DNA of 64,000 nt, taken from Deltaproteobacteria bacterium (GTDB lineage Bacteria; Desulfobacterota; Desulfomonilia; UBA1062). Both the position numbers and the translations under genes were made by a program. Under the pieces are notes generated by a model, which saw only the letters and a program-made list of their open reading frames with translations, ran no database searches and was not told the origin of the DNA. The stretch covers positions 62,001-126,000 of the forward strand of contig JAHDOV010000010.1 in NCBI GenBank assembly GCA_018434685.1, written 5' to 3'. Below, piece after piece: positions 1-64,000 of this stretch. Position 1 is the stretch's first letter; each line of letters starts with the position of its first letter.

Positions 1-652
1 GCTGAATATTCAAAGTGTGATGCGCAGGGAACACATGTTTCACCGGCAGCACCGAGATCCGCTCCAGAGAGTTGAGGTACGCCTCTGGATCGGTGGACGG
101 AAAGTATGCAAAGAGCGTGTCTTTATAAACCAAGTCACCAGTGAAAAGGTAACCGCGCTCCTTTTCCCAAAAACACATATGACCTGGCGAATGACCGGGC
201 GTATGCACTATTTGAACAAAGCGGTTTCCAATATCAATAACTTCATTACCCTTTAGCACTTTTGTCGGCTTACCCTGAAAGAATTCATATTTGTTTACAT
301 CATAATCTTCCGGCAGGCCACATCGGTCAACGACCATGCCCTTGATTTGCTCCATTGTGAGAGGAAATTTACCGCTCAGCCAGTTCAGTTCATCTTCATG
401 AGCGTAAAAGTCTGGAAAGTATTTATGACCACCAATATGATCCCAGTGAATGTGGGTGGCTACTGCGGTAATCGGTTTGTCAGTCAGCTTTATGACCTGG
501 TCATAAATATTACAGATTCCGAGCCCGGTATCAATCAGCAAACTGTGTTCAGAGCCATTCAAGAGATAACAATGCGTTTCCTCCCAGTGGCGGTATTCGC
601 TTATGATATAAGTTTCCTTGTCGATTTGATCTATTGTAAACCAATTGTCCAT
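1..652 (-). CDS. MBL-fold metallo-hydrolase (3' end cut by window edge)
   Basis: The minus strand is open from an ATG at 652 to the window edge, 217 codons without a stop. The translation has the metallo-beta-lactamase-fold metal motif THIHWDH (HxHxDH) at about residues 67-73, followed by HTPGHSPGH and LFTGDL, which supply further metal ligands. It is therefore a zinc or iron hydrolase of the broad glyoxalase II-like class. The substrate cannot be told from sequence. The C-terminus lies beyond base 1. A palindromic element separates it from the ACT gene upstream, and it has no obvious operon partner here. Confidence 0.85.
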   Translation of the reverse strand, partial: MDNWFTIDQIDKETYIISEYRHWEETHCYLLNGSEHSLLIDTGLGICNIYDQVIKLTDKPITAVATHIHWDHIGGHKYFPDFYAHEDELNWLSGKFPLTMEQIKGMVVDRCGLPEDYDVNKYEFFQGKPTKVLKGNEVIDIGNRFVQIVHTPGHSPGHMCFWEKERGYLFTGDLVYKDTLFAYFPSTDPEAYLNSLERISVLPVKHVFPAHHTLNIQ

Positions 653-712
653 TTGACTTTCTCTTGAATTTTTCTTTTACCAAGACCCTGTTTATATATC
701 CTTAGGAGGGAA

Positions 713-782
713 GGTGGGGTCTTGTAATGCCACATTATTAAGCAGGGATGATGAAAATGTTATAATGCAAGACCTGACCCCC
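713..782. repeat. Palindromic MITE/REP-like element
   Basis: The left arm (GGTGGGGTCTTGTAATG, 713-729) is an imperfect inverted copy of the right arm, which reads GGGGGTCAGGTCTTGCATTA on the minus strand (763-782). The full element is about 70 bp and could fold into one long hairpin. A third copy of the core, CAAGACCC at 681-688, can also pair with the left arm. The right half runs into the ACT-domain gene and supplies its last codons and its stop. From memory, arms of this type recur in several proteobacterial genomes next to REP-associated transposases. That attribution is not verified here. Confidence 0.6.
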
Positions 783-1202
783 GAGACACGTGGGAGCGCC
801 TTGTTGGCGATGTAACTCTCTAAGTGCGGCCATTGCTCGCTCCGCACACTCAGACTGAACAAAAATATGATCGTGGTAATAACCCGCAATGACGTTTGCA
901 CTAATACCGTGTTCGGCGAGTTTATTTGAAAACGAGGCGGTTAGACCAACAGCATCCAAGCTTGAATGGACTGATAGTGTGATGCACTTAAAGACAGAGT
1001 CATAGGATAAGCCATTTTTGTCAGCTGAAGCGCGTGGGACCACGAGTGTCATCGCTTCGTCTTCCAAGAACATAGCTAAGGGAGATAAATCGGACTTATC
1101 ACCATATTTACCACCTTCAACATAGGTAAAAATGTACTCTTCATCCCGCAGCACAGGCTTCATGGAGTCCAGTAACTTTTGCAGATTTTTTTCACCAGAC
1201 AT
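738..1202 (-). CDS. ACT-domain protein (DUF2241/ACT_3 type)
   Basis: A 154-residue protein resembling the small tandem-ACT proteins (ACT_3 plus ACT_7) of about 130 residues. The start MSGEKNLQKLLDSMKP and the central segment SSLDAVGLTASFSNKLAEHG are typical. ACT domains bind amino acids or other small ligands; no catalytic motif is seen and the role is unknown. The start is supported by GGGAGG just upstream. The last 13-14 residues (GGQVLHYNIFIIPA) and the TAA stop are encoded by the palindromic element at 713-782. The native C-terminus has therefore been replaced or extended by the insertion. The gene may belong to the cassette array upstream of it. Confidence 0.8.
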   Translation of the reverse strand: MSGEKNLQKLLDSMKPVLRDEEYIFTYVEGGKYGDKSDLSPLAMFLEDEAMTLVVPRASADKNGLSYDSVFKCITLSVHSSLDAVGLTASFSNKLAEHGISANVIAGYYHDHIFVQSECAERAMAALRELHRQQGAPTCLGGQVLHYNIFIIPA

Positions 1203-1279
1203 GAATTACCTCCCGGGTAATTTGAGGGATGTCAGTGAAATTGTGACTTTTGATATGACCGACATATCTGTTCAGAAAG

Positions 1280-1338
1280 GGTTGGTGGCCAAATGTCCAT
1301 ATTTCATGGACGTCCCCTGGTTTCATGCGTTTGTTAGC
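1280..1338 (-). other. Possible degenerate attC site
   Basis: Read on the minus strand, the stop codon of the preceding gene lies inside GCTAACAAACGC, which resembles the left core of attC sites (the stop is often part of this core in gene cassettes). A short stem GTCCAT/ATGGAC (1295-1300 with 1306-1311, loop ATTTC) follows. No matching GTTRRRY right core is present before the ACT gene, so this is at best a decayed or half site. Confidence 0.25.
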
Positions 1339-1999
1339 AAAGCTCGCAGATTTCCGTGAACTCCGGAATCAACTCTTCTATTCCGTGGTATATCTCGTCA
1401 AAGAGCATTAACGAGGCCATCAATGGTTTCATTCCAATGGTGTCAGCGAAAGAAGCGTCCCGAATTGTCTTTATCACCATGTGCCCTTCATCGATCTGCT
1501 CACCATAGGCCAACGAGACCCCTTCCCAGTTCGGATGGGCGAACTCACATAGACCGAGATACGATTCCTCAAATGCTGTATTTCTTTTTCCGACATGCTG
1601 GACTGCGGTCAATGCATTGTAGTGCTTGACTGATCCAGTACCGTCCCTAGTACCCAATAGAGCCTTCATCAAGAAGTCATCAATATCATCGACGTCGTTC
1701 TTCTTTATTGCAGCCGACACCTTAGAGAAACAGACATAAAGCATGGCCACCGTTTCCATAACGGCCCTAGTGAGCACGAAGGCTGGTAGATACGCTTTCT
1801 TCGTATACAGCAGGTGGGATGCCTGGCCCAGATCGCAAATCCTGATTTGGTACAGCGCTTTAAGACAACGGAGTTTGTACGGTACCTTAGAGATTGGACT
1901 TGTATTCTCTTTATCCACAGTTGGAGTAATTCTCTTGTCAAAAAGTGACAATAGGTCTTTGATTCTCGCAAGTGATTCTTCAGGAGATCCGATTCCCAT
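1334..1999 (-). CDS. Hypothetical cassette protein, 221 aa
   Basis: No family recognised with confidence. The protein is soluble and mostly helical by inspection, with a central segment LTRAVMETVAMLYVC and a later EFAHPNWEGVSL. That pattern recalls DUF5677/HEPN-like helical proteins, in which a conserved ExxxR-like helix is followed by a His-containing segment. The ATG at 1999 is preceded by GAGAAG. The gene stands alone between two attC-like sites on the same strand as its neighbours, which fits a single-gene integron cassette. The function is unknown. Confidence 0.6.
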   Translation of the reverse strand: MGIGSPEESLARIKDLLSLFDKRITPTVDKENTSPISKVPYKLRCLKALYQIRICDLGQASHLLYTKKAYLPAFVLTRAVMETVAMLYVCFSKVSAAIKKNDVDDIDDFLMKALLGTRDGTGSVKHYNALTAVQHVGKRNTAFEESYLGLCEFAHPNWEGVSLAYGEQIDEGHMVIKTIRDASFADTIGMKPLMASLMLFDEIYHGIEELIPEFTEICELC

Positions 2000-2015
2000 A
2001 GTATCTTCTCAAATT

Positions 2016-2077
2016 GCTAATATAGGCGTCACCCGGAGCGCGTTGTTTGAGCGATCGGGTGTACGCACTCGTTATGC
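2016..2077 (-). other. attC-like cassette recombination site
   Basis: About 62 bp between two cassette genes. The two arms GCGTCACCCGGAGCGC (2026-2041) and GCGATCGGGTGTACGC (2051-2066) are imperfect inverted copies, with unpaired bases on one side and a 9-nt loop, as in folded attC sites. The outer cores are GTTATGC (2071-2077, plus strand) and GCTAATA (2016-2022). These only partly match GTTRRRY and its complement, so the site may be diverged. Confidence 0.55.
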
Positions 2078-2080
2078 ATT

Positions 2081-2932
2081 TTACAGATTCTTTCCTGGAA
2101 AGTGCCTCTCTTCCAGTTCCTCAATCATCGCTGGAAGTTCCATTATCTTGTCTGAGAGTCTCCAATTCAGGATTTCTACGCAAAACTTTGCCCACTCCAC
2201 CCACACCGCTGATGCTGTGCGGACAATTGACGCGATATCATTTAGGATAACGTTGGGCTGGTAATGATCTCTACTATACGAAACCTGCCTCCTTAGAGAC
2301 CATGCTGTTCCGTGTATATACGAACTCATCTGCCTATAAATGAGTTTGTATAGTCGTTGAAAGGATGGGCCGCACTCGAGGGCCTGCACAAACATGCTCT
2401 TGTTACACCAGTTATGAAAAGGTCTTCCGCGGCCTTTCTTGTCAACAAAGGTGTATGTACCTTTCGTTTTCTCATATTTTTCAGATATGCTTTCACGAAA
2501 TGAACTTACCCCCTCAACATGCTTGGGATTTGCCGTACTACCGTCCCATTCAAGAAGGGATGAGGAGATGTCATATGCTTCTATGTCTGCATAGCCCCAA
2601 AACAGGGCAGACCGCGACTGTGATTCTAACGAGATGTATTTCAGGGTAATCAAGCTTTCGCAAAGCAATCTTACGTGGGATGATGCTTGGTGAATTAGCT
2701 CACAGCGTAACAGAATGTATATGGTATTTAAGGTAGAAAGGTCCTTGTTTATGGCACAAAGCAGGATCTTCTTGAAAGGAGTGTCTGCCATGAATGCCCT
2801 TTCTTGGTACATGGCCTCTCTTTGCGTAATGCCTACGACGTTTCCGAAGAGGTCGAGCCATTCCCAAACTTCAACTGGAAATTCAATCTTCCTTATCGTC
2901 TCACAGATATCAATCCTCGGCATGTCTTTCAT
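2081..2932 (-). CDS. DUF5677-like hypothetical protein
   Basis: A 283-residue helical protein. The pattern LLRCELIHQASSHVRLLCES, FWGYADIEAY and later QMSSYIHGTAW resembles the DUF5677 family, which has no known biochemical role. The ATG at 2932 is preferred: AAGGAAG lies just upstream, whereas the in-frame TTG at 2977 falls inside the attC site at 2948-2991. The TAA stop at 2081 is followed directly by an attC-like site. Context therefore says gene cassette; function is unknown. Confidence 0.65.
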   Translation of the reverse strand: MKDMPRIDICETIRKIEFPVEVWEWLDLFGNVVGITQREAMYQERAFMADTPFKKILLCAINKDLSTLNTIYILLRCELIHQASSHVRLLCESLITLKYISLESQSRSALFWGYADIEAYDISSSLLEWDGSTANPKHVEGVSSFRESISEKYEKTKGTYTFVDKKGRGRPFHNWCNKSMFVQALECGPSFQRLYKLIYRQMSSYIHGTAWSLRRQVSYSRDHYQPNVILNDIASIVRTASAVWVEWAKFCVEILNWRLSDKIMELPAMIEELEERHFPGKNL

Positions 2933-2947
2933 CAGGTCTTCCTTAAT

Positions 2948-2991
2948 GCCTAACCCTGCTTTTGCGCTCCGCTGCAAATGTAGCGTTAGGT
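2948..2991 (-). other. attC-like cassette recombination site (short)
   Basis: Read on the minus strand this begins ACCTAAC (perfect RYYYAAC) and ends GTTAGGC (perfect GTTRRRY), 44 bp apart outer to outer. The interior can pair through TTTGC/GCAAA with flanking GCT/AGC. The TAA stop of the nuclease-like gene lies within the left core. The spacing is shorter than usual for attC (about 57 bp or more), so the site may be minimal or deleted, but both core sites are exact. Confidence 0.6.
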
Positions 2992-4047
2992 CCTTCTAAT
3001 TCGATCTAAATATTGATTAATCCAGTTGCGATCCATTTCTAATCGAACATTTCTTCTTACACCTCCAATTACTCCAGAAAGGTCAATATACGAGAAATGC
3101 TGTTGCTTTATGTTTGCGACCGCCTCTCGGTCACCCCAATTTTCTGATATTAAATTAGCAATTGCTTCTGGTAGATTAAATTGCAACTCGAAATATCCAT
3201 TGTCATTGCGATCAATATCCAAAGGGGTGAATTTCCATTCTCCAGTTTCATAGCCTGTTAGACGACATGTAATGTTGTCTGACTCAAAGGCTAATGCTGG
3301 TAAGGGTGATTCAGTGAGTAAATGTAATGGCCAACGTCCTTGCAGCATGCCAAAATATGAACCATGGATTCTGCGAACTGTTTGAACCAATGAATCATCA
3401 ATTAAAGCAATGCCCTTTTTTGTTAGGAAATGAGGTGTATTGGTTTGAGATATTCTATCCCTTAAGGCATCTCTGTAAAGTTTTCGGATTCCAGCCATAC
3501 TCCTTTTTCCAATTATAGTGACGCAATGATTGTCAAAAGTCATAATTGCATCGATTAACGGTTGGATAATAGGAACATTTTCGTACTGAATTAAAAAAAC
3601 TTGATGAGCTATAGAATATTCTACGGCTCCAGAAGTGAAGCCAGAAGTTGAAAAAATAGCAGAGTGATAATTGTATCTCACAACTTGAAGATCACCGCCA
3701 CGGCGAGATGGTACGGTAAAGTAGTTTTCAGTAATATCTTTTAAGACACCCACTGCATTTCTTACAACATCAACCCCAATTGGCCTTCCAGCTTGATAAC
3801 ATTTAGCTTCCACTAATAATCTTAAAGGATACATGAATGCCGGTGAATAATGAAATGAAGCTATTGCATCAATTTGATGCCAAGTTCCTCTACCCCGGAC
3901 CTCAAGCCCAGAATGCCCATGGTTTAAACCTGTTGCCTCTGGAGATAAATTAGGATCAAATTCAACAATCGAGTAGCCTATTTTTTCGAGCAAAAATAAT
4001 ATTGCCTCTTCAAGTAAAGCACCTCTAATTTGTGGAATGCTTGCCAT
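2986..4047 (-). CDS. Putative restriction endonuclease-like (PD-(D/E)XK) protein
   Basis: A 353-residue protein. The N-terminal helix RGALLEEAILFLLEKIGY, then HQIDAIASF and LLVEAKCY about 25 residues later, match the D...ExK core of PD-(D/E)XK nucleases of the Mrr/restriction class. The remaining 250 residues are unassigned and could be a specificity domain. ATG at 4047 is chosen because AAAGGAAAAG lies just upstream; the ATG at 4080 lies inside the attC right core. No methyltransferase is nearby, so an orphan or anti-phage role is more likely than a classical restriction pair. The gene is AT-rich compared with the rest of the window. Confidence 0.65.
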   Translation of the reverse strand: MASIPQIRGALLEEAILFLLEKIGYSIVEFDPNLSPEATGLNHGHSGLEVRGRGTWHQIDAIASFHYSPAFMYPLRLLVEAKCYQAGRPIGVDVVRNAVGVLKDITENYFTVPSRRGGDLQVVRYNYHSAIFSTSGFTSGAVEYSIAHQVFLIQYENVPIIQPLIDAIMTFDNHCVTIIGKRSMAGIRKLYRDALRDRISQTNTPHFLTKKGIALIDDSLVQTVRRIHGSYFGMLQGRWPLHLLTESPLPALAFESDNITCRLTGYETGEWKFTPLDIDRNDNGYFELQFNLPEAIANLISENWGDREAVANIKQQHFSYIDLSGVIGGVRRNVRLEMDRNWINQYLDRIRRT

Positions 4048-4064
4048 TTTCTTTTCCTTTTTGA

Positions 4065-4128
4065 ACCTAACGCCCGGCATCAGTGGCGCGGGCGGCAGCC
4101 CGCGTCCGTCTGCATGCCATGGTTCGGC
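4065..4128 (-). other. attC site of an integron cassette
   Basis: Read on the minus strand it starts GCCGAAC (one mismatch to RYYYAAC, 4122-4128) and ends GTTAGGT (exact GTTRRRY, 4065-4071). Between them a GC-rich imperfect hairpin pairs GCGGGC with GCCCGC around GGCA, and the outer segments GCCCGGCATCAG and CTGCATGCC pair imperfectly. The 64-bp length, the core sites and the position just after a stop codon are all as expected for attC. It is the best-formed site in the window. Confidence 0.75.
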
Positions 4129-4135
4129 TATTTAT

Positions 4136-4711
4136 TTAATCATTAACAAGAAATTTCATTGCATCATCCCCATGATGACGTAGGATGGCATTTATTTGAT
4201 TTCTAAAAGCAGGTAATAATTTTTCAATCATTTCTTGGAATAATTTCAATTCATCTTTTGTAAAAAACTCTATTGGATATTCTAGAAAAACTGGATATAT
4301 CATGCCATCATATTTTGATTTTGATAATTCAATATTAAATAACTCAGCATCGGAATGTGCAAAAGCTCGATTTCTAAGATTCAAGATTTTATTATGTAAA
4401 TCCATTTCAAGAGCATTGTAATTACTTAGAAATTTGTTGGGTAACGATGGTATAGCCGAATCATTACCCTCATTCCTTGTAAATGGTCTCGAATAAGAAA
4501 CGATTAAAGCAGTGGTGAGAGCTCTCATATTCTCATAATCATCCGAGTTTAAAAAATCTTCTTTGGGATCTTCTATTCTATCTAGGTATTCTGGGTTATG
4601 ATATTCATGCTTTAATAGTTGATATGCATAATTGCCTGCGTCTTGGATATCATCCTCTGATATTAATATCCTCTTAATCTGCTTCTTAGCGTTTTCTATC
4701 TTTATGTTCAT
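4136..4711 (-). CDS. Hypothetical cassette protein with HEPN-like motif
   Basis: A 191-residue, strongly AT-rich gene. The segment ILNLRNRAFAHSD resembles the catalytic R-x(4-6)-H motif of HEPN-domain RNases, preceded by a long helix (MRALTTALIVSYSRPF). HEPN proteins are common toxins and abortive-infection factors, but this assignment rests on a single motif. ATG at 4711 is preferred over the upstream TTG at 4732. It is the first gene of the array on the minus strand, with promoter-like sequence upstream and an attC site directly after the stop. Confidence 0.55.
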   Translation of the reverse strand: MNIKIENAKKQIKRILISEDDIQDAGNYAYQLLKHEYHNPEYLDRIEDPKEDFLNSDDYENMRALTTALIVSYSRPFTRNEGNDSAIPSLPNKFLSNYNALEMDLHNKILNLRNRAFAHSDAELFNIELSKSKYDGMIYPVFLEYPIEFFTKDELKLFQEMIEKLLPAFRNQINAILRHHGDDAMKFLVND

Positions 4712-4734
4712 ATAATTTCTTGTGCGGAACAATT

Positions 4735-4787
4735 ACTATACAGCAAAAAAGCAATATAACAGTATAATGGATGAGAAAACGTTGCAA
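4735..4787 (-). promoter_or_regulatory. Candidate promoter of the cassette array
   Basis: The AT-rich stretch before the first cassette gene contains, on the minus strand, TTGCAA (4782-4787) and TATACT (4761-4766) with a 15-bp spacer. A second -10-like TATAGT lies at 4735-4740. The spacer is short of the ideal 17 bp, so this is a weak prediction. Confidence 0.3.
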
Positions 4788-4839
4788 TATAAAAATATCA
4801 TTATATTTCTGAAAATATATATCGTGCCAGTATGTGGCC

Positions 4840-5318
4840 ATCTCTAATAGTGCACATAATCTCCGGATATCCCCCCTCTCTCTGGGTGTTCTTTTCCGAG
4901 ATCATAGTGAAATAACTCGGCACCAGACCGAATTCCCCCTTGAAGCCGGCGAGGGAGTGCGGGAAAAATCCGAAAAACGAGCACTTTTGTCTGAGCGCAG
5001 CAAAGCTGCGCGAGTTTAAGTGCGAGCGGATTTTTCCTGTGCGAGTGAGCGTACCTACCAAAGGCAGGCGGCTTCGCGGGGTGCATTTCTTTGGTTACTT
5101 TCTCTTGTGCAAGCAAAGAAAGTAACATAAAAACCATTAGGGTACAGTATGTACAGGTCAAGGACATAGGTTACAAAAGCGTAAAGGGACATAGGTAACA
5201 CATTGCAATGACTTTTGGGGTTAACCCAACCAATACTCTCCCCGGAATGTGCTGTTTCTTTGGTCCTTTCTTCAGGCACATAAAGAAAGAACCAAAGATG
5301 GTATTGCCTGCCAATCGT
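4840..5318. other. Non-coding block with repeat-like hairpins
   Basis: No convincing gene. The block contains a 10-bp perfect hairpin GTTACTTTCT/AGAAAGTAAC (5094-5103 with 5117-5126). It also has a 16-bp near-perfect hairpin TCTTTGGTCCTTTCTT with AAGAAAGAACCAAAGA (5257-5272 with 5283-5298). Short open frames here encode Arg/Lys/Cys-rich peptides of the kind often misannotated from a widespread proteobacterial repeat. The second hairpin lies just 3' of the solute-binding protein gene and may end its transcript. Confidence 0.5.
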
Positions 5319-6329
5319 TCAAGACGATTCCGAAAACGGTCTTGCCAGCTGCAGGATCTCCAGAGGGATCTCGATACCGATATGCTTGATCGCATCGACA
5401 TCGGAGAGGATCGTGAGGTTCTCCTGCGTTGCAATCGGGAGTTGCTCGGGTTTGACCCCCTGCTTGAGGATCTTCACGGCCTGCTGTCCGGAGAGGAACC
5501 CGTTCGTCCTCAGGCTCGGGCCCACGTAGAGGATGCAGCCCTGGGCGCCGCTCGTCATGAATGCGACGGCAGGGATCTTCCTGTCCCTGGTGATGGCGAG
5601 CAGCTCGCGGGACGGCTCGTTGTCGCGCAGCGCATAGTAGGTGTCCGGCGGAATGCCGAACATGTCGGCGCCCTGTTCCAGCAGTTCAATGGCGGCCGGT
5701 CCTATCTTGTCTGACTTGCCCACCTGTTTGGTGACGACGCGCAGACCCTGCTTTGCCGCCTTTTCTTTCGCCTCTTCGGCAAAGGCAACGGCATTGTCGT
5801 CATCGCAGTGGATGATACCCATGGTCCGCATCCTGGGCAGCGCCAGTCTCGCAATCTTTATCACGTCGTAGGGGTCGATGTAGATGGTGGCGCCGGTAAA
5901 ACCCGCTCCGGCCTCGGTCATGGAGGTGCATCCCGCTGCCACCGGGTTTGCGACGCAGGAGAACACCATGGGGATTCCCGCCTTTACGATCTTGTCCCGG
6001 GAATACTTCGTGGCCGGGGTCCCGATGGTGAGGACCAGGTCTGGTTTCTCATCCACGATCCTGCCGGCTGTCTTTTTGATCTTGATCAGGACGCCGACCT
6101 TTTCCCAGAGGTTTGCATCGAGATCGGCATCGATGATGTGCCGTGTCAGGGTAAGGTTGTCGCCCTCCACGAGACCCTGCTCCCTGAGTGCATCCCTGAA
6201 TCCTTCGTACGCGTTGTCAAAAACCTGGATTTTCGAAACCTGCAGCACGCTGATGTGATACTGCTGGGCAGAAAAGGCCGGCTGGGTGCAGAAGAACAGG
6301 CAGGCCAGGATGCATAAGGTTCTCTTCAT
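5319..6329 (-). CDS. ABC transporter substrate-binding protein (TrpX/PF04392 type)
   Basis: A 336-residue exported protein. A signal peptide (MKRTLCILACLFFCTQPAFS) is followed by a type I periplasmic-binding fold with LVLTIGTPATKYS, GIPMVFSCVANPV and AVAFMTSGAQGCILYVGPS. These are features of the ABC substrate-binding family often found beside two-component or permease genes. The ATG at 6329 has GGGGGG just upstream; a longer frame to 6386 has no signal peptide at its start. No permease or ATPase gene is adjacent, so the transporter partner or sensor is elsewhere. The ligand is unknown. Confidence 0.85.
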   Translation of the reverse strand: MKRTLCILACLFFCTQPAFSAQQYHISVLQVSKIQVFDNAYEGFRDALREQGLVEGDNLTLTRHIIDADLDANLWEKVGVLIKIKKTAGRIVDEKPDLVLTIGTPATKYSRDKIVKAGIPMVFSCVANPVAAGCTSMTEAGAGFTGATIYIDPYDVIKIARLALPRMRTMGIIHCDDDNAVAFAEEAKEKAAKQGLRVVTKQVGKSDKIGPAAIELLEQGADMFGIPPDTYYALRDNEPSRELLAITRDRKIPAVAFMTSGAQGCILYVGPSLRTNGFLSGQQAVKILKQGVKPEQLPIATQENLTILSDVDAIKHIGIEIPLEILQLARPFSESS

Positions 6330-6392
6330 ACCATTCCCCCCTGATGTATTTGATACACTCTTGCGAGTGTAGTGATGCCATAACAATCAGAT

Positions 6393-8504
6393 TCAATTTG
6401 CCTTGGAGCCGGTATCCTTGTTCCTGAGCTTGTCCGAGAGGCTCATCAGGTCGACAAGCACGTTGCCGCTCTCGACGAGGACCGGATCTTCCTGGGCCTT
6501 TTTGTCCTGCGGCTTGTCCTCTTTTTCATCGATCTCGTCGAGGTTCTCCACCTGAGGGAGGCCCTTGGCTTGCCGCCGCTTGTTTTCCAGCCCGAGGCGT
6601 ATCTTCTGAGCCTCCTCCTGTTCCTGTTCCCGCTTGAGCTTGTTCAGGGATATCCTGGTCTTCTCACGCAGTGTGCCCAGGTATTCGGTCATGGCCTGAA
6701 GGTAGAGGTAGTCAGGGTTGTCACTGATCCTTGCGCTGTGCAGCGTTCGGAGCTGTGGTACAATCGGGGTGAAATCCATGTAGGTCTGGTGCTGTGCCCC
6801 GGTTATCGTGTCCCAGGGAAGGGCCTCGTCCAGGGAACTCTCCCCGATCTTCTTCTTGTCGTACAGGCTCGGGTAGGGAATGTCAGGGGTGATGCCGCGA
6901 TGCTGGGTGCTTGCCCCGGAGACGCGGTAAAACTTTGCCGAGGTCATCTTGAGCTGGCCCCGGTTGAGGTTGATGAGGGTCTGCACGGTTCCCTTCCCGA
7001 AGGTGTCTTCGCCGATGATGAGGGCCCTGCCGTAATCCTGCATGGCCCCGGCAAAGATCTCGGAAGCGGAGGCACTGAGCCTGTTCACCACGACGGCAAG
7101 GGGGCCGGTGTAGAAGATTCGCGGGTCGCGATCGTAGAGCTGCTCCACCTTTTCGTTCGCATGCCTGATCTGGACGACCGGGCCGTGTTTGATGAAGAGG
7201 CCGGTCAGGGTCTCTGCCTCCTGGAGCGAACCCCCTCCGTTGTCGCGGAGATCGATGATGATCCCGTCGACCTTGGCCTTGTCGAGCTCGGCCAGGAGGA
7301 GTCTCACGTCGCGCGTCGTGCTCCTGTAGTCCTTGTTGCCGTCGCGCAGCGCCTGTATATCCATGTAGAAGGTGGGGATGGTGATGACGCCGAGCCGGTA
7401 GGCCTCATCCCCTCTCTTGATCTCGATGATGTCGCTTCGGGCTGCCTGCTCTTCGAGCTGTACCGTGTTCCTCACGATCCGGATGACCTTGGTCTGGTGG
7501 TCGTCGATTGCATCGGCCGGGATGATCTTGAGCCGGACGGCTGATCCCTTGGGGCCGCGGATCAGTTCCACAACATCATCGAGTCTCCAGCCGACCACAT
7601 CTTCGATCTCTGTGTCATCGCCCTGGCCGACCCCTATGATCCGGTCGTCGGGTTTGAGCTCACCGCCCTTGTCTGCAGGGCCTGCCGGGATGAGACGAAC
7701 AACCTTGGTGAATTCGTTGTCTGCCGTGAGCATGGCACCGATGCCCTCGAGCGAGAGACTCATGTTGATGTTGAAGTTCTCGGACGTGCGCGGCGAGAAA
7801 TACTGGGTGTGCGGGTCAAACACCATGGTGAACGAGTTCATGTATCGCTGGAACACGTCCTCGTCCTTGGCCTGCTGTGCACGCTCCAGCTGGCTGCGGT
7901 AGCGTTTCAGGAGAAGATCGGTGACTTCGTCGCCGGTCTTCTCATCGAGGATGAGGTTTAAGATATCGCTTTTCAGCTCCTTCTGCCACAGGTGCTCCAG
8001 CTCACCCCTGTTTGCAGGCCAGGGGGCTTCCTTTCTGTCCACCTCGATCGACTCGTCGAGGGAGAAATCGATGGTGCCGATGCCGCCTTCGAGCACATCG
8101 ATAAAAAAGACGAGCCGTTCGATGAACCGCAGCTGGTACCGGTTGTAGATCGTGAATGCCGGTTTCAGCTCTCCGCTTTTCAGTGCATCGTCCAGTTTGG
8201 CCCGCCAGGGTTCGAACTCCTTGATGTCCGAGGCGAGGAAGAAGGTCCTGAACGGGTCCAGGTCGGAGAGGTAGTTGTCGAATATCTTCGAGGACAGCCC
8301 GTCGTCGATGGCGAGTTTGCGATAGTGGTCGCGCTTGAGGTACTTGAAGACGTCCTTGTCTGTCCTGGACTGTTCCGGCAGCGGCGAGATCTCCTGGTAG
8401 TAGTGCTTCGCCCGGGGTATGTCTGAGGCGAAGGTGATCCCAAGAAATATGCTCAGGCATAGAAGCAATGCCAGGGATGCTCTGTATAGAGTAGTTTTTT
8501 TCAT
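6393..8504 (-). CDS. prc: Carboxy-terminal processing protease Prc/Tsp (S41)
   Basis: A 703-residue periplasmic serine protease that trims C-termini of envelope proteins and degrades tagged substrates. It has an N-terminal signal/anchor helix (residues 6-26). A PDZ domain covers about 240-330, including SLSLEGIGAML and the PAGPADKGGELKPDDRIIGV segment. The S41 catalytic core at about 370-530 has DLRDNGGGSLQEA, the nucleophile Ser479 in SASASEIF, and Lys504 in FGKGTVQT. The C-terminal tail is Glu/Lys/Arg-rich. Length is close to E. coli Prc (682). It is followed closely by the solute-binding protein gene on the same strand. Confidence 0.95.
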   Translation of the reverse strand: MKKTTLYRASLALLLCLSIFLGITFASDIPRAKHYYQEISPLPEQSRTDKDVFKYLKRDHYRKLAIDDGLSSKIFDNYLSDLDPFRTFFLASDIKEFEPWRAKLDDALKSGELKPAFTIYNRYQLRFIERLVFFIDVLEGGIGTIDFSLDESIEVDRKEAPWPANRGELEHLWQKELKSDILNLILDEKTGDEVTDLLLKRYRSQLERAQQAKDEDVFQRYMNSFTMVFDPHTQYFSPRTSENFNINMSLSLEGIGAMLTADNEFTKVVRLIPAGPADKGGELKPDDRIIGVGQGDDTEIEDVVGWRLDDVVELIRGPKGSAVRLKIIPADAIDDHQTKVIRIVRNTVQLEEQAARSDIIEIKRGDEAYRLGVITIPTFYMDIQALRDGNKDYRSTTRDVRLLLAELDKAKVDGIIIDLRDNGGGSLQEAETLTGLFIKHGPVVQIRHANEKVEQLYDRDPRIFYTGPLAVVVNRLSASASEIFAGAMQDYGRALIIGEDTFGKGTVQTLINLNRGQLKMTSAKFYRVSGASTQHRGITPDIPYPSLYDKKKIGESSLDEALPWDTITGAQHQTYMDFTPIVPQLRTLHSARISDNPDYLYLQAMTEYLGTLREKTRISLNKLKREQEQEEAQKIRLGLENKRRQAKGLPQVENLDEIDEKEDKPQDKKAQEDPVLVESGNVLVDLMSLSDKLRNKDTGSKAN

Positions 8505-8656
8505 GAATGCATGCTCAAATTATCCGGTAATGGGCTGCGTTATAACAGGGCTGTTTGAAAAATACAATGGGGTAATGTCCTGAACGTCCCGGTGAAGCCC
8601 AAGGGGGATACGGGCACAATGTGTCTTTATTTCAGGAGATTATATTCCTGAAGGCC

Positions 8657-9088
8657 TCAGTCTTCGGGGGGCAGCGTCTTGAGTATCTTTGCTGCCGCGG
8701 TTCTCAGGAGAGGCACCTTCCATACAAAGGAAGGAATGGTAATCGTGAGATCGAGACTGCGGGGTTTCCTGTGCGCGGAACTGTGTGGTGCAGCCGTGTC
8801 GCCGGGGGCTGACCCGTCAAGGGATATCCTGAGCCGGAGCGTGCCGGGGCGTTCTTCCCGGGTGTCGGCAGGGGAGGGTAAGGGTGCTGTGCCCCTGGTG
8901 CCCTCGATCTGCTCCATGATATCGAAGGCCTTGTCCATCTGCTCGCTGTTCTTGGTGCCTGCCGGGCCCGCTGCCTTTGCTGGGCGGCTCTTTTCTTTTT
9001 TCTCGCCCGCCTTCCCGGTGGACTTCTTCACGCCGGCAGGGTGTTCCCGGGTATCTTCCAGCTTCTTTCTCTTTTTGGGAAGTGCCAT
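8657..9088 (-). CDS. Hypothetical protein paired with ParA-like ATPase
   Basis: A 143-residue protein. The first 45 residues are basic and low complexity (Lys, Ala, Pro, Gly). A short helical stretch NSEQMDKAFDIMEQIEG follows, and the C-terminus RSLDLTITIPSFVWKVPLLR ends hydrophobically. The start lies 1 bp past the TGA of the ParA gene, so the two are translationally coupled. No ParB-type helix-turn-helix is visible. It may be the cargo adaptor or partner of the upstream ATPase, as small basic proteins often are for orphan ParA/MinD ATPases. That is inference from position only. Confidence 0.65.
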   Translation of the reverse strand: MALPKKRKKLEDTREHPAGVKKSTGKAGEKKEKSRPAKAAGPAGTKNSEQMDKAFDIMEQIEGTRGTAPLPSPADTREERPGTLRLRISLDGSAPGDTAAPHSSAHRKPRSLDLTITIPSFVWKVPLLRTAAAKILKTLPPED

Positions 9089-9089
9089 G

Positions 9090-9803
9090 TCAGTTCTCCC
9101 ACATGCGCGTTATGGTCTGCGCGATATCCTCGACGTCCTCGATGGCACACAGGGCCTGCCTGCTGTAGCGTTTGTTGTTCTGCACCTGGCGTGCGTACTC
9201 GTGGAGGTTCGATCCCTCGCGATTGAAGTTCTCGTACACCGACCTGTGGGGATAGATGGCCGGCATGCACGAGACATTCGGGGGGAGGATGTCCTGAAAG
9301 TAGTCGATGATGCTCTGCTTCTTTGACTGCGGATAGGTGAAGGCGGGCAGTACGAAAAATGCGTTTTTCTTCTTCGGCTCGACCTTGATGATGTCTTTGA
9401 TGATGGGGTAGAGGTTGTCTGCAAAGGCGGTTTCGTCATTCGTCGAGGTCCTCATGGGGATGATGACGAGGTCTGAGACGGCGCAGGCAAAGCGGGTATG
9501 GAGCTTGCCGGTGCTCTCCCCGGGGATGTCCATGACGATGAACTGGTTGTGTGCCGCGATGGACTGGATGCCGTCCTGGAAAACCTCTTTCTGGGTGCTG
9601 GATATGTGGTGGAACGATACCCTGCCCGTGTCCCTGGCCAGCTCGGTGCGTTCACTCCACCAGTTTTTCAGGGTACCCTGCGGATCGAGCTCCACCAGCG
9701 CGATGGACTTGAACCTGCCGGCGAGATGCCGGGAAAATGCCGTGTTGAGAGCCAGCGTGCTCTTGCCGGTTCCGCCCTTTGTCTGAACATAACTGATTAT
9801 CAT
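9090..9803 (-). CDS. Orphan ParA/MinD-family ATPase
   Basis: A 237-residue deviant Walker A ATPase. KGGTGKST at residues 9-16 carries both signature lysines. The switch segments LVELDPQGTLKNWW and FIVMDIPGEST are also present. Family members position plasmids, chromosomes or protein clusters by ATP-dependent dimerisation and non-specific DNA binding. Length and single-domain form fit orphan ParA proteins rather than the chromosomal ParA next to ParB and gid genes. Its only partner here is the small basic protein encoded immediately downstream. Confidence 0.9.
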   Translation of the reverse strand: MIISYVQTKGGTGKSTLALNTAFSRHLAGRFKSIALVELDPQGTLKNWWSERTELARDTGRVSFHHISSTQKEVFQDGIQSIAAHNQFIVMDIPGESTGKLHTRFACAVSDLVIIPMRTSTNDETAFADNLYPIIKDIIKVEPKKKNAFFVLPAFTYPQSKKQSIIDYFQDILPPNVSCMPAIYPHRSVYENFNREGSNLHEYARQVQNNKRYSRQALCAIEDVEDIAQTITRMWEN

Positions 9804-9940
9804 GTCTATGCCCTGTGACCCAAGAGTTGTGTAACATTAAAAAAATTCAATTATGGCGAAAGGATAGGGAAAATCGACCAACGTGTCAAGGAGCAAGGTG
9901 TGCGTTTGCCCGTGAGCCCCGCCTTTTCAGGCGCCAGCCC

Positions 9941-10357
9941 CTACTCGAAGTAGTCGCGATACTCTGCGGGTATCCTCTCTTTGTCCACCTGGAAGAGTTC
10001 GATGAGGATATCGTCGGGCGCAGAAACCATGATGTATTTCCACACCACCAGGTCGGTGATGCCCTTGGGGAAGACCATGCCCGAGAGCTGCAGCTTCTCC
10101 ACGACCGCCTCGATGTTGTCGGTCTGGATGCCGAAGTGGTGGATGCTCCCCCGGCCGGGGTTTTCGGGCGCCTGGTCGTAAAAGTGGATCCTGCCGGTCC
10201 CGATCCTCATGAACACATTGCGTGCACCGGCGAGGTCCATGTCGAGAACGACACGGCCGCCGAAAAAGTCCCGGTAGAAGGCTACGGACCTGTCGATGTC
10301 CGAAGCGAACAGGTGGACATGATGGACGTGATTGTTTATACCCGCCGGTTTCTTCAT
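9941..10357 (-). CDS. VOC-family (glyoxalase/dioxygenase fold) protein
   Basis: A 138-residue single-domain vicinal oxygen chelate protein. It has two beta-alpha-beta-beta-beta units, with putative metal ligands in NHVHHVHLFASDI (N-terminal His), RIHFYDQ, SIHHFGIQTDNI and DILIELFQ (C-terminal Glu). The spacing is that of glyoxalase I, fosfomycin-resistance and extradiol dioxygenase relatives, so the reaction cannot be set. AGGAGG precedes the ATG. It lies in a loose minus-strand group with cutA. Confidence 0.85.
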   Translation of the reverse strand: MKKPAGINNHVHHVHLFASDIDRSVAFYRDFFGGRVVLDMDLAGARNVFMRIGTGRIHFYDQAPENPGRGSIHHFGIQTDNIEAVVEKLQLSGMVFPKGITDLVVWKYIMVSAPDDILIELFQVDKERIPAEYRDYFE

Positions 10358-10400
10358 GGCGTTTCCTCCTTTGCCGTGGCTGAGAATTCAAGGAGAAGAA

Positions 10401-10724
10401 TCATTCGCTCACCTCGTCGATCCAGTCGAGGTAGCGCCGAAGCCCGCCCTCTATGGGTATCCTGACGATCTCGGGGACCTCATAGCTGTGCCTGCCTGCG
10501 ATGAACTCCTCGATCTCGTCGTAGTGCGAGGCCTTTGCCTTGATGAGCAGGAGTTGCTCACCCTCTGTGTGCACCGTTCCCTTCCATTCATAGTAGCTGG
10601 TGATCGCGCTCATCTGCACGCAGGCGGCGAGCTTGTGGCCGATGAGCTGTGAGGCCATCTCGTGAGCCTCCTGCGCGTTTGGGCATGTGGTGAGGACAAC
10701 GCAGTAACCCTTTGTGTCATCCAT
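10401..10724 (-). CDS. cutA: CutA1 divalent cation tolerance protein
   Basis: A 107-residue protein of normal family length. It has the CutA core TTCPNAQEAHEMASQLIGHK, LAACVQ, SYYEWKG, EGEQLLLIKA and HSYEVPEIVRIPI. CutA forms PII-like trimers and was named for copper tolerance in E. coli, although its true role is unsettled. The ATG is preceded by AAGGAG at good spacing. Confidence 0.95.
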   Translation of the reverse strand: MDDTKGYCVVLTTCPNAQEAHEMASQLIGHKLAACVQMSAITSYYEWKGTVHTEGEQLLLIKAKASHYDEIEEFIAGRHSYEVPEIVRIPIEGGLRRYLDWIDEVSE

Positions 10725-10774
10725 ATCTCCTTCCCCCTTTCGCTGACCTTTGTGCCTTTAAACCGTTCATCTGT

Positions 10775-10860
10775 TTCTTTTACCAGCGCCCAGTGCCTAG
10801 CGCCTCCTTCATCATCCTTCTTTTCCCAGCGCCCAGCGCCCAGTGCCTAGAGCCTCCTTT
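10775..10860. repeat. Tandem direct repeat around CAGCGCCCAGTGCCTAG
   Basis: The unit CCAGCGCCCAGTGCCTAG followed by CGCC or AGCC and CTCCTT occurs at about 10782-10808 and again at about 10827-10855. The second copy has an extra internal CAGCGCC unit. It lies in the gap between cutA and the cyclophilin-like gene. No ORF with coding character crosses it. The sequence is repetitive enough that assembly or slippage variation is possible. Confidence 0.6.
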
Positions 10861-10919
10861 TTTATTGCACAGTTCATGGATTTCCCTGTGTGTCCGACTG
10901 CGAGTTGATCCTGTGCTTC

Positions 10920-11297
10920 CTAATCGTTGCCAGGGCTGACAAGGATAGGGGCACCGTTGTGTACCTTCCGGAGCGCCCGGGCATCGTCCAGGGTTCGCCC
11001 GAAGACATTCACCGGGCTGTAGGCGCGCGGCTCCCCGGTGGTGCTCACCGGCGTAGGGCCGAAGAAGATGCACAGTGCCGGTCCGTCTGGCCAGTACCCG
11101 AGATCGCCCACCTTCACGTCCTGGCGTGCATCTGCCTCGAGCCCTGTCTCGAGCGGGATATCGAAGTAGATCTCCTGCCCCCAGACCGCCACGCTGCCCT
11201 CGATGGGGAGCAGTCTTTCCACCTCTTGTGCCGTGGGGGTATCGAAGAGCTCTGCCCGAAGAGATATGCCCTCCACCGAAATAACGATCTGTTTCAT
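10920..11297 (-). CDS. Cyclophilin-like fold protein (DUF369/PF04126 type)
   Basis: A 125-residue protein. The segments ELFDTPTAQEVERLLPIEG, VAVWGQEIYFDIPLE, DVKVGDLGYWPDGPALCIFFGPTPVS and VNVFGRT are typical of the small cyclophilin-like beta-barrel family found in archaea and bacteria. Members lack a demonstrated prolyl isomerase activity. The ATG at 11297 is chosen over the GTG at 11300 because GGGAGG is better placed. The neighbours are not functionally linked. Confidence 0.85.
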   Translation of the reverse strand: MKQIVISVEGISLRAELFDTPTAQEVERLLPIEGSVAVWGQEIYFDIPLETGLEADARQDVKVGDLGYWPDGPALCIFFGPTPVSTTGEPRAYSPVNVFGRTLDDARALRKVHNGAPILVSPGND

Positions 11298-11364
11298 CAC
11301 CTGCCTCCCTGACTCCGGTTTCTAATCAATATGTGCCCCACGCTCCGGTCCGGCTGGAGCATCT

Positions 11365-11490
11365 GTAGGAGCGGCTTTCCGCCGCAATCGGTTATGGCCG
11401 TTGTTTTTGGAGGAGAAGAAGTCGCCGCTGAACCGGCTCCTACAGCGTGATCTGCCTGAAAACACTGTAGGAGCGGCTTCCAGCCGCGGC
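11365..11490. repeat. REP-like GTAGGAGCGGC elements, three copies
   Basis: Copies lie at 11365-11385 (plus), 11421-11445 (inverted) and 11465-11490 (plus), each built as TGTAGGAGCGGCTT followed by a short complementary GCCGC arm. Adjacent copies are in opposite orientation and could pair. This is the classic layout of bacterial intergenic REP clusters, and very similar palindromes are known from pseudomonads and other proteobacteria. The cluster fills the gap between the transporter and the cyclophilin-like gene. Confidence 0.75.
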
Positions 11491-11552
11491 CTGACTCCTG
11501 CCAGCCGTTCTTAAAGGAAAGGGCGATGCGTTCATCCCGGCGAACAAAGGAT

Positions 11553-12665
11553 TCACCTGGCCGGCCGTTTGCCGAGCCTGCCGAGCAGATAGTGCACCCC
11601 CAGGCCGAAGAGAAAGCCGAACGCCATGTTACTGATCACCGAGATCACCACGGTGGATGCCAGGGGTATGAAGTCCAGATCCAGGCGGACATCCCGGGCG
11701 AACGAGACGAGCTCGATGCCCACGAGAAACATCATGGCGCCGATGATGGCCGTGGGAAAGAAGGTGAACAGGCTGATGATCGAGGTGGCAAGGAGGATGC
11801 CCAGGGCCAGTTCCATGACCCCTTCGATAATATTTGTTCCTCCGGTGCGGGCACCGAAATAGTATTGGCCTGCCAGGCCGCCGGCACCGTGGCACAGGGG
11901 CATTCCGCCGAAAAAGGGGCTGATGAGGTTCATGATGCCCATGTTGAACGAGAGCTTCCGTTCGCTTACCGGCCTCTCCGGCCAGTATTTCGCAATGAGC
12001 GCGGCCGTGGCGATGACGGCGTTGGTGGCGGTCAGCGGAATCTGTGCAAACCCTGCCAGCACCAGGGTATCCCACACCTCGCTCGGGTGGAAGGCGGTCA
12101 TGGGTGGCAGCGCGAGCCCGGTGAACGTCACCTGGGCCAGCTGACCTTTAGCGAGCATGATGAGGATGCCCAGCACCATGAGAACGACCGTGGCCGGGGC
12201 ATAGCGGTTTTCGCGCAGCACCAGGACGATCGCTATGGAGACGGCTGCGAGCACCCACGAATCGGAAAGCATGGTGATCGCCTGCACGGCAAGGAGCACG
12301 CCGAGAGACACCTGGATCCCCCTGACCACGGAAACCGGGGTGATCCTGGCTATGTGTCCGATGATGTTTGTGACGGAGAAGAACAGCCAGACCATGCCCA
12401 TGGCGAAACCGGAGGCGTAGATCATGGACGGGGACCACTGCTGGGCAATGGCAACGACCGCCAGGACCTTCATTGGCTCGATGGGCATGGGCAGCCGGTA
12501 GACGAGACCGGTTACGATATTCGCGAGCCCCATCATGACGAGCAGGCCTGCAGGATTCATTCCGCACACCGCAATGTAGCCCACTGCCAGGGGGAAGAGC
12601 GTGCCGAAATCCCCGAAGGAGCCGGCCAGCTCTCTCATGTTGAATTCAAATGATCCGATCTTCAT
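11553..12665 (-). CDS. Putative sulfate/molybdate transporter (MOT1-like)
   Basis: A 370-residue integral membrane protein with about ten hydrophobic segments. The signature AGSFGDFGTLFPLAVGY near the N-terminus and GMPLCHGAGGLAGQYYFGAR around residue 250 match the MOT1 branch of the SulP superfamily, which takes up molybdate in plants and is predicted for molybdate or tungstate in bacteria. There is no STAS domain, as expected for this branch. Tungstate or molybdate supply would suit the aldehyde:ferredoxin oxidoreductase elsewhere in the window, but no direct link is shown. Confidence 0.85.
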   Translation of the reverse strand: MKIGSFEFNMRELAGSFGDFGTLFPLAVGYIAVCGMNPAGLLVMMGLANIVTGLVYRLPMPIEPMKVLAVVAIAQQWSPSMIYASGFAMGMVWLFFSVTNIIGHIARITPVSVVRGIQVSLGVLLAVQAITMLSDSWVLAAVSIAIVLVLRENRYAPATVVLMVLGILIMLAKGQLAQVTFTGLALPPMTAFHPSEVWDTLVLAGFAQIPLTATNAVIATAALIAKYWPERPVSERKLSFNMGIMNLISPFFGGMPLCHGAGGLAGQYYFGARTGGTNIIEGVMELALGILLATSIISLFTFFPTAIIGAMMFLVGIELVSFARDVRLDLDFIPLASTVVISVISNMAFGFLFGLGVHYLLGRLGKRPAR

Positions 12666-12678
12666 GTGCTATGCTGCC

Positions 12679-14307
12679 TCAGCCCCGGAGCACCTTTCCG
12701 GTGAGCACGGATCCCACGCGGGAGCCATCCCGGACCACCTCTGCCCCGTTGAGGAACACGTGCCTGATGCCTGCGGGCCTGCCGGCAGGGGCCCTCCCGA
12801 CCGGCGGGGTGTCCGAGACGGTCTCCGGGTCGAACACCACGAGATCTGCGGCCTTTCCCGGGGCCACGACCCCGCGGTCCCTGATGCCGCAGCGAAGGGC
12901 GCTTGCAAGCGTGGAGCGGTGGACTGCCTGCTCGAGGCTGAAGAGTTTCCTGTCCCTCACCAGGGGACCGACAATGAGCGGGAACGTACCCTTTGCAGCA
13001 GGGTTCGGGTACCCCGTGCTCTTGACCACTGCATCGGTCTCGAACAAGCAGAGCTCATGGGAAAGCACGGACTCGATGACCGCCACTTTTCCGGGCTCTC
13101 CGCTGTAGCCGTGGAAGAGTATGAGCGATCCGCCGTCGCTGAGCTCGCTGAGCCTCAGGAGAGTGTCGAAGGGAGAGAGGTTCCATTTTGCGGCAATCTC
13201 GGGGATGCTCATCCCGGCCAGGTCGTCGCAGCCTTCAATTGCCGGGTCCATCACCTGAAAGTCCCTGTAGGTGAACCCCACCAGGGCAAAGCCTGCCTCG
13301 AGCTCGGCCTTGAGCCTCATCCTGTCGACCCTGTTTCCATACGAGCCGGGGGTCTTTGCCAGGAACCAGTGGGGGAGTACGACATTGACCGTGGTGTTGC
13401 CGCACAGGTACGGGAAGGCATCGAACATGACATCAATGCCGTCTTTCCTGGCAGCCTCGACCAGGTGAATGCCCCGGGGTGCGGTCTTCCAGCTTCTCCT
13501 GCCCACAAAGATGAAGTGGGAGAGCTGGAGCCGTATCCCGGTTCTCCTGGCGATGCCGAGCATCTCCTCGATGGCGAGCAGGTTGTGGGCCCTGGGGGTG
13601 AGCAGGGGGTAGGTGGGGGAGAGGATGCTCAGTGCCTTGAGGTGAACGGTCACGATCCGGTCGTACTCGGCAGCTACCCTGCAGAAGGCCTCGATCTCCC
13701 CGATCGGCGAGTACATGCCCGGGTCGTAGCCGAGGCCCAGGCTCAGGCCGCAGGCCCCTTCATCGAAGGACTTTCTCACCGCGTCGAGACAGCTTGCAAG
13801 CTCCCGCGGTTTCATGGCCCCCCTGCGGGTGAGCGAGCATGCGACCCGGACCGTGCCGTGGCCCACGAGCTGGGCCACATTCAGCAGGGATCCCCTGTCT
13901 TCGAGCGTTTCGAGAAATTCTCCCATGGACTGCCAGGAGAAATCGAGCGGCCGCTCCAGGAGCGGTTCGAGAGCGGAAAGGCTGTACACTGAATCGGGCC
14001 GGTACGGGGCCGGGGAAAAGCCGCAGTTGCCTGCAACCACGGTGGTGATCCCCTGTTCGATGAGACAGGTGAGGAGACCTGCGTGATCGTCGAGCGGCAG
14101 GAGCCAGTCTGCGTGCGAGTGCATGTCGATGAATCCCGGGCAGACTGCGCAGCCAGAGGCATCGATGATGGTGTCCGCCTCCGGGGGTTCAATGGTTGCC
14201 GGCAGCACGTCCCTGATCAGGCCGCCCTCGATGAGCAGGTGCCCTTCAAAGGCCCTGCTGCCTGTGCCGTCGATGATTGTTCCGTTTTTGATCAGTGTGG
14301 TTTTCAT
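12679..14307 (-). CDS. N-acyl-D-amino-acid deacylase-type amidohydrolase
   Basis: A 542-residue metal-dependent amidohydrolase. The N-terminal beta-sandwich (KNGTIIDGTGSRAFEGHLLI) leads to the TIM barrel with metal ligands in FIDMHSHAD (residues about 60-68), then GNCGFSPAP, HLKAL, LQLSHF and late FETDAVVK. The order and length match D-aminoacylase/N-acyl-D-amino-acid deacylases and related D-hydantoinase-like enzymes. The exact substrate is not determined. GGCGGAGAG precedes the start. The MOT1-like transporter gene follows 13 bp downstream and may be co-transcribed. Confidence 0.88.
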   Translation of the reverse strand: MKTTLIKNGTIIDGTGSRAFEGHLLIEGGLIRDVLPATIEPPEADTIIDASGCAVCPGFIDMHSHADWLLPLDDHAGLLTCLIEQGITTVVAGNCGFSPAPYRPDSVYSLSALEPLLERPLDFSWQSMGEFLETLEDRGSLLNVAQLVGHGTVRVACSLTRRGAMKPRELASCLDAVRKSFDEGACGLSLGLGYDPGMYSPIGEIEAFCRVAAEYDRIVTVHLKALSILSPTYPLLTPRAHNLLAIEEMLGIARRTGIRLQLSHFIFVGRRSWKTAPRGIHLVEAARKDGIDVMFDAFPYLCGNTTVNVVLPHWFLAKTPGSYGNRVDRMRLKAELEAGFALVGFTYRDFQVMDPAIEGCDDLAGMSIPEIAAKWNLSPFDTLLRLSELSDGGSLILFHGYSGEPGKVAVIESVLSHELCLFETDAVVKSTGYPNPAAKGTFPLIVGPLVRDRKLFSLEQAVHRSTLASALRCGIRDRGVVAPGKAADLVVFDPETVSDTPPVGRAPAGRPAGIRHVFLNGAEVVRDGSRVGSVLTGKVLRG

Positions 14308-14392
14308 GACTCTCCGCCCTTATGAAAGTGTCTGTGGGAACGGCCTTGTCCGCCCCGGGATTGTGCTTTAGGTATCGGTGTCTCCTGTGCTG

Positions 14393-15247
14393 TCAGTGAA
14401 AGTCTGCGGACAGGAACTCCGCCTCGAAAAACGGGTTCTCCTGGCTCGTGCCTGCCTTTGCAACGGCACTGACGTGTGTCGGGATTGTATAGCCCTGGAA
14501 TGTCTCCTCCCGGGTAAAACCGGTGCCGACCCACGGCACGTATTCCGGGGTTCCCGACAGCCCCCTGGCGTCCCACCGCATCATGCGCACGCGCTCGAGG
14601 CTCCCGTCGGGGGCAACGGTGATATCGATGGCGAGGTGCTCGTCATCGATGGCTGTTCGTACCCGCGCCGTGTTCTCGTCCACGCCCTCCCAGGCGGCCC
14701 CGTACTGCGGCAGGAGCGCTGACGGCAGCATGATGGAGGTCTCCAGGGCCACCCTTCCTGCTGCAGACCGGATGGTATCGGCATCGCGTGCATTCACCAC
14801 GGGCAGAATGTCCCAGAGCCACCATCGCATCCCCCCGGTTGTGGGCACATAGAAATCGTATCCCGACACCTTCATGATTCCGTGCCCCGCCTGGGCATGC
14901 CAGATGAGGGCGCCCTGCATGGCGATAATCTGCCGGGCGGAAAAAGGCATCTTTTCTCCCCCGGGCTTCAGGGCGATGGTGCCTGTCATGGTAATCTCGA
15001 CCGAACGGGCCAGGGGTGTTCCCGGCTCTATGGCGTGGAGAAAATACCGCCTGGCCGGCTCGGGCAGACCCTCTACCATGTCGAGGGAAAAGACCTCCTG
15101 CGCCTTGTAGGAGCTCAGGAGAGCCCACTGCTCGTTCATGAAAAAGTCGAACTGGTAGCGTTTCATGGCCAGGTAGCCGATCGCCGCGGCCAGGAGAAGG
15201 ATGATGACGAGCACGATCTTCACCGTCTTGGGGAGAACGTCTTCCAT
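14393..15247 (-). CDS. DUF6920/DUF6544-like membrane-anchored protein
   Basis: A 284-residue protein with one N-terminal transmembrane helix (about residues 8-28) and a soluble domain beginning LPEPARRYFLHAIEPGTPL. The domain has WHAQAGHGIMKVSGYDFY, GRVALETSIMLPSALL and YVPWVGTGF. This pattern fits a family of unknown function annotated DUF6544 or DUF6920. No catalytic motif is recognised. It stands between the amidohydrolase and a GNAT gene without close coupling. Confidence 0.65.
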   Translation of the reverse strand: MEDVLPKTVKIVLVIILLLAAAIGYLAMKRYQFDFFMNEQWALLSSYKAQEVFSLDMVEGLPEPARRYFLHAIEPGTPLARSVEITMTGTIALKPGGEKMPFSARQIIAMQGALIWHAQAGHGIMKVSGYDFYVPTTGGMRWWLWDILPVVNARDADTIRSAAGRVALETSIMLPSALLPQYGAAWEGVDENTARVRTAIDDEHLAIDITVAPDGSLERVRMMRWDARGLSGTPEYVPWVGTGFTREETFQGYTIPTHVSAVAKAGTSQENPFFEAEFLSADFH

Positions 15248-15292
15248 ATATACTGTTTCAATAGGGCCCTAGAGGGCACGATGCAACAGGTC

Positions 15293-15793
15293 CTATGAGT
15301 TGAGTGGCGAGGACTGTTGCCTTTCAGGCTCCTGCAACGGCAGTTCCCAGTAAACCACACCGGGCAGGGGGTTGTGATAGTAGGGCCCGATCTCGATGAA
15401 ACCGAGCGATGCGTAGAGGTTCATGGCCTCAGTCAGGGTGTCCAGGGTATCGAGCCTCATGAGCGAATAGCCCCTGGCCCTGGCTTCTTCAACGATCTTT
15501 TCGGTGAGTCTCCTGCCGAGGTGATGTCCCCGGTACCCGGGCCGTATGTAGAGACGCTTCATTTCGCATACGTGGGTCTCGATCTGCCGCAGGGCAACGC
15601 AGCCTGCTGCCTCCTGACCGTCAAGGGCGAGCAGGAGAGCGCCCGTGGGGGCTGCATACCGCCCGGGCAGGCCGGCAAGCTCTGCCTCGAACCCCTGGAA
15701 GCACAGGTCCACCGCAAGAAACTGTTCGTACTCCCGGAAGAGCTCGCGCACTGCATCGAGGTGCTGTGGTGTTTGTGCATGGATGATGTTCAT
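15293..15793 (-). CDS. GNAT-family N-acetyltransferase
   Basis: A 166-residue acetyltransferase. Motif A, MKRLYIRPGYRGHHLGRRL at about residues 80-98, holds the acetyl-CoA pyrophosphate loop (Q/RxxGxG/A-like RGHHLG). LRLDTLDTLTEAMNLYASLGF is the usual C-terminal motif B. The ATG at 15793 is chosen because homology to the fold starts at once (MNIIHAQTPQHLDAVRELF). The longer frame to 16066 overlaps the Fe-S gene out of frame and encodes no recognisable domain. The substrate is unknown. Confidence 0.87.
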   Translation of the reverse strand: MNIIHAQTPQHLDAVRELFREYEQFLAVDLCFQGFEAELAGLPGRYAAPTGALLLALDGQEAAGCVALRQIETHVCEMKRLYIRPGYRGHHLGRRLTEKIVEEARARGYSLMRLDTLDTLTEAMNLYASLGFIEIGPYYHNPLPGVVYWELPLQEPERQQSSPLNS

Positions 15794-15864
15794 GATGTGG
15801 CCTGGTGCTCCTCTCTCCTCTGGCTTATTGTTCACGGCACTGTCCATGGTGAAGGTCGGGCACG

Positions 15865-16647
15865 TCATACCCTGTCCCTGTCGCGGGTGGTGCCCGGGAT
15901 GGCGAACGAGCACGGCACCCCGCACGTGCACTTGCCGCACACATCCGCAAGGCCCTCGTTCTCGAAGAGCTCTGCATTCTCCAGGAGCAGGCCATAGCAG
16001 CGGTGCCGGTCGAACGAGTCTTCCTTGAGCGCTCCGGTGACACAGTTTTTCACGCATGCGCCGCACGTGCCTTTAGACTTGAACAGGCAGTATTCGAACA
16101 CGGGCCTCACCGAAGGCGTGCACACCGCATCGGTCACGAAGCTGCCGAGCCTCCCGCAGCACCCCCTGGCGGTGATGAGCAGGTTGTGGAGCCCGAAGGT
16201 TCCAAGCCCCGCAATCCAGGCGACATGGCGGTGAGACCAGTCGCTCATGAGCCGTTCCTCGTCGAAATTGTGTGTCGGTGGCACGACGGCTGTCCGTGCT
16301 CCCCTGTGTTCCAGGAGTGCAGAGAGATGCGCGTTGATATCTGTGATGAGCCGGTTCGTCTCGATGTATGCCAGGGCCCACTTACGCGAGGCATGGTAGC
16401 TGCCGCTGTTGCCGGCGGCAACGGCCTTCTCGAAGGGGATAAAGTATGCAACTACGCTGCGCGCGCCATCCAGCAGGTGTTCGGGCAGGGCATGGGTAGG
16501 GCTTACAGCCCGGTGCAGCGAGGCAAACCGGGGGTCGCGGGCATCGGCAAAGCCCACGAGCGGTTCGTCCCAGCTAGTTCCTGGGCCTGCGGATTGCTGA
16601 TATTCATCCACAAAGCGGATGATCTCGCGGGTGATGTAGTCATTCAT
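15865..16647 (-). CDS. Epoxyqueuosine reductase-like 4Fe-4S protein
   Basis: A 260-residue protein resembling the QueG superfamily. GCCGRLGSFVTDAVCTPSV precedes the cysteine clusters CLFKSKGTCGACVKNCVTGAL and CGKCTCGVPCS, which can hold two [4Fe-4S] clusters. It is shorter than true QueG (about 350-380 residues) and lacks the HEAT-like C-terminal domain, so a queuosine role is doubtful. Many anaerobes carry several such paralogues, possibly reductive dehalogenase-like corrinoid proteins or simple electron carriers. Confidence 0.8.
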   Translation of the reverse strand: MNDYITREIIRFVDEYQQSAGPGTSWDEPLVGFADARDPRFASLHRAVSPTHALPEHLLDGARSVVAYFIPFEKAVAAGNSGSYHASRKWALAYIETNRLITDINAHLSALLEHRGARTAVVPPTHNFDEERLMSDWSHRHVAWIAGLGTFGLHNLLITARGCCGRLGSFVTDAVCTPSVRPVFEYCLFKSKGTCGACVKNCVTGALKEDSFDRHRCYGLLLENAELFENEGLADVCGKCTCGVPCSFAIPGTTRDRDRV

Positions 16648-16715
16648 AAGGGCTTGTAGTACACGCTTTCACAAGAAAATAAAATGCTCAAGAGCCTCAG
16701 GTGGCCTGCTGCCAC

Positions 16716-17153
16716 TCATTTTTCAGGTGCCGCAGCGAATCTTTTGAGCGATCCGTACACCGTCAGGCCCAGGCCGATGACCACGGAGATGCTCGCTATG
16801 GAATTGCTGAGGTACATGATCAGATTGCTCGGCGGCGCCACCGGTTCGATGCCCCTCACCCCGAAGACAGCACCGAAGATGGGGCCCAGGGAATAGCAGT
16901 AGCCGGTGATGACAAAGGAATATGCCAGTATGCGAAGGGCTTTCGGGGTCAGGTTCAGGTGGGGCACGGCCGATGAGGCGGCTATGAGGAGAATACCCGT
17001 CAGGACGCCCTGGAGGTGAGCCAGGTGCCAGGCCCTGGTGTTGCCCTGGATATCGCCGGTGATGACAAACGTGAACGCCAGGCCCGAGAGCGCCCCCAGC
17101 AATGCCACGATGGCACCGTGGCGCACCATGAATAAACGCTGTTCCTGATTCAT
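16716..17153 (-). CDS. Four-helix membrane protein, styrene oxide isomerase-like
   Basis: A 145-residue membrane protein with four hydrophobic helices. The segment TRAWHLAHLQGVLTGILLIAA and the overall size and helix layout recall StyC-type styrene oxide isomerase, a heme-containing membrane enzyme in which a histidine next to helix 2 matters. The similarity is by eye and distant, so a generic membrane protein is equally possible. The ATG at 17153 has GGAGGTGACGGT just upstream, much stronger than the upstream in-frame start at 17201. Confidence 0.5.
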   Translation of the reverse strand: MNQEQRLFMVRHGAIVALLGALSGLAFTFVITGDIQGNTRAWHLAHLQGVLTGILLIAASSAVPHLNLTPKALRILAYSFVITGYCYSLGPIFGAVFGVRGIEPVAPPSNLIMYLSNSIASISVVIGLGLTVYGSLKRFAAAPEK

Positions 17154-17306
17154 ACCGTCACCTCCACAGGTCATGAGACAATATTTTCCGCACGGGAACA
17201 CTTAGGGTTGTGCCTGTATGCCCCGGTAAGAACAGAAAGATGCCGGAACAGGAGATGCTGCTGTCCGGCGGGCAGGTGTCTTCGATGGGTCAAGCCCGGG
17301 ATGGGG

Positions 17307-18080
17307 CTATGCCTTGTAGATCTCGATGATCCTGCGCTCCGATTCCCCCTCGATCTTCGCCAGGATCTCGACATAGTCCTTGATCGAGGAGTTCTTGAGC
17401 TTGTGGCGCAGCAGCTCATCAACCTGGAATATGCCTGCCGAGTTGGCCAGGGTTATCACGAGCCGGACCGGCCGTTCCTCGCCCGGTTCGATCTCTACCG
17501 AGTCAACGGCCTTGGCCGAGACCGAGTGGATATTGACGTTGCCGATCTCGAAGGGGATGCGCGATCTGCCTTCGGTCATATCCAGGGCGTCGGCAACCTT
17601 CAAAACGCCGGCTTCCACGGTGAGGCAGGTCTCCTTTGCATTGTGCGAAATAATGGCGTGCATCACCTCCGAGGCCATGATGGTCAAGGCAGGTTCTTCA
17701 TAGATGCCGCTCAGCAGCGCCCGGCTCTTCGGGTATGCGAGAAAGAGGCTGTAGCGCTCGTGATCGTTGCGGTGTGCCGAGATGCCGATATCGTGGAGAC
17801 ATGCGGCAAGCACGACGATTACCTCTGCATCGTCCATCTCCAGGCCGTGGTCCTTTACCACACTCGGCACCACGCCGCCTTTTGCCAGGAGACGCAGCAA
17901 CCTCAACGCGGCATTGGAAACGATCCGGATGTGGATCTCGCCATGATCGCTGATGCCGCTGCGGTCCACGGCATTGACATTGGCGCATTTCCACAGCTGC
18001 AGGAGTTCCGCGTCTGCATTGATATGGTCGAGCAGCCTCTTGAGCCTGGTGTTCTTCTTTGTCGGTATGTGGAAACTCAT
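17307..18080 (-). CDS. HD-domain phosphohydrolase
   Basis: A 257-residue protein with the HD-domain ligands H...HD...D. SDHGEIHIRIV supplies the first His, LAACLHDIGI the HD pair, and KVADALDMTEGR the last Asp. Members hydrolyse nucleotides or cyclic dinucleotides. The C-terminal 80 residues (EPGEERPVRLVITLANSAGIF onward) are a separate alpha/beta region as in archaeal/bacterial HD proteins of unknown substrate. GGAAGGACT precedes the start. It is monocistronic. Confidence 0.85.
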   Translation of the reverse strand: MSFHIPTKKNTRLKRLLDHINADAELLQLWKCANVNAVDRSGISDHGEIHIRIVSNAALRLLRLLAKGGVVPSVVKDHGLEMDDAEVIVVLAACLHDIGISAHRNDHERYSLFLAYPKSRALLSGIYEEPALTIMASEVMHAIISHNAKETCLTVEAGVLKVADALDMTEGRSRIPFEIGNVNIHSVSAKAVDSVEIEPGEERPVRLVITLANSAGIFQVDELLRHKLKNSSIKDYVEILAKIEGESERRIIEIYKA

Positions 18081-18767
18081 AGTCCTTCCTTTACGTGAGA
18101 TGAGAGGAAAAATCCATGACGGTTATCGGGTGAACCAGGGTGTGTAAAGCGCAGTCTCGTTGCCCCGGGCAGTTCCTGCTCAGTCGATAGAGTTCTTTTT
18201 CCATGGGTACATAAAGATCTCCGGCGCCATCCTGCGGATTTATGGTGATCCGGCGCAGACTCCGTCCACTGCGGGTGAATTTGTGTGGTGCGGGAAACCT
18301 CCTCTTCAATCAATAGCATGTGCCGTAATTATGGAGATACAGGAGGGTTATGTCAAGGGAAGGTGAATTCAATTTCAGGGAATCTCGAGACTATTGCATC
18401 AGAACAACGGGGAAAAAGGATATTAGATTCAGGAAGGAGATTTGAACAGTGGGTACGCTGCTGCTACTGACCGTATAAAGACTATGCCGGGTCGGATATA
18501 AGACTCATTGGTGTGCTGATACTTGCCTGCAGATGAAAAACAAACGATATCAATAGCATATATAAAATAAACAATTGGCCCGCAATTTGCTTTTTCTTCT
18601 ATCAGGTGCTCCTTGTGGTGACATATCTTGTGGGGCACTCAAAAGAAATTATGCAGCTAGGTATTGCAGGAAGGGAAATATTATCATGGTATATTAAGTG
18701 ATACATATTGAACTCCAGGCTTGCATGCAGTACAGAAAGGATGGATTAGAACAGTAGTACACACATA
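18081..18767. other. Long intergenic region before the thiamin operon
   Basis: About 690 bp without a clear gene. The only translated-looking piece is a 31-codon ORF at 18350-18445, MSREGEFNFRESRDYCIRTT followed by 11 more residues and a stop, with AGGAGG placed 5 bp before its ATG. The region turns AT-rich after 18480 and should hold the promoter of the thiamin operon, but no convincing -35/-10 pair with correct spacing was found. Confidence 0.4.
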
Positions 18768-18850
18768 CAGGGGTGCCCATACGGGCTGAGATAATACCCT
18801 TTGAACCTGATCTGGGTAATGCCAGCGGAGGGAGAAACGCAGAGGTCTAT
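18768..18850 (+). ncRNA. TPP riboswitch (THI box)
   Basis: The conserved blocks GGGGTGCC, GCTGAGAT (18785-18792), ACCCTTTGAACCTGATCTGG and GTAATGCCAGCGGAGGGA occur in the correct order. Together they form the two-arm thiamin pyrophosphate aptamer. It lies upstream of the whole thiamin operon and is followed at once by an intrinsic terminator. TPP binding should therefore favour termination and repress the operon. Confidence 0.97.
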
Positions 18851-18854
18851 CAAT

Positions 18855-18889
18855 GCGGGATACCCGGATCAGGGTGTCCCGCTTTTTTT
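18855..18889 (+). terminator. Riboswitch-linked intrinsic terminator
   Basis: The stem GCGGGATACCC with GGGTGTCCCGC (11 bp including G-U pairs) has a GGATCA loop and is followed by seven T. It begins 5 bp after the TPP aptamer, as expected for transcriptional attenuation. Confidence 0.93.
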
Positions 18890-18937
18890 ATGGGCATTTC
18901 TCATGACGGGGCATTGCCCCGGGAAGGAGTAGCAGCA

Positions 18938-20293
18938 ATGAAGATTTCACGAGTCCTGACCATTGCCGGGTCCGATTCCGGCGGAGGGGCAGGCATCCAG
19001 GCGGACCTGAAGACGATCACGGTGCTCGGCGGCTTCGGCATGAGCGTCATTACCGCGCTCACCGCACAGAACACCCTCGGTGTGCACGGGATTCACGAGG
19101 TGCCCCGTGATTTCGTGGAGGCGCAGTTCGACGCGGTGGCGGGTGATATCGGCATCGATGCCGCCAAGATCGGCATGCTCTCCAGCATCCCCATCATGGA
19201 GGCCGTGGCAGGCAAGGTGAGGCAGTATGGCATCGAGCGCCTCGTCCTCGACCCGGTGATGATTGCCAAGGGTGGCGCATCGCTCATGCGGGGGGATGCA
19301 GTGCAGACCCTGGTAAGAGAGCTCGTTCCCCTGGCCCTGGTGATCACGCCGAACATTCCCGAGGCCGAGGTGCTTGCCGGCATGTCGATCCGCACGCCTG
19401 AGGACATCAGGAGGGCTGCCCTGGTTATTCACCAGCTGGGTGCCAGATATGTAATTATCAAGGGCGGCCACGGAAGCGGCGATGCCCTCGACCTCTTCTT
19501 TGACGGGCAGGAATTTTATGAATACCGTGCACCCCGGTTCGATACCCGGGACACCCACGGCACGGGTTGCACCTTTTCTGCCGCCCTGGCAACGATGCTT
19601 GCCCGGGGGCTCAGTGTGCAGGAGGGGGCCCGGCAGGCCAAGGAATACATTACAACTGCCATCAGGTTTTCTCTGAGGATCGGATCCGGCCACGGCCCCA
19701 CCAACCACGCAGCGCCGCTCATGAGGGAGGTGCAGCGCTATGACTGCATGCAGGAGCTCAAGCAGGCTGTCGGCCGGCTGAAAGAGGCACGTTGCGGCAA
19801 CATCATCCCGGAGATCCAGTCAAATCTCGGCTATGCCCTGCCGTATGCCGAAGGGCCGGGCGATGTGGCTGCCGTACCCGGGCGGATCGTCCGGGTCGGA
19901 GAGCACGCCGAGACCCTGCACGACCCGGAGTTCGGTGCATCGAGCCACGTAGCACGGATCATCCTGACCGCCATGAGATACGACGGGAATTTCCGCAGCG
20001 CCATGGCGTGCCGGTTTTCAGAAGAGATCGTGCAGATCTGCCAGGAAAGCGGGTATACCGTGGGGTCGTTCAGCCGCGGGGATGAACCGGAAGACGTCAT
20101 GCTGCAGGAGGGATCGTCCCTAGAATGGGGCACCAATGAAGCCATCACGCGCATTGGGGCTGTGCCCGATGTCATCTTTGACCGTGGAGGCATGGGCAAG
20201 GAACCCATCTTACGGGTGCTCGGGGCGTCTCCCGGCGAGGTGGTGAACAAGGTTTTGCATATTTCAGCCAAACAAAGAAAGCAGGACGTTTAA
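18938..20293 (+). CDS. thiDN: Bifunctional HMP/HMP-P kinase-thiamin phosphate synthase ThiDN
   Basis: A 451-residue fusion. Residues 1-265 are ThiD, with TIAGSDSGGGAGIQADLKT, VLDPVMIAKGG and DTHGTGCTFSAALATML, which phosphorylates hydroxymethylpyrimidine twice. Residues about 270-451 match the ThiN domain (GNIIPEIQSNLGYALPYA, SSHVARIILTAMRYD, RGGMGKEP), a thiamin phosphate synthase unrelated to ThiE, common in archaea. AAGGAG precedes the ATG at 18938; longer frames start inside the riboswitch. It is the first gene of the operon. A ThiE is also encoded at its end. Confidence 0.93.
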   Translation: MKISRVLTIAGSDSGGGAGIQADLKTITVLGGFGMSVITALTAQNTLGVHGIHEVPRDFVEAQFDAVAGDIGIDAAKIGMLSSIPIMEAVAGKVRQYGIERLVLDPVMIAKGGASLMRGDAVQTLVRELVPLALVITPNIPEAEVLAGMSIRTPEDIRRAALVIHQLGARYVIIKGGHGSGDALDLFFDGQEFYEYRAPRFDTRDTHGTGCTFSAALATMLARGLSVQEGARQAKEYITTAIRFSLRIGSGHGPTNHAAPLMREVQRYDCMQELKQAVGRLKEARCGNIIPEIQSNLGYALPYAEGPGDVAAVPGRIVRVGEHAETLHDPEFGASSHVARIILTAMRYDGNFRSAMACRFSEEIVQICQESGYTVGSFSRGDEPEDVMLQEGSSLEWGTNEAITRIGAVPDVIFDRGGMGKEPILRVLGASPGEVVNKVLHISAKQRKQDV

Positions 20294-20314
20294 ATAATAA
20301 AAGGAGTAAAGAAA

Positions 20315-21094
20315 ATGGAACTGAATGAAGTAACCATCACGAAGGCAATCATAGAGAGATTCTCGAACAAGTTCATGGAATACACAGACGTTGATGTGGC
20401 CATTGTCGGGGCAGGTCCGTCCGGCCTGGTGGCCTCGTATTTTCTCGCAAAGGCAGGCATGAAAGTGGCCCTGTTCGAACGCAAGCTGAGCATCGGCGGC
20501 GGCATGTGGGGCGGCGGCATGATGTTCAACGAGATCGTGGTGCAGGAAGAGGGTAAAGAGATCCTCGATGTATTTGATATTAACACCCGCGAATATGAAA
20601 CCGGATACTTTACCGCCGATGCGGTGGAGTGTGTTACCACCCTGGGATCCTATGCCACCAAAGCCGGGGTGAAGGTCTTTAACTGTATGACGGTCGAAGA
20701 CGTCATTATCCGTGACGGGCGCGTCACGGGCCTGGTGATCATCTGGACGCCGGTGGAGATGGCAGGGCTGCATGTCGACCCGCTCTCCATCAAGGCGGGC
20801 TACGTTATCGAATCCACCGGTCATCCCCTGGAACTCCTCCATGTTATCGAACGCAAGGCAGACATCCGCCTCAATACCGACAGCGGCCACATCATGGGCG
20901 AGCGTTCCATGTGGGCCGACAAGGCCGAAGGTCTCACCGTGGAGAATACCCGTGAGATCTGTCCCGGGGTATATGTGTGCGGGATGGCGGCCAATGCCGC
21001 TTTCGGGGGGCCGAGAATGGGACCTATATTCGGCGGCATGCTCCTGTCGGGCAAGAAAGTGGCACAAGAAATCATCAATGCGGGTAATGCGTAA
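20315..21094 (+). CDS. thi4: Thi4-type thiazole synthase, sulfide-dependent form
   Basis: A 259-residue flavin-fold enzyme that makes ADP-thiazole from NAD, glycine and a sulfur donor. The dinucleotide loop [11 protein letters not shown] and [11 protein letters not shown] are present, as are the C-terminal [21 protein letters not shown] segments. At the position of the sacrificial cysteine of yeast Thi4 it has His153 in GLHVDP, as in methanogen enzymes. It should therefore use free sulfide and be truly catalytic rather than suicidal. AAGGAG precedes the start. It replaces the ThiG/ThiS/ThiF/ThiH route, none of which is in this window. Confidence 0.93.
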
Positions 21095-21130
21095 AAACCC
21101 TGCACTGCTGATGTGCCGGGAGGATATGAC

Positions 21131-21790
21131 ATGAAGACAACGGACCTGTTACACCGCGATGCCGGGCCCATCTGGTCAAGGATCATGGACCTGCCCTTTG
21201 TGCAGGAACTCTACACGGGCAGCCTTCCCATGGAGAAGTTCAGTGCCTATATCCTCCAGGATTATACCTACCTGGTGGACGCGATCAGAAACTTCAGCCT
21301 GATCGCGTCACGGGCTTCCTCCGCCTTGGTTATGAAGGAGATCGTGGATATTGCCCACCTTGAGGCGGTGAGCGAATTCAGGGGCTACGAGGAGTTCCTC
21401 GACCGGCTCGGGTACACGCTGCAGGAAGCAGCTGCCACCGAGCCGCTGCCAACAAACGTGGCGTACCGGAATTTCCTGCTGTCCACGAGTGCGCTGAAAT
21501 CCACGGCAGAGGGCCTCGCAGCGGTGCTGCCGTGCTTCTGGTCCTACCATGAGATCGCGGTCTTCCACACAAACCTCCTCGAGCAGAATCCGAACAGGAC
21601 CTATCGTGACTGGGCAGCGGTGTACGTATCGGATGACTATATGACCCTTCTGGAGAAGCTGAAAGATCTTGTGGATACACTCGCTGACCAGGTGCCCTAC
21701 GAGCGGCTCAAGGAGGTATTCATGACAGCGAGCCGCTATGAATACCTCTATTGGAGGAGCGTCTATGATGGCGATGCCTGGCCTGTCTGA
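21131..21790 (+). CDS. tenA: TenA-family thiaminase II / aminopyrimidine aminohydrolase
   Basis: A 219-residue all-helical protein of normal TenA length. It has FSAYILQDYTYLVDAIRNF near the N-terminus, LPCFWSYHEIA in the middle and the terminal FMTASRYEYLYWRSVYD with the conserved glutamate/tyrosine region. The expected catalytic cysteine near residue 135 in TenA_C types is not evident; Cys in VLPCFW may serve or the enzyme may be of the TenA_E type. It salvages thiamin breakdown products to HMP. The ATG at 21131 follows GGGAGG. Its end overlaps thiZ by 26 bp. Confidence 0.9.
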   Translation: MKTTDLLHRDAGPIWSRIMDLPFVQELYTGSLPMEKFSAYILQDYTYLVDAIRNFSLIASRASSALVMKEIVDIAHLEAVSEFRGYEEFLDRLGYTLQEAAATEPLPTNVAYRNFLLSTSALKSTAEGLAAVLPCFWSYHEIAVFHTNLLEQNPNRTYRDWAAVYVSDDYMTLLEKLKDLVDTLADQVPYERLKEVFMTASRYEYLYWRSVYDGDAWPV

Positions 21791-22565
21791 TCCTTCAGCT
21801 GTGCGTGACACAGATGAAGGCTTGGCGATATCGGGACTGAAGAAACGCTTCGGCGCCCTCGAGGTGCTGGACGGGTTCTGCGTGAAGGTGCCGCGCAACG
21901 GATTTACCGTACTCATCGGGCCGTCCGGGTGCGGCAAGAGCACGCTTTTTGATGTGCTTACCGGGGTGGTGACCAAGGATGATGGCCGGATCTGCTGGCT
22001 GGGGGAAGAAGTGGAGCATCTGGGCCACCACGCTGCCTACATGCAGCAGAAGGATCTGCTCCTGCCGTGGCTGAGCCTGATGGATAACGCCCTGCTGCCC
22101 GAAACCGTTGTCGGTAGAACAGACAGGAGGGTCGAGAACAGGGCACAGGATCTGTTTGCCCGCCTGGGGCTCAAAGGTTTCGAGCGGTATCGTCCCCATC
22201 AGGTATCGGGCGGCATGCGCCAGCGCTGTGCCCTGGTGCGGACCCTCATGTTCGAGCACGAGCTCGTGCTCCTGGACGAACCGTTGTCCGCGCTCGATGC
22301 CATAACCCGCATGAGCCTGCAGTCGCTCCTGCTCCTGCTCCAGGTGGAGTTTGGCAGGACGATGCTCATGATCACGCACGATGTCGAAGAGGCCCTGCTC
22401 CTGGCCGACGAACTGGTTGTCCTGAGCCCGTCGCCCATGCGGGTCACCAAGCAGATCACCCTGAAGCAGCCGAAACCGAGGCGGATCAGCGATCCGGGTC
22501 TCGTCAGGCTCAAGGAGCATATCCTGGAGACTCTGAAGGGAGACATGTGCAATGGGCAGGCTTAG
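21765..22565 (+). CDS. thiZ: ABC transporter ATPase for HMP/thiamin precursor (ThiZ-like)
   Basis: A 266-residue ATPase of the nitrate/sulfonate/HMP importer class. It has Walker A GPSGCGKST, Q-loop MQQKDLLLPW, signature VSGGMRQRCALV, Walker B LVLLDEPLSALD and the switch His in LMITHDVEEALLLADE. The start ATG at 21765 has GGAGGAG 5 bp upstream and lies inside tenA, giving translational coupling; the gene also overlaps thiX by 14 bp. Its place in a TPP-riboswitch operon with ThiX and ThiY assigns the substrate class. Confidence 0.9.
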   Translation: MMAMPGLSDPSAVRDTDEGLAISGLKKRFGALEVLDGFCVKVPRNGFTVLIGPSGCGKSTLFDVLTGVVTKDDGRICWLGEEVEHLGHHAAYMQQKDLLLPWLSLMDNALLPETVVGRTDRRVENRAQDLFARLGLKGFERYRPHQVSGGMRQRCALVRTLMFEHELVLLDEPLSALDAITRMSLQSLLLLLQVEFGRTMLMITHDVEEALLLADELVVLSPSPMRVTKQITLKQPKPRRISDPGLVRLKEHILETLKGDMCNGQA

Positions 22566-23289
22566 GATTATCCCGATCGTCACCGTGACTGCCCTGCTTC
22601 TGCTCTGGGAGGCAGCCTGTCGGGTCATGGAGGTTCCGGATTTCATCCTGCCGGCACCGTCGGGGATCATCCATACATGCTTTACGCAGGCCCCGCTACT
22701 GCTGCGGCATGCAGGCGTCACCGCAGGCGAGATCGTTCTGGGGATCTCTCTGGCGCTCATCATGGCCGTGCCCCTGGCGATCCTCATGTTTGCCCACCCT
22801 GCGGTGGAAAAGGCGCTTGCCCCGTTTCTCGTGGCCTCGCAGGCCATCCCGGTCTTTGCCCTGGCACCGCTGTTTGTGGTGTGGCTCGGGTACGGAATAG
22901 CGAGCAAGGTGCTCATGGCAGCGATCATCATCTTCTTTCCCATCACCGTGAGCCTGCTGGAAGGATTCAAGCACTGCGGGAAGGAGTATGCCACGCTCTT
23001 CAGGCTCATGGGGTCGGGATTCTGGAAGACCATGAGGCTCCTGTACTGGCCCTGGGCCCTGCCACAGTTTTTCTCCGGGCTGAAGGTGGGGGTGACAGTG
23101 GCCACTATCGGGGCGGTGATCGGCGAATGGGTGGGTGCCCAGCAGGGGCTCGGCTACCTTATGATCCAGTCCAATGCGCGCCTCAGGGTCGACCTGGTGT
23201 TTGCCGCCATTGTCTGGCTCACGGGCATGGGCCTGTGTCTGTGGTGGTTCGTGGGGTACCTGGAGCGAAGGATTATAACCTGGAAATAA
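22552..23289 (+). CDS. thiX: ABC transporter permease for HMP/thiamin precursor (ThiX-like)
   Basis: A 245-residue permease with about six membrane helices. The cytoplasmic coupling loop is RLMGSGFWKTMRLLYWPWALPQFFSGLKVG, cut here to its EAA-like core around LYWPWALPQFFSGLKVG. The fold is that of SsuC/TauC/ThiX permeases. It overlaps the ATPase gene and is followed 20 bp later by the solute-binding gene, so the three form one importer. Confidence 0.9.
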   Translation: MGRLRIIPIVTVTALLLLWEAACRVMEVPDFILPAPSGIIHTCFTQAPLLLRHAGVTAGEIVLGISLALIMAVPLAILMFAHPAVEKALAPFLVASQAIPVFALAPLFVVWLGYGIASKVLMAAIIIFFPITVSLLEGFKHCGKEYATLFRLMGSGFWKTMRLLYWPWALPQFFSGLKVGVTVATIGAVIGEWVGAQQGLGYLMIQSNARLRVDLVFAAIVWLTGMGLCLWWFVGYLERRIITWK

Positions 23290-23309
23290 CAACAAGGGAG
23301 AAGGAAACA

Positions 23310-24245
23310 ATGAAAAAGAATGTGTTGATCATGCTTGTGCTTTTACTGGCAGCATCCCCGGTGTGTGCCGGAGAGAAACTCACGGTCATGCTGGACTGGT
23401 TTCCCAATATCGATCATCTCCCGCTGTACGTGGCGCAGCAGGAGGGGCTCTTCAAGGGGGCCGGGCTGGAGGTCGCTATCCTGACACCGTCTGATACCAC
23501 CGATGCGCTGAAACTGGCAGCAACCCACAAGGTGGATATCGCGGTGTCCTATGAACCCCAGGCCATTGTTGCCGCCTCGCAGGGGCTCCCGATCATCGTG
23601 GTGGGCCGGCTTGTGGAGCACCCCCTGGGTGTGCTGCTGTTTCTCGAAGGCAAGGGCATCGAGAAACCCGCAGACCTGACGGGCAGGAAGATCGGCTATA
23701 CCGTTCCCGGCATGGAGGATATCCTCCTGAAGGCCTTTGCCGAGAAAAACGGCATCAGTTCCTATACCCCGGTGAATGTCGGGTTTACCATCATCCCTGC
23801 GCTGGTGTCAGGCACGGTGGATGCCGTCATGGGGCCGTACAAGAACTACGAGGCCGTCGAACTGGCTGAGAAAGGATACCCCTCAAGCTATTTCGAGCCC
23901 AGCCAGTGGGGCATCCCGGATTATGACGAACTCGTCTTCATCAGTGGAAAAGATGCCTTCAAAAAGAACGACAAGGCTATACGTGCCTTTGTCACGGTGA
24001 TGGGTGACGCCATACAGCTCACGCGGAAGAATCCGGATAAGGCCCTGCAGGTCTATTTCGCGGCGGTCCCCGAGGCGGACAGGACCATGGAGACAAAGGC
24101 CTTCAAGGTAACGCTTGATCTGTATGCCTCCTCCCAGGTGCACGATCCCGGCCGCTGGCAGACCTTTGCGGATTTCGCACTGCAGTGCGGGCTGATCGAA
24201 AAGGCCCTCGATGTGAAGGATCTGCTCCCTCAATGGGTGGAATAA
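23310..24245 (+). CDS. thiY: HMP/thiamin-precursor binding protein (ThiY, NMT1 domain)
   Basis: A 311-residue exported protein. A signal peptide (first 20 residues, ending SPVCA) is followed by an NMT1/THI5-like domain. LTVMLDWFPNIDHLPLYVAQ is the family hallmark; VDIAVSYEP and VDAVMGPYKNYEAV complete the hinge. It captures a pyrimidine (formyl-aminopyrimidine or HMP) in the periplasm. The ATG at 23310 follows GGGAGAAGGA; the longer in-frame extension upstream reads through thiX in another frame and is not coding. Confidence 0.92.
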   Translation: MKKNVLIMLVLLLAASPVCAGEKLTVMLDWFPNIDHLPLYVAQQEGLFKGAGLEVAILTPSDTTDALKLAATHKVDIAVSYEPQAIVAASQGLPIIVVGRLVEHPLGVLLFLEGKGIEKPADLTGRKIGYTVPGMEDILLKAFAEKNGISSYTPVNVGFTIIPALVSGTVDAVMGPYKNYEAVELAEKGYPSSYFEPSQWGIPDYDELVFISGKDAFKKNDKAIRAFVTVMGDAIQLTRKNPDKALQVYFAAVPEADRTMETKAFKVTLDLYASSQVHDPGRWQTFADFALQCGLIEKALDVKDLLPQWVE

Positions 24246-24260
24246 AAGGGGGAGGCGAAC

Positions 24261-25067
24261 ATGAATATGACTGCAGCTGACATATTTTCATCCATTGAAA
24301 AGATTCGAGCACAGGCACCGCTGGTGCACAACATCACCAACTATGTGGTCATGAACACCACGGCCAATGCCCTTCTTGCCATCGGGGCCTCTCCGGTCAT
24401 GGCCCATGCCGCCGACGAGGTTGAGGAGATGGTGAGTCTCTCCGGGGCCCTGGTCATCAATATCGGGACGTTGAGTCCGGACTGGGTCGAAGCCATGCTG
24501 TATGCTGCACGCAAGGCAAAGGAACTGGGCAGGCCCGTGGTCTTCGATCCGGTGGGTACCGGTGCCACCACATACCGCACCGGCGTGGCCCGGGAGATTC
24601 TCGAGGAGGTTTCCCCGGAGATCATACGCGGCAACGCATCGGAGATCATGGCCCTGGCAGGGTGCCGGGCTTCGACCAAAGGGGTGGACAGCACCGCGGC
24701 ATCGGACAGCGCCCTCGATGCCGCCAGGGAGCTGAACAGTCGCTATGGCAGCGTGGTGAGCGTGAGCGGAGAGATCGATCATATCGTTGACCATACGCGG
24801 GTGGCCAGGGTGAGCAACGGGCACCCCATGATGACCAGGGTCACGGGCATGGGCTGCTGCGCTACTGCGCTCAGCGGTGCGTTTGCCTGCGTGCAGGAAC
24901 CCTTCGTAGCCGCGTCAATGGCCATGGCCCTCATGGGCGTCGCCGGAGAGCTTGCCGTACAGGAATCAGGCGGACCGGGCAGCCTCCAGCTGCACTTTTT
25001 CGATGTGCTCTACCGGATAACGCTGGACGATATCGGGCGGCTGCTGAAGGTGGAGGTGACCGCGTGA
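24261..25067 (+). CDS. thiM: Hydroxyethylthiazole kinase ThiM
   Basis: A 268-residue kinase of normal length. It has PLVHNITNYVVMNTTANALLAIGASPVM, the phosphate-binding VVFDPVGTGATTYR, IIRGNASEIMALAG, and the catalytic-Cys region VTGMGCCATALSGAF. It phosphorylates salvaged thiazole alcohol for joining with HMP-PP. It overlaps thiE at GTGA. Confidence 0.95.
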   Translation: MNMTAADIFSSIEKIRAQAPLVHNITNYVVMNTTANALLAIGASPVMAHAADEVEEMVSLSGALVINIGTLSPDWVEAMLYAARKAKELGRPVVFDPVGTGATTYRTGVAREILEEVSPEIIRGNASEIMALAGCRASTKGVDSTAASDSALDAARELNSRYGSVVSVSGEIDHIVDHTRVARVSNGHPMMTRVTGMGCCATALSGAFACVQEPFVAASMAMALMGVAGELAVQESGGPGSLQLHFFDVLYRITLDDIGRLLKVEVTA

Positions 25068-25699
25068 AGGGCCTGTATCTCGTAACCGACCGGGACCTGT
25101 GCGGCGGCCGCACGCTCGACGACGTGGTGCTTCGGGCAGTCAGGGGAGGGGCCTCCTGTGTACAGCTGCGGGAGAAAAACCTCTCGACCCGTGCCTTTGT
25201 GGAGGAGGCGCTGCGCATAAAAAGGCTGCTCGAGACGTACCGCGTTCCCCTCATCATCAATGACCGCCTCGACGTGGCCCTGGCAGCAGGGGCCCATGGC
25301 GTGCATATCGGGCAGGACGACATGCCCTATGAGGCGGCCAGAAGGATCATGGGGCCTGAGGCCATAATCGGGCTTTCGGTGGAGACATGGGACGATGTGG
25401 AGCGGGCAGAAACACTCGATTGCGATTATCTGGGAGTCAGCCCGGTGTTCGAGACGCCCACCAAGACCGACACGAAGGGAAGCTGGGGGCTCGACGGCCT
25501 GGCAAAGATCAGGGCCTGTTCACACCATGTCCTGGTGGCGATCGGGGGGATAAACCTTGCCAATGCAGGCGACGTGATTACGTCCGGGGCCGACGCCGTT
25601 GCCGTGGTCTCCGCGGTCTGTGCAGCCCCGAACCCTGAGAGGGCTTCAAGGGAACTCTGTTCGCGTATTAGCTCAATCCGGGACAACGGCCATGAATGA
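25064..25699 (+). CDS. thiE: Thiamin phosphate synthase ThiE
   Basis: A 211-residue TIM-barrel enzyme. YLVTDRDL, CVQLREKNLSTR, LIINDRLDVALAAGAHGVHIGQ, YLGVSPVFETPTKTD and VAIGGINLANA are all canonical. It joins HMP-PP with thiazole phosphate. The GTG start at 25064 overlaps the thiM stop. The operon therefore encodes two non-homologous thiamin phosphate synthases, this one and the ThiN domain of the first gene. Confidence 0.95.
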   Translation: MKGLYLVTDRDLCGGRTLDDVVLRAVRGGASCVQLREKNLSTRAFVEEALRIKRLLETYRVPLIINDRLDVALAAGAHGVHIGQDDMPYEAARRIMGPEAIIGLSVETWDDVERAETLDCDYLGVSPVFETPTKTDTKGSWGLDGLAKIRACSHHVLVAIGGINLANAGDVITSGADAVAVVSAVCAAPNPERASRELCSRISSIRDNGHE

Positions 25700-26155
25700 G
25701 ATCGGAGCCGACTTCGTCTTCTTATGGCCCTAGGGTGAGAATTGCAATTATGAGTGAATCTTCTGAAGTCCCCAATGAACCTGATGGAAAGATAGTCAGT
25801 GGTGTTGATATAAGCCACAACGGGGTCGCATTACTGTTGCTGTATAAAATCAGAAGTCTCGACTCCGCGGCAGGTTTCATAGAAATGCATCGCCTGAAAT
25901 AGCTGAAGTAATGTCTCGGCCACTGCTCTGGGCAGCTCATTCATGGAAAGACTAGAGGGACTCATGGCGGATATATTAACCATTAGATGATCTCATGATT
26001 AACTGCTTATACCTGATTACAGGCATCTGAAGACAGCCTGCCCCCTATCTGTGCAGGCAGCCTCTTGCCCTTGCTCTGCCTGGGGGTTATCCTTTAACCA
26101 TAAGAAGAGCTTCGCTATTACCCTCTTGTCACATACAAAAACCAGGAGGTGCGCG
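25700..26155. other. Intergenic region after the thiamin operon
   Basis: About 455 bp with no supported gene. Short open frames have no ribosome binding site and no recognisable product. Weak inverted pairs such as CAGGCA/TGCCTG near 26055-26090 and GGTTA/TAACC near 26086-26100 are seen, none followed by a T-run. The hydrolase promoter should lie here but is not obvious. Confidence 0.5.
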
Positions 26156-26980
26156 ATGAACCGATTGACCCGGGAAAGCAGAATCAATGTTGATGAAGGC
26201 GTTGATCTATTCGTGTCTCTTAGCCCTGTGGACGACCCGAAGGCGGTGGTGATCATCGTCCACGGCCTGTGCGAACATTCCGGACGGTATGAGTACGTGG
26301 CCTCCCGGCTGAACGACTTCGGCTATGCGGTCTACCGTTATGACAACCGGGGCCATGGCCGGTCCGGGGGCGAGCCGGGATACGTGGAGGATTTTCAGCT
26401 TTTCAGCGACGATGCCGACTGGATCGTGGGCCTGGCCAGGCAGGAATACCCCAACATCCCCCGTTTCATGCTGGGCCACAGCATGGGCGGCTTCATTGCC
26501 GGTGCCTATGGCGTACGGTATCCCGGCCAGATCTCCGGGCAGGTTTTTTCCGGTCCGGCGGTCATTGTCCTGCCGATCTTTGCCGAGTATGAATCGTTCG
26601 ATTTTGACGCAGAGGGGCGAACGCTCATCTCCAATGCCCTGGGTGACATCATATCGAGAGACCGTCAGGTTGTGCAGGACTATGCAGACGACCCGCTCGT
26701 GCTCAAGGTATTCTCCACCAAGCTCATGGGAGAGGTCTTCATCAAGGGAGCCACGTGGCTCATGGACAACATGGGTGCCTACCGCTACCCGTGCTTGATC
26801 CTCCACGGCGGTGACGACCAGATCGTGCTGCCGGATGCCTCGCGCTACCTCTTTGAGCACATATCCTCGGCCGACAAGCAGCTCAAGATCTATGAGGGAC
26901 TCTACCACGAGATCCTCAACGAGCCCGAGAAAGACAGTGTCCTCGAGGATATCCGGCAGTGGATCGAGGCCCGGATCTGA
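26156..26980 (+). CDS. Alpha/beta hydrolase, monoacylglycerol lipase-like
   Basis: A 274-residue serine hydrolase. It has the oxyanion segment IIVHGLCEHSGRYEY, YDNRGHGRSGG, and the nucleophile elbow LGHSMGGFIAG (Ser about 106). The acid is in LILHGGDDQIV and the His in YEGLYHEILNE. These match the Hydrolase_4 (monoglyceride lipase / lysophospholipase) group. No signal peptide, so it is cytoplasmic. The ATG has AGGAGGT 6 bp upstream. It may feed fatty acids to the acyl-CoA genes downstream, by position only. Confidence 0.9.
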   Translation: MNRLTRESRINVDEGVDLFVSLSPVDDPKAVVIIVHGLCEHSGRYEYVASRLNDFGYAVYRYDNRGHGRSGGEPGYVEDFQLFSDDADWIVGLARQEYPNIPRFMLGHSMGGFIAGAYGVRYPGQISGQVFSGPAVIVLPIFAEYESFDFDAEGRTLISNALGDIISRDRQVVQDYADDPLVLKVFSTKLMGEVFIKGATWLMDNMGAYRYPCLILHGGDDQIVLPDASRYLFEHISSADKQLKIYEGLYHEILNEPEKDSVLEDIRQWIEARI

Positions 26981-27908
26981 CGAAAGCAACTGCTGCGCCC
27001 GGGTTGAACGGGTATGGGGGAGAAATGATTCCCTGTCCCGGCAGGCCAAGGCAAAGCTCACAGACATCGAATCCGAGTACGATGCCGATGCTGTCGACGC
27101 CCGGGTGAACCGGGAAGTCTCCCTGAAGAAGCTCATTACCGAAATCCTCTCAGGCAGGGAGGCAGCGTTTGCCGCGTATGATGCCGATGAGAATTCCTGG
27201 ATCGATGAAAATGATGCAGCCTGTGCGGGGTTCACAGGGAACGATCCACCAGCTCAACCCGGTGGCGTGAGCCATCTCATCTGATTGTACCGGATTCCCC
27301 GGCCTTAGGTTTGAAATCGTTTTTGGCACGAGATCCGGATTTAGAAGCCTCCCGGTCTCCTGAATAGTGACCGGATGCTCCTGCCCTTTTTCACAGACCG
27401 CAGGGCGCATCGTCCAGGCAGGCCGTTCCCTGTCTAATCTGTCACCTTTTCCGGGAAAGAATTCACTGTGCCCGGATCATCTTCGCGCCTGGACCAGGCG
27501 AATAAGGTTTCTTCTGTGTAACTTGCTGCCGCCGCAAAGGCTAAATCTTCTTGACAGTTGTTTTGTAAAAATATACTTTATGAAAAAGTATAGTCTTAAA
27601 AACCAGTTGTGAATGAAATACAATTACGGGAACGGGCGGATGCGGGCACTGGCAACCTCTCTGATCAGATATCCATTTTCTGGTTTCATGTCCAATGAGC
27701 TCCATCTGCGTGTCGCTGCGGCCTGACCTGACTTTGGGTGGTCATGGATGGTGCCGGGACAGGCAACCCGTTTCCGGGAGAACAGTCCAAGAGAGAGCTG
27801 TTCAATTTGTGGTATGCCGGCCGCGTTCCTTTTGCGAAGGGGTGGCTGGCATGTGGTGATTGTTTGCCACAGACAGGTCTTGGGGTATCGGCCGATGGGA
27901 GGAGGGAT
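26981..27908. other. Long intergenic region before the acyl-CoA genes
   Basis: About 930 bp. Positions 27005-27284 carry an open frame whose last 70 residues look protein-like (ESEYDADAVDARVNREVSLK) but which has no ATG with a ribosome binding site; it may be a remnant gene. Nothing is recognised at 27290-27540. A promoter/operator candidate lies at 27551-27592. The frame between 27738 and 27908 runs into the thioesterase gene but encodes no domain. Confidence 0.4.
27551..27592 (+). promoter_or_regulatory. Candidate promoter with palindromic operator
   Basis: TTGACA (27551-27556) and TATACT (27572-27577) have a 15-bp spacer. The -10 is the left arm of a perfect palindrome TATACTTT-ATGAA-AAAGTATA (27572-27592), so a bound dimeric regulator would block it. 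It lies about 320 bp before the thioesterase/acyl-CoA dehydrogenase genes. Confidence 0.45.
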
Positions 27909-28367
27909 ATGATTGACGAAAAGTACAAAGATGCCGCCGCGTTCCTGGAACAGGCAGTGCATGTCATACACGAGACCGGGGTGAAGGTGGTTGAACTGCG
28001 GGACCGCTATGCACGGATGGTCATGCCGTTCGAACCGAACATCAACCACGTGGGCATCATGTATGGCGGCTCGCTCTTTATCCTGGCCGAGTTCTCCGGC
28101 GGGGTCATCTACTATGTCTCGTTCGACCTCGCGAGGTTCTATCCCCTCGTCAAGGAGGTTTCCATCAAGTACAGGCGGCCGGCAACAACAGCGGTGACCC
28201 TCGAGGTTCAGCTGAGCGAGGAGGAGGTCAACGCAATCCAGGAGGCCGCGGAGCGAGAGGGGAAAAAGGACTGGGTCATGGACCTGGAGCTCAAGGACGA
28301 CCAGGGGCAGGTGTGCTGCATTGTCCACGGCACCTGGCAGCTCAGGAAATTCCCGGATCAAAATTAA
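27909..28367 (+). CDS. Hotdog-fold thioesterase-like protein (YiiD C-terminal type)
   Basis: A 152-residue single hotdog domain. NHVGIMYGGSLFILAEFSGG forms the central helix region and VKEVSIKYRRPATTAVTLEVQ the following strands, resembling the YiiD_C/DUF4442 group of acyl-CoA thioesterases. GGAGGGAT precedes the ATG at 27909. It is 25 bp upstream of an acyl-CoA dehydrogenase on the same strand, so it probably acts on an acyl-CoA of that pathway. Confidence 0.8.
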   Translation: MIDEKYKDAAAFLEQAVHVIHETGVKVVELRDRYARMVMPFEPNINHVGIMYGGSLFILAEFSGGVIYYVSFDLARFYPLVKEVSIKYRRPATTAVTLEVQLSEEEVNAIQEAAEREGKKDWVMDLELKDDQGQVCCIVHGTWQLRKFPDQN

Positions 28368-28392
28368 TAAAAAAATATAAAGGAGTGGCAGC

Positions 28393-30249
28393 ATGGCAAA
28401 TCAGATTTTAGACGAGAGAGACCAACAGTTTGTCCTGTATGAGATGCTTGAGGCAGACAAGCTCTGCGAGTACGAGAAGTATGCAGACTTCTCGAAAGAC
28501 ATGTTCGACATGATCCTGACCGAGGCGCAGAAGTTTGCGACCGAGGAGATCCTGCCGACCCTGGCTGAGAGCGACAAGCAGGGATGCCGGCTGGTAAACG
28601 GCCAGGTGCACGTGCCGGACTGCTTCCACAAGCCCTACAAGCTCTTCTGTGACGGGGGCTGGATCGGCATGTCAGTCCCCCCCGAAGAAGGCGGCCAGGG
28701 CTTGCCCCAGACCGTGACAACCGCGGCAGTGGACTGGTTCTATCACAACTTCTCCTTCGTTGCATATCCGTTTGCCACCGAGGGTGCCGCGCACCTCATC
28801 CTGACCTATGGCACCGAGGAGCAGAAGAGGAAGTACATGGACAAGATGCTCCAGGGCGTCTGGGGTGGCACCATGGCGCTGACCGAGCCCAATGCCGGAT
28901 CGGATCTCGGGAACATGAGCACAAAGGCCATTCGCCAGCCCGACGGAACCTTCCGGATCCAGGGCACCAAGATATTCATCACCGGCGGTGACCATGACAT
29001 GGTGGAAAACATCGTTCACCCCGTTCTCGCACGAATAGAGGGAGATCCTGCCGGTACCAAGGGAATCTCCATCTTTATCGTGCCCAAGTACCTCGTGAAC
29101 GAAGACGGCACCCTGGGCAAGCGCAATGATTATGAGATCGCCAATATCGAGGAGAAGATGGGCATCCACGGCAGTGCCACGTGCCTCATCAACTTCGGCG
29201 ACAATAATGCGTGCTATGCCGAGCTGCTCGGCGAAGAGCGTCAGGGCATGAAGATCATGTTCCAGATGATGAACGAGGCGCGCCTTGCTGTCGGTATGCA
29301 GGGGCTCTGCAGCGCATCTATCGCCTATCTGCACGCCCTGCAGTATGCAAAGGAAAGGCTCCAGGGCTCCTCTCTCATGGAGTTCAAGAACCCCGAGGCC
29401 CCGCGGGTACCCATTATCCAGCACCCGGACGTGAGAAGGATGCTGTTGTGGATGAAGTCTTCTGTGGACAGCCTGCGGGCGCTCATCTACTTCACGGCCT
29501 ACTGCTTTGACAAAGAAAAGCTCGGCGCAGACGAGGTGGAGAAGGACAAGTGGCTTGGCTTTGCCGAGATCCTTACCCCGATCGTCAAGGCCTACAGCTC
29601 GGATGTCGGGTTCAAGGTAACCGAACTCGCCATGCAGATCTACGGCGGCTACGGATTCTGCAGCGAGTACCCGGTGGAACAGTTCATGCGCGACGAAAAG
29701 ATCGCATCCATCTACGAGGGTGCAAACGGCATCCAGGCCCTTGACCTGATCGGCAGGAAGCTTGGCATGAAAAAGGGCGCCTACTTCATGGGCCTGCTCG
29801 GCGAGATGAACAACACCATTGCAAAGTATAAAGGCCTGGACGGCATTGCCACCGACGTGCAGAATGCTGTGAACAAGCTTGCCGAGATGGGGCTGTATCT
29901 TGCCACGTGCGGCAAGCAAGGAAAATTCCTGGTACCCATCAACAATGCGTACCCGTTCCTCATGATGATGGGCAAGGTGGTGTCTGCCTGGTTCCTCCTG
30001 TGGCAGGCCGGGGTTGCCCAGGAAAAGCTCGACGGTCTGACAAAAGAAGCGGGGATAGATCCTGCTGACACGGCCGCGCTGGCGGGACTCATCAAGAACA
30101 ACAAGAATGCGGCATTCTACTCAGGCAAGATCCACTCTGCCCGGTACTTCGCCAGGAACGTGCTGCCCGAGGTTGATGCTGCAGCGGTTGCCATCAGAAA
30201 CGAAGACATGTCTATTCTCGAGATCGCAGAAGAGAGCTTTGCATCGTAA
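28393..30249 (+). CDS. Acyl-CoA dehydrogenase (long, DmdC/FadE-like class)
   Basis: A 618-residue flavoenzyme. Acyl-CoA dehydrogenase N, middle and C domains cover about residues 40-460: [18 protein letters not shown] is the FAD/substrate motif and [20 protein letters not shown] carries the catalytic Glu. A C-terminal extension of about 130 residues is typical of the 600-residue class, which includes 3-methylmercaptopropionyl-CoA and aromatic-side-chain dehydrogenases. GGAG precedes the start. Chain length or branching of the substrate is unknown. A strong hairpin follows the stop. Confidence 0.93.
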
Positions 30250-30254
30250 TCTAT

Positions 30255-30287
30255 ATCCGGGAGGGCAAGGGTATTGCCCTCCCGGAT
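30255..30287. terminator. Hairpin after acyl-CoA dehydrogenase
   Basis: A perfect 14-bp stem ATCCGGGAGGGCAA/TTGCCCTCCCGGAT with a 5-nt loop begins 5 bp after the stop. There is no T-run, so it may act with Rho or as an mRNA stabiliser rather than as a classical intrinsic terminator. Confidence 0.7.
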
Positions 30288-30479
30288 CACTCCGCCGGCA
30301 TTCGCAGCCGGCACAGCGAGCCCGGTGACAGCACCCGAGACCGGCACGCAGCTTCTCCCGGGAAATTATGACTTGTGAGAAGAGATTAAAAGTGTGAATA
30401 TCTCTGATAGGTAAACGTCTCATTGGCATAGGAGTTAACTTCACGAAGAGGTAGTGCATCTTTCCAGGGAGGTGAAACC

Positions 30480-32579
30480 ATGGAAAAGCTGTTTTACCCG
30501 GAATCAATTGCTATCATTGGGCTTTCTTCGAAGCAGTACAACATCCCCCGGATCACGCTGGAGAATCTGCTCAGGTGGGGGTATCGGGGCAGAATCTTCG
30601 GGGTCAACCCAGCCAGCGACGATGTCCATGTGGACGGGATCCGCATGTACAAGGATATCGAGGATCTGCCCGAGGTGCCGGACCTGGCCTACTGCCTGGT
30701 GCCGGCAAAGTATGTCCCCGGCATGGTGGAGCAGTGCGGCAGGTTCGGCATCAGGAGGATGGCGATCCCGAGCGGCGGATTCTCGGAATTCAGCGAGGAG
30801 GGAAAGAGGCTCGCGGATCTTACCCTGGCCAATGCCAGGAAGTATGGCGTGAAGTTCGTGGGACCCAACGGGGTCACCGTGGCAAACACTGCCAACGGTC
30901 TCTGCCTGCCCTTCGTGCCGCTCCACAAGGCGCCGCAGGGGGGCATGTCCATCATCTCCCAGAGCGGCGGGGTCTCTCTCATGATGCTGAATTTCCTGCT
31001 CGACGAAAATGTCGGCCTGGCGAAATTCGCGAGCATCGGCAACAAGCTTGACCTCGACGAGGTGGATTTTCTCGAGTACTTCGGGGAGGACCGCGATACG
31101 AAGATCATCTGCCTCTACCTGGAGAGCATGGACCGGGGGAGGGCATTCGTCGATGCTGCCCGGAAGATCGACAAGCCCATCGTGGTCTACAAATCCAACA
31201 CCACGAGCGCGGGAAAGAAGGCGGCCATGAGCCATACGGCGGCCGTGAGCAACGACGAGGACATCATCGACTCCGCGCTGGAGGCAGCAGGGGTCATCCG
31301 CATCCACAATTTCCTCGATTTCATCGCCGTTGCAAAGGCGTTCCAGCTGCCGCCCATGAAGGGCAGGCGGATCATGGTTATGAGCCCGGCAGGGGGGTTC
31401 TCGGTCATCACGGCCGATCTGTGCGAAAATGCAGGGTTCACGTTTGCCGATATGGGAGAGGACTTCTACCGGGGACTGCAGAAGTTCAGCAATGCCGGGG
31501 TGATCAAATTCTCCAATCCGCTCGATATGGGGGACATCTACGATCCCCAGCTCTCTGCCCACGTGATCTACTCGGTCATGCATTCGGACCGTGTCGACGG
31601 TGCGGTATTCGTGAGTCAGCGTCCTCAGATGCCCCAGGGCGATGACGTGTTCCACAAGATGTTTCTGACAGACCTTTCCAAGGAGACCTGGGGGACGATC
31701 CTGTCTGCCGGGAAACCCTTTGGGGTTTGCCTGTTCGGGCCCACGAGAATGATTCAGCAGACAAAGAAGTATGTGGAGTTCCCGGTCTTTAACAGCCCGG
31801 AAGAGATGGTTCATGCCCTGGCTGTGCAGATGAATTTTCACTGCCGGCGGGTAACAGACCACGCCGGCGGGTCAATGCCCTCAGGGGTAAGAATGGGTGA
31901 CGCACAGTCATGGATCGAGGCCAGAGAAGGTGATTACGGTGAGGAGACCCTCGAACTCCTCGATCTCTTCGGGGTCCCGGTTGCGCGCTCCATGGTGGCG
32001 CAGGACGAGAACAAGGCAGTGAACTGCGCCGCTGAGCTCGGCTACCCCGTGGTCATGAAGGTGGTGTCTCCCGATGCGCTTCACAAGTCGGATGTGGGCG
32101 GTGTGGTCGTTGGCGTCAAAGATGCCCGCGGCATAAAAGAGAACTTTACCGCGATCCGGGAAAACCTCCTGCGTTTCAAAGAGGAAGCCCGTTTCGATGG
32201 GGTGCGGATCCAGCAGATGGCCACGGATGGCTACGACATGTTCGTAGGCGGAAAATATGACGCCTCGTTCGGTCCGGTCGTGTTCTTCGGCATGGGGGGC
32301 ATCTACATCGAGGTGTTCAGGGATGTGGCCAACAGCCTGTGTCCGGCAGGGAGCGAAGATATCGTCAGGCGGCTCGAGAAGCTCAAGGCATTTTCGATCC
32401 TGAAAGGGCTGCGCGGGCAGGCCAAGGGGGACATTGACGCCTTCATCGACCTGGTGGTGCGGGTATCCCACCTGCTGGCCGCATTTCCCCAGATACAGGA
32501 GCTGGACCTCAACCCGGTACGGGTATTCCCTGAGGGGAAAGGGGCCATGGCCCTGGATGCACGCATGCGCATCTCTTAG
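30480..32579 (+). CDS. ADP-forming acyl-CoA synthetase (acetate-CoA ligase family)
   Basis: A 699-residue single-chain enzyme that interconverts acyl-CoA, ADP and Pi with acid, CoA and ATP. The CoA-binding domain starts SIAIIGLSSKQYNIP. The two succinyl-CoA-ligase-like domains contain SIISQSGGVSLMML and the phospho-His loop KAAMSHTAAVSNDED. The C-terminal ATP-grasp domain has VVMKVVSPDALHKSDVGGVV and ELDLNPVRVF. It could gain ATP from acyl-CoA products. GGAGG precedes the ATG, and the transporter gene begins 7 bp after its stop. Confidence 0.92.
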   Translation: MEKLFYPESIAIIGLSSKQYNIPRITLENLLRWGYRGRIFGVNPASDDVHVDGIRMYKDIEDLPEVPDLAYCLVPAKYVPGMVEQCGRFGIRRMAIPSGGFSEFSEEGKRLADLTLANARKYGVKFVGPNGVTVANTANGLCLPFVPLHKAPQGGMSIISQSGGVSLMMLNFLLDENVGLAKFASIGNKLDLDEVDFLEYFGEDRDTKIICLYLESMDRGRAFVDAARKIDKPIVVYKSNTTSAGKKAAMSHTAAVSNDEDIIDSALEAAGVIRIHNFLDFIAVAKAFQLPPMKGRRIMVMSPAGGFSVITADLCENAGFTFADMGEDFYRGLQKFSNAGVIKFSNPLDMGDIYDPQLSAHVIYSVMHSDRVDGAVFVSQRPQMPQGDDVFHKMFLTDLSKETWGTILSAGKPFGVCLFGPTRMIQQTKKYVEFPVFNSPEEMVHALAVQMNFHCRRVTDHAGGSMPSGVRMGDAQSWIEAREGDYGEETLELLDLFGVPVARSMVAQDENKAVNCAAELGYPVVMKVVSPDALHKSDVGGVVVGVKDARGIKENFTAIRENLLRFKEEARFDGVRIQQMATDGYDMFVGGKYDASFGPVVFFGMGGIYIEVFRDVANSLCPAGSEDIVRRLEKLKAFSILKGLRGQAKGDIDAFIDLVVRVSHLLAAFPQIQELDLNPVRVFPEGKGAMALDARMRIS

Positions 32580-32586
32580 GTGCAGA

Positions 32587-33783
32587 TTGTCAATATTCGA
32601 CTCCCTCAATCGGGTGCTTGCGAGGCGGTTCATCAGGGATTTCGATGATACCCGCAACAAGCTGGTGAGAATCAGGTACGGCATGTTCGCCGGGTGGTTC
32701 TCCATCGTGGTTACCTCGATCCTGTTCATCATCAGGATAACCCTGGGTGTGATGGCAGGCTCCATCTCGGTGATTGCCAACGCATTCCATGTCCTGTCCC
32801 ATCTTGCCAATTCCATCATCCTGGTGGTCACGTTCGTGGTTACCGGAAGGCCGGCCACCGCACAGAATCCCTTCGGTCATGGAAGGATGGAGCACATCGC
32901 TCCGCTCATTATGTCGATCGTGCTCTTTGTCTCGGGGTTTCAAATGGCCGAGAGCTCAGTGCACCAAGTACTCAATCCCCAAGAGGTTAACTACTGGACT
33001 GCTCTTCCGTGGATTTTGCTTGCCACGATTGTCGTCAAACAGTGGCTGAGCAGCCTGGTGGGATACCTCGGGGAACGGGTAGAGTCCCGGGCGATTCGCG
33101 CAAATGCCGCCCACCACACGATCGAGGCCGTCATGACCGGTACCGTGATCGCGGGGCTGGTAGCAGGTCATTATTTTCATCACCCGGAGATCGACGGATA
33201 TATCGGCGTGGCTGTGTCGGCATGGCTTTTGTTCCTGGGCTTTCGCAACGGCCGGGATGCCATCGTTCCCCTGCTCGGTCAGGCCCCGGGCAAGGACATC
33301 ATCGAGCGGATCCGTTCAACGGCAAGGTCTGTGGATGGTGTGGAAGACGTCCATGAGATCATCGTACACGACTATGGATCGATGTACCTCATATCGCTTC
33401 ATGCCGAAATACCAGAGACACTTGGTCCTGCCAGGATGCACGAGATAGCTGAACGGTGCGAGGACGCTCTGGGGAGGGTTTTTGGGGGCATTGCGGTATG
33501 TCATACCGACCCGCTCATGGAGAGGACTCCCGAGATCCAGGCGTTGGAGGACTCCTTCAGGATGCTGTTGAGCCAGGTCGATGGTGTAGCAGCGTATCAT
33601 GACTTCCGGGTCATTGCGGAATCACCTGAAAGGATCATCATAGCGGCTGATCTCGATGTGGACGAAGCTGTGGATGAGCCCCACCACGAGCGGATCAAGA
33701 AGGAGCTGGAACAGAAGGTTATGGATACCATACCCGGCGTCGCCTACTGCAGCTTCTACATCACCCCGAGATTCGCCTACTAG
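32587..33783 (+). CDS. CDF-family cation transporter with altered metal site
   Basis: A 398-residue cation diffusion facilitator with about six membrane helices and two C-terminal cytoplasmic repeats (VEDVHEIIVHDYGSMYLISLHAE and a second, degenerate one at residues 315-395). In helix 2 the usual HxxxD is His68-xxx-His72 (FHVLSH), and in helix 5 HxxxD reads HHTIE. Two of the four tetrahedral-site aspartates are therefore changed to His and Glu. The best start is TTG at 32587, 7 bp after the acyl-CoA synthetase stop with AGGTG upstream; no ATG lies near the conserved start. Confidence 0.85.
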   Translation: MSIFDSLNRVLARRFIRDFDDTRNKLVRIRYGMFAGWFSIVVTSILFIIRITLGVMAGSISVIANAFHVLSHLANSIILVVTFVVTGRPATAQNPFGHGRMEHIAPLIMSIVLFVSGFQMAESSVHQVLNPQEVNYWTALPWILLATIVVKQWLSSLVGYLGERVESRAIRANAAHHTIEAVMTGTVIAGLVAGHYFHHPEIDGYIGVAVSAWLLFLGFRNGRDAIVPLLGQAPGKDIIERIRSTARSVDGVEDVHEIIVHDYGSMYLISLHAEIPETLGPARMHEIAERCEDALGRVFGGIAVCHTDPLMERTPEIQALEDSFRMLLSQVDGVAAYHDFRVIAESPERIIIAADLDVDEAVDEPHHERIKKELEQKVMDTIPGVAYCSFYITPRFAY

Positions 33784-33871
33784 GCAGGGTGCCCGGGCTC
33801 CCCGGGGAGGAACGAGGGTGGCGTGCGGATATTCCCGGACAGTCTTTGACGGAATTGTTCCCAGGGAAGCC

Positions 33872-33920
33872 TTGACAGCATTGAACAGTTGTTCTAAACA
33901 GACGTTCAAAACAACTGTTC
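33872..33920 (+). promoter_or_regulatory. Promoter and TetR-type operator of the efflux operon
   Basis: TTGACA (33872-33877) and TAAACA (33895-33900) are 17 bp apart. Between and beyond them lie GAACAGTTGTTC (33883-33894), itself a palindrome, and its inverted partner AACAACTGTTC (33910-33920). They form an 11-bp perfect inverted repeat across the promoter. The TetR gene starts 12 bp later, so autorepression is likely. Confidence 0.7.
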
Positions 33921-33931
33921 AGGGGTGCTGT

Positions 33932-34579
33932 ATGAATTCCGACGAGACATGTGCACGGGACAGGCTGCTGCATGCCGCCGCCGAGGTCTTCGGCGAGTGC
34001 GGCTACAAGGGTGCTACGGTGCGTGATATCTGCCGCAGGGCCGGTGTGGGCATCGCTCTGGTCAACTACCATTTCCGCGACAAGGAGGGGCTCTACCTCG
34101 AGGTCTTTCGCAATCTCTTTACCCGGGCGCTCAGGGAATATCCCCCTGATATGGGGCTCAACGAAAGCCCGAGCACTGAAGAACGCCTTCACGCCTTCAT
34201 CCGCTCCCTGCTCTACCGTCTCACCATGATGGAAGGCCGTCACGCCATCATGCTCAGGGAATGGCTCGACCCGTCGCCGTCGCTGGTCAAGCTCCATGCC
34301 GAGCTGACCAACCCGCTGCTGAAGGTGCTCTCCGAGATACTCTCCGGGCTCGTAGACCCCCATATCCCTCAGGAACAGACTGCCCACTGCGCCACGAGCA
34401 TCATCGGCCAGTGCATGTTCTACAGCCCCCATTCCATGAGATTCCGGCTGCAGGCATTCCCGATGTACCAGGAAAGACAGATCGACACGATTGCCCGCTC
34501 CATCACCGCATTCTCGCTCGGCGGCATCCGGGCCATCAACGAAGAATTCCGCGCCCGGGGGGAGAGCCATGAAGGTTAG
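33932..34579 (+). CDS. TetR/AcrR-family regulator (CecR-like C-terminal domain)
   Basis: A 215-residue repressor. The N-terminal helix-turn-helix is AAEVFGECGYKGATVRDICR with GVGIALVNYHFRDKEGLYLEV, residues about 12-60. The C-terminal domain with IIGQCMFYSPHSMRF resembles the DUF1956/CecR group, which often governs efflux operons. The gene is first in the efflux operon and overlaps the outer-membrane gene by 11 bp. A palindromic operator covers its promoter. Confidence 0.9.
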   Translation: MNSDETCARDRLLHAAAEVFGECGYKGATVRDICRRAGVGIALVNYHFRDKEGLYLEVFRNLFTRALREYPPDMGLNESPSTEERLHAFIRSLLYRLTMMEGRHAIMLREWLDPSPSLVKLHAELTNPLLKVLSEILSGLVDPHIPQEQTAHCATSIIGQCMFYSPHSMRFRLQAFPMYQERQIDTIARSITAFSLGGIRAINEEFRARGESHEG

Positions 34580-35996
34580 CAGACTCGTTTCGGTAGTGTT
34601 GCTGGGGATCGTGGCCCTGTCATCGTGTTCTCTTCATAAGACCGGTGCCGGTGGTGTCCCCCCCGTGGAGATACCCCAGGCCTACGGCCGGGAAGGCGGC
34701 ACTGAAGCCCTGCCGGGGAGATGGTGGGAGGCCTTCGGGGATGACAGGCTCAATGCCCTCGTAGACGAGGTGCTCGGTGCCAACCTGGATCTCGGACAGG
34801 CATGGGCACGACTGAGCCAGGCTGAGGCAGTTGCGAACCAGGCAGCCTCGGGATTGTATCCCCGATTGAACCTCGAAGCCGCAACCACGAGGTCGCGTGT
34901 TTACGTACCGAGTGCCACGTCACCGGAATCAGAGCCGGATTATTCCCGGCAGCACAGCCTTGGTCTTGCCGCGTCGTATGAGATTGACCTGTGGGGCCGT
35001 GTCAGGTCGCTGGACCGGGCTGCCCGGCTGGACCTTGCCGCGGTGCGTCTCGACCTCGGCACCATGGCCATGAGCCTGAGCGCCGAGGTTTCGCAGACCT
35101 GGTTTTCCCTCATCGAGCAGTCTTCCCAGTTGCGGCTCGTGCAGGAGCAGGTGGAGGCGAGCACAACCCAGCTCGATCTCGTGAAGCTCCGGTTTTCGCG
35201 GGGGTTGTCTTCTGCACTGGATGTGTACCAGCAGCGCCAGCAGCTCGCCGCGCTGTCTGCACAGATTCCGCTCATTCAGGCCCGGATCTCCATCCTCACC
35301 CATCAGCTCAACGTGCTGCTGGGAAGGCCGCCGGCAACAGACATTACCGCTGTCCCTGAAGAACTGCCGAAGCTCTGGGACCGGCCGGATCCGGGAATAC
35401 CGTCCGAACTCCTGGAACGCAGGCCCGATGTGGAGGCCGCGAGAGTCCGGGTCGAGGCGGCGGATCACCGGGTGGCATCGGCGCTGTCCGACCGGTTCCC
35501 CCGCTTTACGATCAATGCCTCCCGGGGCTATGGGGCAGAGAGCTTCGCCGACCTGTTCGACCGCATGATCTGGAGCGTTACCGGCGGTGTCGTTGCCACC
35601 CTCTATGACGGCCAGGCCAAGAGCGCTGAGGTGAAGCGCACCAGGGCGGTCGTCGAGGAAAGGCTCCAGGCCTACGGACAGACGCTGCTCGGCGCCATGC
35701 AGGAGGTGGAGGACTCCCTCGTCCAGGAGCAGCGGCAGGCAGAATATGTGGAAAAGCTCGGCGAACAGCTCGAGCTTGCCCGGTTTACCCTGAGCGAGGC
35801 CCGCATGCAGTATATCAACGGGCTGAGCGATTACCTCACCGTGCTCAGTGCCATGAATTCCCTGCAGCAGACGCAGCGTGAGCTTCTTTCAGCGAGGTAC
35901 CAGCTCATTTCGTACCGTATCGTGCTGTGCAGATCGCTCGGAGGTACCTGGACAACAGAACTCTCCGGAGAGAACAGAACAGGAGAACCATCATGA
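34569..35996 (+). CDS. Outer-membrane efflux lipoprotein (OprM/NodT family)
   Basis: A 475-residue TolC-like protein. The lipobox LSSC at residues 18-21 of MKVSRLVSVVLLGIVALSSC predicts an acylated outer-membrane anchor. RWWEAFGDDRLNALVDEVL and ELLERRPDVEAARVRVEAAD are hallmarks of the two OEP repeats. It forms the exit duct of the tripartite pump. Its TGA overlaps the ATG of the adaptor gene (ATGA). Confidence 0.93.
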   Translation: MKVSRLVSVVLLGIVALSSCSLHKTGAGGVPPVEIPQAYGREGGTEALPGRWWEAFGDDRLNALVDEVLGANLDLGQAWARLSQAEAVANQAASGLYPRLNLEAATTRSRVYVPSATSPESEPDYSRQHSLGLAASYEIDLWGRVRSLDRAARLDLAAVRLDLGTMAMSLSAEVSQTWFSLIEQSSQLRLVQEQVEASTTQLDLVKLRFSRGLSSALDVYQQRQQLAALSAQIPLIQARISILTHQLNVLLGRPPATDITAVPEELPKLWDRPDPGIPSELLERRPDVEAARVRVEAADHRVASALSDRFPRFTINASRGYGAESFADLFDRMIWSVTGGVVATLYDGQAKSAEVKRTRAVVEERLQAYGQTLLGAMQEVEDSLVQEQRQAEYVEKLGEQLELARFTLSEARMQYINGLSDYLTVLSAMNSLQQTQRELLSARYQLISYRIVLCRSLGGTWTTELSGENRTGEPS

Positions 35997-37174
35997 GATC
36001 TTTCTATAAGCTCATCACATTCCTCGTGATCATCGGGGTCGGATCTGCCATCGGCATGGCACTGATCAAAGCGAAACCCCAGGCGAAACGCCGGCCGGTC
36101 TCCATTGCAGCCCCGCTCGTGGAGTTTACCGAGGTCAATCCCCTGCCGCAGCAGATCGTGGTGAATGCTACCGGCACGGTCATTCCCGCCAGAGAGGTGT
36201 CGCTTAAGCCCCAGGTCTCGGGTGTCGTGGTGTGGCAGAGCCCGAGACTCGTTGCAGGTTCCAGATTCAAGGCAGGGGAAGTGCTCCTGCGCATTGATCC
36301 GCGCGACTACGAGCTCGCCGTGGCACAGCAGCGGGCTGCGCTCACCAAGGCCCGGGTGGAGCTCGAGACTGAACAGGGGAGGACAGAGGTGGCCAGGCGC
36401 GAGTGGGAGCTCCTCAAGGACGATGTGGAATACTCCGAATCGGGCCGCAATCTGGCGCTTCGCAAGCCCCAGCTCGAAAATGCCAGGGCCGGGATCGAGG
36501 CGGCACAGGGTGCGCTCACAAAGGCCGAGCTGGATCTCGAGCGGACCGTCATCAAGGCACCGTTCAATGCCGTTATCATCGACGAACAGGTGGATGTGGG
36601 CCAGTTCCTTGCGCCGGGAGTGGTCATGGCAACCCTGGCCGGCAGCGATACCTTCCGTGTGCAGGCATCGCTGAACCTGGAAGAGCTCGCCTGGATCGAC
36701 GTGCCCGGGGTGAATGCCGAGAGAGGATCACCGGTACGGATCATGCAGAACACCGGCAGCGAGGGCCACAACCATACAGGCGAGGTGGAGCGGCTGCTCA
36801 CGGACGTGGATGCACAAGGGCGCATGGCACGCCTGCTGATCAGGGTGCCTGACCCGCTGGACACCGACAGCGCACTTCCCCTGCTCCTGGGGGCGTATGT
36901 CAAGGCGGAGATTGCCGGACGGACCGTGAATACCGTGTATGCCATAGCGAGCGAGGCACTCCGCGGGGGAGACACGGTCTGGCTGCTCACCAAAGAGAAT
37001 ACGCTCGAGATCCGCAAGGTCGAGGTCGTCAGGAGGCAGAGAAACGAGATATTCGTGCGGGGGCTCTCGCCGCACGAACGGCTGATCACCTCGCGGATCT
37101 TTGCCCCGGTCAGCGGCATGGAGCTTCGAACGAATGGGAACAATGGCTCAGCTGGCGGCAATGAGGAGTCATAA
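35993..37174 (+). CDS. RND efflux periplasmic adaptor (HlyD/AcrA family)
   Basis: A 393-residue membrane-fusion protein. It has an N-terminal signal-anchor helix (about residues 6-25), a lipoyl half-motif VSLKPQVSGVVVWQSPRLVAG, a coiled-coil hairpin about 100-175, and the second lipoyl half LERTVIKAPFNAVI. The barrel and membrane-proximal domains follow. It bridges the inner-membrane pump and outer duct. AGGAG precedes the ATG at 35993. The pump gene starts directly after its stop. Confidence 0.93.
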   Translation: MRSFYKLITFLVIIGVGSAIGMALIKAKPQAKRRPVSIAAPLVEFTEVNPLPQQIVVNATGTVIPAREVSLKPQVSGVVVWQSPRLVAGSRFKAGEVLLRIDPRDYELAVAQQRAALTKARVELETEQGRTEVARREWELLKDDVEYSESGRNLALRKPQLENARAGIEAAQGALTKAELDLERTVIKAPFNAVIIDEQVDVGQFLAPGVVMATLAGSDTFRVQASLNLEELAWIDVPGVNAERGSPVRIMQNTGSEGHNHTGEVERLLTDVDAQGRMARLLIRVPDPLDTDSALPLLLGAYVKAEIAGRTVNTVYAIASEALRGGDTVWLLTKENTLEIRKVEVVRRQRNEIFVRGLSPHERLITSRIFAPVSGMELRTNGNNGSAGGNEES

Positions 37175-40100
37175 ATGAAAGACGAATTGAAAGGCCCCAT
37201 TGCCTGGATGGCGCAGAACCACGTTGCGGCAAACCTGCTCATGCTCATCTTTCTCCTGGGCGGCATCATCATGATTGCCACGAGCATCAAGCAGGAGGTC
37301 TTCCCGGATTTCGAGATCGATATGGTGTCCATCACCGTACCCTATCCGGGAGCCTCTCCCGAGGAGGTGGAGAAGGGGATAATCCTTGCTGTGGAAGAGG
37401 CCATCGACGGCATCGACGGTATCAAGGAGGTCACTGCCGTTGCCCGGGAAGGACTGGCAACGGTGAGCGCAGAGCTGTACTATGATTCAGACAAGCAGAA
37501 GGTGTCTTCCGATATCAAGAACGCGGTGGACCGGATCAGCACCTTTCCTGACGATGCGGAAGACCCGACAGTGGAGGTGCCCACCACCGAGCATGAGGTC
37601 CTCCAGTTCGTGTTTTACGGTGACGTGGGGGAGCATGCCCTGAAAGAGCTCGCCGAGAATGCCAGAGATGATCTCCTGACCTACGACAACATCTCAAGGG
37701 TGGATGTCTCCAATACGAGACCGCCGGAGATCGCCATCGAGATCCCGCAAGATACGCTGCGCAGCTACGGGCTCACCATCGACGACGTGGCGTCCGTTAT
37801 CCGCAGGACCGCCGTAGAGCTACCCGGGGGCGAACTCAAGACAAAGGCGGGCAAGGTGCTCCTGCGGACCATGGAGAGGAGAGACTGGGCCAGGGAATTT
37901 GGCGACATCACCATCGTGGGAACGTCCGAGGGCACTGCCGTAAAACTCGGTGACATCGCCAGCATCACCGAGGAGTTCGAAGACGTGGAGCAGTTTGCCT
38001 ATTTCGACGGGAAGCAGGCCGTGCGGCTCCAGGTGTACCGGATCGGGAAACAGACCCCCACGGAGGTGGCCGATGACGTCAGGGCCTACCAGGAGCGCAT
38101 CGCCGATGAACTCCCTCCCGGGGTCCTCACCACTATTATCGCCGACCGCTCCGAGATCTTTCACGACCGGGTCAGCCTGCTCGTGCGCAACGGCTGTATC
38201 GGGCTCGTGCTCGTGCTCGTCTTCCTCGGGCTCTTTCTCCAGCCGTCCCTGGCCTTCTGGGTGGCCATGGGCATCCCCATCTCGTTCCTCGGTTCGCTCC
38301 TGTTCCTCCCGGGCCTGGACGTGAGCATCAACATGATCTCGCTGTTCGCCTACATCGTCACACTGGGTATCGTGGTGGATGATGCGATCGTGGTTGGGGA
38401 AAACATCTACGAACACCGTCTGCACGGTGATGACTGCACCATCTCGTCCATCCGGGGCGCCCGGGAGGTGGCCATGCCCGTGGTGTTCTCCGTGCTCACC
38501 ACCGTGGCGGCCTTCGGGCCAATGCTCTTTGTCCAGGGCGACTGGGGCAAGGTCATGCGCAATATCCCCATCGTGGTGATCTTCGTGCTTATGATCTCGC
38601 TGTTCGAGTCGCTCTTTGTTCTGCCGGCACACCTGAGCCGGGTTCGTGCGAACAACACGTGCACCCCGTCTGGCGCCGGGTCAGTGATGCGGTTCCAGCG
38701 CTCCATGGCCCACTCGATGGTGGTGTTCGCCGAGAAGATCTACGGTCCTGCTGTCGGCTGGTGCGTGAGAAACCGCTGGCAGACATTCGCCGTCGGGATT
38801 GCCGTGCTCCTGGTGGCCATCGGGTACGTCCGGGGCGGGCACATCCCCATCACCCTCATGTCGAGCGCCGATGCCGACTGGGTCAATGTGGAGGTGGTGC
38901 TCCCCTTCGATGCCCCGATCGAGGAGACCCAGCAGGTGCGCGGGATCATCGAGCGTTCTGCAGAGCAGGTGATTGCCGACAGCGGCGAGGAAGACCTCAG
39001 CGAGGGGCTCATAACCATGATCACCGGGGCCTACAGCCTCAGGTTCACCCTGCTTTTGTCCGCAGCGGATGAACGGTCCGTCAGCGTCCAGGAGGTCGCA
39101 AACCGGTGGCGCACGCAAACCGGGGAGATCGCAGGCCTCGAGAGTCTGCGCTTCGAGTCGGCACAGGTGGGGCCACACCGCGGAAAACCCCTCGAGATCA
39201 AGCTGTCTCACCGGGATATGGATGTGCTGGAGGCTGCCGGGGCACGGCTCGCCCACTCCCTGGAAGGGTACGAGGGCATCATCGACGTGGATGACGGATT
39301 TGCTGCAGGCAAACCCCAGCGCGACTTCACGATCCTCCCCGAAGGCCGGAGCCTGGGACTTTCCCCGGCAGACATTGGCCGCCAGGTGAGAAGCGCCATC
39401 TACGGCGCAGAGGCCATCGAACAGCAGCGCGGGAGAGACACCGTAAAGGTCATGGTGAGACTGCCCCGTGATGAACGCATATCCGAGCAGACCATCGAGG
39501 AGCTCATGATCCGCACCCCTGCAGGCGGGGAGATTCCGCTCTCCCGGGCTGCCAAGGTCAGTGACGGGACATCGTACACCTCGATCACGAGGACCGACGG
39601 AAGGCGTACCATTGCGGTCACTGCCGACATCGCAGCAGGACAGGCCGACCTGAACAAGGTGCTCGATGACCTCGACTCAGAGGAACTGCCCGCACTCATG
39701 GAACGGTATCCCGGACTCACCTATGAATTCGCCGGCGAACGCAAGCAGAGCTCTGAATCCATGAGCAGTCTGATGGCGGGCTTCATGATTGCGCTGCTCG
39801 TCATGTACTGTCTGGTGGCCATTCCCTTCCGCAGTTATGCCCAGGCGCTCGTGGTGCTGCTGGCCATCCCCTTCGGGTTTGTCGGTGCCCTCATCGGGCA
39901 TATCCTGTTCGGCTATTCCCTGAGCCTCATCAGCATGTTCGGCCTCGTGGCGCTCTCCGGCGTGGTGATCAATGACTCGCTGGTGCTCGTCCACAAGGCC
40001 AATTCGCTCAGGGATGAAGGCATGGACCTCAAGGAGGCCGTGCAGAAGGCAGGGATCCGCCGGTTCAGGCCCATCATGCTCACCTCGCTCACGACCTTCC

Positions 40101-40333
40101 TGGGGCTTGCCCCAATGATCTTCGAGACCTCGCTCCAGGCCCGATTTCTCATCCCCATGGCACTGAGCCTCGGTTTTGGGGTGCTCTTCGGGACGCTCAT
40201 CACCCTGCTGCTCGTTCCGGCATTCTATATTATCGAGACGGACATACAGGGGTTATTCTCGGAGATGGTCCGTGATATCAAACGCCTGGTGTTCAGGCTG
40301 ACCGGTAAGGTTCAGCCCACGGACCCACAGTGA
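37175..40333 (+). CDS. RND-family efflux permease
   Basis: A 1052-residue pump with twelve membrane helices and two large periplasmic loops. Helix 4 carries the proton-relay pair in TLGIVVDDAIVVGENI, and the N-terminal loop VPYPGASPEEVEKGI is typical of AcrB/MexF relatives. The family can export drugs, dyes, fatty acids or solvents; this branch is not the classical HAE1 group, and the substrate is unknown. It is the last gene of the efflux operon. A strong hairpin follows. Confidence 0.94.
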   Translation: MKDELKGPIAWMAQNHVAANLLMLIFLLGGIIMIATSIKQEVFPDFEIDMVSITVPYPGASPEEVEKGIILAVEEAIDGIDGIKEVTAVAREGLATVSAELYYDSDKQKVSSDIKNAVDRISTFPDDAEDPTVEVPTTEHEVLQFVFYGDVGEHALKELAENARDDLLTYDNISRVDVSNTRPPEIAIEIPQDTLRSYGLTIDDVASVIRRTAVELPGGELKTKAGKVLLRTMERRDWAREFGDITIVGTSEGTAVKLGDIASITEEFEDVEQFAYFDGKQAVRLQVYRIGKQTPTEVADDVRAYQERIADELPPGVLTTIIADRSEIFHDRVSLLVRNGCIGLVLVLVFLGLFLQPSLAFWVAMGIPISFLGSLLFLPGLDVSINMISLFAYIVTLGIVVDDAIVVGENIYEHRLHGDDCTISSIRGAREVAMPVVFSVLTTVAAFGPMLFVQGDWGKVMRNIPIVVIFVLMISLFESLFVLPAHLSRVRANNTCTPSGAGSVMRFQRSMAHSMVVFAEKIYGPAVGWCVRNRWQTFAVGIAVLLVAIGYVRGGHIPITLMSSADADWVNVEVVLPFDAPIEETQQVRGIIERSAEQVIADSGEEDLSEGLITMITGAYSLRFTLLLSAADERSVSVQEVANRWRTQTGEIAGLESLRFESAQVGPHRGKPLEIKLSHRDMDVLEAAGARLAHSLEGYEGIIDVDDGFAAGKPQRDFTILPEGRSLGLSPADIGRQVRSAIYGAEAIEQQRGRDTVKVMVRLPRDERISEQTIEELMIRTPAGGEIPLSRAAKVSDGTSYTSITRTDGRRTIAVTADIAAGQADLNKVLDDLDSEELPALMERYPGLTYEFAGERKQSSESMSSLMAGFMIALLVMYCLVAIPFRSYAQALVVLLAIPFGFVGALIGHILFGYSLSLISMFGLVALSGVVINDSLVLVHKANSLRDEGMDLKEAVQKAGIRRFRPIMLTSLTTFLGLAPMIFETSLQARFLIPMALSLGFGVLFGTLITLLLVPAFYIIETDIQGLFSEMVRDIKRLVFRLTGKVQPTDPQ

Positions 40334-40365
40334 CCTGCGGGCAAGGGCAGCGGCAGCATACAAAA

Positions 40366-40394
40366 GGGGAGGCAGATGCGATATCTGCCTCCCC
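40366..40394. terminator. Bidirectional hairpin between convergent genes
   Basis: A perfect 12-bp stem GGGGAGGCAGAT/ATCTGCCTCCCC with loop GCGAT lies between the efflux permease stop (plus) and the acyl-CoA ligase stop (minus). No strong T-run follows on either side, yet the position fits a shared terminator. Confidence 0.75.
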
Positions 40395-40420
40395 GTGGTC
40401 TCTGTTCTTGCGGGTAGTCT

Positions 40421-42061
40421 TCAGGATGCGTATTTCGAGGCATACTTCTCCACGATCTTGTACTTCTGTACCTTGCCGCTTGCCGTCATGGGCACATCGC
40501 TGACGAATTCCCAGTATCTCGGGATCTTGTGACGGGCGATCTTCCCGGTGCAGTACTCGACGAGCTCTTGTGCGGACATTTTTTCTCCCGGGTTAAAGAT
40601 AATCGTGGCAAGGACCTGCTCGCCGTATTTCTTGTCCGGCACCCCCACGACATAGACGTCGCTGACCTTGGGGTGTTTGTGGAGGAATTCCTCGATTTCC
40701 CGCGGGTAGATGTTCTCGCCGCCGCGGATGATCATCTCCTTGATCCTGCCGGTGACCTTGAAGTTGCCCCTTTCGTCGATGGTCCCCAGATCGCCGGTGT
40801 GGAGCCAGCCGTCCTGGTCGATGGCCTTGAGGGTCTCTTCGGGCATCTTGTAGTATCCCTTCATGACACAGGCGCTCCTGGTGACGATCTCGCCCTGGAC
40901 ATTTGCGGGCAGATCTTCACCTGTGGCCGGGTCGACGATCTTTCCCTCGATGTCCGGGAGCAGTCTTCCAACGGTGGACACCCTGATGTCCACCGGATCA
41001 TCCCGCCTCGTCATGGTCATCACCGGAGAAGATTCGGTCTGGCCAAAGGCGATGACCACCTCGGAGACATGCATGTTTTCCCTGACCTGGTTCATGGTCT
41101 CTTCCGGGCAGGGCGCGCCGGCCATGATGCCGGTCCTGAGCGAAGACATGTCGTACCTGGCAAAATCATCATGGTTCATGATGGCGATGTACATGGTGGG
41201 AACCCCATTGATAGCCGTACACTTTTCCTGCTCGATATACTTCAGTGCCTTGAGGGGATCGAAATATTCCATGGCCACCATGGTGGAGCCGTGAACAACG
41301 CAGTTCAGCGAGCTCATGACGCAGCCAAAGCAGTGAAACAGCGGTACCTGGATGAGGAGCCGGTCTATTTCCGTCATGCCCATGACGTCGCCGACCATGC
41401 GGGCATTGTTGACGACATTGTAATGGGTAAGCATGACCCCTTTCGGGAACCCCGTGGTGCCTGAGGTGTACTGCATGTTGACCACATCGTTGAAATGTAC
41501 GGACTGCTCCCGTTTTTCCAGGTCCCTGTCCGAAACGGACCTGCCGAGCCTGAGCAGGTCGTTGAAGTTATACATGCCTGGGGTAGTCTCCCTGCTGCCG
41601 ATATAGATGACATTCTTGAGGAAGGGCAGCTTTCTGGAGACAACCTGGCCCGGCCCGCACTCGTTCAGTTCGGGGACAACCTCCCGGACCGTGTCATAAA
41701 AACTCGTATCCCGGTACTGATCGATGAGCAGCAGGGTCGTCGAGTCGGACTGGTTGAGGATGTATTCGAGCTCGCTCGTCTTGTAATTGGTATTCACCGT
41801 AACCAGGACCGCGCCGATCATGCCGAGCGCGAACTGGGTGTAGATCCACTCGGGGACATTCGTTGTCCACACGGAGACATGGTCGCCCTTTTTTACGTCT
41901 ATGGCCATGAAGCCTTTTGCAACGTCTTGGCACGTTTGGAGGAACTCCGTGTAATTCTGTCTGAGCCCGGTCTCAAGGTATACAAGTGCGTCATTTCCAG
42001 GAAACCTGGCTGCGGTTTCTTTGAGGAGCTCACCCATGGTTATTTCTCTGAAGGTGCTCAT
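40421..42061 (-). CDS. Fatty/medium-chain acyl-CoA ligase (AMP-forming)
   Basis: A 546-residue ANL-superfamily enzyme. The P-loop-like MQYTSGTTGFPKGVMLTHYN, the A5/A7 regions VIAFGQTESSPV and GWLHTGDLGTIDERG, and the C-terminal Lys region PMTASGKVQKYKI are complete. The closest character is the FadK/AMP-binding group that activates fatty or aryl acids. GGAGG precedes the ATG. It is monocistronic on the minus strand. It could activate the acid formed by the aldehyde oxidoreductase of the nearby glycyl radical locus, by inference only. Confidence 0.93.
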   Translation of the reverse strand: MSTFREITMGELLKETAARFPGNDALVYLETGLRQNYTEFLQTCQDVAKGFMAIDVKKGDHVSVWTTNVPEWIYTQFALGMIGAVLVTVNTNYKTSELEYILNQSDSTTLLLIDQYRDTSFYDTVREVVPELNECGPGQVVSRKLPFLKNVIYIGSRETTPGMYNFNDLLRLGRSVSDRDLEKREQSVHFNDVVNMQYTSGTTGFPKGVMLTHYNVVNNARMVGDVMGMTEIDRLLIQVPLFHCFGCVMSSLNCVVHGSTMVAMEYFDPLKALKYIEQEKCTAINGVPTMYIAIMNHDDFARYDMSSLRTGIMAGAPCPEETMNQVRENMHVSEVVIAFGQTESSPVMTMTRRDDPVDIRVSTVGRLLPDIEGKIVDPATGEDLPANVQGEIVTRSACVMKGYYKMPEETLKAIDQDGWLHTGDLGTIDERGNFKVTGRIKEMIIRGGENIYPREIEEFLHKHPKVSDVYVVGVPDKKYGEQVLATIIFNPGEKMSAQELVEYCTGKIARHKIPRYWEFVSDVPMTASGKVQKYKIVEKYASKYAS

Positions 42062-42336
42062 ATCAACGGCCTCCTTTTTTGAAATAGTATGATTTCACGA
42101 GCAATATTTGTTTGTCATTGTAGTGCAACCACTGCATTAAAATCAATACAATAAAGACTGATTAATATGTCAACGAGGCTTCCACTATCATGGTTCTGAT
42201 TCGTGTGTCAATATCAATGAACATATTCAGGGGAGAGACCCTGCCACTGGAAATTCCCGGAAATGACCCTATGAAATAGAGAGAATCACCCCGGGCGATG
42301 AGAGGGTGCATAATCTATCAGGAAAGGCGGGATGAT

Positions 42337-42792
42337 ATGAATCAGGAACACGTGGTTGTACGGTGCACTCGATGCGGTGCCAGGAACAGGATCCCGGTTG
42401 GCCGGGTACATGATGCTGCGGTGTGCGGCAAGTGCCGCATGCCCATAACGGCCGGCTCTTTCACCTCGGAGCCGGTGAAGGTGACCGACACGAACTTCAG
42501 CAGAGAGGTGCTCGATGTTGCGGGGCCGGTACTCGTTGATTTCTGGGCGCCGTGGTGCGGTCCGTGCAGAATGGTTTCTCCGGTTGTCGACGAGCTGGCG
42601 CGCGAATATTCCGGTAGAATCAAGGTGGCAAAACTCAATGTGGATGAGAATCCCCAGACGGCATCCAGGTATGCTGTACGCTCGATTCCCTCGCTCATGT
42701 TCTTTAAGGATGGGAGGATCGTCAACACCCTCATGGGTGCACAGCCCAAGGCGGAGCTGGAAAAGCATATACGGACGCTTCTGGGAAAATAA
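42337..42792 (+). CDS. trxC: Thioredoxin with N-terminal zinc ribbon (TrxC type)
   Basis: A 151-residue protein. The N-terminal zinc ribbon has [13 protein letters not shown] and VCGKCRMPI, four cysteines. The thioredoxin fold has the active site [11 protein letters not shown] and the cis-proline region RSIPSLMFF. This is the thioredoxin 2 architecture of E. coli TrxC, a cytoplasmic disulfide reductase linked to stress. The ATG at 42337 follows GGAAAGGCGGGAT. It is monocistronic. Confidence 0.93.
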
Positions 42793-43002
42793 CGAAGCCC
42801 GGATTCATTTCATGCTTGCCTCCTTCGTGCTATATCGCATAGGATGTCTTTAGTGATGGTCAGGAATATCGTGCATAACCGAGCTTGTGTCCGGAAATGG
42901 CATAGTTGTTCCGAGATCTCATAGCCAATAGACGATAAACGAGGGAAATCTCTGTAAAAAAGACCCGCAGAGACAATCACTCACTGAGGATAACCAGCGA
43001 GA

Positions 43003-43824
43003 ATGACAACCATGAACAGCGATCGACCCACGTGCACTTCAGACGGCTGCAGGTTGAAGCTCCTGAGCTACAACATACAGGTCGGCATAACGTCCACCGG
43101 ATACCGGGATTATTTCACCCACGTATGGAAGCATCTGCTCCCTCATCGGAACAGGCATCTCAATCTCGTGAGGATAGCAAACATCATCAGGGAGTACGAC
43201 ATGGTGGGGCTTCAGGAACTCGACAGCGGATCACTGCGGAGCGGGTTCGTCAACCATGCAGAATTCCTGGCGCGAATGGCGCAATTTCCCTGCTGGTATG
43301 ACAAGACGAACCGTAACTGGGGCAGGGTGGCCCGTCACAGTATGGGGATCTTGAGCAGGTACCCCTGCTCCGGCATGAGCAGGCATGATCTTCCCGGCAG
43401 GGTTCCCGGCAGGGGTGCGCTCGTGGTCAGATTCGGCAGTAACAGCGATCCGCTCGTTGTCATACTGGTGCACCTGTCCCTGAGCAGGAATGCCCGCAAA
43501 CAGCAGATTGCCTTCATGAGCGAACTGGTCAACGGCTATGAGCACGTCATCCTCATGGGCGACCTGAACTGCGGGGCAGACAGCGAAGAAATTGAACTGC
43601 TCCTGGAAAGAACGAAACTCTCCCTGCCGTATGCGAACCTGCTCACGTATCCGAGCTGGAATCCTCGGGTGCACCTTGACTATATCCTCGTGTCGGACAC
43701 CATCCGGATCGATGATGTTCGGGTTGTGGATTACCCGCTCTCAGATCACCTGCCCATTGCCATGGAGGTGACTGTCCCCCGGAAAATTCTTCTGCCCGAG
43801 GGGTTCGAACATAAAGCCGCCTAG
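43003..43824 (+). CDS. Endonuclease/exonuclease/phosphatase (EEP) fold protein
   Basis: A 273-residue Mg-dependent hydrolase of the EEP superfamily. LKLLSYNIQVG supplies the metal Asn, MVGLQELDSGS the Glu, VILMGDLNCGAD the Asp/Asn pair, and YPLSDHLPIAMEV the catalytic SDH. It resembles the bacterial proteins near DNase I and sphingomyelinase-like phosphatases, so the substrate (DNA or a phospho-lipid) is open. No signal peptide is seen. It is convergent with the activase gene. Confidence 0.9.
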   Translation: MTTMNSDRPTCTSDGCRLKLLSYNIQVGITSTGYRDYFTHVWKHLLPHRNRHLNLVRIANIIREYDMVGLQELDSGSLRSGFVNHAEFLARMAQFPCWYDKTNRNWGRVARHSMGILSRYPCSGMSRHDLPGRVPGRGALVVRFGSNSDPLVVILVHLSLSRNARKQQIAFMSELVNGYEHVILMGDLNCGADSEEIELLLERTKLSLPYANLLTYPSWNPRVHLDYILVSDTIRIDDVRVVDYPLSDHLPIAMEVTVPRKILLPEGFEHKAA

Positions 43825-43893
43825 GGCTCGGATATCGCAGCCCAGACGGCCCGTTGCGTCTCGTGACGAGCAGGCGTCGTTGCCCGCAGGGCG

Positions 43894-44832
43894 TTAGCGG
43901 ATGTCGAAGCCGGCAAAGAAGTCCCTGCAGTGCCCGGTCTGTTCGGACGGCATCCAGGTCTTCATGGATTCATTTGTGGAAAACCCGCTGCTTCCTCCGA
44001 TCTTCTCGCACTTGTCAAACCACAGGGGATTATACGGCAGGAGCTCCACCTCGTGCATGTCCAGGTCTTTCAAGAAACGGGCGATCGAGGCCAGGTTGTC
44101 GTCTGTGGAGGTGATCCCCGGGACCAGCGGTATCCTCGGCAGGAGTTCCACAGAGTCTTGTCGACACCTGGCAGACAGGTGCGTGAAATTTTCCAGTATG
44201 CGTCTGTTCGATGCACCGCAGAAGGTTCTGTGCCGGGCATCGTCGAAGAGCTTGAGGTCGAAATAGATGATATCGAGCCAGGGATAGAGGGCCTCTAAGA
44301 AGACCTGGAGATCGAAGAGCCCGCAGGTTTCGATGAGGGTGCTGATTCCCCGGGATTTGAGCTCCTTGAGGAGTTCGGATATGAAACCCATGTACAGGGT
44401 AGGCTCCCCGCCGGAGAGCGTTATCCCGCCGCCAGAGGTCCTGAAGAACGGGATGTCCCGTTCGATCTCATGCATGAGTTCTGCGGTTTCCCAGTATCTC
44501 CCGACCTGGCTCAGCGCCCCGCTCGGACATTCGTCGACACAGTTCATGCACAGGCTGCAGCGGTCTCTGTCGATGTAGAGGGGATTGTGCCGGTCAAGGG
44601 CACCCTCGGGGCATGCCTTCCGGCAGGCCTCACACAAAATGCACTCGCCACTGTCAAAGGAAAGCTCGATGGTCTTTTTCTTACTCTCCGGGTTGTGGCA
44701 CCACACACAGTCGAGGGGGCAGCCCTTGAAGAAGATGACGGTCCTGATGCCGGGGCCGTCATCGAGGGAATTCCCCTTCACCTCGAAGATGAGGGCCTTG
44801 TCTTCGGTGCCGGTATGGGTAGTGTTCGCCAT
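43894..44832 (-). CDS. Glycyl radical enzyme activating protein
   Basis: A 312-residue radical SAM activase. The SAM cluster motif CPLDCVWC (CX3CX2C) follows GPGIRTVIFFKG. Between residues 60 and 110 a two-cluster ferredoxin insert has CILCEACRKACPEGAL and CSLCMNCVDECPSGAL. GGGITLSGGEPTLY is the SAM-binding motif. The insert marks activases of the glycerol dehydratase/choline lyase/benzylsuccinate type rather than of pyruvate formate-lyase. It starts 8 bp after the stop of the glycyl radical enzyme and should install the radical on its Gly962. Confidence 0.95.
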   Translation of the reverse strand: MANTTHTGTEDKALIFEVKGNSLDDGPGIRTVIFFKGCPLDCVWCHNPESKKKTIELSFDSGECILCEACRKACPEGALDRHNPLYIDRDRCSLCMNCVDECPSGALSQVGRYWETAELMHEIERDIPFFRTSGGGITLSGGEPTLYMGFISELLKELKSRGISTLIETCGLFDLQVFLEALYPWLDIIYFDLKLFDDARHRTFCGASNRRILENFTHLSARCRQDSVELLPRIPLVPGITSTDDNLASIARFLKDLDMHEVELLPYNPLWFDKCEKIGGSSGFSTNESMKTWMPSEQTGHCRDFFAGFDIR

Positions 44833-44840
44833 GATCCCTT

Positions 44841-47801
44841 CTATACGCCGAATTCGGCCCGCTCGATGAGCTCGAGCTGCATGTCCCTGTTCAGGGTCAC
44901 AAAATATGCGTTGTAGCCGGAGATGCGCACCATGAGGTTGCGGTAGTTCTCCGGGTGTGCCATGGCATCCCGCAGGGTATCCGATGATACCACGTTGAAC
45001 TGCATCTGCATGCCGCCGAGGTCGCAGTAGGTCTTTGCATAGGAATAGAGGTTCTCCACAGCCCTGGCGTGGCTCTCTCTTCCGGAGGGAACGACCTTGA
45101 CGTTGAAGGCGATGTTGTTGTTCATGTTTGCCGGTTCGAGCCGGGAGACATCGCGGATGTTGTCCAGGAGATTCTTCGACGCATGCGCCTCGGGTGTAAG
45201 CCCGGGGGTGAACGGCTTTCCTGCGCGTCTCCCGGACGGCAGCGCGCCGGTGAGGGTCCCGAAGGCAACGTGGTTGGACATGGACCAGAAGCCGGTCGTA
45301 TACTTTCCGCCCCTGAAGTTTCTGTGATCGCCGAAACGGTCATGGACGAACCTGGTGACCCGGTTCGCCATCTCCACCGCCTCGTCATTGCCCGATCCGA
45401 AGAGCGGTACCTTCTTGAGGACCAGCGCTTCGATCGCCGGGTCGTGTTCGAAGTTGGTCTCTACGGCACGCTTCAGGTCGGCCAGGCTCACCTTCTTCTC
45501 GTCGTAGACGAGATTTTTGATGGCCATGAGCGAATCCGTTATGTCTGCCAGGCCGATGCAGGCAGTGCCGGACGAGTTGTGCATCGCCCCGGCCTTTGTC
45601 ACGTCGCGGCCCTTTTCAATGGTTCCGCTGATAAGCCCGGAGATGAACGGCGTCGGCCTGATGATGCTGTGCGCCTCGCCGAGGAGGTTGTTGTATTCGC
45701 ATGAATTGTCCATGAGAAAGTTCAGCTGCGCACAGAAGGCCTCGAAGAACTCGTCAAAGGTCTCGAAACACCCGTTGTCCATGGTGCCGGTTTTGGGCCC
45801 CACATCCCATCTCATCAGGGGGTGGTACCCGTTGTACATGGCCATCTCGAGAGCCGCCACCATGTTGAACATCATGCAGTTGGTATGGCCCAGGTGTTTT
45901 CCGGAGAGCGTCGGCTCCACACACCCTGTGGCAGCCCAGTCTCTGAGGTGCTCGGGCGGATAGTGGAACTCTGCAAGAGAATTCATGACCGCCTCATCGT
46001 TATGGATGGACGGCGTGGCCGTTGTGTTCTTGTTCACCTCGCACAGCCGCTTCAGGTATGTCTCGGAGTTCTTCTCCCTGTTGTAGCGTGCATTGACATT
46101 CGGGTCCCTGATACTGAGCATCTCGGTGACCTTCAGGAAGAGGTAGGTCATATCATTGACCGCATCGGTTCCTTCGGGGGTAACGCCACCCAGGGTGATG
46201 GCCTGGTCCGAGGAACTCCCGCCGAAAAGGTAGTTGCCGATATCGGGGATGAGGGGGAGATGATCGGTGCAGCGCAGATAGAAGCAGCCGACAAGCTCGA
46301 GTGCGTGCTTGATGTAGCTCTTTTTCTCTGCCTTGGTCCTGAGTTTTTTCATGTCTGCGGCAAAGTAGGGCTGCAGCCACTGATCCATCCGGCCCAGGGA
46401 GAATCCCGCGTTGGTGTTTTCCATGTGCATGCCCACCCAGTGGATCCAGATGGCATTGAGCGCTTCCTCCAGGGTCTTGCAGGGGTTCTCCGGAACCCGC
46501 GCGCAGATCTCCGAGAGCCTTTCCAGTTCAGCTCTTCTCCGGGGATCTGTCTCTCCTTGAGCCTCTGCCTTTGCCTGCAGAGAGAGGTTTTTCGCATAGG
46601 CTAGAAGTCCTTCGTAGGTGAGAATCATGGCATGGAGGGTATCTTTCTTGAGCTGGTCTGCCTTCGTGTCTCTTTTCAGCTCAGCCTGGATCTCCCGGAT
46701 TATCCCCTTTGCGCCGACCTTCAAGAGCCTGGGGTAGTCCAGGATGGTGTGGGACAGCGCTGCGGTCTTCCAGAGGAAGTAGACGGCAAACCGTTCGTCG
46801 AGGCTCTGGCTCAGAGGGGCGTCGTAGTGGTTCCTCACCCATTCCCGCATATTCCTGTTGATCCAGAAGGGGAAGACGCTGTGGTGGAGGATATCCCTGG
46901 TCTCGGCAGAGATGTCATAGGGGAACAGCTGCCGGTACGGGGTGGTGAACAGCTCACCCCAGATCATGGTTCCGTGCGTATCGGGATACAGGACAACGCC
47001 GATCTCCCTCGTGGTGGTCGTTCCTGCAATGAGGTCGTCTTTCCTGATGATGGGCTTCTTGTTCTCCATGAGATACTTGAAGGCGTGGGCCTGCCTCAGT
47101 TCGGCAACCCAGTCATTGCCGAGGGCATCTTTCTCAAAGCCGTTTTCCCGGTACCACCGGGTGAGCAGCAGGGGCCGTTCGTGGCAGATGGCAGGTCTCT
47201 GTGTAAAATGGATGTCGAGGAAATTCTTCAGCCTGGGGAAATCGTCGAGGTCGTACGAGGAAAGATACGGGTCGTCTTTGAGGTATTTCACCCCGCCATC
47301 GACGTGTTCGGCCTTGAGCGGCCTGTTCTTTTTCCGGGCGGCGCCGGCCGGCCTCGGGATGCACTGCCGGTCTGCCGGGGCAGGTCTGGCCGATTGTTTC
47401 TGCATCATCTTGATCTGCTTGCCCTTCATGAAGAGCGAGATGTAGAAGTTGAACAGCTGCGCATAGGCAAGATTGCCCCTGAGCGTAAGCTTGTTCTTGA
47501 GGATCAGGTTGAGCACCTCGTTCGGCGGCAGCTCGGTCATCTTCTTCAGCACGGAATTATCCATGAAGATCATCTCGACATCCACATCCTCGGGGATCCT
47601 GCCCGACACCCGCACCTTTCCGCCCTCAAAGGTGATGCACTGCTGAACAGATCCTTTTTCCGTGCTGATCCCAAGGGAGAAATCAATCCAGCCGTCATCC
47701 GATCGCAGATATCTCCTGAACCTGGGGAAGAGGTTGAAGTGGAGCGCCATGGTCTGGAGGAGGAGATGTGTTGCGATATTGGCGACATCTTGTTTATGCA
47801 T
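44841..47801 (-). CDS. Glycyl radical enzyme with N-terminal SCP2-like domain
   Basis: A 986-residue protein, about 150 longer than usual glycyl radical enzymes. Residues about 25-130 match the SCP2 lipid-binding fold: VDVEMIFMDNSVLKKMT and NKLTLRGNLAYAQLF align with the SCP2 consensus including GNL/M. A basic linker (130-165) precedes the ten-stranded-barrel domain. The active site is ATGCVEPTLSG, giving Cys627 with Glu629. The glycyl loop is VRISGYNAYFV with Gly962. Diol dehydratases have Asp 14 residues after Cys; here it is Asn641. The ATG at 47801 follows AGGAGGT. Class and substrate are unknown. Confidence 0.93.
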   Translation of the reverse strand: MHKQDVANIATHLLLQTMALHFNLFPRFRRYLRSDDGWIDFSLGISTEKGSVQQCITFEGGKVRVSGRIPEDVDVEMIFMDNSVLKKMTELPPNEVLNLILKNKLTLRGNLAYAQLFNFYISLFMKGKQIKMMQKQSARPAPADRQCIPRPAGAARKKNRPLKAEHVDGGVKYLKDDPYLSSYDLDDFPRLKNFLDIHFTQRPAICHERPLLLTRWYRENGFEKDALGNDWVAELRQAHAFKYLMENKKPIIRKDDLIAGTTTTREIGVVLYPDTHGTMIWGELFTTPYRQLFPYDISAETRDILHHSVFPFWINRNMREWVRNHYDAPLSQSLDERFAVYFLWKTAALSHTILDYPRLLKVGAKGIIREIQAELKRDTKADQLKKDTLHAMILTYEGLLAYAKNLSLQAKAEAQGETDPRRRAELERLSEICARVPENPCKTLEEALNAIWIHWVGMHMENTNAGFSLGRMDQWLQPYFAADMKKLRTKAEKKSYIKHALELVGCFYLRCTDHLPLIPDIGNYLFGGSSSDQAITLGGVTPEGTDAVNDMTYLFLKVTEMLSIRDPNVNARYNREKNSETYLKRLCEVNKNTTATPSIHNDEAVMNSLAEFHYPPEHLRDWAATGCVEPTLSGKHLGHTNCMMFNMVAALEMAMYNGYHPLMRWDVGPKTGTMDNGCFETFDEFFEAFCAQLNFLMDNSCEYNNLLGEAHSIIRPTPFISGLISGTIEKGRDVTKAGAMHNSSGTACIGLADITDSLMAIKNLVYDEKKVSLADLKRAVETNFEHDPAIEALVLKKVPLFGSGNDEAVEMANRVTRFVHDRFGDHRNFRGGKYTTGFWSMSNHVAFGTLTGALPSGRRAGKPFTPGLTPEAHASKNLLDNIRDVSRLEPANMNNNIAFNVKVVPSGRESHARAVENLYSYAKTYCDLGGMQMQFNVVSSDTLRDAMAHPENYRNLMVRISGYNAYFVTLNRDMQLELIERAEFGV

Positions 47802-47983
47802 GGAGTACCTCCTGTATGGTGGCATGCCGGTCTCCCGACAGGGGAGGCCGTGAAGCCGGAGCCCTCAGCAGGGCTGGTTTCGTCCCGGGCGAATCTTGTA
47901 TCAAAACGCGAGAAGAACAGGCATCGGTGCCTCCGGAGACTTCATCGCGCCTGAACGGGCCGCAGTGATTGGATGCTGGAGAC

Positions 47984-48679
47984 TCAGCGGGTCTTGATCT
48001 GCCGGCACGCATCACTGTTCTCCCTGTTCTGAGCCTTCAGGGCTTCCGGTACGAACAAGCGGACAATGTCTTCGACGATCCTGTCGATGATCCTGTCCGG
48101 ATGATCATCGACCTCCTGCAGCACCCTGCTGTTGGACAGGGCGATGATGCCGTGGAGAAAACTCCACAGCTTTATTGCGGCGTAGCGGGTGTCCAGTGGA
48201 TCGATACCGGGATTCATCCGGGCGAGTTCTTCCATGCCCCGGGAGGCAATGTCGACGAGCCGGAGGGCTGTCTGCTTCTCGAAGTATGCGACCGGTTCGA
48301 TATCGGTGCCGATATAATCCCGATACTTCGGGGCATCGGAGGTGAACATGATGTTGTAGTAGTGAGCCTTCTCGATGCCGAATGCCGCGTATGCCCTGAT
48401 CATCTCCCGGAACCGTTCGAGCGGGTCTTCGTGAGAACCGTATATGTCGAGCAGCCGGGAATAGAGCATGTCGAAGCCCTTGGTGAGCATCATGAGATAG
48501 AGCTCGTCCTTGCTGGAATAGTAGTTGTATATGGTTGTGGCCGACATGCCCAGTCTGGAGGCGAGCTTGCGCATGCTGAAATACTTGTAGCCGTGTTCAG
48601 AGATAATGGTGATCGCCACGTCGAGGATTTTTTCCCTCATTAATTCAATATCTTCTTGACTACGGGCTGCCTTTGGCAT
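47984..48679 (-). CDS. TetR/AcrR-family regulator of the glycyl radical locus
   Basis: A 231-residue repressor. The helix-turn-helix spans about residues 18-65 (AITIISEHGYKYFSMRKLAS, GMSATTIYNYYSSKDELYLM). The ligand domain includes EKAHYYNIMFTSDAPKY, as in WHG/TetR_C_33-type regulators that sense lipids or aromatics. It lies upstream of the glycyl radical enzyme on the same strand and is divergent from the aldehyde oxidoreductase. A tandem palindromic operator covers the shared region. Confidence 0.9.
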   Translation of the reverse strand: MPKAARSQEDIELMREKILDVAITIISEHGYKYFSMRKLASRLGMSATTIYNYYSSKDELYLMMLTKGFDMLYSRLLDIYGSHEDPLERFREMIRAYAAFGIEKAHYYNIMFTSDAPKYRDYIGTDIEPVAYFEKQTALRLVDIASRGMEELARMNPGIDPLDTRYAAIKLWSFLHGIIALSNSRVLQEVDDHPDRIIDRIVEDIVRLFVPEALKAQNRENSDACRQIKTR

Positions 48680-48696
48680 AAAAACTCCTATGACAC

Positions 48697-48724
48697 TTAA
48701 CGCTGTTAAGTTAACGGTGTTATA
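48697..48724. promoter_or_regulatory. Tandem palindromic operator of the TetR gene
   Basis: Two adjacent copies, TTAACGCTGTTAAG (48697-48710) and TTAACGGTGTTATA (48711-48724), are each a near-palindrome of TTAAC-N3-GTTAA. Together they form a 28-bp operator starting 18 bp before the TetR start codon. The same site could control the divergent aldehyde oxidoreductase gene. Confidence 0.65.
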
Positions 48725-48979
48725 TTAAAACTGACGGACTGAAAAGTCAATGTGTAACTATGCGGGAAGGAGCGGGGTGCTCTTTCCTTGAAACGGGGCT
48801 CTCGATGATGAAATGTGAAGGTTCCATCGGTCAGCGGGCACTTCATTCTGCTTTCTTATCAGAAAATCTTTTCGAGGCCGCATCTCCGGAAAAAATCCGT
48901 GCTGCAACGCTGCCTGGATCTGCATGAACACCGCCGGGTAAGGGCTGACATGCACAGATCTTCCATAAAAGGAGGGGTT

Positions 48980-50938
48980 ATGGATAGAGGATATATGGGC
49001 AAAATATTGCTGGTGGATCTCGGAACTAAAGAGATCCATGAGGAACAGATACCCGATGAGATATATGAGAATTATCTCTCCGGAATGGGACTGGCTACCC
49101 ACATTCTGTACAACAGGATCCCGGCAGGCGCCGATCCGCTTGGTCCGGACAATATCCTCGGTTTTGTCTCCGGACTGCTGACCGGTACGGGCAGTCTGTT
49201 TTCCGGGAGATGGATGGTCGTGGGGAAGTCCCCGCTCACCGGCGGCTGGGGAGACGCAAACTGCGGCGGTACATTTTCTCCTGCAATAAAGCGCTGCGGC
49301 TATGACGGGATATTCTTCAGAGGGATCAGTAAAAAACCCGTGTACCTGTATGTGAATGACCGGAAGGCTGAGCTGAAAGATGCCTCCGATTTCTGGGGCA
49401 AGGATGCCGTGGAGACCGAAGAGCTTCTCCTCGAGAAGGCAGGTCCCGGAGCCAGGGCCGCTGTTATCGGGCCTGCAGGCGAAAAACTCTCTCTGATATC
49501 AGGGGTGTGTAATGACAAGGGCAGGCTGGCTGCCAGGTCCGGGCTCGGTGCGGTCATGGGCTCGAAGAGGCTCAAGGCCGTGGTGCTCGACGGCAACAAG
49601 CGGATCAGGCCTTATGACCGTGAGGCACTGCAGAAGCTCAGCAGGAAGTGCAACAAGTGGGTGCAGTTCCAGCTGCCTTTGGGACCGGGTGTCGCGATAG
49701 GCTATCTCGGAACGCTGCTGCGGATACTTCCCACTGCCATGGCAATGGACGGCATGGTCTACAAGATGCTGCTGCGGAAATGGGGAACCGGAGGCATGAA
49801 CCAGATGTCCCCGGAGTGGGGCGACGCACCGGTCAAGAACTGGAAGGGCAGCTCCGTGGACTGGCCCATGAAAAGATCGAAGTCCGCAGACCCGGACATG
49901 GTGAAGAAACACGAAAGGATCAAGTATCACTGCTATGCCTGTCCCCTGGGATGCGGCGGCATCTGTTCTCTGAACGGCAAGTACGCGGAGACCCACAAGC
50001 CCGAGTATGAATCGGTCCTTGCCTTGGGCGGGCTGTGCATGAACGAGGATTCCGACAGTCTCTTCCATATCAACGAGATATTGAACCGGGCTGGAATGGA
50101 TACCATATCGACAGGTGCAACCGTTGCGTTTGCCATGGAATGTTATGAGAACGGGATCTTGACAAAAAAAGAGACCGATGGGCTCGAGCTCACCTGGGGC
50201 AATACGAATGCCATGATTGCCCTCATCCACAAGATGATCAACCGTGAGGGCATCGGTGATATACTCGCCGACGGCTCGCGGGTTGCGGCCCGAAAGATCG
50301 GTAAAGGGGCTGAGCGGTTCGCGGTTCATGCTGGCGGCCAGGAACCGGCCATGCACGACGGCAGGCAGGATCCTGGGTTTGCGCTGCACTACAGCGTGGA
50401 GCCGACGCCGGGCAGGCATACCATCGGGGCGGGCCTCTACTACGAGATGTTCCAGCTCTGGAAAAAGGTCAAGGGGCTTCCGAAAATGTGGCCGTTCGAG
50501 ATTTATCACAAGAACAAGAAGTACCGGGCAACGAAAGATCAGGCCAAGGCAGCGGCAGCGTGCAGCCAGTACATGAACGTGGTCAATGGCTCGGGCCTGT
50601 GCATGTTCGGAACCTTTATCGGGATAAAGAGAACGCCGACCTTTGACTGGCTGAACGCGGCAACCGGCTGGAACAGAACCCCTGAAGAATACATGAAGAT
50701 CGGTCAGCGCATCCAGACGGTCAAACAGGCCTTCAACGTCAAGCACGGCATCGATCCCAGGGCAAATGTCCTGAGCGGCCGGGCAGTGGGAATCCCGCCG
50801 CAGGCCGAGGGCGCGAATAAGGGCAGGACCGTTGATATTTCTAAGATGATGAGCGACTACTGGGAACTGTTCGGGTGGGATGCACACACCGGAATGCCAG
50901 GAGAAGAGACCTTGAACAGGCTCGGTATAGAGTCTTGA
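48980..50938 (+). CDS. aor: Aldehyde:ferredoxin oxidoreductase (tungsten family)
   Basis: A 652-residue enzyme of the AOR family, which oxidises aldehydes to acids with ferredoxin (or reduces acids). The N-terminal domain MGKILLVDLGTKEIHEEQIP and SGRWMVVGKSPLTGGWGDAN are typical. Cysteines CYACPLGCGGIC around residue 320 plus Cys in GSGLCMFG can bind the [4Fe-4S] cluster next to the tungstopterin. GGAGGGG precedes the ATG at 48980. The polyferredoxin gene follows 25 bp later. The divergent glycyl radical genes suggest a shared aldehyde intermediate. Confidence 0.93.
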   Translation: MDRGYMGKILLVDLGTKEIHEEQIPDEIYENYLSGMGLATHILYNRIPAGADPLGPDNILGFVSGLLTGTGSLFSGRWMVVGKSPLTGGWGDANCGGTFSPAIKRCGYDGIFFRGISKKPVYLYVNDRKAELKDASDFWGKDAVETEELLLEKAGPGARAAVIGPAGEKLSLISGVCNDKGRLAARSGLGAVMGSKRLKAVVLDGNKRIRPYDREALQKLSRKCNKWVQFQLPLGPGVAIGYLGTLLRILPTAMAMDGMVYKMLLRKWGTGGMNQMSPEWGDAPVKNWKGSSVDWPMKRSKSADPDMVKKHERIKYHCYACPLGCGGICSLNGKYAETHKPEYESVLALGGLCMNEDSDSLFHINEILNRAGMDTISTGATVAFAMECYENGILTKKETDGLELTWGNTNAMIALIHKMINREGIGDILADGSRVAARKIGKGAERFAVHAGGQEPAMHDGRQDPGFALHYSVEPTPGRHTIGAGLYYEMFQLWKKVKGLPKMWPFEIYHKNKKYRATKDQAKAAAACSQYMNVVNGSGLCMFGTFIGIKRTPTFDWLNAATGWNRTPEEYMKIGQRIQTVKQAFNVKHGIDPRANVLSGRAVGIPPQAEGANKGRTVDISKMMSDYWELFGWDAHTGMPGEETLNRLGIES

Positions 50939-50963
50939 GTAGTATCATGCAGGGAGGGATGCC

Positions 50964-51392
50964 ATGTCATATACGATAACGGATGCATGCAACGGGTGCG
51001 GGGCCTGTAAGAAAATATGCCCGGTCGAGGCCGTCGAGGGAAAGAAAAAGGCGATCCACAGCATTAACGAAACGGTGTGCATTGAATGTGGCGCCTGTGG
51101 AAAGGTCTGTCCCCAGGGCGCTGTGCTCGATCAGTCCGGCACGGCCTGTGTGATGATGAAACGGTCCCAGTGGGAAAAGCCGGTCTTTGATCTCGCCTTG
51201 TGCATGTCCTGCACCGTCTGTGTCGATACATGCCCGCTGAATTCCCTGGTGATGTCGGACGCACGGGACCGCAAGAGAGATCCCCACGGCTACCCGTATC
51301 TCAGGGATGAAAAGGCGTGCATAGGGTGCGGGTTCTGTGCCCTCGAGTGCCCGGTGGATGCCATCACCATGACCGCCCCCGCCCTGCAATGA
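50964..51392 (+). CDS. Polyferredoxin with four 4Fe-4S motifs
   Basis: A 142-residue protein with four CX2CX2CX3CP motifs: CNGCGACKKICP, CIECGACGKVCP, CMSCTVCVDTCP and CIGCGFCALECP. They can hold four [4Fe-4S] clusters in two ferredoxin modules. AGGGAGG precedes the start. It follows the aldehyde oxidoreductase gene directly and is its probable electron carrier or small subunit. Confidence 0.93.
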   Translation: MSYTITDACNGCGACKKICPVEAVEGKKKAIHSINETVCIECGACGKVCPQGAVLDQSGTACVMMKRSQWEKPVFDLALCMSCTVCVDTCPLNSLVMSDARDRKRDPHGYPYLRDEKACIGCGFCALECPVDAITMTAPALQ

Positions 51393-51401
51393 GGGGGCCC
51401 C

Positions 51402-51424
51402 AGGCAGGAGATGCCTTCCTGCCT
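51402..51424. terminator. Hairpin between convergent ferredoxin and mlaE genes
   Basis: The stem AGGCAGGA/TCCTGCCT with a 7-nt loop lies 9 bp after the ferredoxin stop and overlaps the stop of the convergent permease gene. It probably serves as a terminator for the plus-strand operon. Confidence 0.55.
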
Positions 51425-52190
51425 AGAACATGATGGCCGTGAGAAAGTAATCTGCAATCAGGATGCTTACGGAGGAGATAACCACTGAATTCGTGGTGGC
51501 CTTGCCCACCCCTTCTGCACCCCCGGTGGTGTTGAACCCCTTGTAGCAGCCGACTATGGAGAGGATTGCCCCGAAGAACGCCGCCTTGATCAGCCCGGTG
51601 AAGAGATCGTGGTAATCCACATATTCCACAATCCGTGCCATGAATATTCCCTTGTCGATATCGAGGAGTTCCACCCCGACAAAATATGAACCGATGATGC
51701 CGATACTGTCGAAGATAACGGTGAGCATCGGCATCATGATGATTCCGGCGAGGATTCGCGGGATGATGAGATACTGATACGGGTTGACCGCCATGACGGT
51801 CAGCGCGTCAATCTGCTCGGTCACCCGCATGGTGCCGATCTCTGCGGTCATGGCCGATCCTGCACGGGCCGTCACCATGAGTGCTGCAAGGACAGGCCCC
51901 AGTTCCCGCAGCAGGCCAAGGGCAGTGGTGGACCCCACGAGGGCCTCGGCGCCGAACAGTTTGAACCCGTAGTGTGTCTGCAGGGCACTGACCATACCGG
52001 TAAACATGCCGGTGAGGAGAACCACTGAAGAGGACCTGACCCCGATAAACTCCATCTGCTTGAACAGCTGCCTGAGGAAGATCGGCGGCCTTACGAGCCA
52101 GGAGAGGGTGTGAACGATGAACAGGGCCAGGGATCCGAGCTCCTCGAGAAAAGCAATGGCGGTTCTGCCGATGTATTCAAAGAAATTCAT
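51423..52190 (-). CDS. mlaE: MlaE-family ABC transporter permease
   Basis: A 255-residue permease. The MlaE core LLRELGPVLAALMVTARAGSAMTAEIGTMRV (shown in part as ELGPVLAALMVTARAGSA) and TEQIDALTVMAVNPYQYLI are conserved, with about five membrane helices. It is part of the machinery that moves phospholipid or other lipids between the inner and outer membranes. No mlaF ATPase or mlaD gene is adjacent. Its start overlaps the stop of glpK, so the two are translationally coupled. Confidence 0.92.
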   Translation of the reverse strand: MNFFEYIGRTAIAFLEELGSLALFIVHTLSWLVRPPIFLRQLFKQMEFIGVRSSSVVLLTGMFTGMVSALQTHYGFKLFGAEALVGSTTALGLLRELGPVLAALMVTARAGSAMTAEIGTMRVTEQIDALTVMAVNPYQYLIIPRILAGIIMMPMLTVIFDSIGIIGSYFVGVELLDIDKGIFMARIVEYVDYHDLFTGLIKAAFFGAILSIVGCYKGFNTTGGAEGVGKATTNSVVISSVSILIADYFLTAIMF

Positions 52191-53683
52191 ATGACTGAGC
52201 CGTTGCTCCTGACCCTGCCGACGGCCTCGAGCCAGCCCTGGTAGAGCTTGTCCCGTATCTGGGGTGAAATTGCCGGGGTGAAGGTCCTGTCAGACCCGCT
52301 CAGTTCCCCGATCATCCCGCCCGGTGTCCAGAAGCCTGTTGCAATACCGGCAAGGAAGGCTGCTCCCATCCCCGTGGACTCGATGTATTGGGACCGCTCA
52401 ATGGGGCATCCCAGGATATCGGCCTGGAACTGCATGAGGAAATCGTTCATGGACGCCCCGCCATCCACCTTCAGTTCGGTGAAGGTGGAGTTCGTCGATT
52501 CTTCAAAGGCACCGACAAGATCCTTGACCTGATAGGCGATGCCCTCGAGGGCTGCCCGGACAATGTGTTCGCTGGTGGTGCTCCTGGTTATCCCCAGAAT
52601 GGCACCCCTGGCGTACATGTCCCAGTGCGGGGCGCCGAGCCCGGCAAAGGCAGGCACCAGGTACACCCCGTGAGAGTCTCCGACGCTCTGTGCGATCTGT
52701 GCCGTCTGAGATGCATCCTTGATCAGGCCGAGACCGTCACGCAACCATTGGACCACGGCACCTGCTATGAAGATGGACCCCTCCAGGGCATAACACGGTT
52801 TGCCCGTTTCATCACAGGCAAGGGTAAGGATCAGCCCGCTCCTGGGCTCGATCCTCTTGTTCCCGACATTCAGGAGCAGGAAACATCCCGTCCCGTAGGT
52901 GTTCTTGGCCTGGCCCTCATAAAAGCATCCCTGCCCGAACAGAGCCGCCTGCTGGTCTCCGGCGATCCCGGCGATGGGGACAGCGCATCCCAAAAGGGAA
53001 GGGTGGGTATGACCGACAACCTGCGCCGAGTCCACGACCGAGGGGAGTATTTCGCTGGGGATGTCGAGCAGATCCAGGACCTCCTGGTCCCACACTTTGT
53101 CGTGAATGTTGAACAGCAGGGTGCGGGAGGCATTCGTGTAATCCGTGACATGGATCTTCCCCTGGGTGAGCTTGGCAATGAGCCACGTATCGATAGTGCC
53201 GAATGCTATCTCGCCGGCGCGAGCCCGCTCGCGAAGCCCCGGGAACTCATCGAGAAGCCATTTCACCTTGGTGCCGGAAAAATATGCATCGAGCAGGAGC
53301 CCGGTTTTATCATGGAAGAGCTGCCCATACCCCTCCTGTTTCAGTGCATCACAGATAGGGGCGCTGCGCCTGCATTGCCAGACAATGGCATTGTGAATGG
53401 GCTTGAGCGTCTCCTTCTCCCACAGGACCGTTGTCTCGCGCTGATTGGTGATGCCGATGCCCGCGATATCGGACGGTCTGACGGATGAAGCTTCCAGTGC
53501 CTGTGTCATCACCTGTAAAGTGGTATTCCAGATCACCTCCGGATCGTGTTCGACCCAGCCCGGCTTCGGGTAGATCTGGGGGAATTCCGAGTACGCCTTG
53601 GAGACGATCTCCCCCTGTTTGTTCACGATCATGATGCGTGTGCCGGTCGTTCCCTGATCTATTGCCATCACATACTTACCCAT
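52187..53683 (-). CDS. glpK: Glycerol kinase
   Basis: A 498-residue FGGY kinase of normal length. AIDQGTTGTRIMIVNKQGEI binds ATP phosphate, GITNQRETTVLWE and NAIVWQCRRS bind glycerol, and GIAGDQQAALFGQGCF, YGTGCFLLLN and KVDGGASMNDFLMQFQADIL complete the fold. It makes glycerol 3-phosphate. No glpF or glpD is nearby; its neighbours are mlaE downstream and maf upstream (8-bp overlap). Confidence 0.95.
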   Translation of the reverse strand: MGKYVMAIDQGTTGTRIMIVNKQGEIVSKAYSEFPQIYPKPGWVEHDPEVIWNTTLQVMTQALEASSVRPSDIAGIGITNQRETTVLWEKETLKPIHNAIVWQCRRSAPICDALKQEGYGQLFHDKTGLLLDAYFSGTKVKWLLDEFPGLRERARAGEIAFGTIDTWLIAKLTQGKIHVTDYTNASRTLLFNIHDKVWDQEVLDLLDIPSEILPSVVDSAQVVGHTHPSLLGCAVPIAGIAGDQQAALFGQGCFYEGQAKNTYGTGCFLLLNVGNKRIEPRSGLILTLACDETGKPCYALEGSIFIAGAVVQWLRDGLGLIKDASQTAQIAQSVGDSHGVYLVPAFAGLGAPHWDMYARGAILGITRSTTSEHIVRAALEGIAYQVKDLVGAFEESTNSTFTELKVDGGASMNDFLMQFQADILGCPIERSQYIESTGMGAAFLAGIATGFWTPGGMIGELSGSDRTFTPAISPQIRDKLYQGWLEAVGRVRSNGSVI

Positions 53684-54272
53684 GAATCCGCCCTCCTATT
53701 TCAATGAGATTCAATGCCACCCCGAAATCCTTCAGGTCATCATAGAGATGAGACATCGGCAGCCCGATCACGTTCGTGCAGGAACCCTCTATCCTGTCGA
53801 TGAATATCGAACCGATCCCCTGGACTGCATAGGCCCCGGCCTTGTCTCTGGGTTCTCCTGTGGACACGTACCACTGGATCTCCTGTGAGCTCATGGTCCT
53901 GAAGTGAACCCGGGTCACGATGGTTCTGGTCCGGCTCGCCTCCCGGTGCATGATGGTGTATCCGGTGAGCACCTCGTGGGTCCTGTCCTGAAGGAGCCTG
54001 AGGAATTCAAAGGCCTCCCGGTCATCAACGGGTTTCCCGAGGATTGTGCCTTCAACGACCACAATGGTGTCAGCGGCAATGACCAGGGAATCGGGATTGT
54101 GGCGTGCAACGGCATGCGCCTTTTCCGCGCTTATTCGGCAGCAGAAGTCTTCGGGCGTCTCTCCCTTCCTGACCTTCTCATCCACCTCGGGGATGGTGAG
54201 CTCGAAATCCAGGCCCAGGTGGGAAAAGAGCTCTTTTCTTCGTGGAGAACCAGAGGCGAGTATAATCTGCAT
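53676..54272 (-). CDS. maf: Maf-family nucleoside triphosphate pyrophosphatase
   Basis: A 198-residue protein. ILASGSPRRKELF, the core VIAADTIVVVEG, LGKPVDDREAFEFLRLLQDRTHEVLTG (seen as DDREAFEFLRLLQDRTHEV) and DKAGAYAVQGIGSIFIDRI are the Maf signature. It hydrolyses modified or canonical NTPs such as dTTP and UTP. It is the first of the maf-glpK-mlaE group, all overlapping. Confidence 0.95.
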   Translation of the reverse strand: MQIILASGSPRRKELFSHLGLDFELTIPEVDEKVRKGETPEDFCCRISAEKAHAVARHNPDSLVIAADTIVVVEGTILGKPVDDREAFEFLRLLQDRTHEVLTGYTIMHREASRTRTIVTRVHFRTMSSQEIQWYVSTGEPRDKAGAYAVQGIGSIFIDRIEGSCTNVIGLPMSHLYDDLKDFGVALNLIEIGGRIHG

Positions 54273-54483
54273 GGAAAGTAAGATTATGAGAAATCAGGGG
54301 ATCTGTCAACTCAAGCCCGTTGGTGCGTCAATAAAAACCGTGGTGCACGGCCAGAAAGGCCGGATGACCCTGGCGATTAAGAATGCGGCGTGGATCTTTA
54401 CAGTGCAGGAAAAGCCGGGAAGATCGTTGTTTTGATCTTCGTCGCTGAAGGGCTGTTTCGGGGAGCGGAAAATGTCTCAGGAA

Positions 54484-54852
54484 TCAGGTGCGTTCATTCA
54501 TGAAACGGGGCGTGCTTCGTTTCTTCTGCTTGTAGCCGTTGAGCGAGGTCCTGTTCTTTCTTAGTATCCCCATCTCCTTGGAAATCTCCAGAGATGCGTT
54601 TCCCAGCTCTCTTACCAGGCATGAATTGAGCTCATGGATGTCGTTCATCACCCCGAGAACATCCCTGCCGATCGTCGATGGGTCCATACCGCTGAGGATG
54701 ATATCGAGGCGTGCCTGGATAGCTGCAGACTGGGCGGCAAGTTTCTCGAGCCGTTCCAGATCACCCTGGCTCAGGGCCTCAATCTCTTCCTGCGCTATGG
54801 TGCGCCAGGTGTTCAGGTGCGTCAGGATGACTTCTTTATGATCTTTTCCCAT
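54484..54852 (-). CDS. FliT/FlgN-like flagellar chaperone candidate
   Basis: A 122-residue, fully helical protein (QEEIEALSQGDLERLEKLAA, IHELNSCLVRELGNASLEIS). The size and heptad-like pattern, and overlap with fliS, point to a FliT- or FlgN-type export chaperone, which binds FliD or hook-associated proteins. The sequence similarity itself is weak. It starts inside the fliS 3' end. Confidence 0.6.
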   Translation of the reverse strand: MGKDHKEVILTHLNTWRTIAQEEIEALSQGDLERLEKLAAQSAAIQARLDIILSGMDPSTIGRDVLGVMNDIHELNSCLVRELGNASLEISKEMGILRKNRTSLNGYKQKKRSTPRFMNERT

Positions 54853-55199
54853 GAATTCCTCAGGTCTTCCAGGTAGGCGATGACTTCATCGGCCGCGTCG
54901 AGACGGTCATGATACTCGGCATCGATGATCCGTCTGATCATGTAATTGTACAGGGCGTCGAGGTTCCTGGCGATCTCCCCTGCATCATAGTTGAGGCTGT
55001 TGATAAGTTCCCAGAGAACATTCTGAGCCTTGTTCAACAAGGTGATCCATTCCTGGGTGTCGTTGTCTCCATGGGCCTTCTTTGCTTTCTTGAGGAAGTT
55101 GATGGCTCCATCGTAACACATGAGGATGAGATTGCCTTGATCAGCAGTCTGAATCTGCGTCTTCTTGTATGCCTCATAGCCTGCCATGTTCATGCTCAT
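54822..55199 (-). CDS. fliS: Flagellar export chaperone FliS
   Basis: A 125-residue chaperone for flagellin. YEAYKKTQIQTADQGNLILM followed by CYDGAINFLKKAKKA is the FliS hallmark; the rest (NAQNVLWELI-like NKAQNVLWELINSLNYDAGE and NYMIRRIIDAEYHD) is canonical. The ATG at 55199 with GGGAGG upstream is chosen; the longer frame to 55400 is Pro/Gly/Arg-rich and unlike the family. Flagellin and hook genes are not in this window. Confidence 0.93.
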   Translation of the reverse strand: MSMNMAGYEAYKKTQIQTADQGNLILMCYDGAINFLKKAKKAHGDNDTQEWITLLNKAQNVLWELINSLNYDAGEIARNLDALYNYMIRRIIDAEYHDRLDAADEVIAYLEDLRNSWEKIIKKSS

Positions 55200-55464
55200 T
55201 GGGGTTCCTCCCGGATTGGATACTCCTTTTTTATCGGATTTCGAGATTTTTTCTTTAGGTAATAATGAGGGGTTGTTAACCGGAGGCATGCCCCTGGATT
55301 TCCCGGGACCTGCGCTGTGGAGAGGGCCTCTGTTCGGGTGAGGAATCACCGGCCCTGCTGACCTCGCGCCCGTCCGCAGCGGAACCATCAGCCTGTCCAT
55401 CCGGTACAGCCACCCCTGCGCGGGAGCGAGGAAAGAGGGGGCAGGGCTTCACTCACCCTGCTGA

Positions 55465-56634
55465 TTATAGTGCGGTAAGTGCGTGCTTGATCCGTTCCAG
55501 TCCCTCGATGATATTCTTCTCGGACGTGGCAAAGGAGAGCCTCATATGATCGTCGGCCCCAAATCCTTCGCCCGGCACGACTGCGACCAGAACCTTCTCG
55601 AGGAGATAGTCGGCAAGGCCCTCGGCGCTCCCGAACCGGTCCAGATACCCCTTTATGGACGGGAACGAGTAGAACGATCCATCAGGCGGAATAATATCGA
55701 GGCCGGGTATCTCCCTGATCTTCGATACGATGAGGTCTCTTCTTTTTTCAAAGATCTTTCTCCGCTCCTCCACGATGCCCTGGTCGCTCCGTAAGGATAC
55801 CACTGCACCTTCCTGTGCGAAACTGGTGGGGTTTGACGTGCTCTGGCTCTGCAGTCTGGTCATTGCCTTTATGACCGTAGCGTCCCCGACACAATATCCG
55901 ATACGCCAGCCGGTCATCGAATAGGTCTTTGACGAGCCGTTGATGATAAAGGTGCGACGGGCGACCTCGGGCGAAATGGTTGCAACGCTGAAGAACTCTT
56001 TGTCGTCGAAGATAATCTTGTTGTAGATGTCGTCCGAGATGATGATGATGTCGTGCTCGACGCAGAGCCGGGCGATCTCTTCGAGTTCTTTGCGTTCCAC
56101 GAGCATTCCGGTGGGGTTTGAGGGCGAATTGATGATGATCCCCCTGGTCCTGGCGGTGATGGCCTCTTTTACCATGGCGGCAGTGAGCTTCATGCCTTCG
56201 GACCTGGTGTCCACGATCACGGGTGTGGCCCCGGCGATCTCGATCATGGGGGGATAGGAGACCCAGTAGGGTGCAGCGCAGATCACCTCGTCGCCCTGTT
56301 CGAAGAGGGTGAGGAAGAGATTGTAGAGACTGTGCTTGGCGCCGCAGGATACGATCACATTATCAGGGGTCGTCTGCAGGCCATAATCAGCCTCAATGGA
56401 AGCGCAGACCGCTTCTTTCAGGGCAGGTGAGCCTCCCACAGGCGTATATTTCGTAACGCCCTTGTTGATTGCCTCAATTGCCGCCTGCTTGATATTGTCC
56501 GGGGTATCAAAGTCAGGCTCTCCTGCGCCGAAACCGATCACGTCCTTGCCCTGTGCCCTGAGTTCCTTGACCTTTGCCGTTATGGACAGGGTGGGAGATG
56601 CAGGGATCTTCGATACGAGAGTCGATATCTTCAT
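55465..56634 (-). CDS. PLP-dependent aminotransferase (aspartate aminotransferase class I)
   Basis: A 389-residue fold-type I enzyme. FGAGEPDFDTPDNI, INSPSNPTGMLVERKELEEI and the Schiff-base lysine in INGSSKTYSMTGWRIGY fit the AspC/AatA subgroup I-beta. The final GEGFGADDHMRLSFATSEKNI carries the substrate-carboxylate Arg. It most likely transaminates aspartate or aromatic acids. It sits 24 bp upstream-facing of coaD on the same strand and AAGGAG precedes its start. Confidence 0.93.
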   Translation of the reverse strand: MKISTLVSKIPASPTLSITAKVKELRAQGKDVIGFGAGEPDFDTPDNIKQAAIEAINKGVTKYTPVGGSPALKEAVCASIEADYGLQTTPDNVIVSCGAKHSLYNLFLTLFEQGDEVICAAPYWVSYPPMIEIAGATPVIVDTRSEGMKLTAAMVKEAITARTRGIIINSPSNPTGMLVERKELEEIARLCVEHDIIIISDDIYNKIIFDDKEFFSVATISPEVARRTFIINGSSKTYSMTGWRIGYCVGDATVIKAMTRLQSQSTSNPTSFAQEGAVVSLRSDQGIVEERRKIFEKRRDLIVSKIREIPGLDIIPPDGSFYSFPSIKGYLDRFGSAEGLADYLLEKVLVAVVPGEGFGADDHMRLSFATSEKNIIEGLERIKHALTAL

Positions 56635-56658
56635 TGTATTGTCTCCTTGACGATGCTT

Positions 56659-57153
56659 TTATACCTTCATGATGGGAAATCTTTCCTGTAGTTTCTTCAG
56701 TGCAGCATCCGGGACCAGTCCCTCCACCGAGCCCCCCGCTGCAGCGGTTGCCTTCACCATGGTGGAACTCACAAAGAGATTGTTGAAATCCGTCATGAGG
56801 AAGAATGTCTCGATTGTAGGGCACAGGCGTCTGTTCATGAGGGCCAGCTGCAATTCCAGCTCAAAATCGGATATTACCCGCAGGCCTCGAAGGATGGCAC
56901 AGGCGCCGATTTTTATTATGTAGTCCACGAGGAGACCTTCAAAGGTGTCGACCTCGATCCTGGTATTGGACACGACCGATTCCCTGATCATGACGACCTT
57001 TTCTTCGGTGGTGAAGAGATCCTTCTTCAGAGGATTGTGACCCACGGCTATGATAACCTTGTCAAATACACACAAGCCCCTGCGGACAATATCCAGATGC
57101 CCGTTCGTTATGGGGTCGAACGAGCCTGGACACACAGCAATTTTTTTATTCAC
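56659..57153 (-). CDS. coaD: Phosphopantetheine adenylyltransferase
   Basis: A 164-residue nucleotidyltransferase of normal size. CPGSFDPITNGHLDIVRRG carries the (T/S)xGH-type ATP site, AILRGLRVISDFELELQLALMNRRL (part) is the pantetheine site, and FVSSTMVKATAAAGG is the second ATP motif. It makes dephospho-CoA. The start is GTG at 57153, overlapping the rsmD stop by GTGA. Confidence 0.95.
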   Translation of the reverse strand: MNKKIAVCPGSFDPITNGHLDIVRRGLCVFDKVIIAVGHNPLKKDLFTTEEKVVMIRESVVSNTRIEVDTFEGLLVDYIIKIGACAILRGLRVISDFELELQLALMNRRLCPTIETFFLMTDFNNLFVSSTMVKATAAAGGSVEGLVPDAALKKLQERFPIMKV

Positions 57154-57680
57154 AGCTCACTCCTCATTATATACGTGATCATCGTATCTCCGTATGTTCG
57201 AGCTTTCCAGGGACGGAAATCGATAATCTCATCAGGAGAGTGCTCTACTGTGAGAATCCCTCCAAATTTAAGGAGAGTATATACATGAGGAGTTATCGTG
57301 GAGGCAAGACCTTTATTATAGGGCGGGTCCATGAAAATGAGATCGAATTCCCTTGTGCAGTGACGAATGAATGAGAGGGCATCTGCCCTGATAACATCGA
57401 TGTGAGCCTGATTGCCCAATGATGCCAGGTTCTTCTCGATACAGCGGATGGCAACAGGAGACTTGTCCACGAAGGTCACCTCGTGTGCCCCTCTGCTCAG
57501 CGCCTCGATGCCGAGGTTGCCGCTGCCTGCAAAGAGATCGAGGACCATTGCCCCGGGGATCTCCTGCGCAAGCGTCGAGAAGATCGCCTCCTTTACCCGG
57601 TCTGTGGTGGGGCGTACTCCCTGGGCCGGGCATTCAAGCCTCCGAGATTTGTACATCCCTGCGCAGATCCGTATCGACAT
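57150..57680 (-). CDS. rsmD: 16S rRNA (guanine966-N2)-methyltransferase
   Basis: A 176-residue Rossmann-fold methyltransferase. RPTTDRVKEAIFSTL, the SAM site VLDLFAGSGNLGIEALSRGA, and catalytic DPPY in FDLIFMDPPYNKG identify RsmD. The rsmD-coaD pair is a widely conserved arrangement. Translational coupling to coaD is through a 4-bp overlap. Confidence 0.95.
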   Translation of the reverse strand: MSIRICAGMYKSRRLECPAQGVRPTTDRVKEAIFSTLAQEIPGAMVLDLFAGSGNLGIEALSRGAHEVTFVDKSPVAIRCIEKNLASLGNQAHIDVIRADALSFIRHCTREFDLIFMDPPYNKGLASTITPHVYTLLKFGGILTVEHSPDEIIDFRPWKARTYGDTMITYIMRSEL

Positions 57681-57826
57681 GGACGGGTAGGATAGGGAAT
57701 AAGCGTACAGGGGTCAATAGTTTTCAGCTATCCCGGTGAGGCAGGAAGCTGGCGCGAATCAGATGGTGCAACCCCGGGACACCATCGGGTCCGGGTCTCC
57801 GGACCGGCAGGGGCTTTCCGGCGGAT

Positions 57827-58546
57827 TCACCGTGCTGCTTCGATTTCCTGCACGATCCTGTCCACGGCCTCGGCAGGATCGTCAGCCTGGCTGATGGGTC
57901 TGCCTATGACGAGGAGGTCTGCACCTGCTTCTACAGCCGTCTTGGGCGTGGCAATGCGTTTCTGGTCTCCCGTGGATGCCCAGCCGGGCCTGATGCCCGG
58001 AGTAATGACCATGGTCTGTTTTGGGATGTGCCTGCGGACGAATTCGAGGTCTGTCGGCGAGCACACGATACCGTCGATGGTGTTGTTTCTTGCCAGTTCG
58101 ATCAGGTTGAGGACCTGTTCTTTCAGTGGTCTGTCTACGCCGATGTCGTGCAGATCTTCCTGGTTCAGTGAGGTCAGCACACTGACCCCGATGATCTTCG
58201 GGATGCCGATGCCTGCAGAGAGGGCTTCTTGCGCTGCTGCAGCCCGGGCAGATTGAATCATGCCGGCACCACCCGAGAGGTGGATGGTCATCATGTCGAC
58301 ATTCATTCTCGTGGCGGATCGGACCGCGCCTGAGACGGTATTTGGTATGTCGTGAAATTTCAGGTCGAGAAAACACTTCAGGCCGCTGTCCTTGATGAGT
58401 TTGACCACGGCAGGGCCTGCCGCGGTGAAGAGTTCAAGCCCTACCTTGAACCAGCCCACCCTGGTGCCGAGCGTCTCGACCCACTGGCGTGCCGATTCGA
58501 TATCACCCACATCGAGGGCAAAGATTATGCGATCTTTTGCAACCAT
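57827..58546 (-). CDS. pyrF: Orotidine 5'-phosphate decarboxylase
   Basis: A 239-residue TIM-barrel enzyme of the last step of UMP synthesis. FALDVGDIESARQWVE, the catalytic FLDLKFHDIPNTV (DxKxxD), and VITPGIRPGW, VIGRPISQADDP bind the phosphate. ATG at 58546 with GGGAGGTTGCC upstream is preferred to an earlier in-frame start at 58585. The gene overlaps the 3' end of gmk by 22 bp. Confidence 0.95.
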   Translation of the reverse strand: MVAKDRIIFALDVGDIESARQWVETLGTRVGWFKVGLELFTAAGPAVVKLIKDSGLKCFLDLKFHDIPNTVSGAVRSATRMNVDMMTIHLSGGAGMIQSARAAAAQEALSAGIGIPKIIGVSVLTSLNQEDLHDIGVDRPLKEQVLNLIELARNNTIDGIVCSPTDLEFVRRHIPKQTMVITPGIRPGWASTGDQKRIATPKTAVEAGADLLVIGRPISQADDPAEAVDRIVQEIEAAR

Positions 58547-59121
58547 GGCAACCTCCCGATAGCCTCCTGCCGTGAGCACCTGCATGCATCGATAATACTC
58601 TGGATGTCATGGATGGCCTGTTCTATGGTGTCGTTCACCACCAGGTAATTGTATCTCTCCCATGCCATGAGTTCCTGCCTGGCATTGTTCAGGCGGGTAT
58701 TGAGCGTCTGTTCGTCTTCCGTCCCCCGTTTGTTGAGGCGGTTAGAGAGTTCTTCCAGCGTCGGAGGGATAATGAAGATGAACCAGCCCGGCGTTTCCTG
58801 CTCCTGTGCCTGTCTGACTCCCTGCACATCGATATCGAAGAGGATATGCCTGCCCTGGTGCTCCTGAGACTCCAGCCATGCAAGGGATGTCCCGTAGAGA
58901 TGATCATGCACGTGGGCCCATTCGAGGAAGGCATTGTCGCGGATCATTGTCTCGAATGTCTCACGGGAGACAAAGAAATAATCCTTTCCTTCCGTCTCGC
59001 CTCGCCTGGGGGGGCGGGTAGTGTAGGATACAGAGAGAACAATATCCTGATTCTTCTTTAAGATCTCCCTGATGATTGTGGACTTCCCGACTCCGGAAGG
59101 ACCGGACAAGAATATTCTCAC
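58525..59121 (-). CDS. gmk: Guanylate kinase
   Basis: A 198-residue kinase. The P-loop LSGPSGVGKSTIIREIL, VSYTTRPPRRGETEGKDYFF (GMP site), and FDIDVQGVRQ are standard. It phosphorylates GMP to GDP. The start is GTG at 59121, 2 bp after the remA stop. It lies in the compact yicC-remA-gmk-pyrF group. Confidence 0.95.
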   Translation of the reverse strand: MRIFLSGPSGVGKSTIIREILKKNQDIVLSVSYTTRPPRRGETEGKDYFFVSRETFETMIRDNAFLEWAHVHDHLYGTSLAWLESQEHQGRHILFDIDVQGVRQAQEQETPGWFIFIIPPTLEELSNRLNKRGTEDEQTLNTRLNNARQELMAWERYNYLVVNDTIEQAIHDIQSIIDACRCSRQEAIGRLPWLQKIA

Positions 59122-59123
59122 GC

Positions 59124-59408
59124 CTACTCCTTGACGCCTACGTTGATTTTTGTTCCCCCGCCGTCCAGGAGGCGGTTGGAAATTGTTTCAGCCTGGATGG
59201 CGCTCAGTATCACATGGGAACTGTCTGTGATGATGATGGAACGGGTTTTCCTCCCCTGGGTGGCATCGATGAGCTGTCCCCTGTCCTTTGCCTCTTCCCG
59301 CAGCCGTTTCATCGGCGAGGATGAAGGGTTTACGATGGCAATGATCCTCGAGGCGACAACTCCATTATTAAAACCAATGTTCAGCAACTTGGTGTCACTC
59401 TTGCCCAT
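59124..59408 (-). CDS. remA: RemA-family DNA-binding regulator (DUF370)
   Basis: A 94-residue protein. [41 protein letters not shown] and [11 protein letters not shown] are the DUF370/RemA hallmark. In Bacillus RemA forms octamer rings that bend DNA and activate biofilm genes; in other bacteria its role is unknown. AAGGAG precedes the ATG at 59408. A longer frame reading upstream overlaps yicC and is not coding. The yicC-remA-gmk order is conserved in many bacteria. Confidence 0.93.
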
Positions 59409-59445
59409 ACAAAAAATCTCCTTTCGGGAATGTGTTATACATGAA

Positions 59446-60309
59446 CTACTCGATATTTTGAACCTGTTCGCGAATTTTCTCCACTTCGGTCTTCGCCTCG
59501 ATGACGATACGACCCAATTGCATGACCTGATTCTTTGATCCGATGGTGTTGAGCTCCCGGTTGATCTCCTGGAGCAGGAAATCAAGACGCCGGCCAATGG
59601 ATGGCTCGGGGAAGTCGATGGTCTCCCTGAAGGAGGTGATGTGGCTCTGCAGCCTGACGAGTTCCTCGGTAATATCCGATTTGTCAGCCATGATGGCCAC
59701 TTCCTGTTCCATCCGGGTCTCGTCGAGCATGGATGCCCGATCGGCAAGGAGCGTTTCCATATGGGCCTTGAGCCGGTCCCGGTATATGTTGAAGACATCC
59801 TTGGTAAAGACGCCCATCTCCTCCTGCATGTGCAGGAGGGCATCCAGGCGGGAGGTCATATCGGATTTCAGGCGCATGCCTTCACCGAGTTTTGACGTGC
59901 AGAAGGCGTCGAGGGCCTTGGCTATGGGAACCTGGAGCAGGGGCCACTGTTCCTCGATATCCTGGCTGTCCTCAGCCATGACCCCGGGGATCTGCATGAC
60001 GTCCCGGAAACTGACTTCCCCGCCGAATTGCTCTGCCAGGCGTTTTAAATCCTCATAGTACTGACGAGCGAGGTCCCAGTTGATGGCCATCTTTCCCTGC
60101 GCGTTGAATGTGGGGTTGCGGGTGATGGTCACATCGACCTTGCCCCGGGCTATGACGTCGTTGATCATATCCCTGATGGGGATCTCCAGCGCGGATAATT
60201 CCCTGGGGAGCCGTACCCGGATGTCGCGGAAACGGTGATTGACCCCCTTGATCTCGACATTGTATCCATTCTCGTCGGCTTGTCCGAAACCGGTCATGCT
60301 TCTTGGCAT
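59446..60309 (-). CDS. yicC: YicC-family endoribonuclease
   Basis: A 287-residue protein. The start [20 protein letters not shown], then [20 protein letters not shown], and the C-terminal [17 protein letters not shown] with ENIE-like end are the YicC/DUF1732 signature. Family members are toroid-like endoribonucleases involved in small-RNA decay in E. coli. Its start overlaps the stop of the DUF4416 gene by 16 bp. Confidence 0.95.
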
Positions 60310-60827
60310 CTCAGTCTCCCTTTGTAGAGTTCCCTGAGTTCATGGAAGATCCGGATAAGCTCATCAGATGCGTAATCGGGATAGGTCCATTCCAGGGTCT
60401 GATACGAGTTTTTTTTGTATATGAGGGTGATCTCAGCCCAGATCCCCCTGCTGAGATAGATTCGGTGGCTGTATGGCTTGGTGGTGGCAAGACAGATGTT
60501 CTCCTGGGAAAGAAAGCCCGGGTCGAGGTTCACGGTTCGTTTGTCCCCTGTCATGAAATCGAATTCCATCTCGTTGGTTCTGATCTTGATCCCGGGCAGA
60601 GAATCTCTCGGGACCAGGGTCTCAAAGGCAAGGAGTATCCTGTACAGGGGCGAACCGAGCTCTTCCTCATAGTAGGAGGTGAAGGTGAACGGCATGGCCT
60701 CCGATCGGTACACAAACTCCCCGTACTCCTTCCTGAGGGCAGATATCACCTGCTCCACGGGGGCGCTGTTGCCGAAGAGGACGCTGCAGAACAGCAGGAC
60801 GTCACGCGGGATGTGTGCTGTGCCCAC
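60294..60827 (-). CDS. DUF4416-family protein
   Basis: A 177-residue protein of unknown function, common in Desulfobacterota and other anaerobes. Characteristic parts are LLFCSVLFGNSAP, FTFTSYYEEELGSPLYRILLAFE, RTVNLDPGFLSQENICLATTKPYSHRIYL (seen in part) and WTYPDYASDELIRIF. The start is GTG at 60827 with GGAGG 5 bp upstream. It overlaps the heptose kinase 3' end by 26 bp. Confidence 0.88.
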   Translation of the reverse strand: MGTAHIPRDVLLFCSVLFGNSAPVEQVISALRKEYGEFVYRSEAMPFTFTSYYEEELGSPLYRILLAFETLVPRDSLPGIKIRTNEMEFDFMTGDKRTVNLDPGFLSQENICLATTKPYSHRIYLSRGIWAEITLIYKKNSYQTLEWTYPDYASDELIRIFHELRELYKGRLRCQEA

Positions 60828-61818
60828 TGATGTCCTCCATGCAGACGCTGTAGAGTTTCTTCCATGGGACACTGGCCGCCCCGACCTCGGCGACCACAAG
60901 ACCTGCAGCGATGTTTGAAATGACGGCTGCTTCCTGGGGCGTTGCACCCGAGACCAGGGCGAGGGTAAAGCAGGAGATCACGGTGTCACCGGCGCCTGTC
61001 ACGTCGAACACGGCCCTGGCCGTCGTGGGAATGTCGATGGTCTCCCCGTTGTTGTCGAAGAGGCTCATTCCGTGTTCTCCCCTGGTTACCAGTACCATGT
61101 CGCAGTTCAGCATGGACTTCACCCTGTGGGCCGCCTCGATGATGTCCTGCTCGTCTTCGATCTTGATGCCTGCGCCGAAACTGAGTTCTTTCGTGTTCGG
61201 CGTGATGACGTTCACCCGGTTGTAGAAAGAAAAATTTCTTTCCTTGGGATCGACACAGACCAGTACGCCGTTGTCTTTTGTGATGGAGACGATCTCCTCG
61301 ATGAGTTCCCTGCTCACAACGCCCTTTGCATAGTCCGATATGATGATGGCATCGATGACATCGATGGAGGCTTTTACCGCCGAGACCAGCTGTCCCCTCA
61401 GGTCATCGGAGATGAGGGTTCTGTCTTCTTTGTCAATCCGGGCAATCTGCTGGGTGTGGGCAATGATCCGTGTCTTCACGATCGTGCCCTTGTGGGGGGA
61501 GGTGAAGATCTGTGCCGTGGGGATATTCGATTCTCTCAGGATGTCCAGGAGGATATCGCCCTGGGGATCGGTGCCCTTGACTCCCCCGACGAGAACCCTG
61601 GCTCCAAGGCTCAGGAGGTTGTTGGCTACATTCCCTGCGCCCCCGAGTTTGAACTTCTCCTCCTTGACCTCCACAACGGGCACCGGTGCCTCCGGGGAGA
61701 TGCGGTCGACCTTGCCCCAGATATAGTGATCGAGCATGATGTCGCCTATGACCATAATGGTCTTCGACTTCATGTTCTCGAAGATCTGTATGAGTTTTTC
61801 GCCTTCGATTTTCAACAT
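60802..61818 (-). CDS. hldE: D-glycero-beta-D-manno-heptose 7-phosphate kinase (HldE domain 1)
   Basis: A 338-residue PfkB kinase. MVIGDIMLDHYIWGKVDRISPEAPVPVV, KLGGAGNVANNLLSLGARV and the catalytic VFDVTGAGDTVISCFTLAL are those of RfaE domain I. It lacks the C-terminal adenylyltransferase of E. coli HldE, so it is the single-domain HldA/RfaE1 form. It supplies heptose for LPS and implies an outer membrane. Confidence 0.93.
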   Translation of the reverse strand: MLKIEGEKLIQIFENMKSKTIMVIGDIMLDHYIWGKVDRISPEAPVPVVEVKEEKFKLGGAGNVANNLLSLGARVLVGGVKGTDPQGDILLDILRESNIPTAQIFTSPHKGTIVKTRIIAHTQQIARIDKEDRTLISDDLRGQLVSAVKASIDVIDAIIISDYAKGVVSRELIEEIVSITKDNGVLVCVDPKERNFSFYNRVNVITPNTKELSFGAGIKIEDEQDIIEAAHRVKSMLNCDMVLVTRGEHGMSLFDNNGETIDIPTTARAVFDVTGAGDTVISCFTLALVSGATPQEAAVISNIAAGLVVAEVGAASVPWKKLYSVCMEDISGHSTHPA

Positions 61819-61839
61819 CTGTCCACTATCAGAAAAATA

Positions 61840-63042
61840 TTATTCCTTGTCAAGGAAAAGGGCTTGTACGAAGTCCTGGGCCCTGAAGGGCTGGAGATCA
61901 TCCATGTCTTCCCCAACCCCGATAAATCGAATGGGAATATCAAACTCATTGGCGATGCCGACAATAACCCCGCCCTTGGAGGAGCCGTCGAGTTTTGTCA
62001 TGGTGATACCGGTTATGCCCAGCGCATTGTTGAACTGCCTGGTCTGTTCGATGGCATTCTGTCCTATGGTGGCGTCCAGGACGAGCAGGATCTCGTTGGG
62101 TGATCCCGGCAGCTTCTTGTCGAGCACCCGTTTCGTCTTTTTCAGCTCTTCCATGAGATTCTCTTTTGTATGCAGCCGGCCGGCAGTGTCGATGATGAGC
62201 ACGTCATGCCCACGTGATATGGCTGCCTGCAACCCGTCAAAGGCAACCGAGGACGGGTCTGCACCTTCGTGAGATTTGATGAAGTCGGCACCCACCTTGT
62301 CCGCCCAGTGTTCGAGCTGTTCGATTGCAGCTGCCCGGAAGGTGTCCCCGGAAGCGATGATTACCGATTTGCCCTCGTTCTTGAGCCGGTAGGCTATCTT
62401 GGCAATGGTGGTTGTCTTGCCGGAGCCGTTCACGCCGGTCACCATGATGACATAGGGCTTTGTCTCTGCCGGCAGGTTGAGCGGGGCCTCGCGCCCTTGA
62501 AGGATCGTTGTGATCTCCTCCTTGATGGCATTCATCGCTGCTGAGGCATCATGGATCGATCCGGCGTTTTTCTGGACATGTTCGAATATCGCATAGGCGG
62601 TTCTTACGCCGATATCCGTTCCCACGAGGGTTTCCTCGAGCTCAGTCAGAAGGTGTTCGTCAACGGTGTCCGATCGTCTGAATACCGCAGAGATCCGGTC
62701 GATGAACCCCTTGTGCGTCTTGGAAAGGCCTCTCTCGAGCTTTTCCTGTGCGCTCGGGGCAGGCTTTTTCACCGGTGTGGGGGCTGCCTTTTCTTTCGGC
62801 TCTTCCCCTACGATCTGCTCGGGGACATATCCCTCGAGGGGGACTGGGGTTCGCGGATGGATGCCCGGTATGGGGATGACCCAAGCATTGAGGGCGACCG
62901 CAGCGACAAGATACGACAACGACGGGATATCCACGGGCAGGGTAAACGGCAGTGTGTTGAGGGTGTCTGCTATGAAGAGATAGAAAAATACGTAACTGAA
63001 CAGATATATGATATAGTCAGATGGGGAAAACCGGTAATTCAA
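61840..63042 (-). CDS. ftsY: Signal recognition particle receptor FtsY
   Basis: A 400-residue SRP receptor GTPase. The NG domain at about 120-400 has the G1 GVNGSGKTTTIAKIAYRL, DTFRAAAIEQLEHWA, LIIDTAGRLHTKENL (DTAGR), MTKLDGSSKGG (TKxD) and GVGEDMDDLQPF. Before it lie two hydrophobic segments (about residues 8-27 and 38-56), a likely membrane hairpin, in place of the acidic A domain of E. coli. The start is TTG at 63042 with GAGGAGGT 5 bp upstream; no ATG competes. Confidence 0.94.
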   Translation of the reverse strand: MNYRFSPSDYIIYLFSYVFFYLFIADTLNTLPFTLPVDIPSLSYLVAAVALNAWVIPIPGIHPRTPVPLEGYVPEQIVGEEPKEKAAPTPVKKPAPSAQEKLERGLSKTHKGFIDRISAVFRRSDTVDEHLLTELEETLVGTDIGVRTAYAIFEHVQKNAGSIHDASAAMNAIKEEITTILQGREAPLNLPAETKPYVIMVTGVNGSGKTTTIAKIAYRLKNEGKSVIIASGDTFRAAAIEQLEHWADKVGADFIKSHEGADPSSVAFDGLQAAISRGHDVLIIDTAGRLHTKENLMEELKKTKRVLDKKLPGSPNEILLVLDATIGQNAIEQTRQFNNALGITGITMTKLDGSSKGGVIVGIANEFDIPIRFIGVGEDMDDLQPFRAQDFVQALFLDKE

Positions 63043-63245
63043 GTTGTACCTCCTCGGGTATTTTTGCCTGCTCACTCCTAGCACAGGCCCGGAAAAAGGA
63101 CAAGCGCTAGCTGGTTCGGCCCCGGGTCCTGACCCGGAGAAATGATTGTTCGTTTACAAGCCTGTACCGGACGCACTCTCCGGACACCGGGAAAAACCTC
63201 TTGACAGAGAAGCCATAACTGCGTACCTCTATAGTGAAGCATGAA

Positions 63246-63259
63246 GTTTAACTTTAAAC
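63246..63259. promoter_or_regulatory. 14-bp palindrome before the flavoprotein gene
   Basis: GTTTAA-CT-TTAAAC lies 37 bp before the start codon of the nitronate monooxygenase-like gene. It is a possible operator. A TTGACA occurs at 63201-63206, but no -10 with correct spacing is clear. Confidence 0.3.
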
Positions 63260-63295
63260 AATATGCTCAATACAGATTCTTCGAGGGAGGGTAGC

Positions 63296-64000
63296 ATGAT
63301 CAAGACCGCCATTACCGACATGTTTGATATCAAGTACCCGATTATCTGCGGTGCCATGATGTGGCTGAGTAAGCCCGAGCTCTGCGCCGCCATCTCCAAT
63401 GCAGGGGGCATGGGAAACCTCACTGCGGGGAATTATGAGTCGGAAGAGGAATTCAGGGGCGCTGTGCGCAAGACGAAAGAGCTCACCGACAAGCCCTTTG
63501 TGATCGGTCTTACCCTCCTTCCCTCCATCAGGATAACCGCAGAACACCATTCGATGTACGTGAAGGTCTGCGCCGAGGAGCGGGTGGCAGCCATTGAAGT
63601 ATCCGGGTCGCCGCTGGACAAAGTCGTGGGAACCGACGGTGTCAAGAGGCTCAAGGATGCGGGCGTCAGGCTCTTTCACAAGGTCGGCTCGGTCCGGCAT
63701 GCAGTACATGCCCAGAAGGCCGGCTACGACGGGGTCTATGCTGCAGGTTTCGAGGAGGGCGGGCACCCCTTGAATGACGATGTGACAACCATGGTGTTGA
63801 CCCCGAGGATCGTTGACTCGGTGGATATCCCCGTGGTCACCGTCGGGGGGGTCTGTGACGGGAGATCCCTGGCCGCTGCCCTGACCCTGGGGGCCCAGGG
63901 GGTGATGATGGCGAGCAGATTTATCGCCACGAAGGAATGTATCGTGCACCCGAATATCAAGCAGGAGCTCATCAAGCGGCAGGAGTTTGAGACAACCATG
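63296..64000 (+). CDS. Nitronate monooxygenase-like flavoprotein (3' end cut)
   Basis: An FMN-dependent TIM barrel, 235 codons to the window edge. YPIICGAMMWLSKPELCAAISNAGGMGNL is the family start (part shown), then VAAIEVSGSPLDKVV, GYDGVYAAGFEEGGHPLNDD and VVTVGGVCDGRSLAAALTLGAQGVMMASRF bind FMN phosphate. It belongs to the 2-nitropropane dioxygenase/FabK group; substrates range from nitronates to enoyl-ACP. GAGGGAGGG precedes the ATG at 63296. Divergent from ftsY. Confidence 0.9.
   Translation, partial: MIKTAITDMFDIKYPIICGAMMWLSKPELCAAISNAGGMGNLTAGNYESEEEFRGAVRKTKELTDKPFVIGLTLLPSIRITAEHHSMYVKVCAEERVAAIEVSGSPLDKVVGTDGVKRLKDAGVRLFHKVGSVRHAVHAQKAGYDGVYAAGFEEGGHPLNDDVTTMVLTPRIVDSVDIPVVTVGGVCDGRSLAAALTLGAQGVMMASRFIATKECIVHPNIKQELIKRQEFETTM

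Follow-up and report, generated by a model that had tools for sequence, protein, structure and literature searches.

Introduction

The best-known glycyl radical enzymes (GREs) act on small polar molecules or on hydrocarbons. Those that catalyze eliminations (glycerol/propanediol dehydratase, CutC and HypD; TIGR01774) share a PFL-like barrel, a GCVE motif, a glycyl radical motif and a radical SAM activase with extra 4Fe-4S motifs. Proteins of the SCP2 family (PF02036: SCP2, the SCP2-like domain of MFE-2, UbiJ and UbiT) have been described in other enzymatic settings: the ligands of UbiJ are hydrophobic ubiquinone intermediates, and UbiT acts in an O2-independent pathway, for which a ubiT-ubiU fusion also exists (PMC6747719). 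The alkylsulfatases, which carry an SCP2-fold domain and act on alkyl-chain substrates, provide a precedent for an enzyme of such architecture (PMC5426288).

The window considered here (the whole stretch of DNA that was analysed, 64,000 nucleotides long) belongs to an anaerobic bacterium and encodes a protein in which these two families meet: an oxygen-sensitive, eliminase-type GRE with a genuine SCP2 domain that is not a glycerol dehydratase. It has the barrel, both motifs and the activase of the GRE eliminases, but differs from them in possessing the additional domain and in falling below the NCBIfam cut-offs. That domain agrees with the SCP2 family in fold and motif spacing, yet unlike its described members it is fused to the N-terminus of a GRE or, in related operons, encoded beside one. 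Among the closest parallels, the alkylsulfatases SdsA1, SdsAP and Pisa1 likewise join a catalytic domain to an SCP2-fold domain, though they are metallo-beta-lactamase hydrolases and not radical enzymes, and their SCP2 domain is C-terminal. The UbiT-UbiU-UbiV system of O2-independent ubiquinone synthesis also associates an SCP2 protein with anaerobic enzymes, at times as a fusion, but with UbiU-UbiV hydroxylases in place of a GRE and with ubiquinone intermediates. The alkylsuccinate and benzylsuccinate synthases are GREs for hydrophobic substrates from similar anaerobes; they differ in their lower similarity, in their chemistry and in showing no SCP2 domain in the solved chains. Indeed, solved GREs align with the window protein only from about residue 192 onward. 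A literature search for a GRE with SCP2 or ether lipid found no relevant paper, an absence that is weak, as subscription journals lay mostly outside the search. For solved GREs and the searchable literature, then, the assertion of an earlier note on this DNA that no characterized GRE has such a domain holds, and the SCP2-linked GREs are apparently a large, undescribed group.

The enzyme and its SCP2 domain

The assignment of the 994-residue protein to the GREs is supported by Pfam matches above the curated cut-offs, both for the barrel (PF02901, E 4e-169, 564.6 bits) and for the glycyl radical domain (PF01228, 87 bits). Together with Cys635, Gly970 and an adjoining radical SAM activase (Table 1), these domains place it among the PFL-like GREs, and its GCVE motif with the general-base Glu places it with the eliminases of the glycerol dehydratase/CutC type. 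No named NCBIfam model is reached: TIGR01774 scores 490.1 bits against a cut-off of 678.2, and none of the dehydratase, lyase and decarboxylase equivalogs comes near (208-413 bits against cut-offs of at least 1000). Fused homologues number about 80, with identities of 44-80%.

Table 1. Coordinates of the features discussed, in the window except where a locus is named.
Feature	Position	Strand	Basis
SCP2-GRE fusion protein, 994 aa	44841..47825	-	ORF; PFL-like and Gly_radical Pfam matches; ~80 fused homologues
N-terminal SCP2-fold domain, ~residues 12-146	47388..47792	-	Sequence matches and AlphaFold2 model
PFL-like GRE barrel, residues 207-856	45258..47207	-	PF02901; His359, Cys635, Glu637 family-invariant
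Glycyl radical domain, residues 872-976; RISGY motif, radical Gly970	44898..45212	-	PF01228
Radical SAM activase of the GRE (312 aa) with two additional 4Fe-4S motifs	43894..44832	-	TIGR02494
TetR-family regulator, directly upstream of GRE	47984..48679	-	PF00440 and PF13305
Near-perfect palindrome of 25 bp between the divergent TetR and AOR genes; likely the TetR operator	48698..48722	.	Conservation
Tungsten-type aldehyde:ferredoxin oxidoreductase (AOR); ORF open from 48815	48980..50938	+	PF02730/PF01314
Ferredoxin, four 4Fe-4S motifs, adjoining AOR	50964..51392	+	Pfam/NCBIfam
Fatty-acid-CoA-ligase-like protein	40421..42061	-	Stays near GRE in the window's lineage
DUF6765 genes	L121 5118-6242; L126 2607-3734; L127 7875-8954; L128 5777-6970; L131 2638-3777		

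The earlier note had proposed an SCP2-like domain at 47409-47730, which corresponds to residues 32-139 of the minus-strand ORF. The SCP2 region is confirmed there, although the domain proves slightly longer than claimed. Judged by the window protein only, the evidence is weak; it becomes strong once relatives are included. PF02036, with a Pfam cut-off of 21.3 bits, scores 13.4 bits (E 0.1) on the full protein and 17.9 bits (E 0.0039) on the isolated domain, both below that threshold; several fused GREs among the protein's relatives, one of them from the same genus, score 21.4-26.6 bits and pass it. SCP2 is matched by 18 of 24 homologous N-terminal domains (best E 9.2e-6), and no other family matches more than one of them. 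In a PDB search with the domain profile, SCP2 proteins were the only chains reached, if weakly (E 0.5-0.6), and hhalign of the domain against SCP2 proteins gave P 3.7e-5, compared with 0.4 for the reversed target.

Structure prediction, the other check that had been suggested, bears the fold out. An AlphaFold2 model of the domain, built from an alignment of the window sequence with those of 23 homologous loci, has a pLDDT of 83 and a pTM of 0.75, and its order of two helices, four strands, two helices, a strand and a long helix is that of SCP2. Foldseek returned UbiJ-SCP2 first (1e-6), followed by the SCP2-fold domains of SdsA1 and Pisa1 and by human SCP2-like domains. Structural alignment with VIA-align gave its highest Z to Pisa1 (13.9), ahead of the liganded MFE-2 domain (12.7), palmitate-bound mosquito SCP2 (12.0) and rabbit SCP2 (11.4); the SCP2 matches span 104-115 residues at Z 11-14, against about 7 for unrelated rows, and the sequence identity to them is low (about 6-21%). 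The SCP2 fold and the fusion architecture are thus well supported by computation.

A domain of this fold need not carry a substrate. It might instead serve as a docking module that tethers the enzyme to the membrane, a partner or a metabolon by way of its surface or its last helix, which is long and hydrophobic; the substrate would then not have to enter the cavity. That helix is strongly hydrophobic in its first half (mean Eisenberg 0.58) and polar and basic in its second, and the SCP2 domain of UbiJ also organizes a multiprotein complex (PMC6747719); against this, the full SCP2 topology is kept, and most of the domain can be aligned with SCP2 structures that contain a ligand. We regard docking as the main rival to lipid presentation; it is rather unlikely, and the two could coexist.

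Fused and adjacent-gene forms

A profile scan of genome contigs with residues 10-330 as the query turned up 165 loci with relatives of the first 320 residues or so, 80 of which were kept. The retrieved loci, about 80 in number and drawn from seven or more phyla, conserve the fusion in full or partial form, at 48-80% identity over the aligned length; their sources include Thermodesulfobacteriota, Bacillota (rumen Lachnospiraceae and Mogibacterium), Chloroflexota, Actinomycetota and Spirochaetota, as well as Myxococcota and Pseudomonadota as labelled and unplaced MAGs; individual MAG labels behind this list may be wrong. When genomes were drawn evenly across the phylum of the window and surveyed with the domain profile, 33 of 297 proved to contain the domain. 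One Desulfobacterium MAG encodes two SCP2-GRE fusions in tandem (L095, 7269-13212).

The closest GREs without the N-terminal domain (L031-L036) are followed directly by a separate SCP2-like ORF of 145-180 aa, which precedes the activase gene wherever the contig extends far enough. Standalone SCP2 genes were also sampled independently of the GRE, with the domain as the query, at 12 further survey loci and one locus in the genome of the window itself. An intact or stop-split GRE is adjacent in nine of these 13 (L121-L128 and L130), and on a short contig (L120) the activase adjoins the SCP2 gene. Two more retain remnants, namely a nearby GRE fragment (L129) and a deletion product that joins a GRE fragment to SCP2 (L131), and the last, from the window's own genome (L132, G000:C44, 4935-5348), is a degenerate fragment of the N-terminal domain with no GRE nearby. 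The GRE frame of L130 (4453-7062) is broken by a single TAG, whether through error, pseudogenization or recoding. No SCP2 was found near more distant GREs (L137-L144), which share less than about 35% identity with the window protein.

All SCP2-linked GREs belong to one clade. An unrooted tree of 48 GRE domains, made by a quick method with SH-aLRT support and no bootstrap, unites them on a single branch (SH-aLRT 100) that contains a fused (100) and a separate-gene (95) group. Taken together, the matches among homologues, the modelled fold, the conservation across phyla and this alternation between fused and adjacent genes uphold the central proposal of the earlier note that the GRE carries an SCP2-like domain. 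The clade spans syntrophs, sulfate reducers, Chloroflexota, Actinomycetota, Spirochaetota, Myxococcota and rumen Bacillota, and the nearly constant presence of SCP2 across it, as domain or as neighbour, points to an unrecognized anaerobic lipid transformation. Where the genes are separate, SCP2 is one small protein that can be added or omitted, and its role is thereby open to direct testing.

Active site

Comparison with glycerol dehydratase divides the active site into conserved and altered parts. Cys433, Glu435 and His164 of that enzyme correspond to Cys635, Glu637 and His359 here, and these three residues and Gly970 are invariant across the rows of the family alignment that cover each of them (Glu637 in 90 of 90). 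In contrast, and as a further departure from the GRE eliminases, His281, Ser282, Asp447 and Tyr339 are replaced by A473, G474, N649 and D540, leaving His164 as the only one of the four substrate residues of the B12-independent glycerol dehydratase (His164, His281, Ser282 and Asp447) that is kept in the window GRE. With four positions exchanged, the reaction may not be diol dehydration. At position 649, the 36 SCP2-linked GREs in the tree all have Asn, Gly, Ser or Ala, whereas eight of the 12 GREs outside the clade have Asp, a contrast that may represent a single evolutionary event. Given the functions ascribed to the glycerol dehydratase residues, Asp447 being the glycerol-binding acid, the clade has retained the parts of an eliminase and lost the acid that binds the substrate.

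These residues bear on two other explanations. In one, the enzyme would join a hydrophobic substrate to an acceptor in the manner of the alkylsuccinate and benzylsuccinate synthases, with SCP2 supplying an alkane-like molecule. Such fumarate-adding GREs do handle hydrophobic substrates, and some relatives of the window protein occur in hydrocarbon-associated sulfate reducers and syntrophs. However, the GCVE motif with its eliminase Glu is invariant, which makes this chemistry less likely; the top-scoring solved relatives are dehydratases and choline lyase, with MasD and TutD lower, and rumen Lachnospiraceae carry the SCP2-GRE as well. We consider the idea very unlikely. We would give about as little credence to the other, in which the domain has kept its fold and lost lipid binding, merely stabilizing or regulating a GRE with an ordinary small-molecule substrate. 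The divergence of the domain from canonical SCP2 sequences, which leaves the window protein below the Pfam cut-off, is what such a loss might look like, but the association is near-obligate in both fused and separate forms, retains conserved motifs and is coupled to the loss of the glycerol-binding Asp.

Gene neighbourhood and regulation

The activase gene lies directly downstream of the GRE (TIGR02494, 279 bits, above cut-off) and adjoins it in 48 of 79 loci, and the TetR gene belongs to the cluster in 42 of 79. Divergent from this TetR-GRE-activase unit stands a second one of AOR and ferredoxin (48980-51392), in which the closest solved relative of the AOR is that of P. furiosus (1aor, E 1e-100), with benzoyl-CoA reductase far lower. 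The main conserved block among eight aligned TetR/AOR intergenic regions from syntenic loci is the palindrome TAACGCTGTTAAGTTAACGGTGTTA, which is exact in seven homologous loci, has a chance expectation of 0 in the window and recurs nowhere else in the window or the genome at up to three mismatches. Its conservation and position suggest that it is likely the TetR operator, controlling both units. TetR matches to FasR, FadR and KstR were set aside as a clue to the ligand, as the similarity lies mostly in the DNA-binding half.

An AOR adjoins the GRE in only two or three independent lineages: that of the window, a rearranged copy (L048) and rumen Clostridiales (L103 and L109), whose AORs are only 27-28% identical to that of the window. 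Both types are nearest to the P. furiosus enzyme and not to benzoyl-CoA reductase. Lineages that lack an AOR have either nothing obvious or a pair of SDR oxidoreductases, an OleD/HpnA-like extended SDR and a classical SDR, which are separate adjacent genes in the TetR-GRE-activase-SDR-SDR operons of Smithella-type loci (e.g., L065). At two loci (L106, 11906-13750; L070, 12107-13978) the OleD-like and classical SDRs are fused to each other and follow directly after the SCP2-GRE.

The SDR operons are an argument that the GRE might make rather than degrade a lipid, helping, with OleD-like and 3-ketosphinganine-reductase-like SDRs, to build or remodel an unusual membrane lipid. The OleD and KdsR families act on lipid ketones, which counts in favour of this proposal. 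Nonetheless, the SDR families are too broad to set a direction, the lineage of the window has AOR and ferredoxin in their stead, and a nearby TetR gene, together with an operator-like palindrome that occurs once in the genome, resembles an inducible catabolic unit. A role in biosynthesis would suit the loci with SDRs better than those with AOR, and overall it seems to us unlikely.

Proposed function

The presence of SCP2, fused or next door, in a large group of GREs suggests anaerobic radical chemistry on fat-like molecules. The SCP2 fold, its fused and adjacent-gene forms, the single clade, the catalytic residues, the changed pocket position and the shared palindrome are supported computationally, and the delivery of a lipid-like substrate, as suggested in the earlier note, would fit the AOR under that palindrome, the lost glycerol-binding Asp and the precedents among SCP2 proteins. 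We infer from these the binding of a lipid, its hand-over, the chemistry and the product, and place the probability at roughly one half that SCP2 presents a lipid to a GRE eliminase, yielding an aldehyde that is oxidized by the AOR. The confinement of AOR to two or three lineages and the exchanged glycerol dehydratase residues count against this reading.

In such a scheme, the SCP2 domain would take up a lipid-like substrate by its hydrophobic portion, leaving the polar end exposed to the radical barrel. The activase would form the glycyl radical on Gly970, from which it would pass to Cys635, and the resulting thiyl radical would take a hydrogen beside a hydroxyl of the substrate. With Glu637 as the base, a neighbouring group (water, or an O- or N-linked group) would then be eliminated to leave an aldehyde, as modelled on glycerol dehydratase or choline lyase. 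In the lineage of the window, the divergent AOR and ferredoxin would oxidize the aldehyde to a carboxylic acid, and they are probably derepressed by the same TetR as the GRE.

A more specific version, which we hold to be speculative and rather doubtful, is that the clade acts on intact membrane-type lipids, SCP2 gripping one or more alkyl chains while the barrel eliminates a group from the glycerol or diol head. Were this so, the enzyme could, for instance, cleave glycerol ether lipids as a C-O lyase, and the clade would represent a lipid-degrading radical route that requires no O2, CoA or cobalamin.

Other genes near the enzyme

The fatty-acid-CoA-ligase-like gene of the window has a weaker tie to the GRE, possibly reflecting synteny alone. 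In five loci, the separate-gene GRE-SCP2-activase operons stand beside genes for DUF6765 (PF20551) with a conserved HxxxDxxxH motif. A weak Pfam hint (E 0.017) that these encode a zinc phospholipase C found no support in a PDB profile search, and DUF6765 was for that reason left out as evidence. At a single locus (L107, 12949-16011), the GRE and activase are followed by a 1020-aa protein with similarity to class III aminotransferases (PigE-like).
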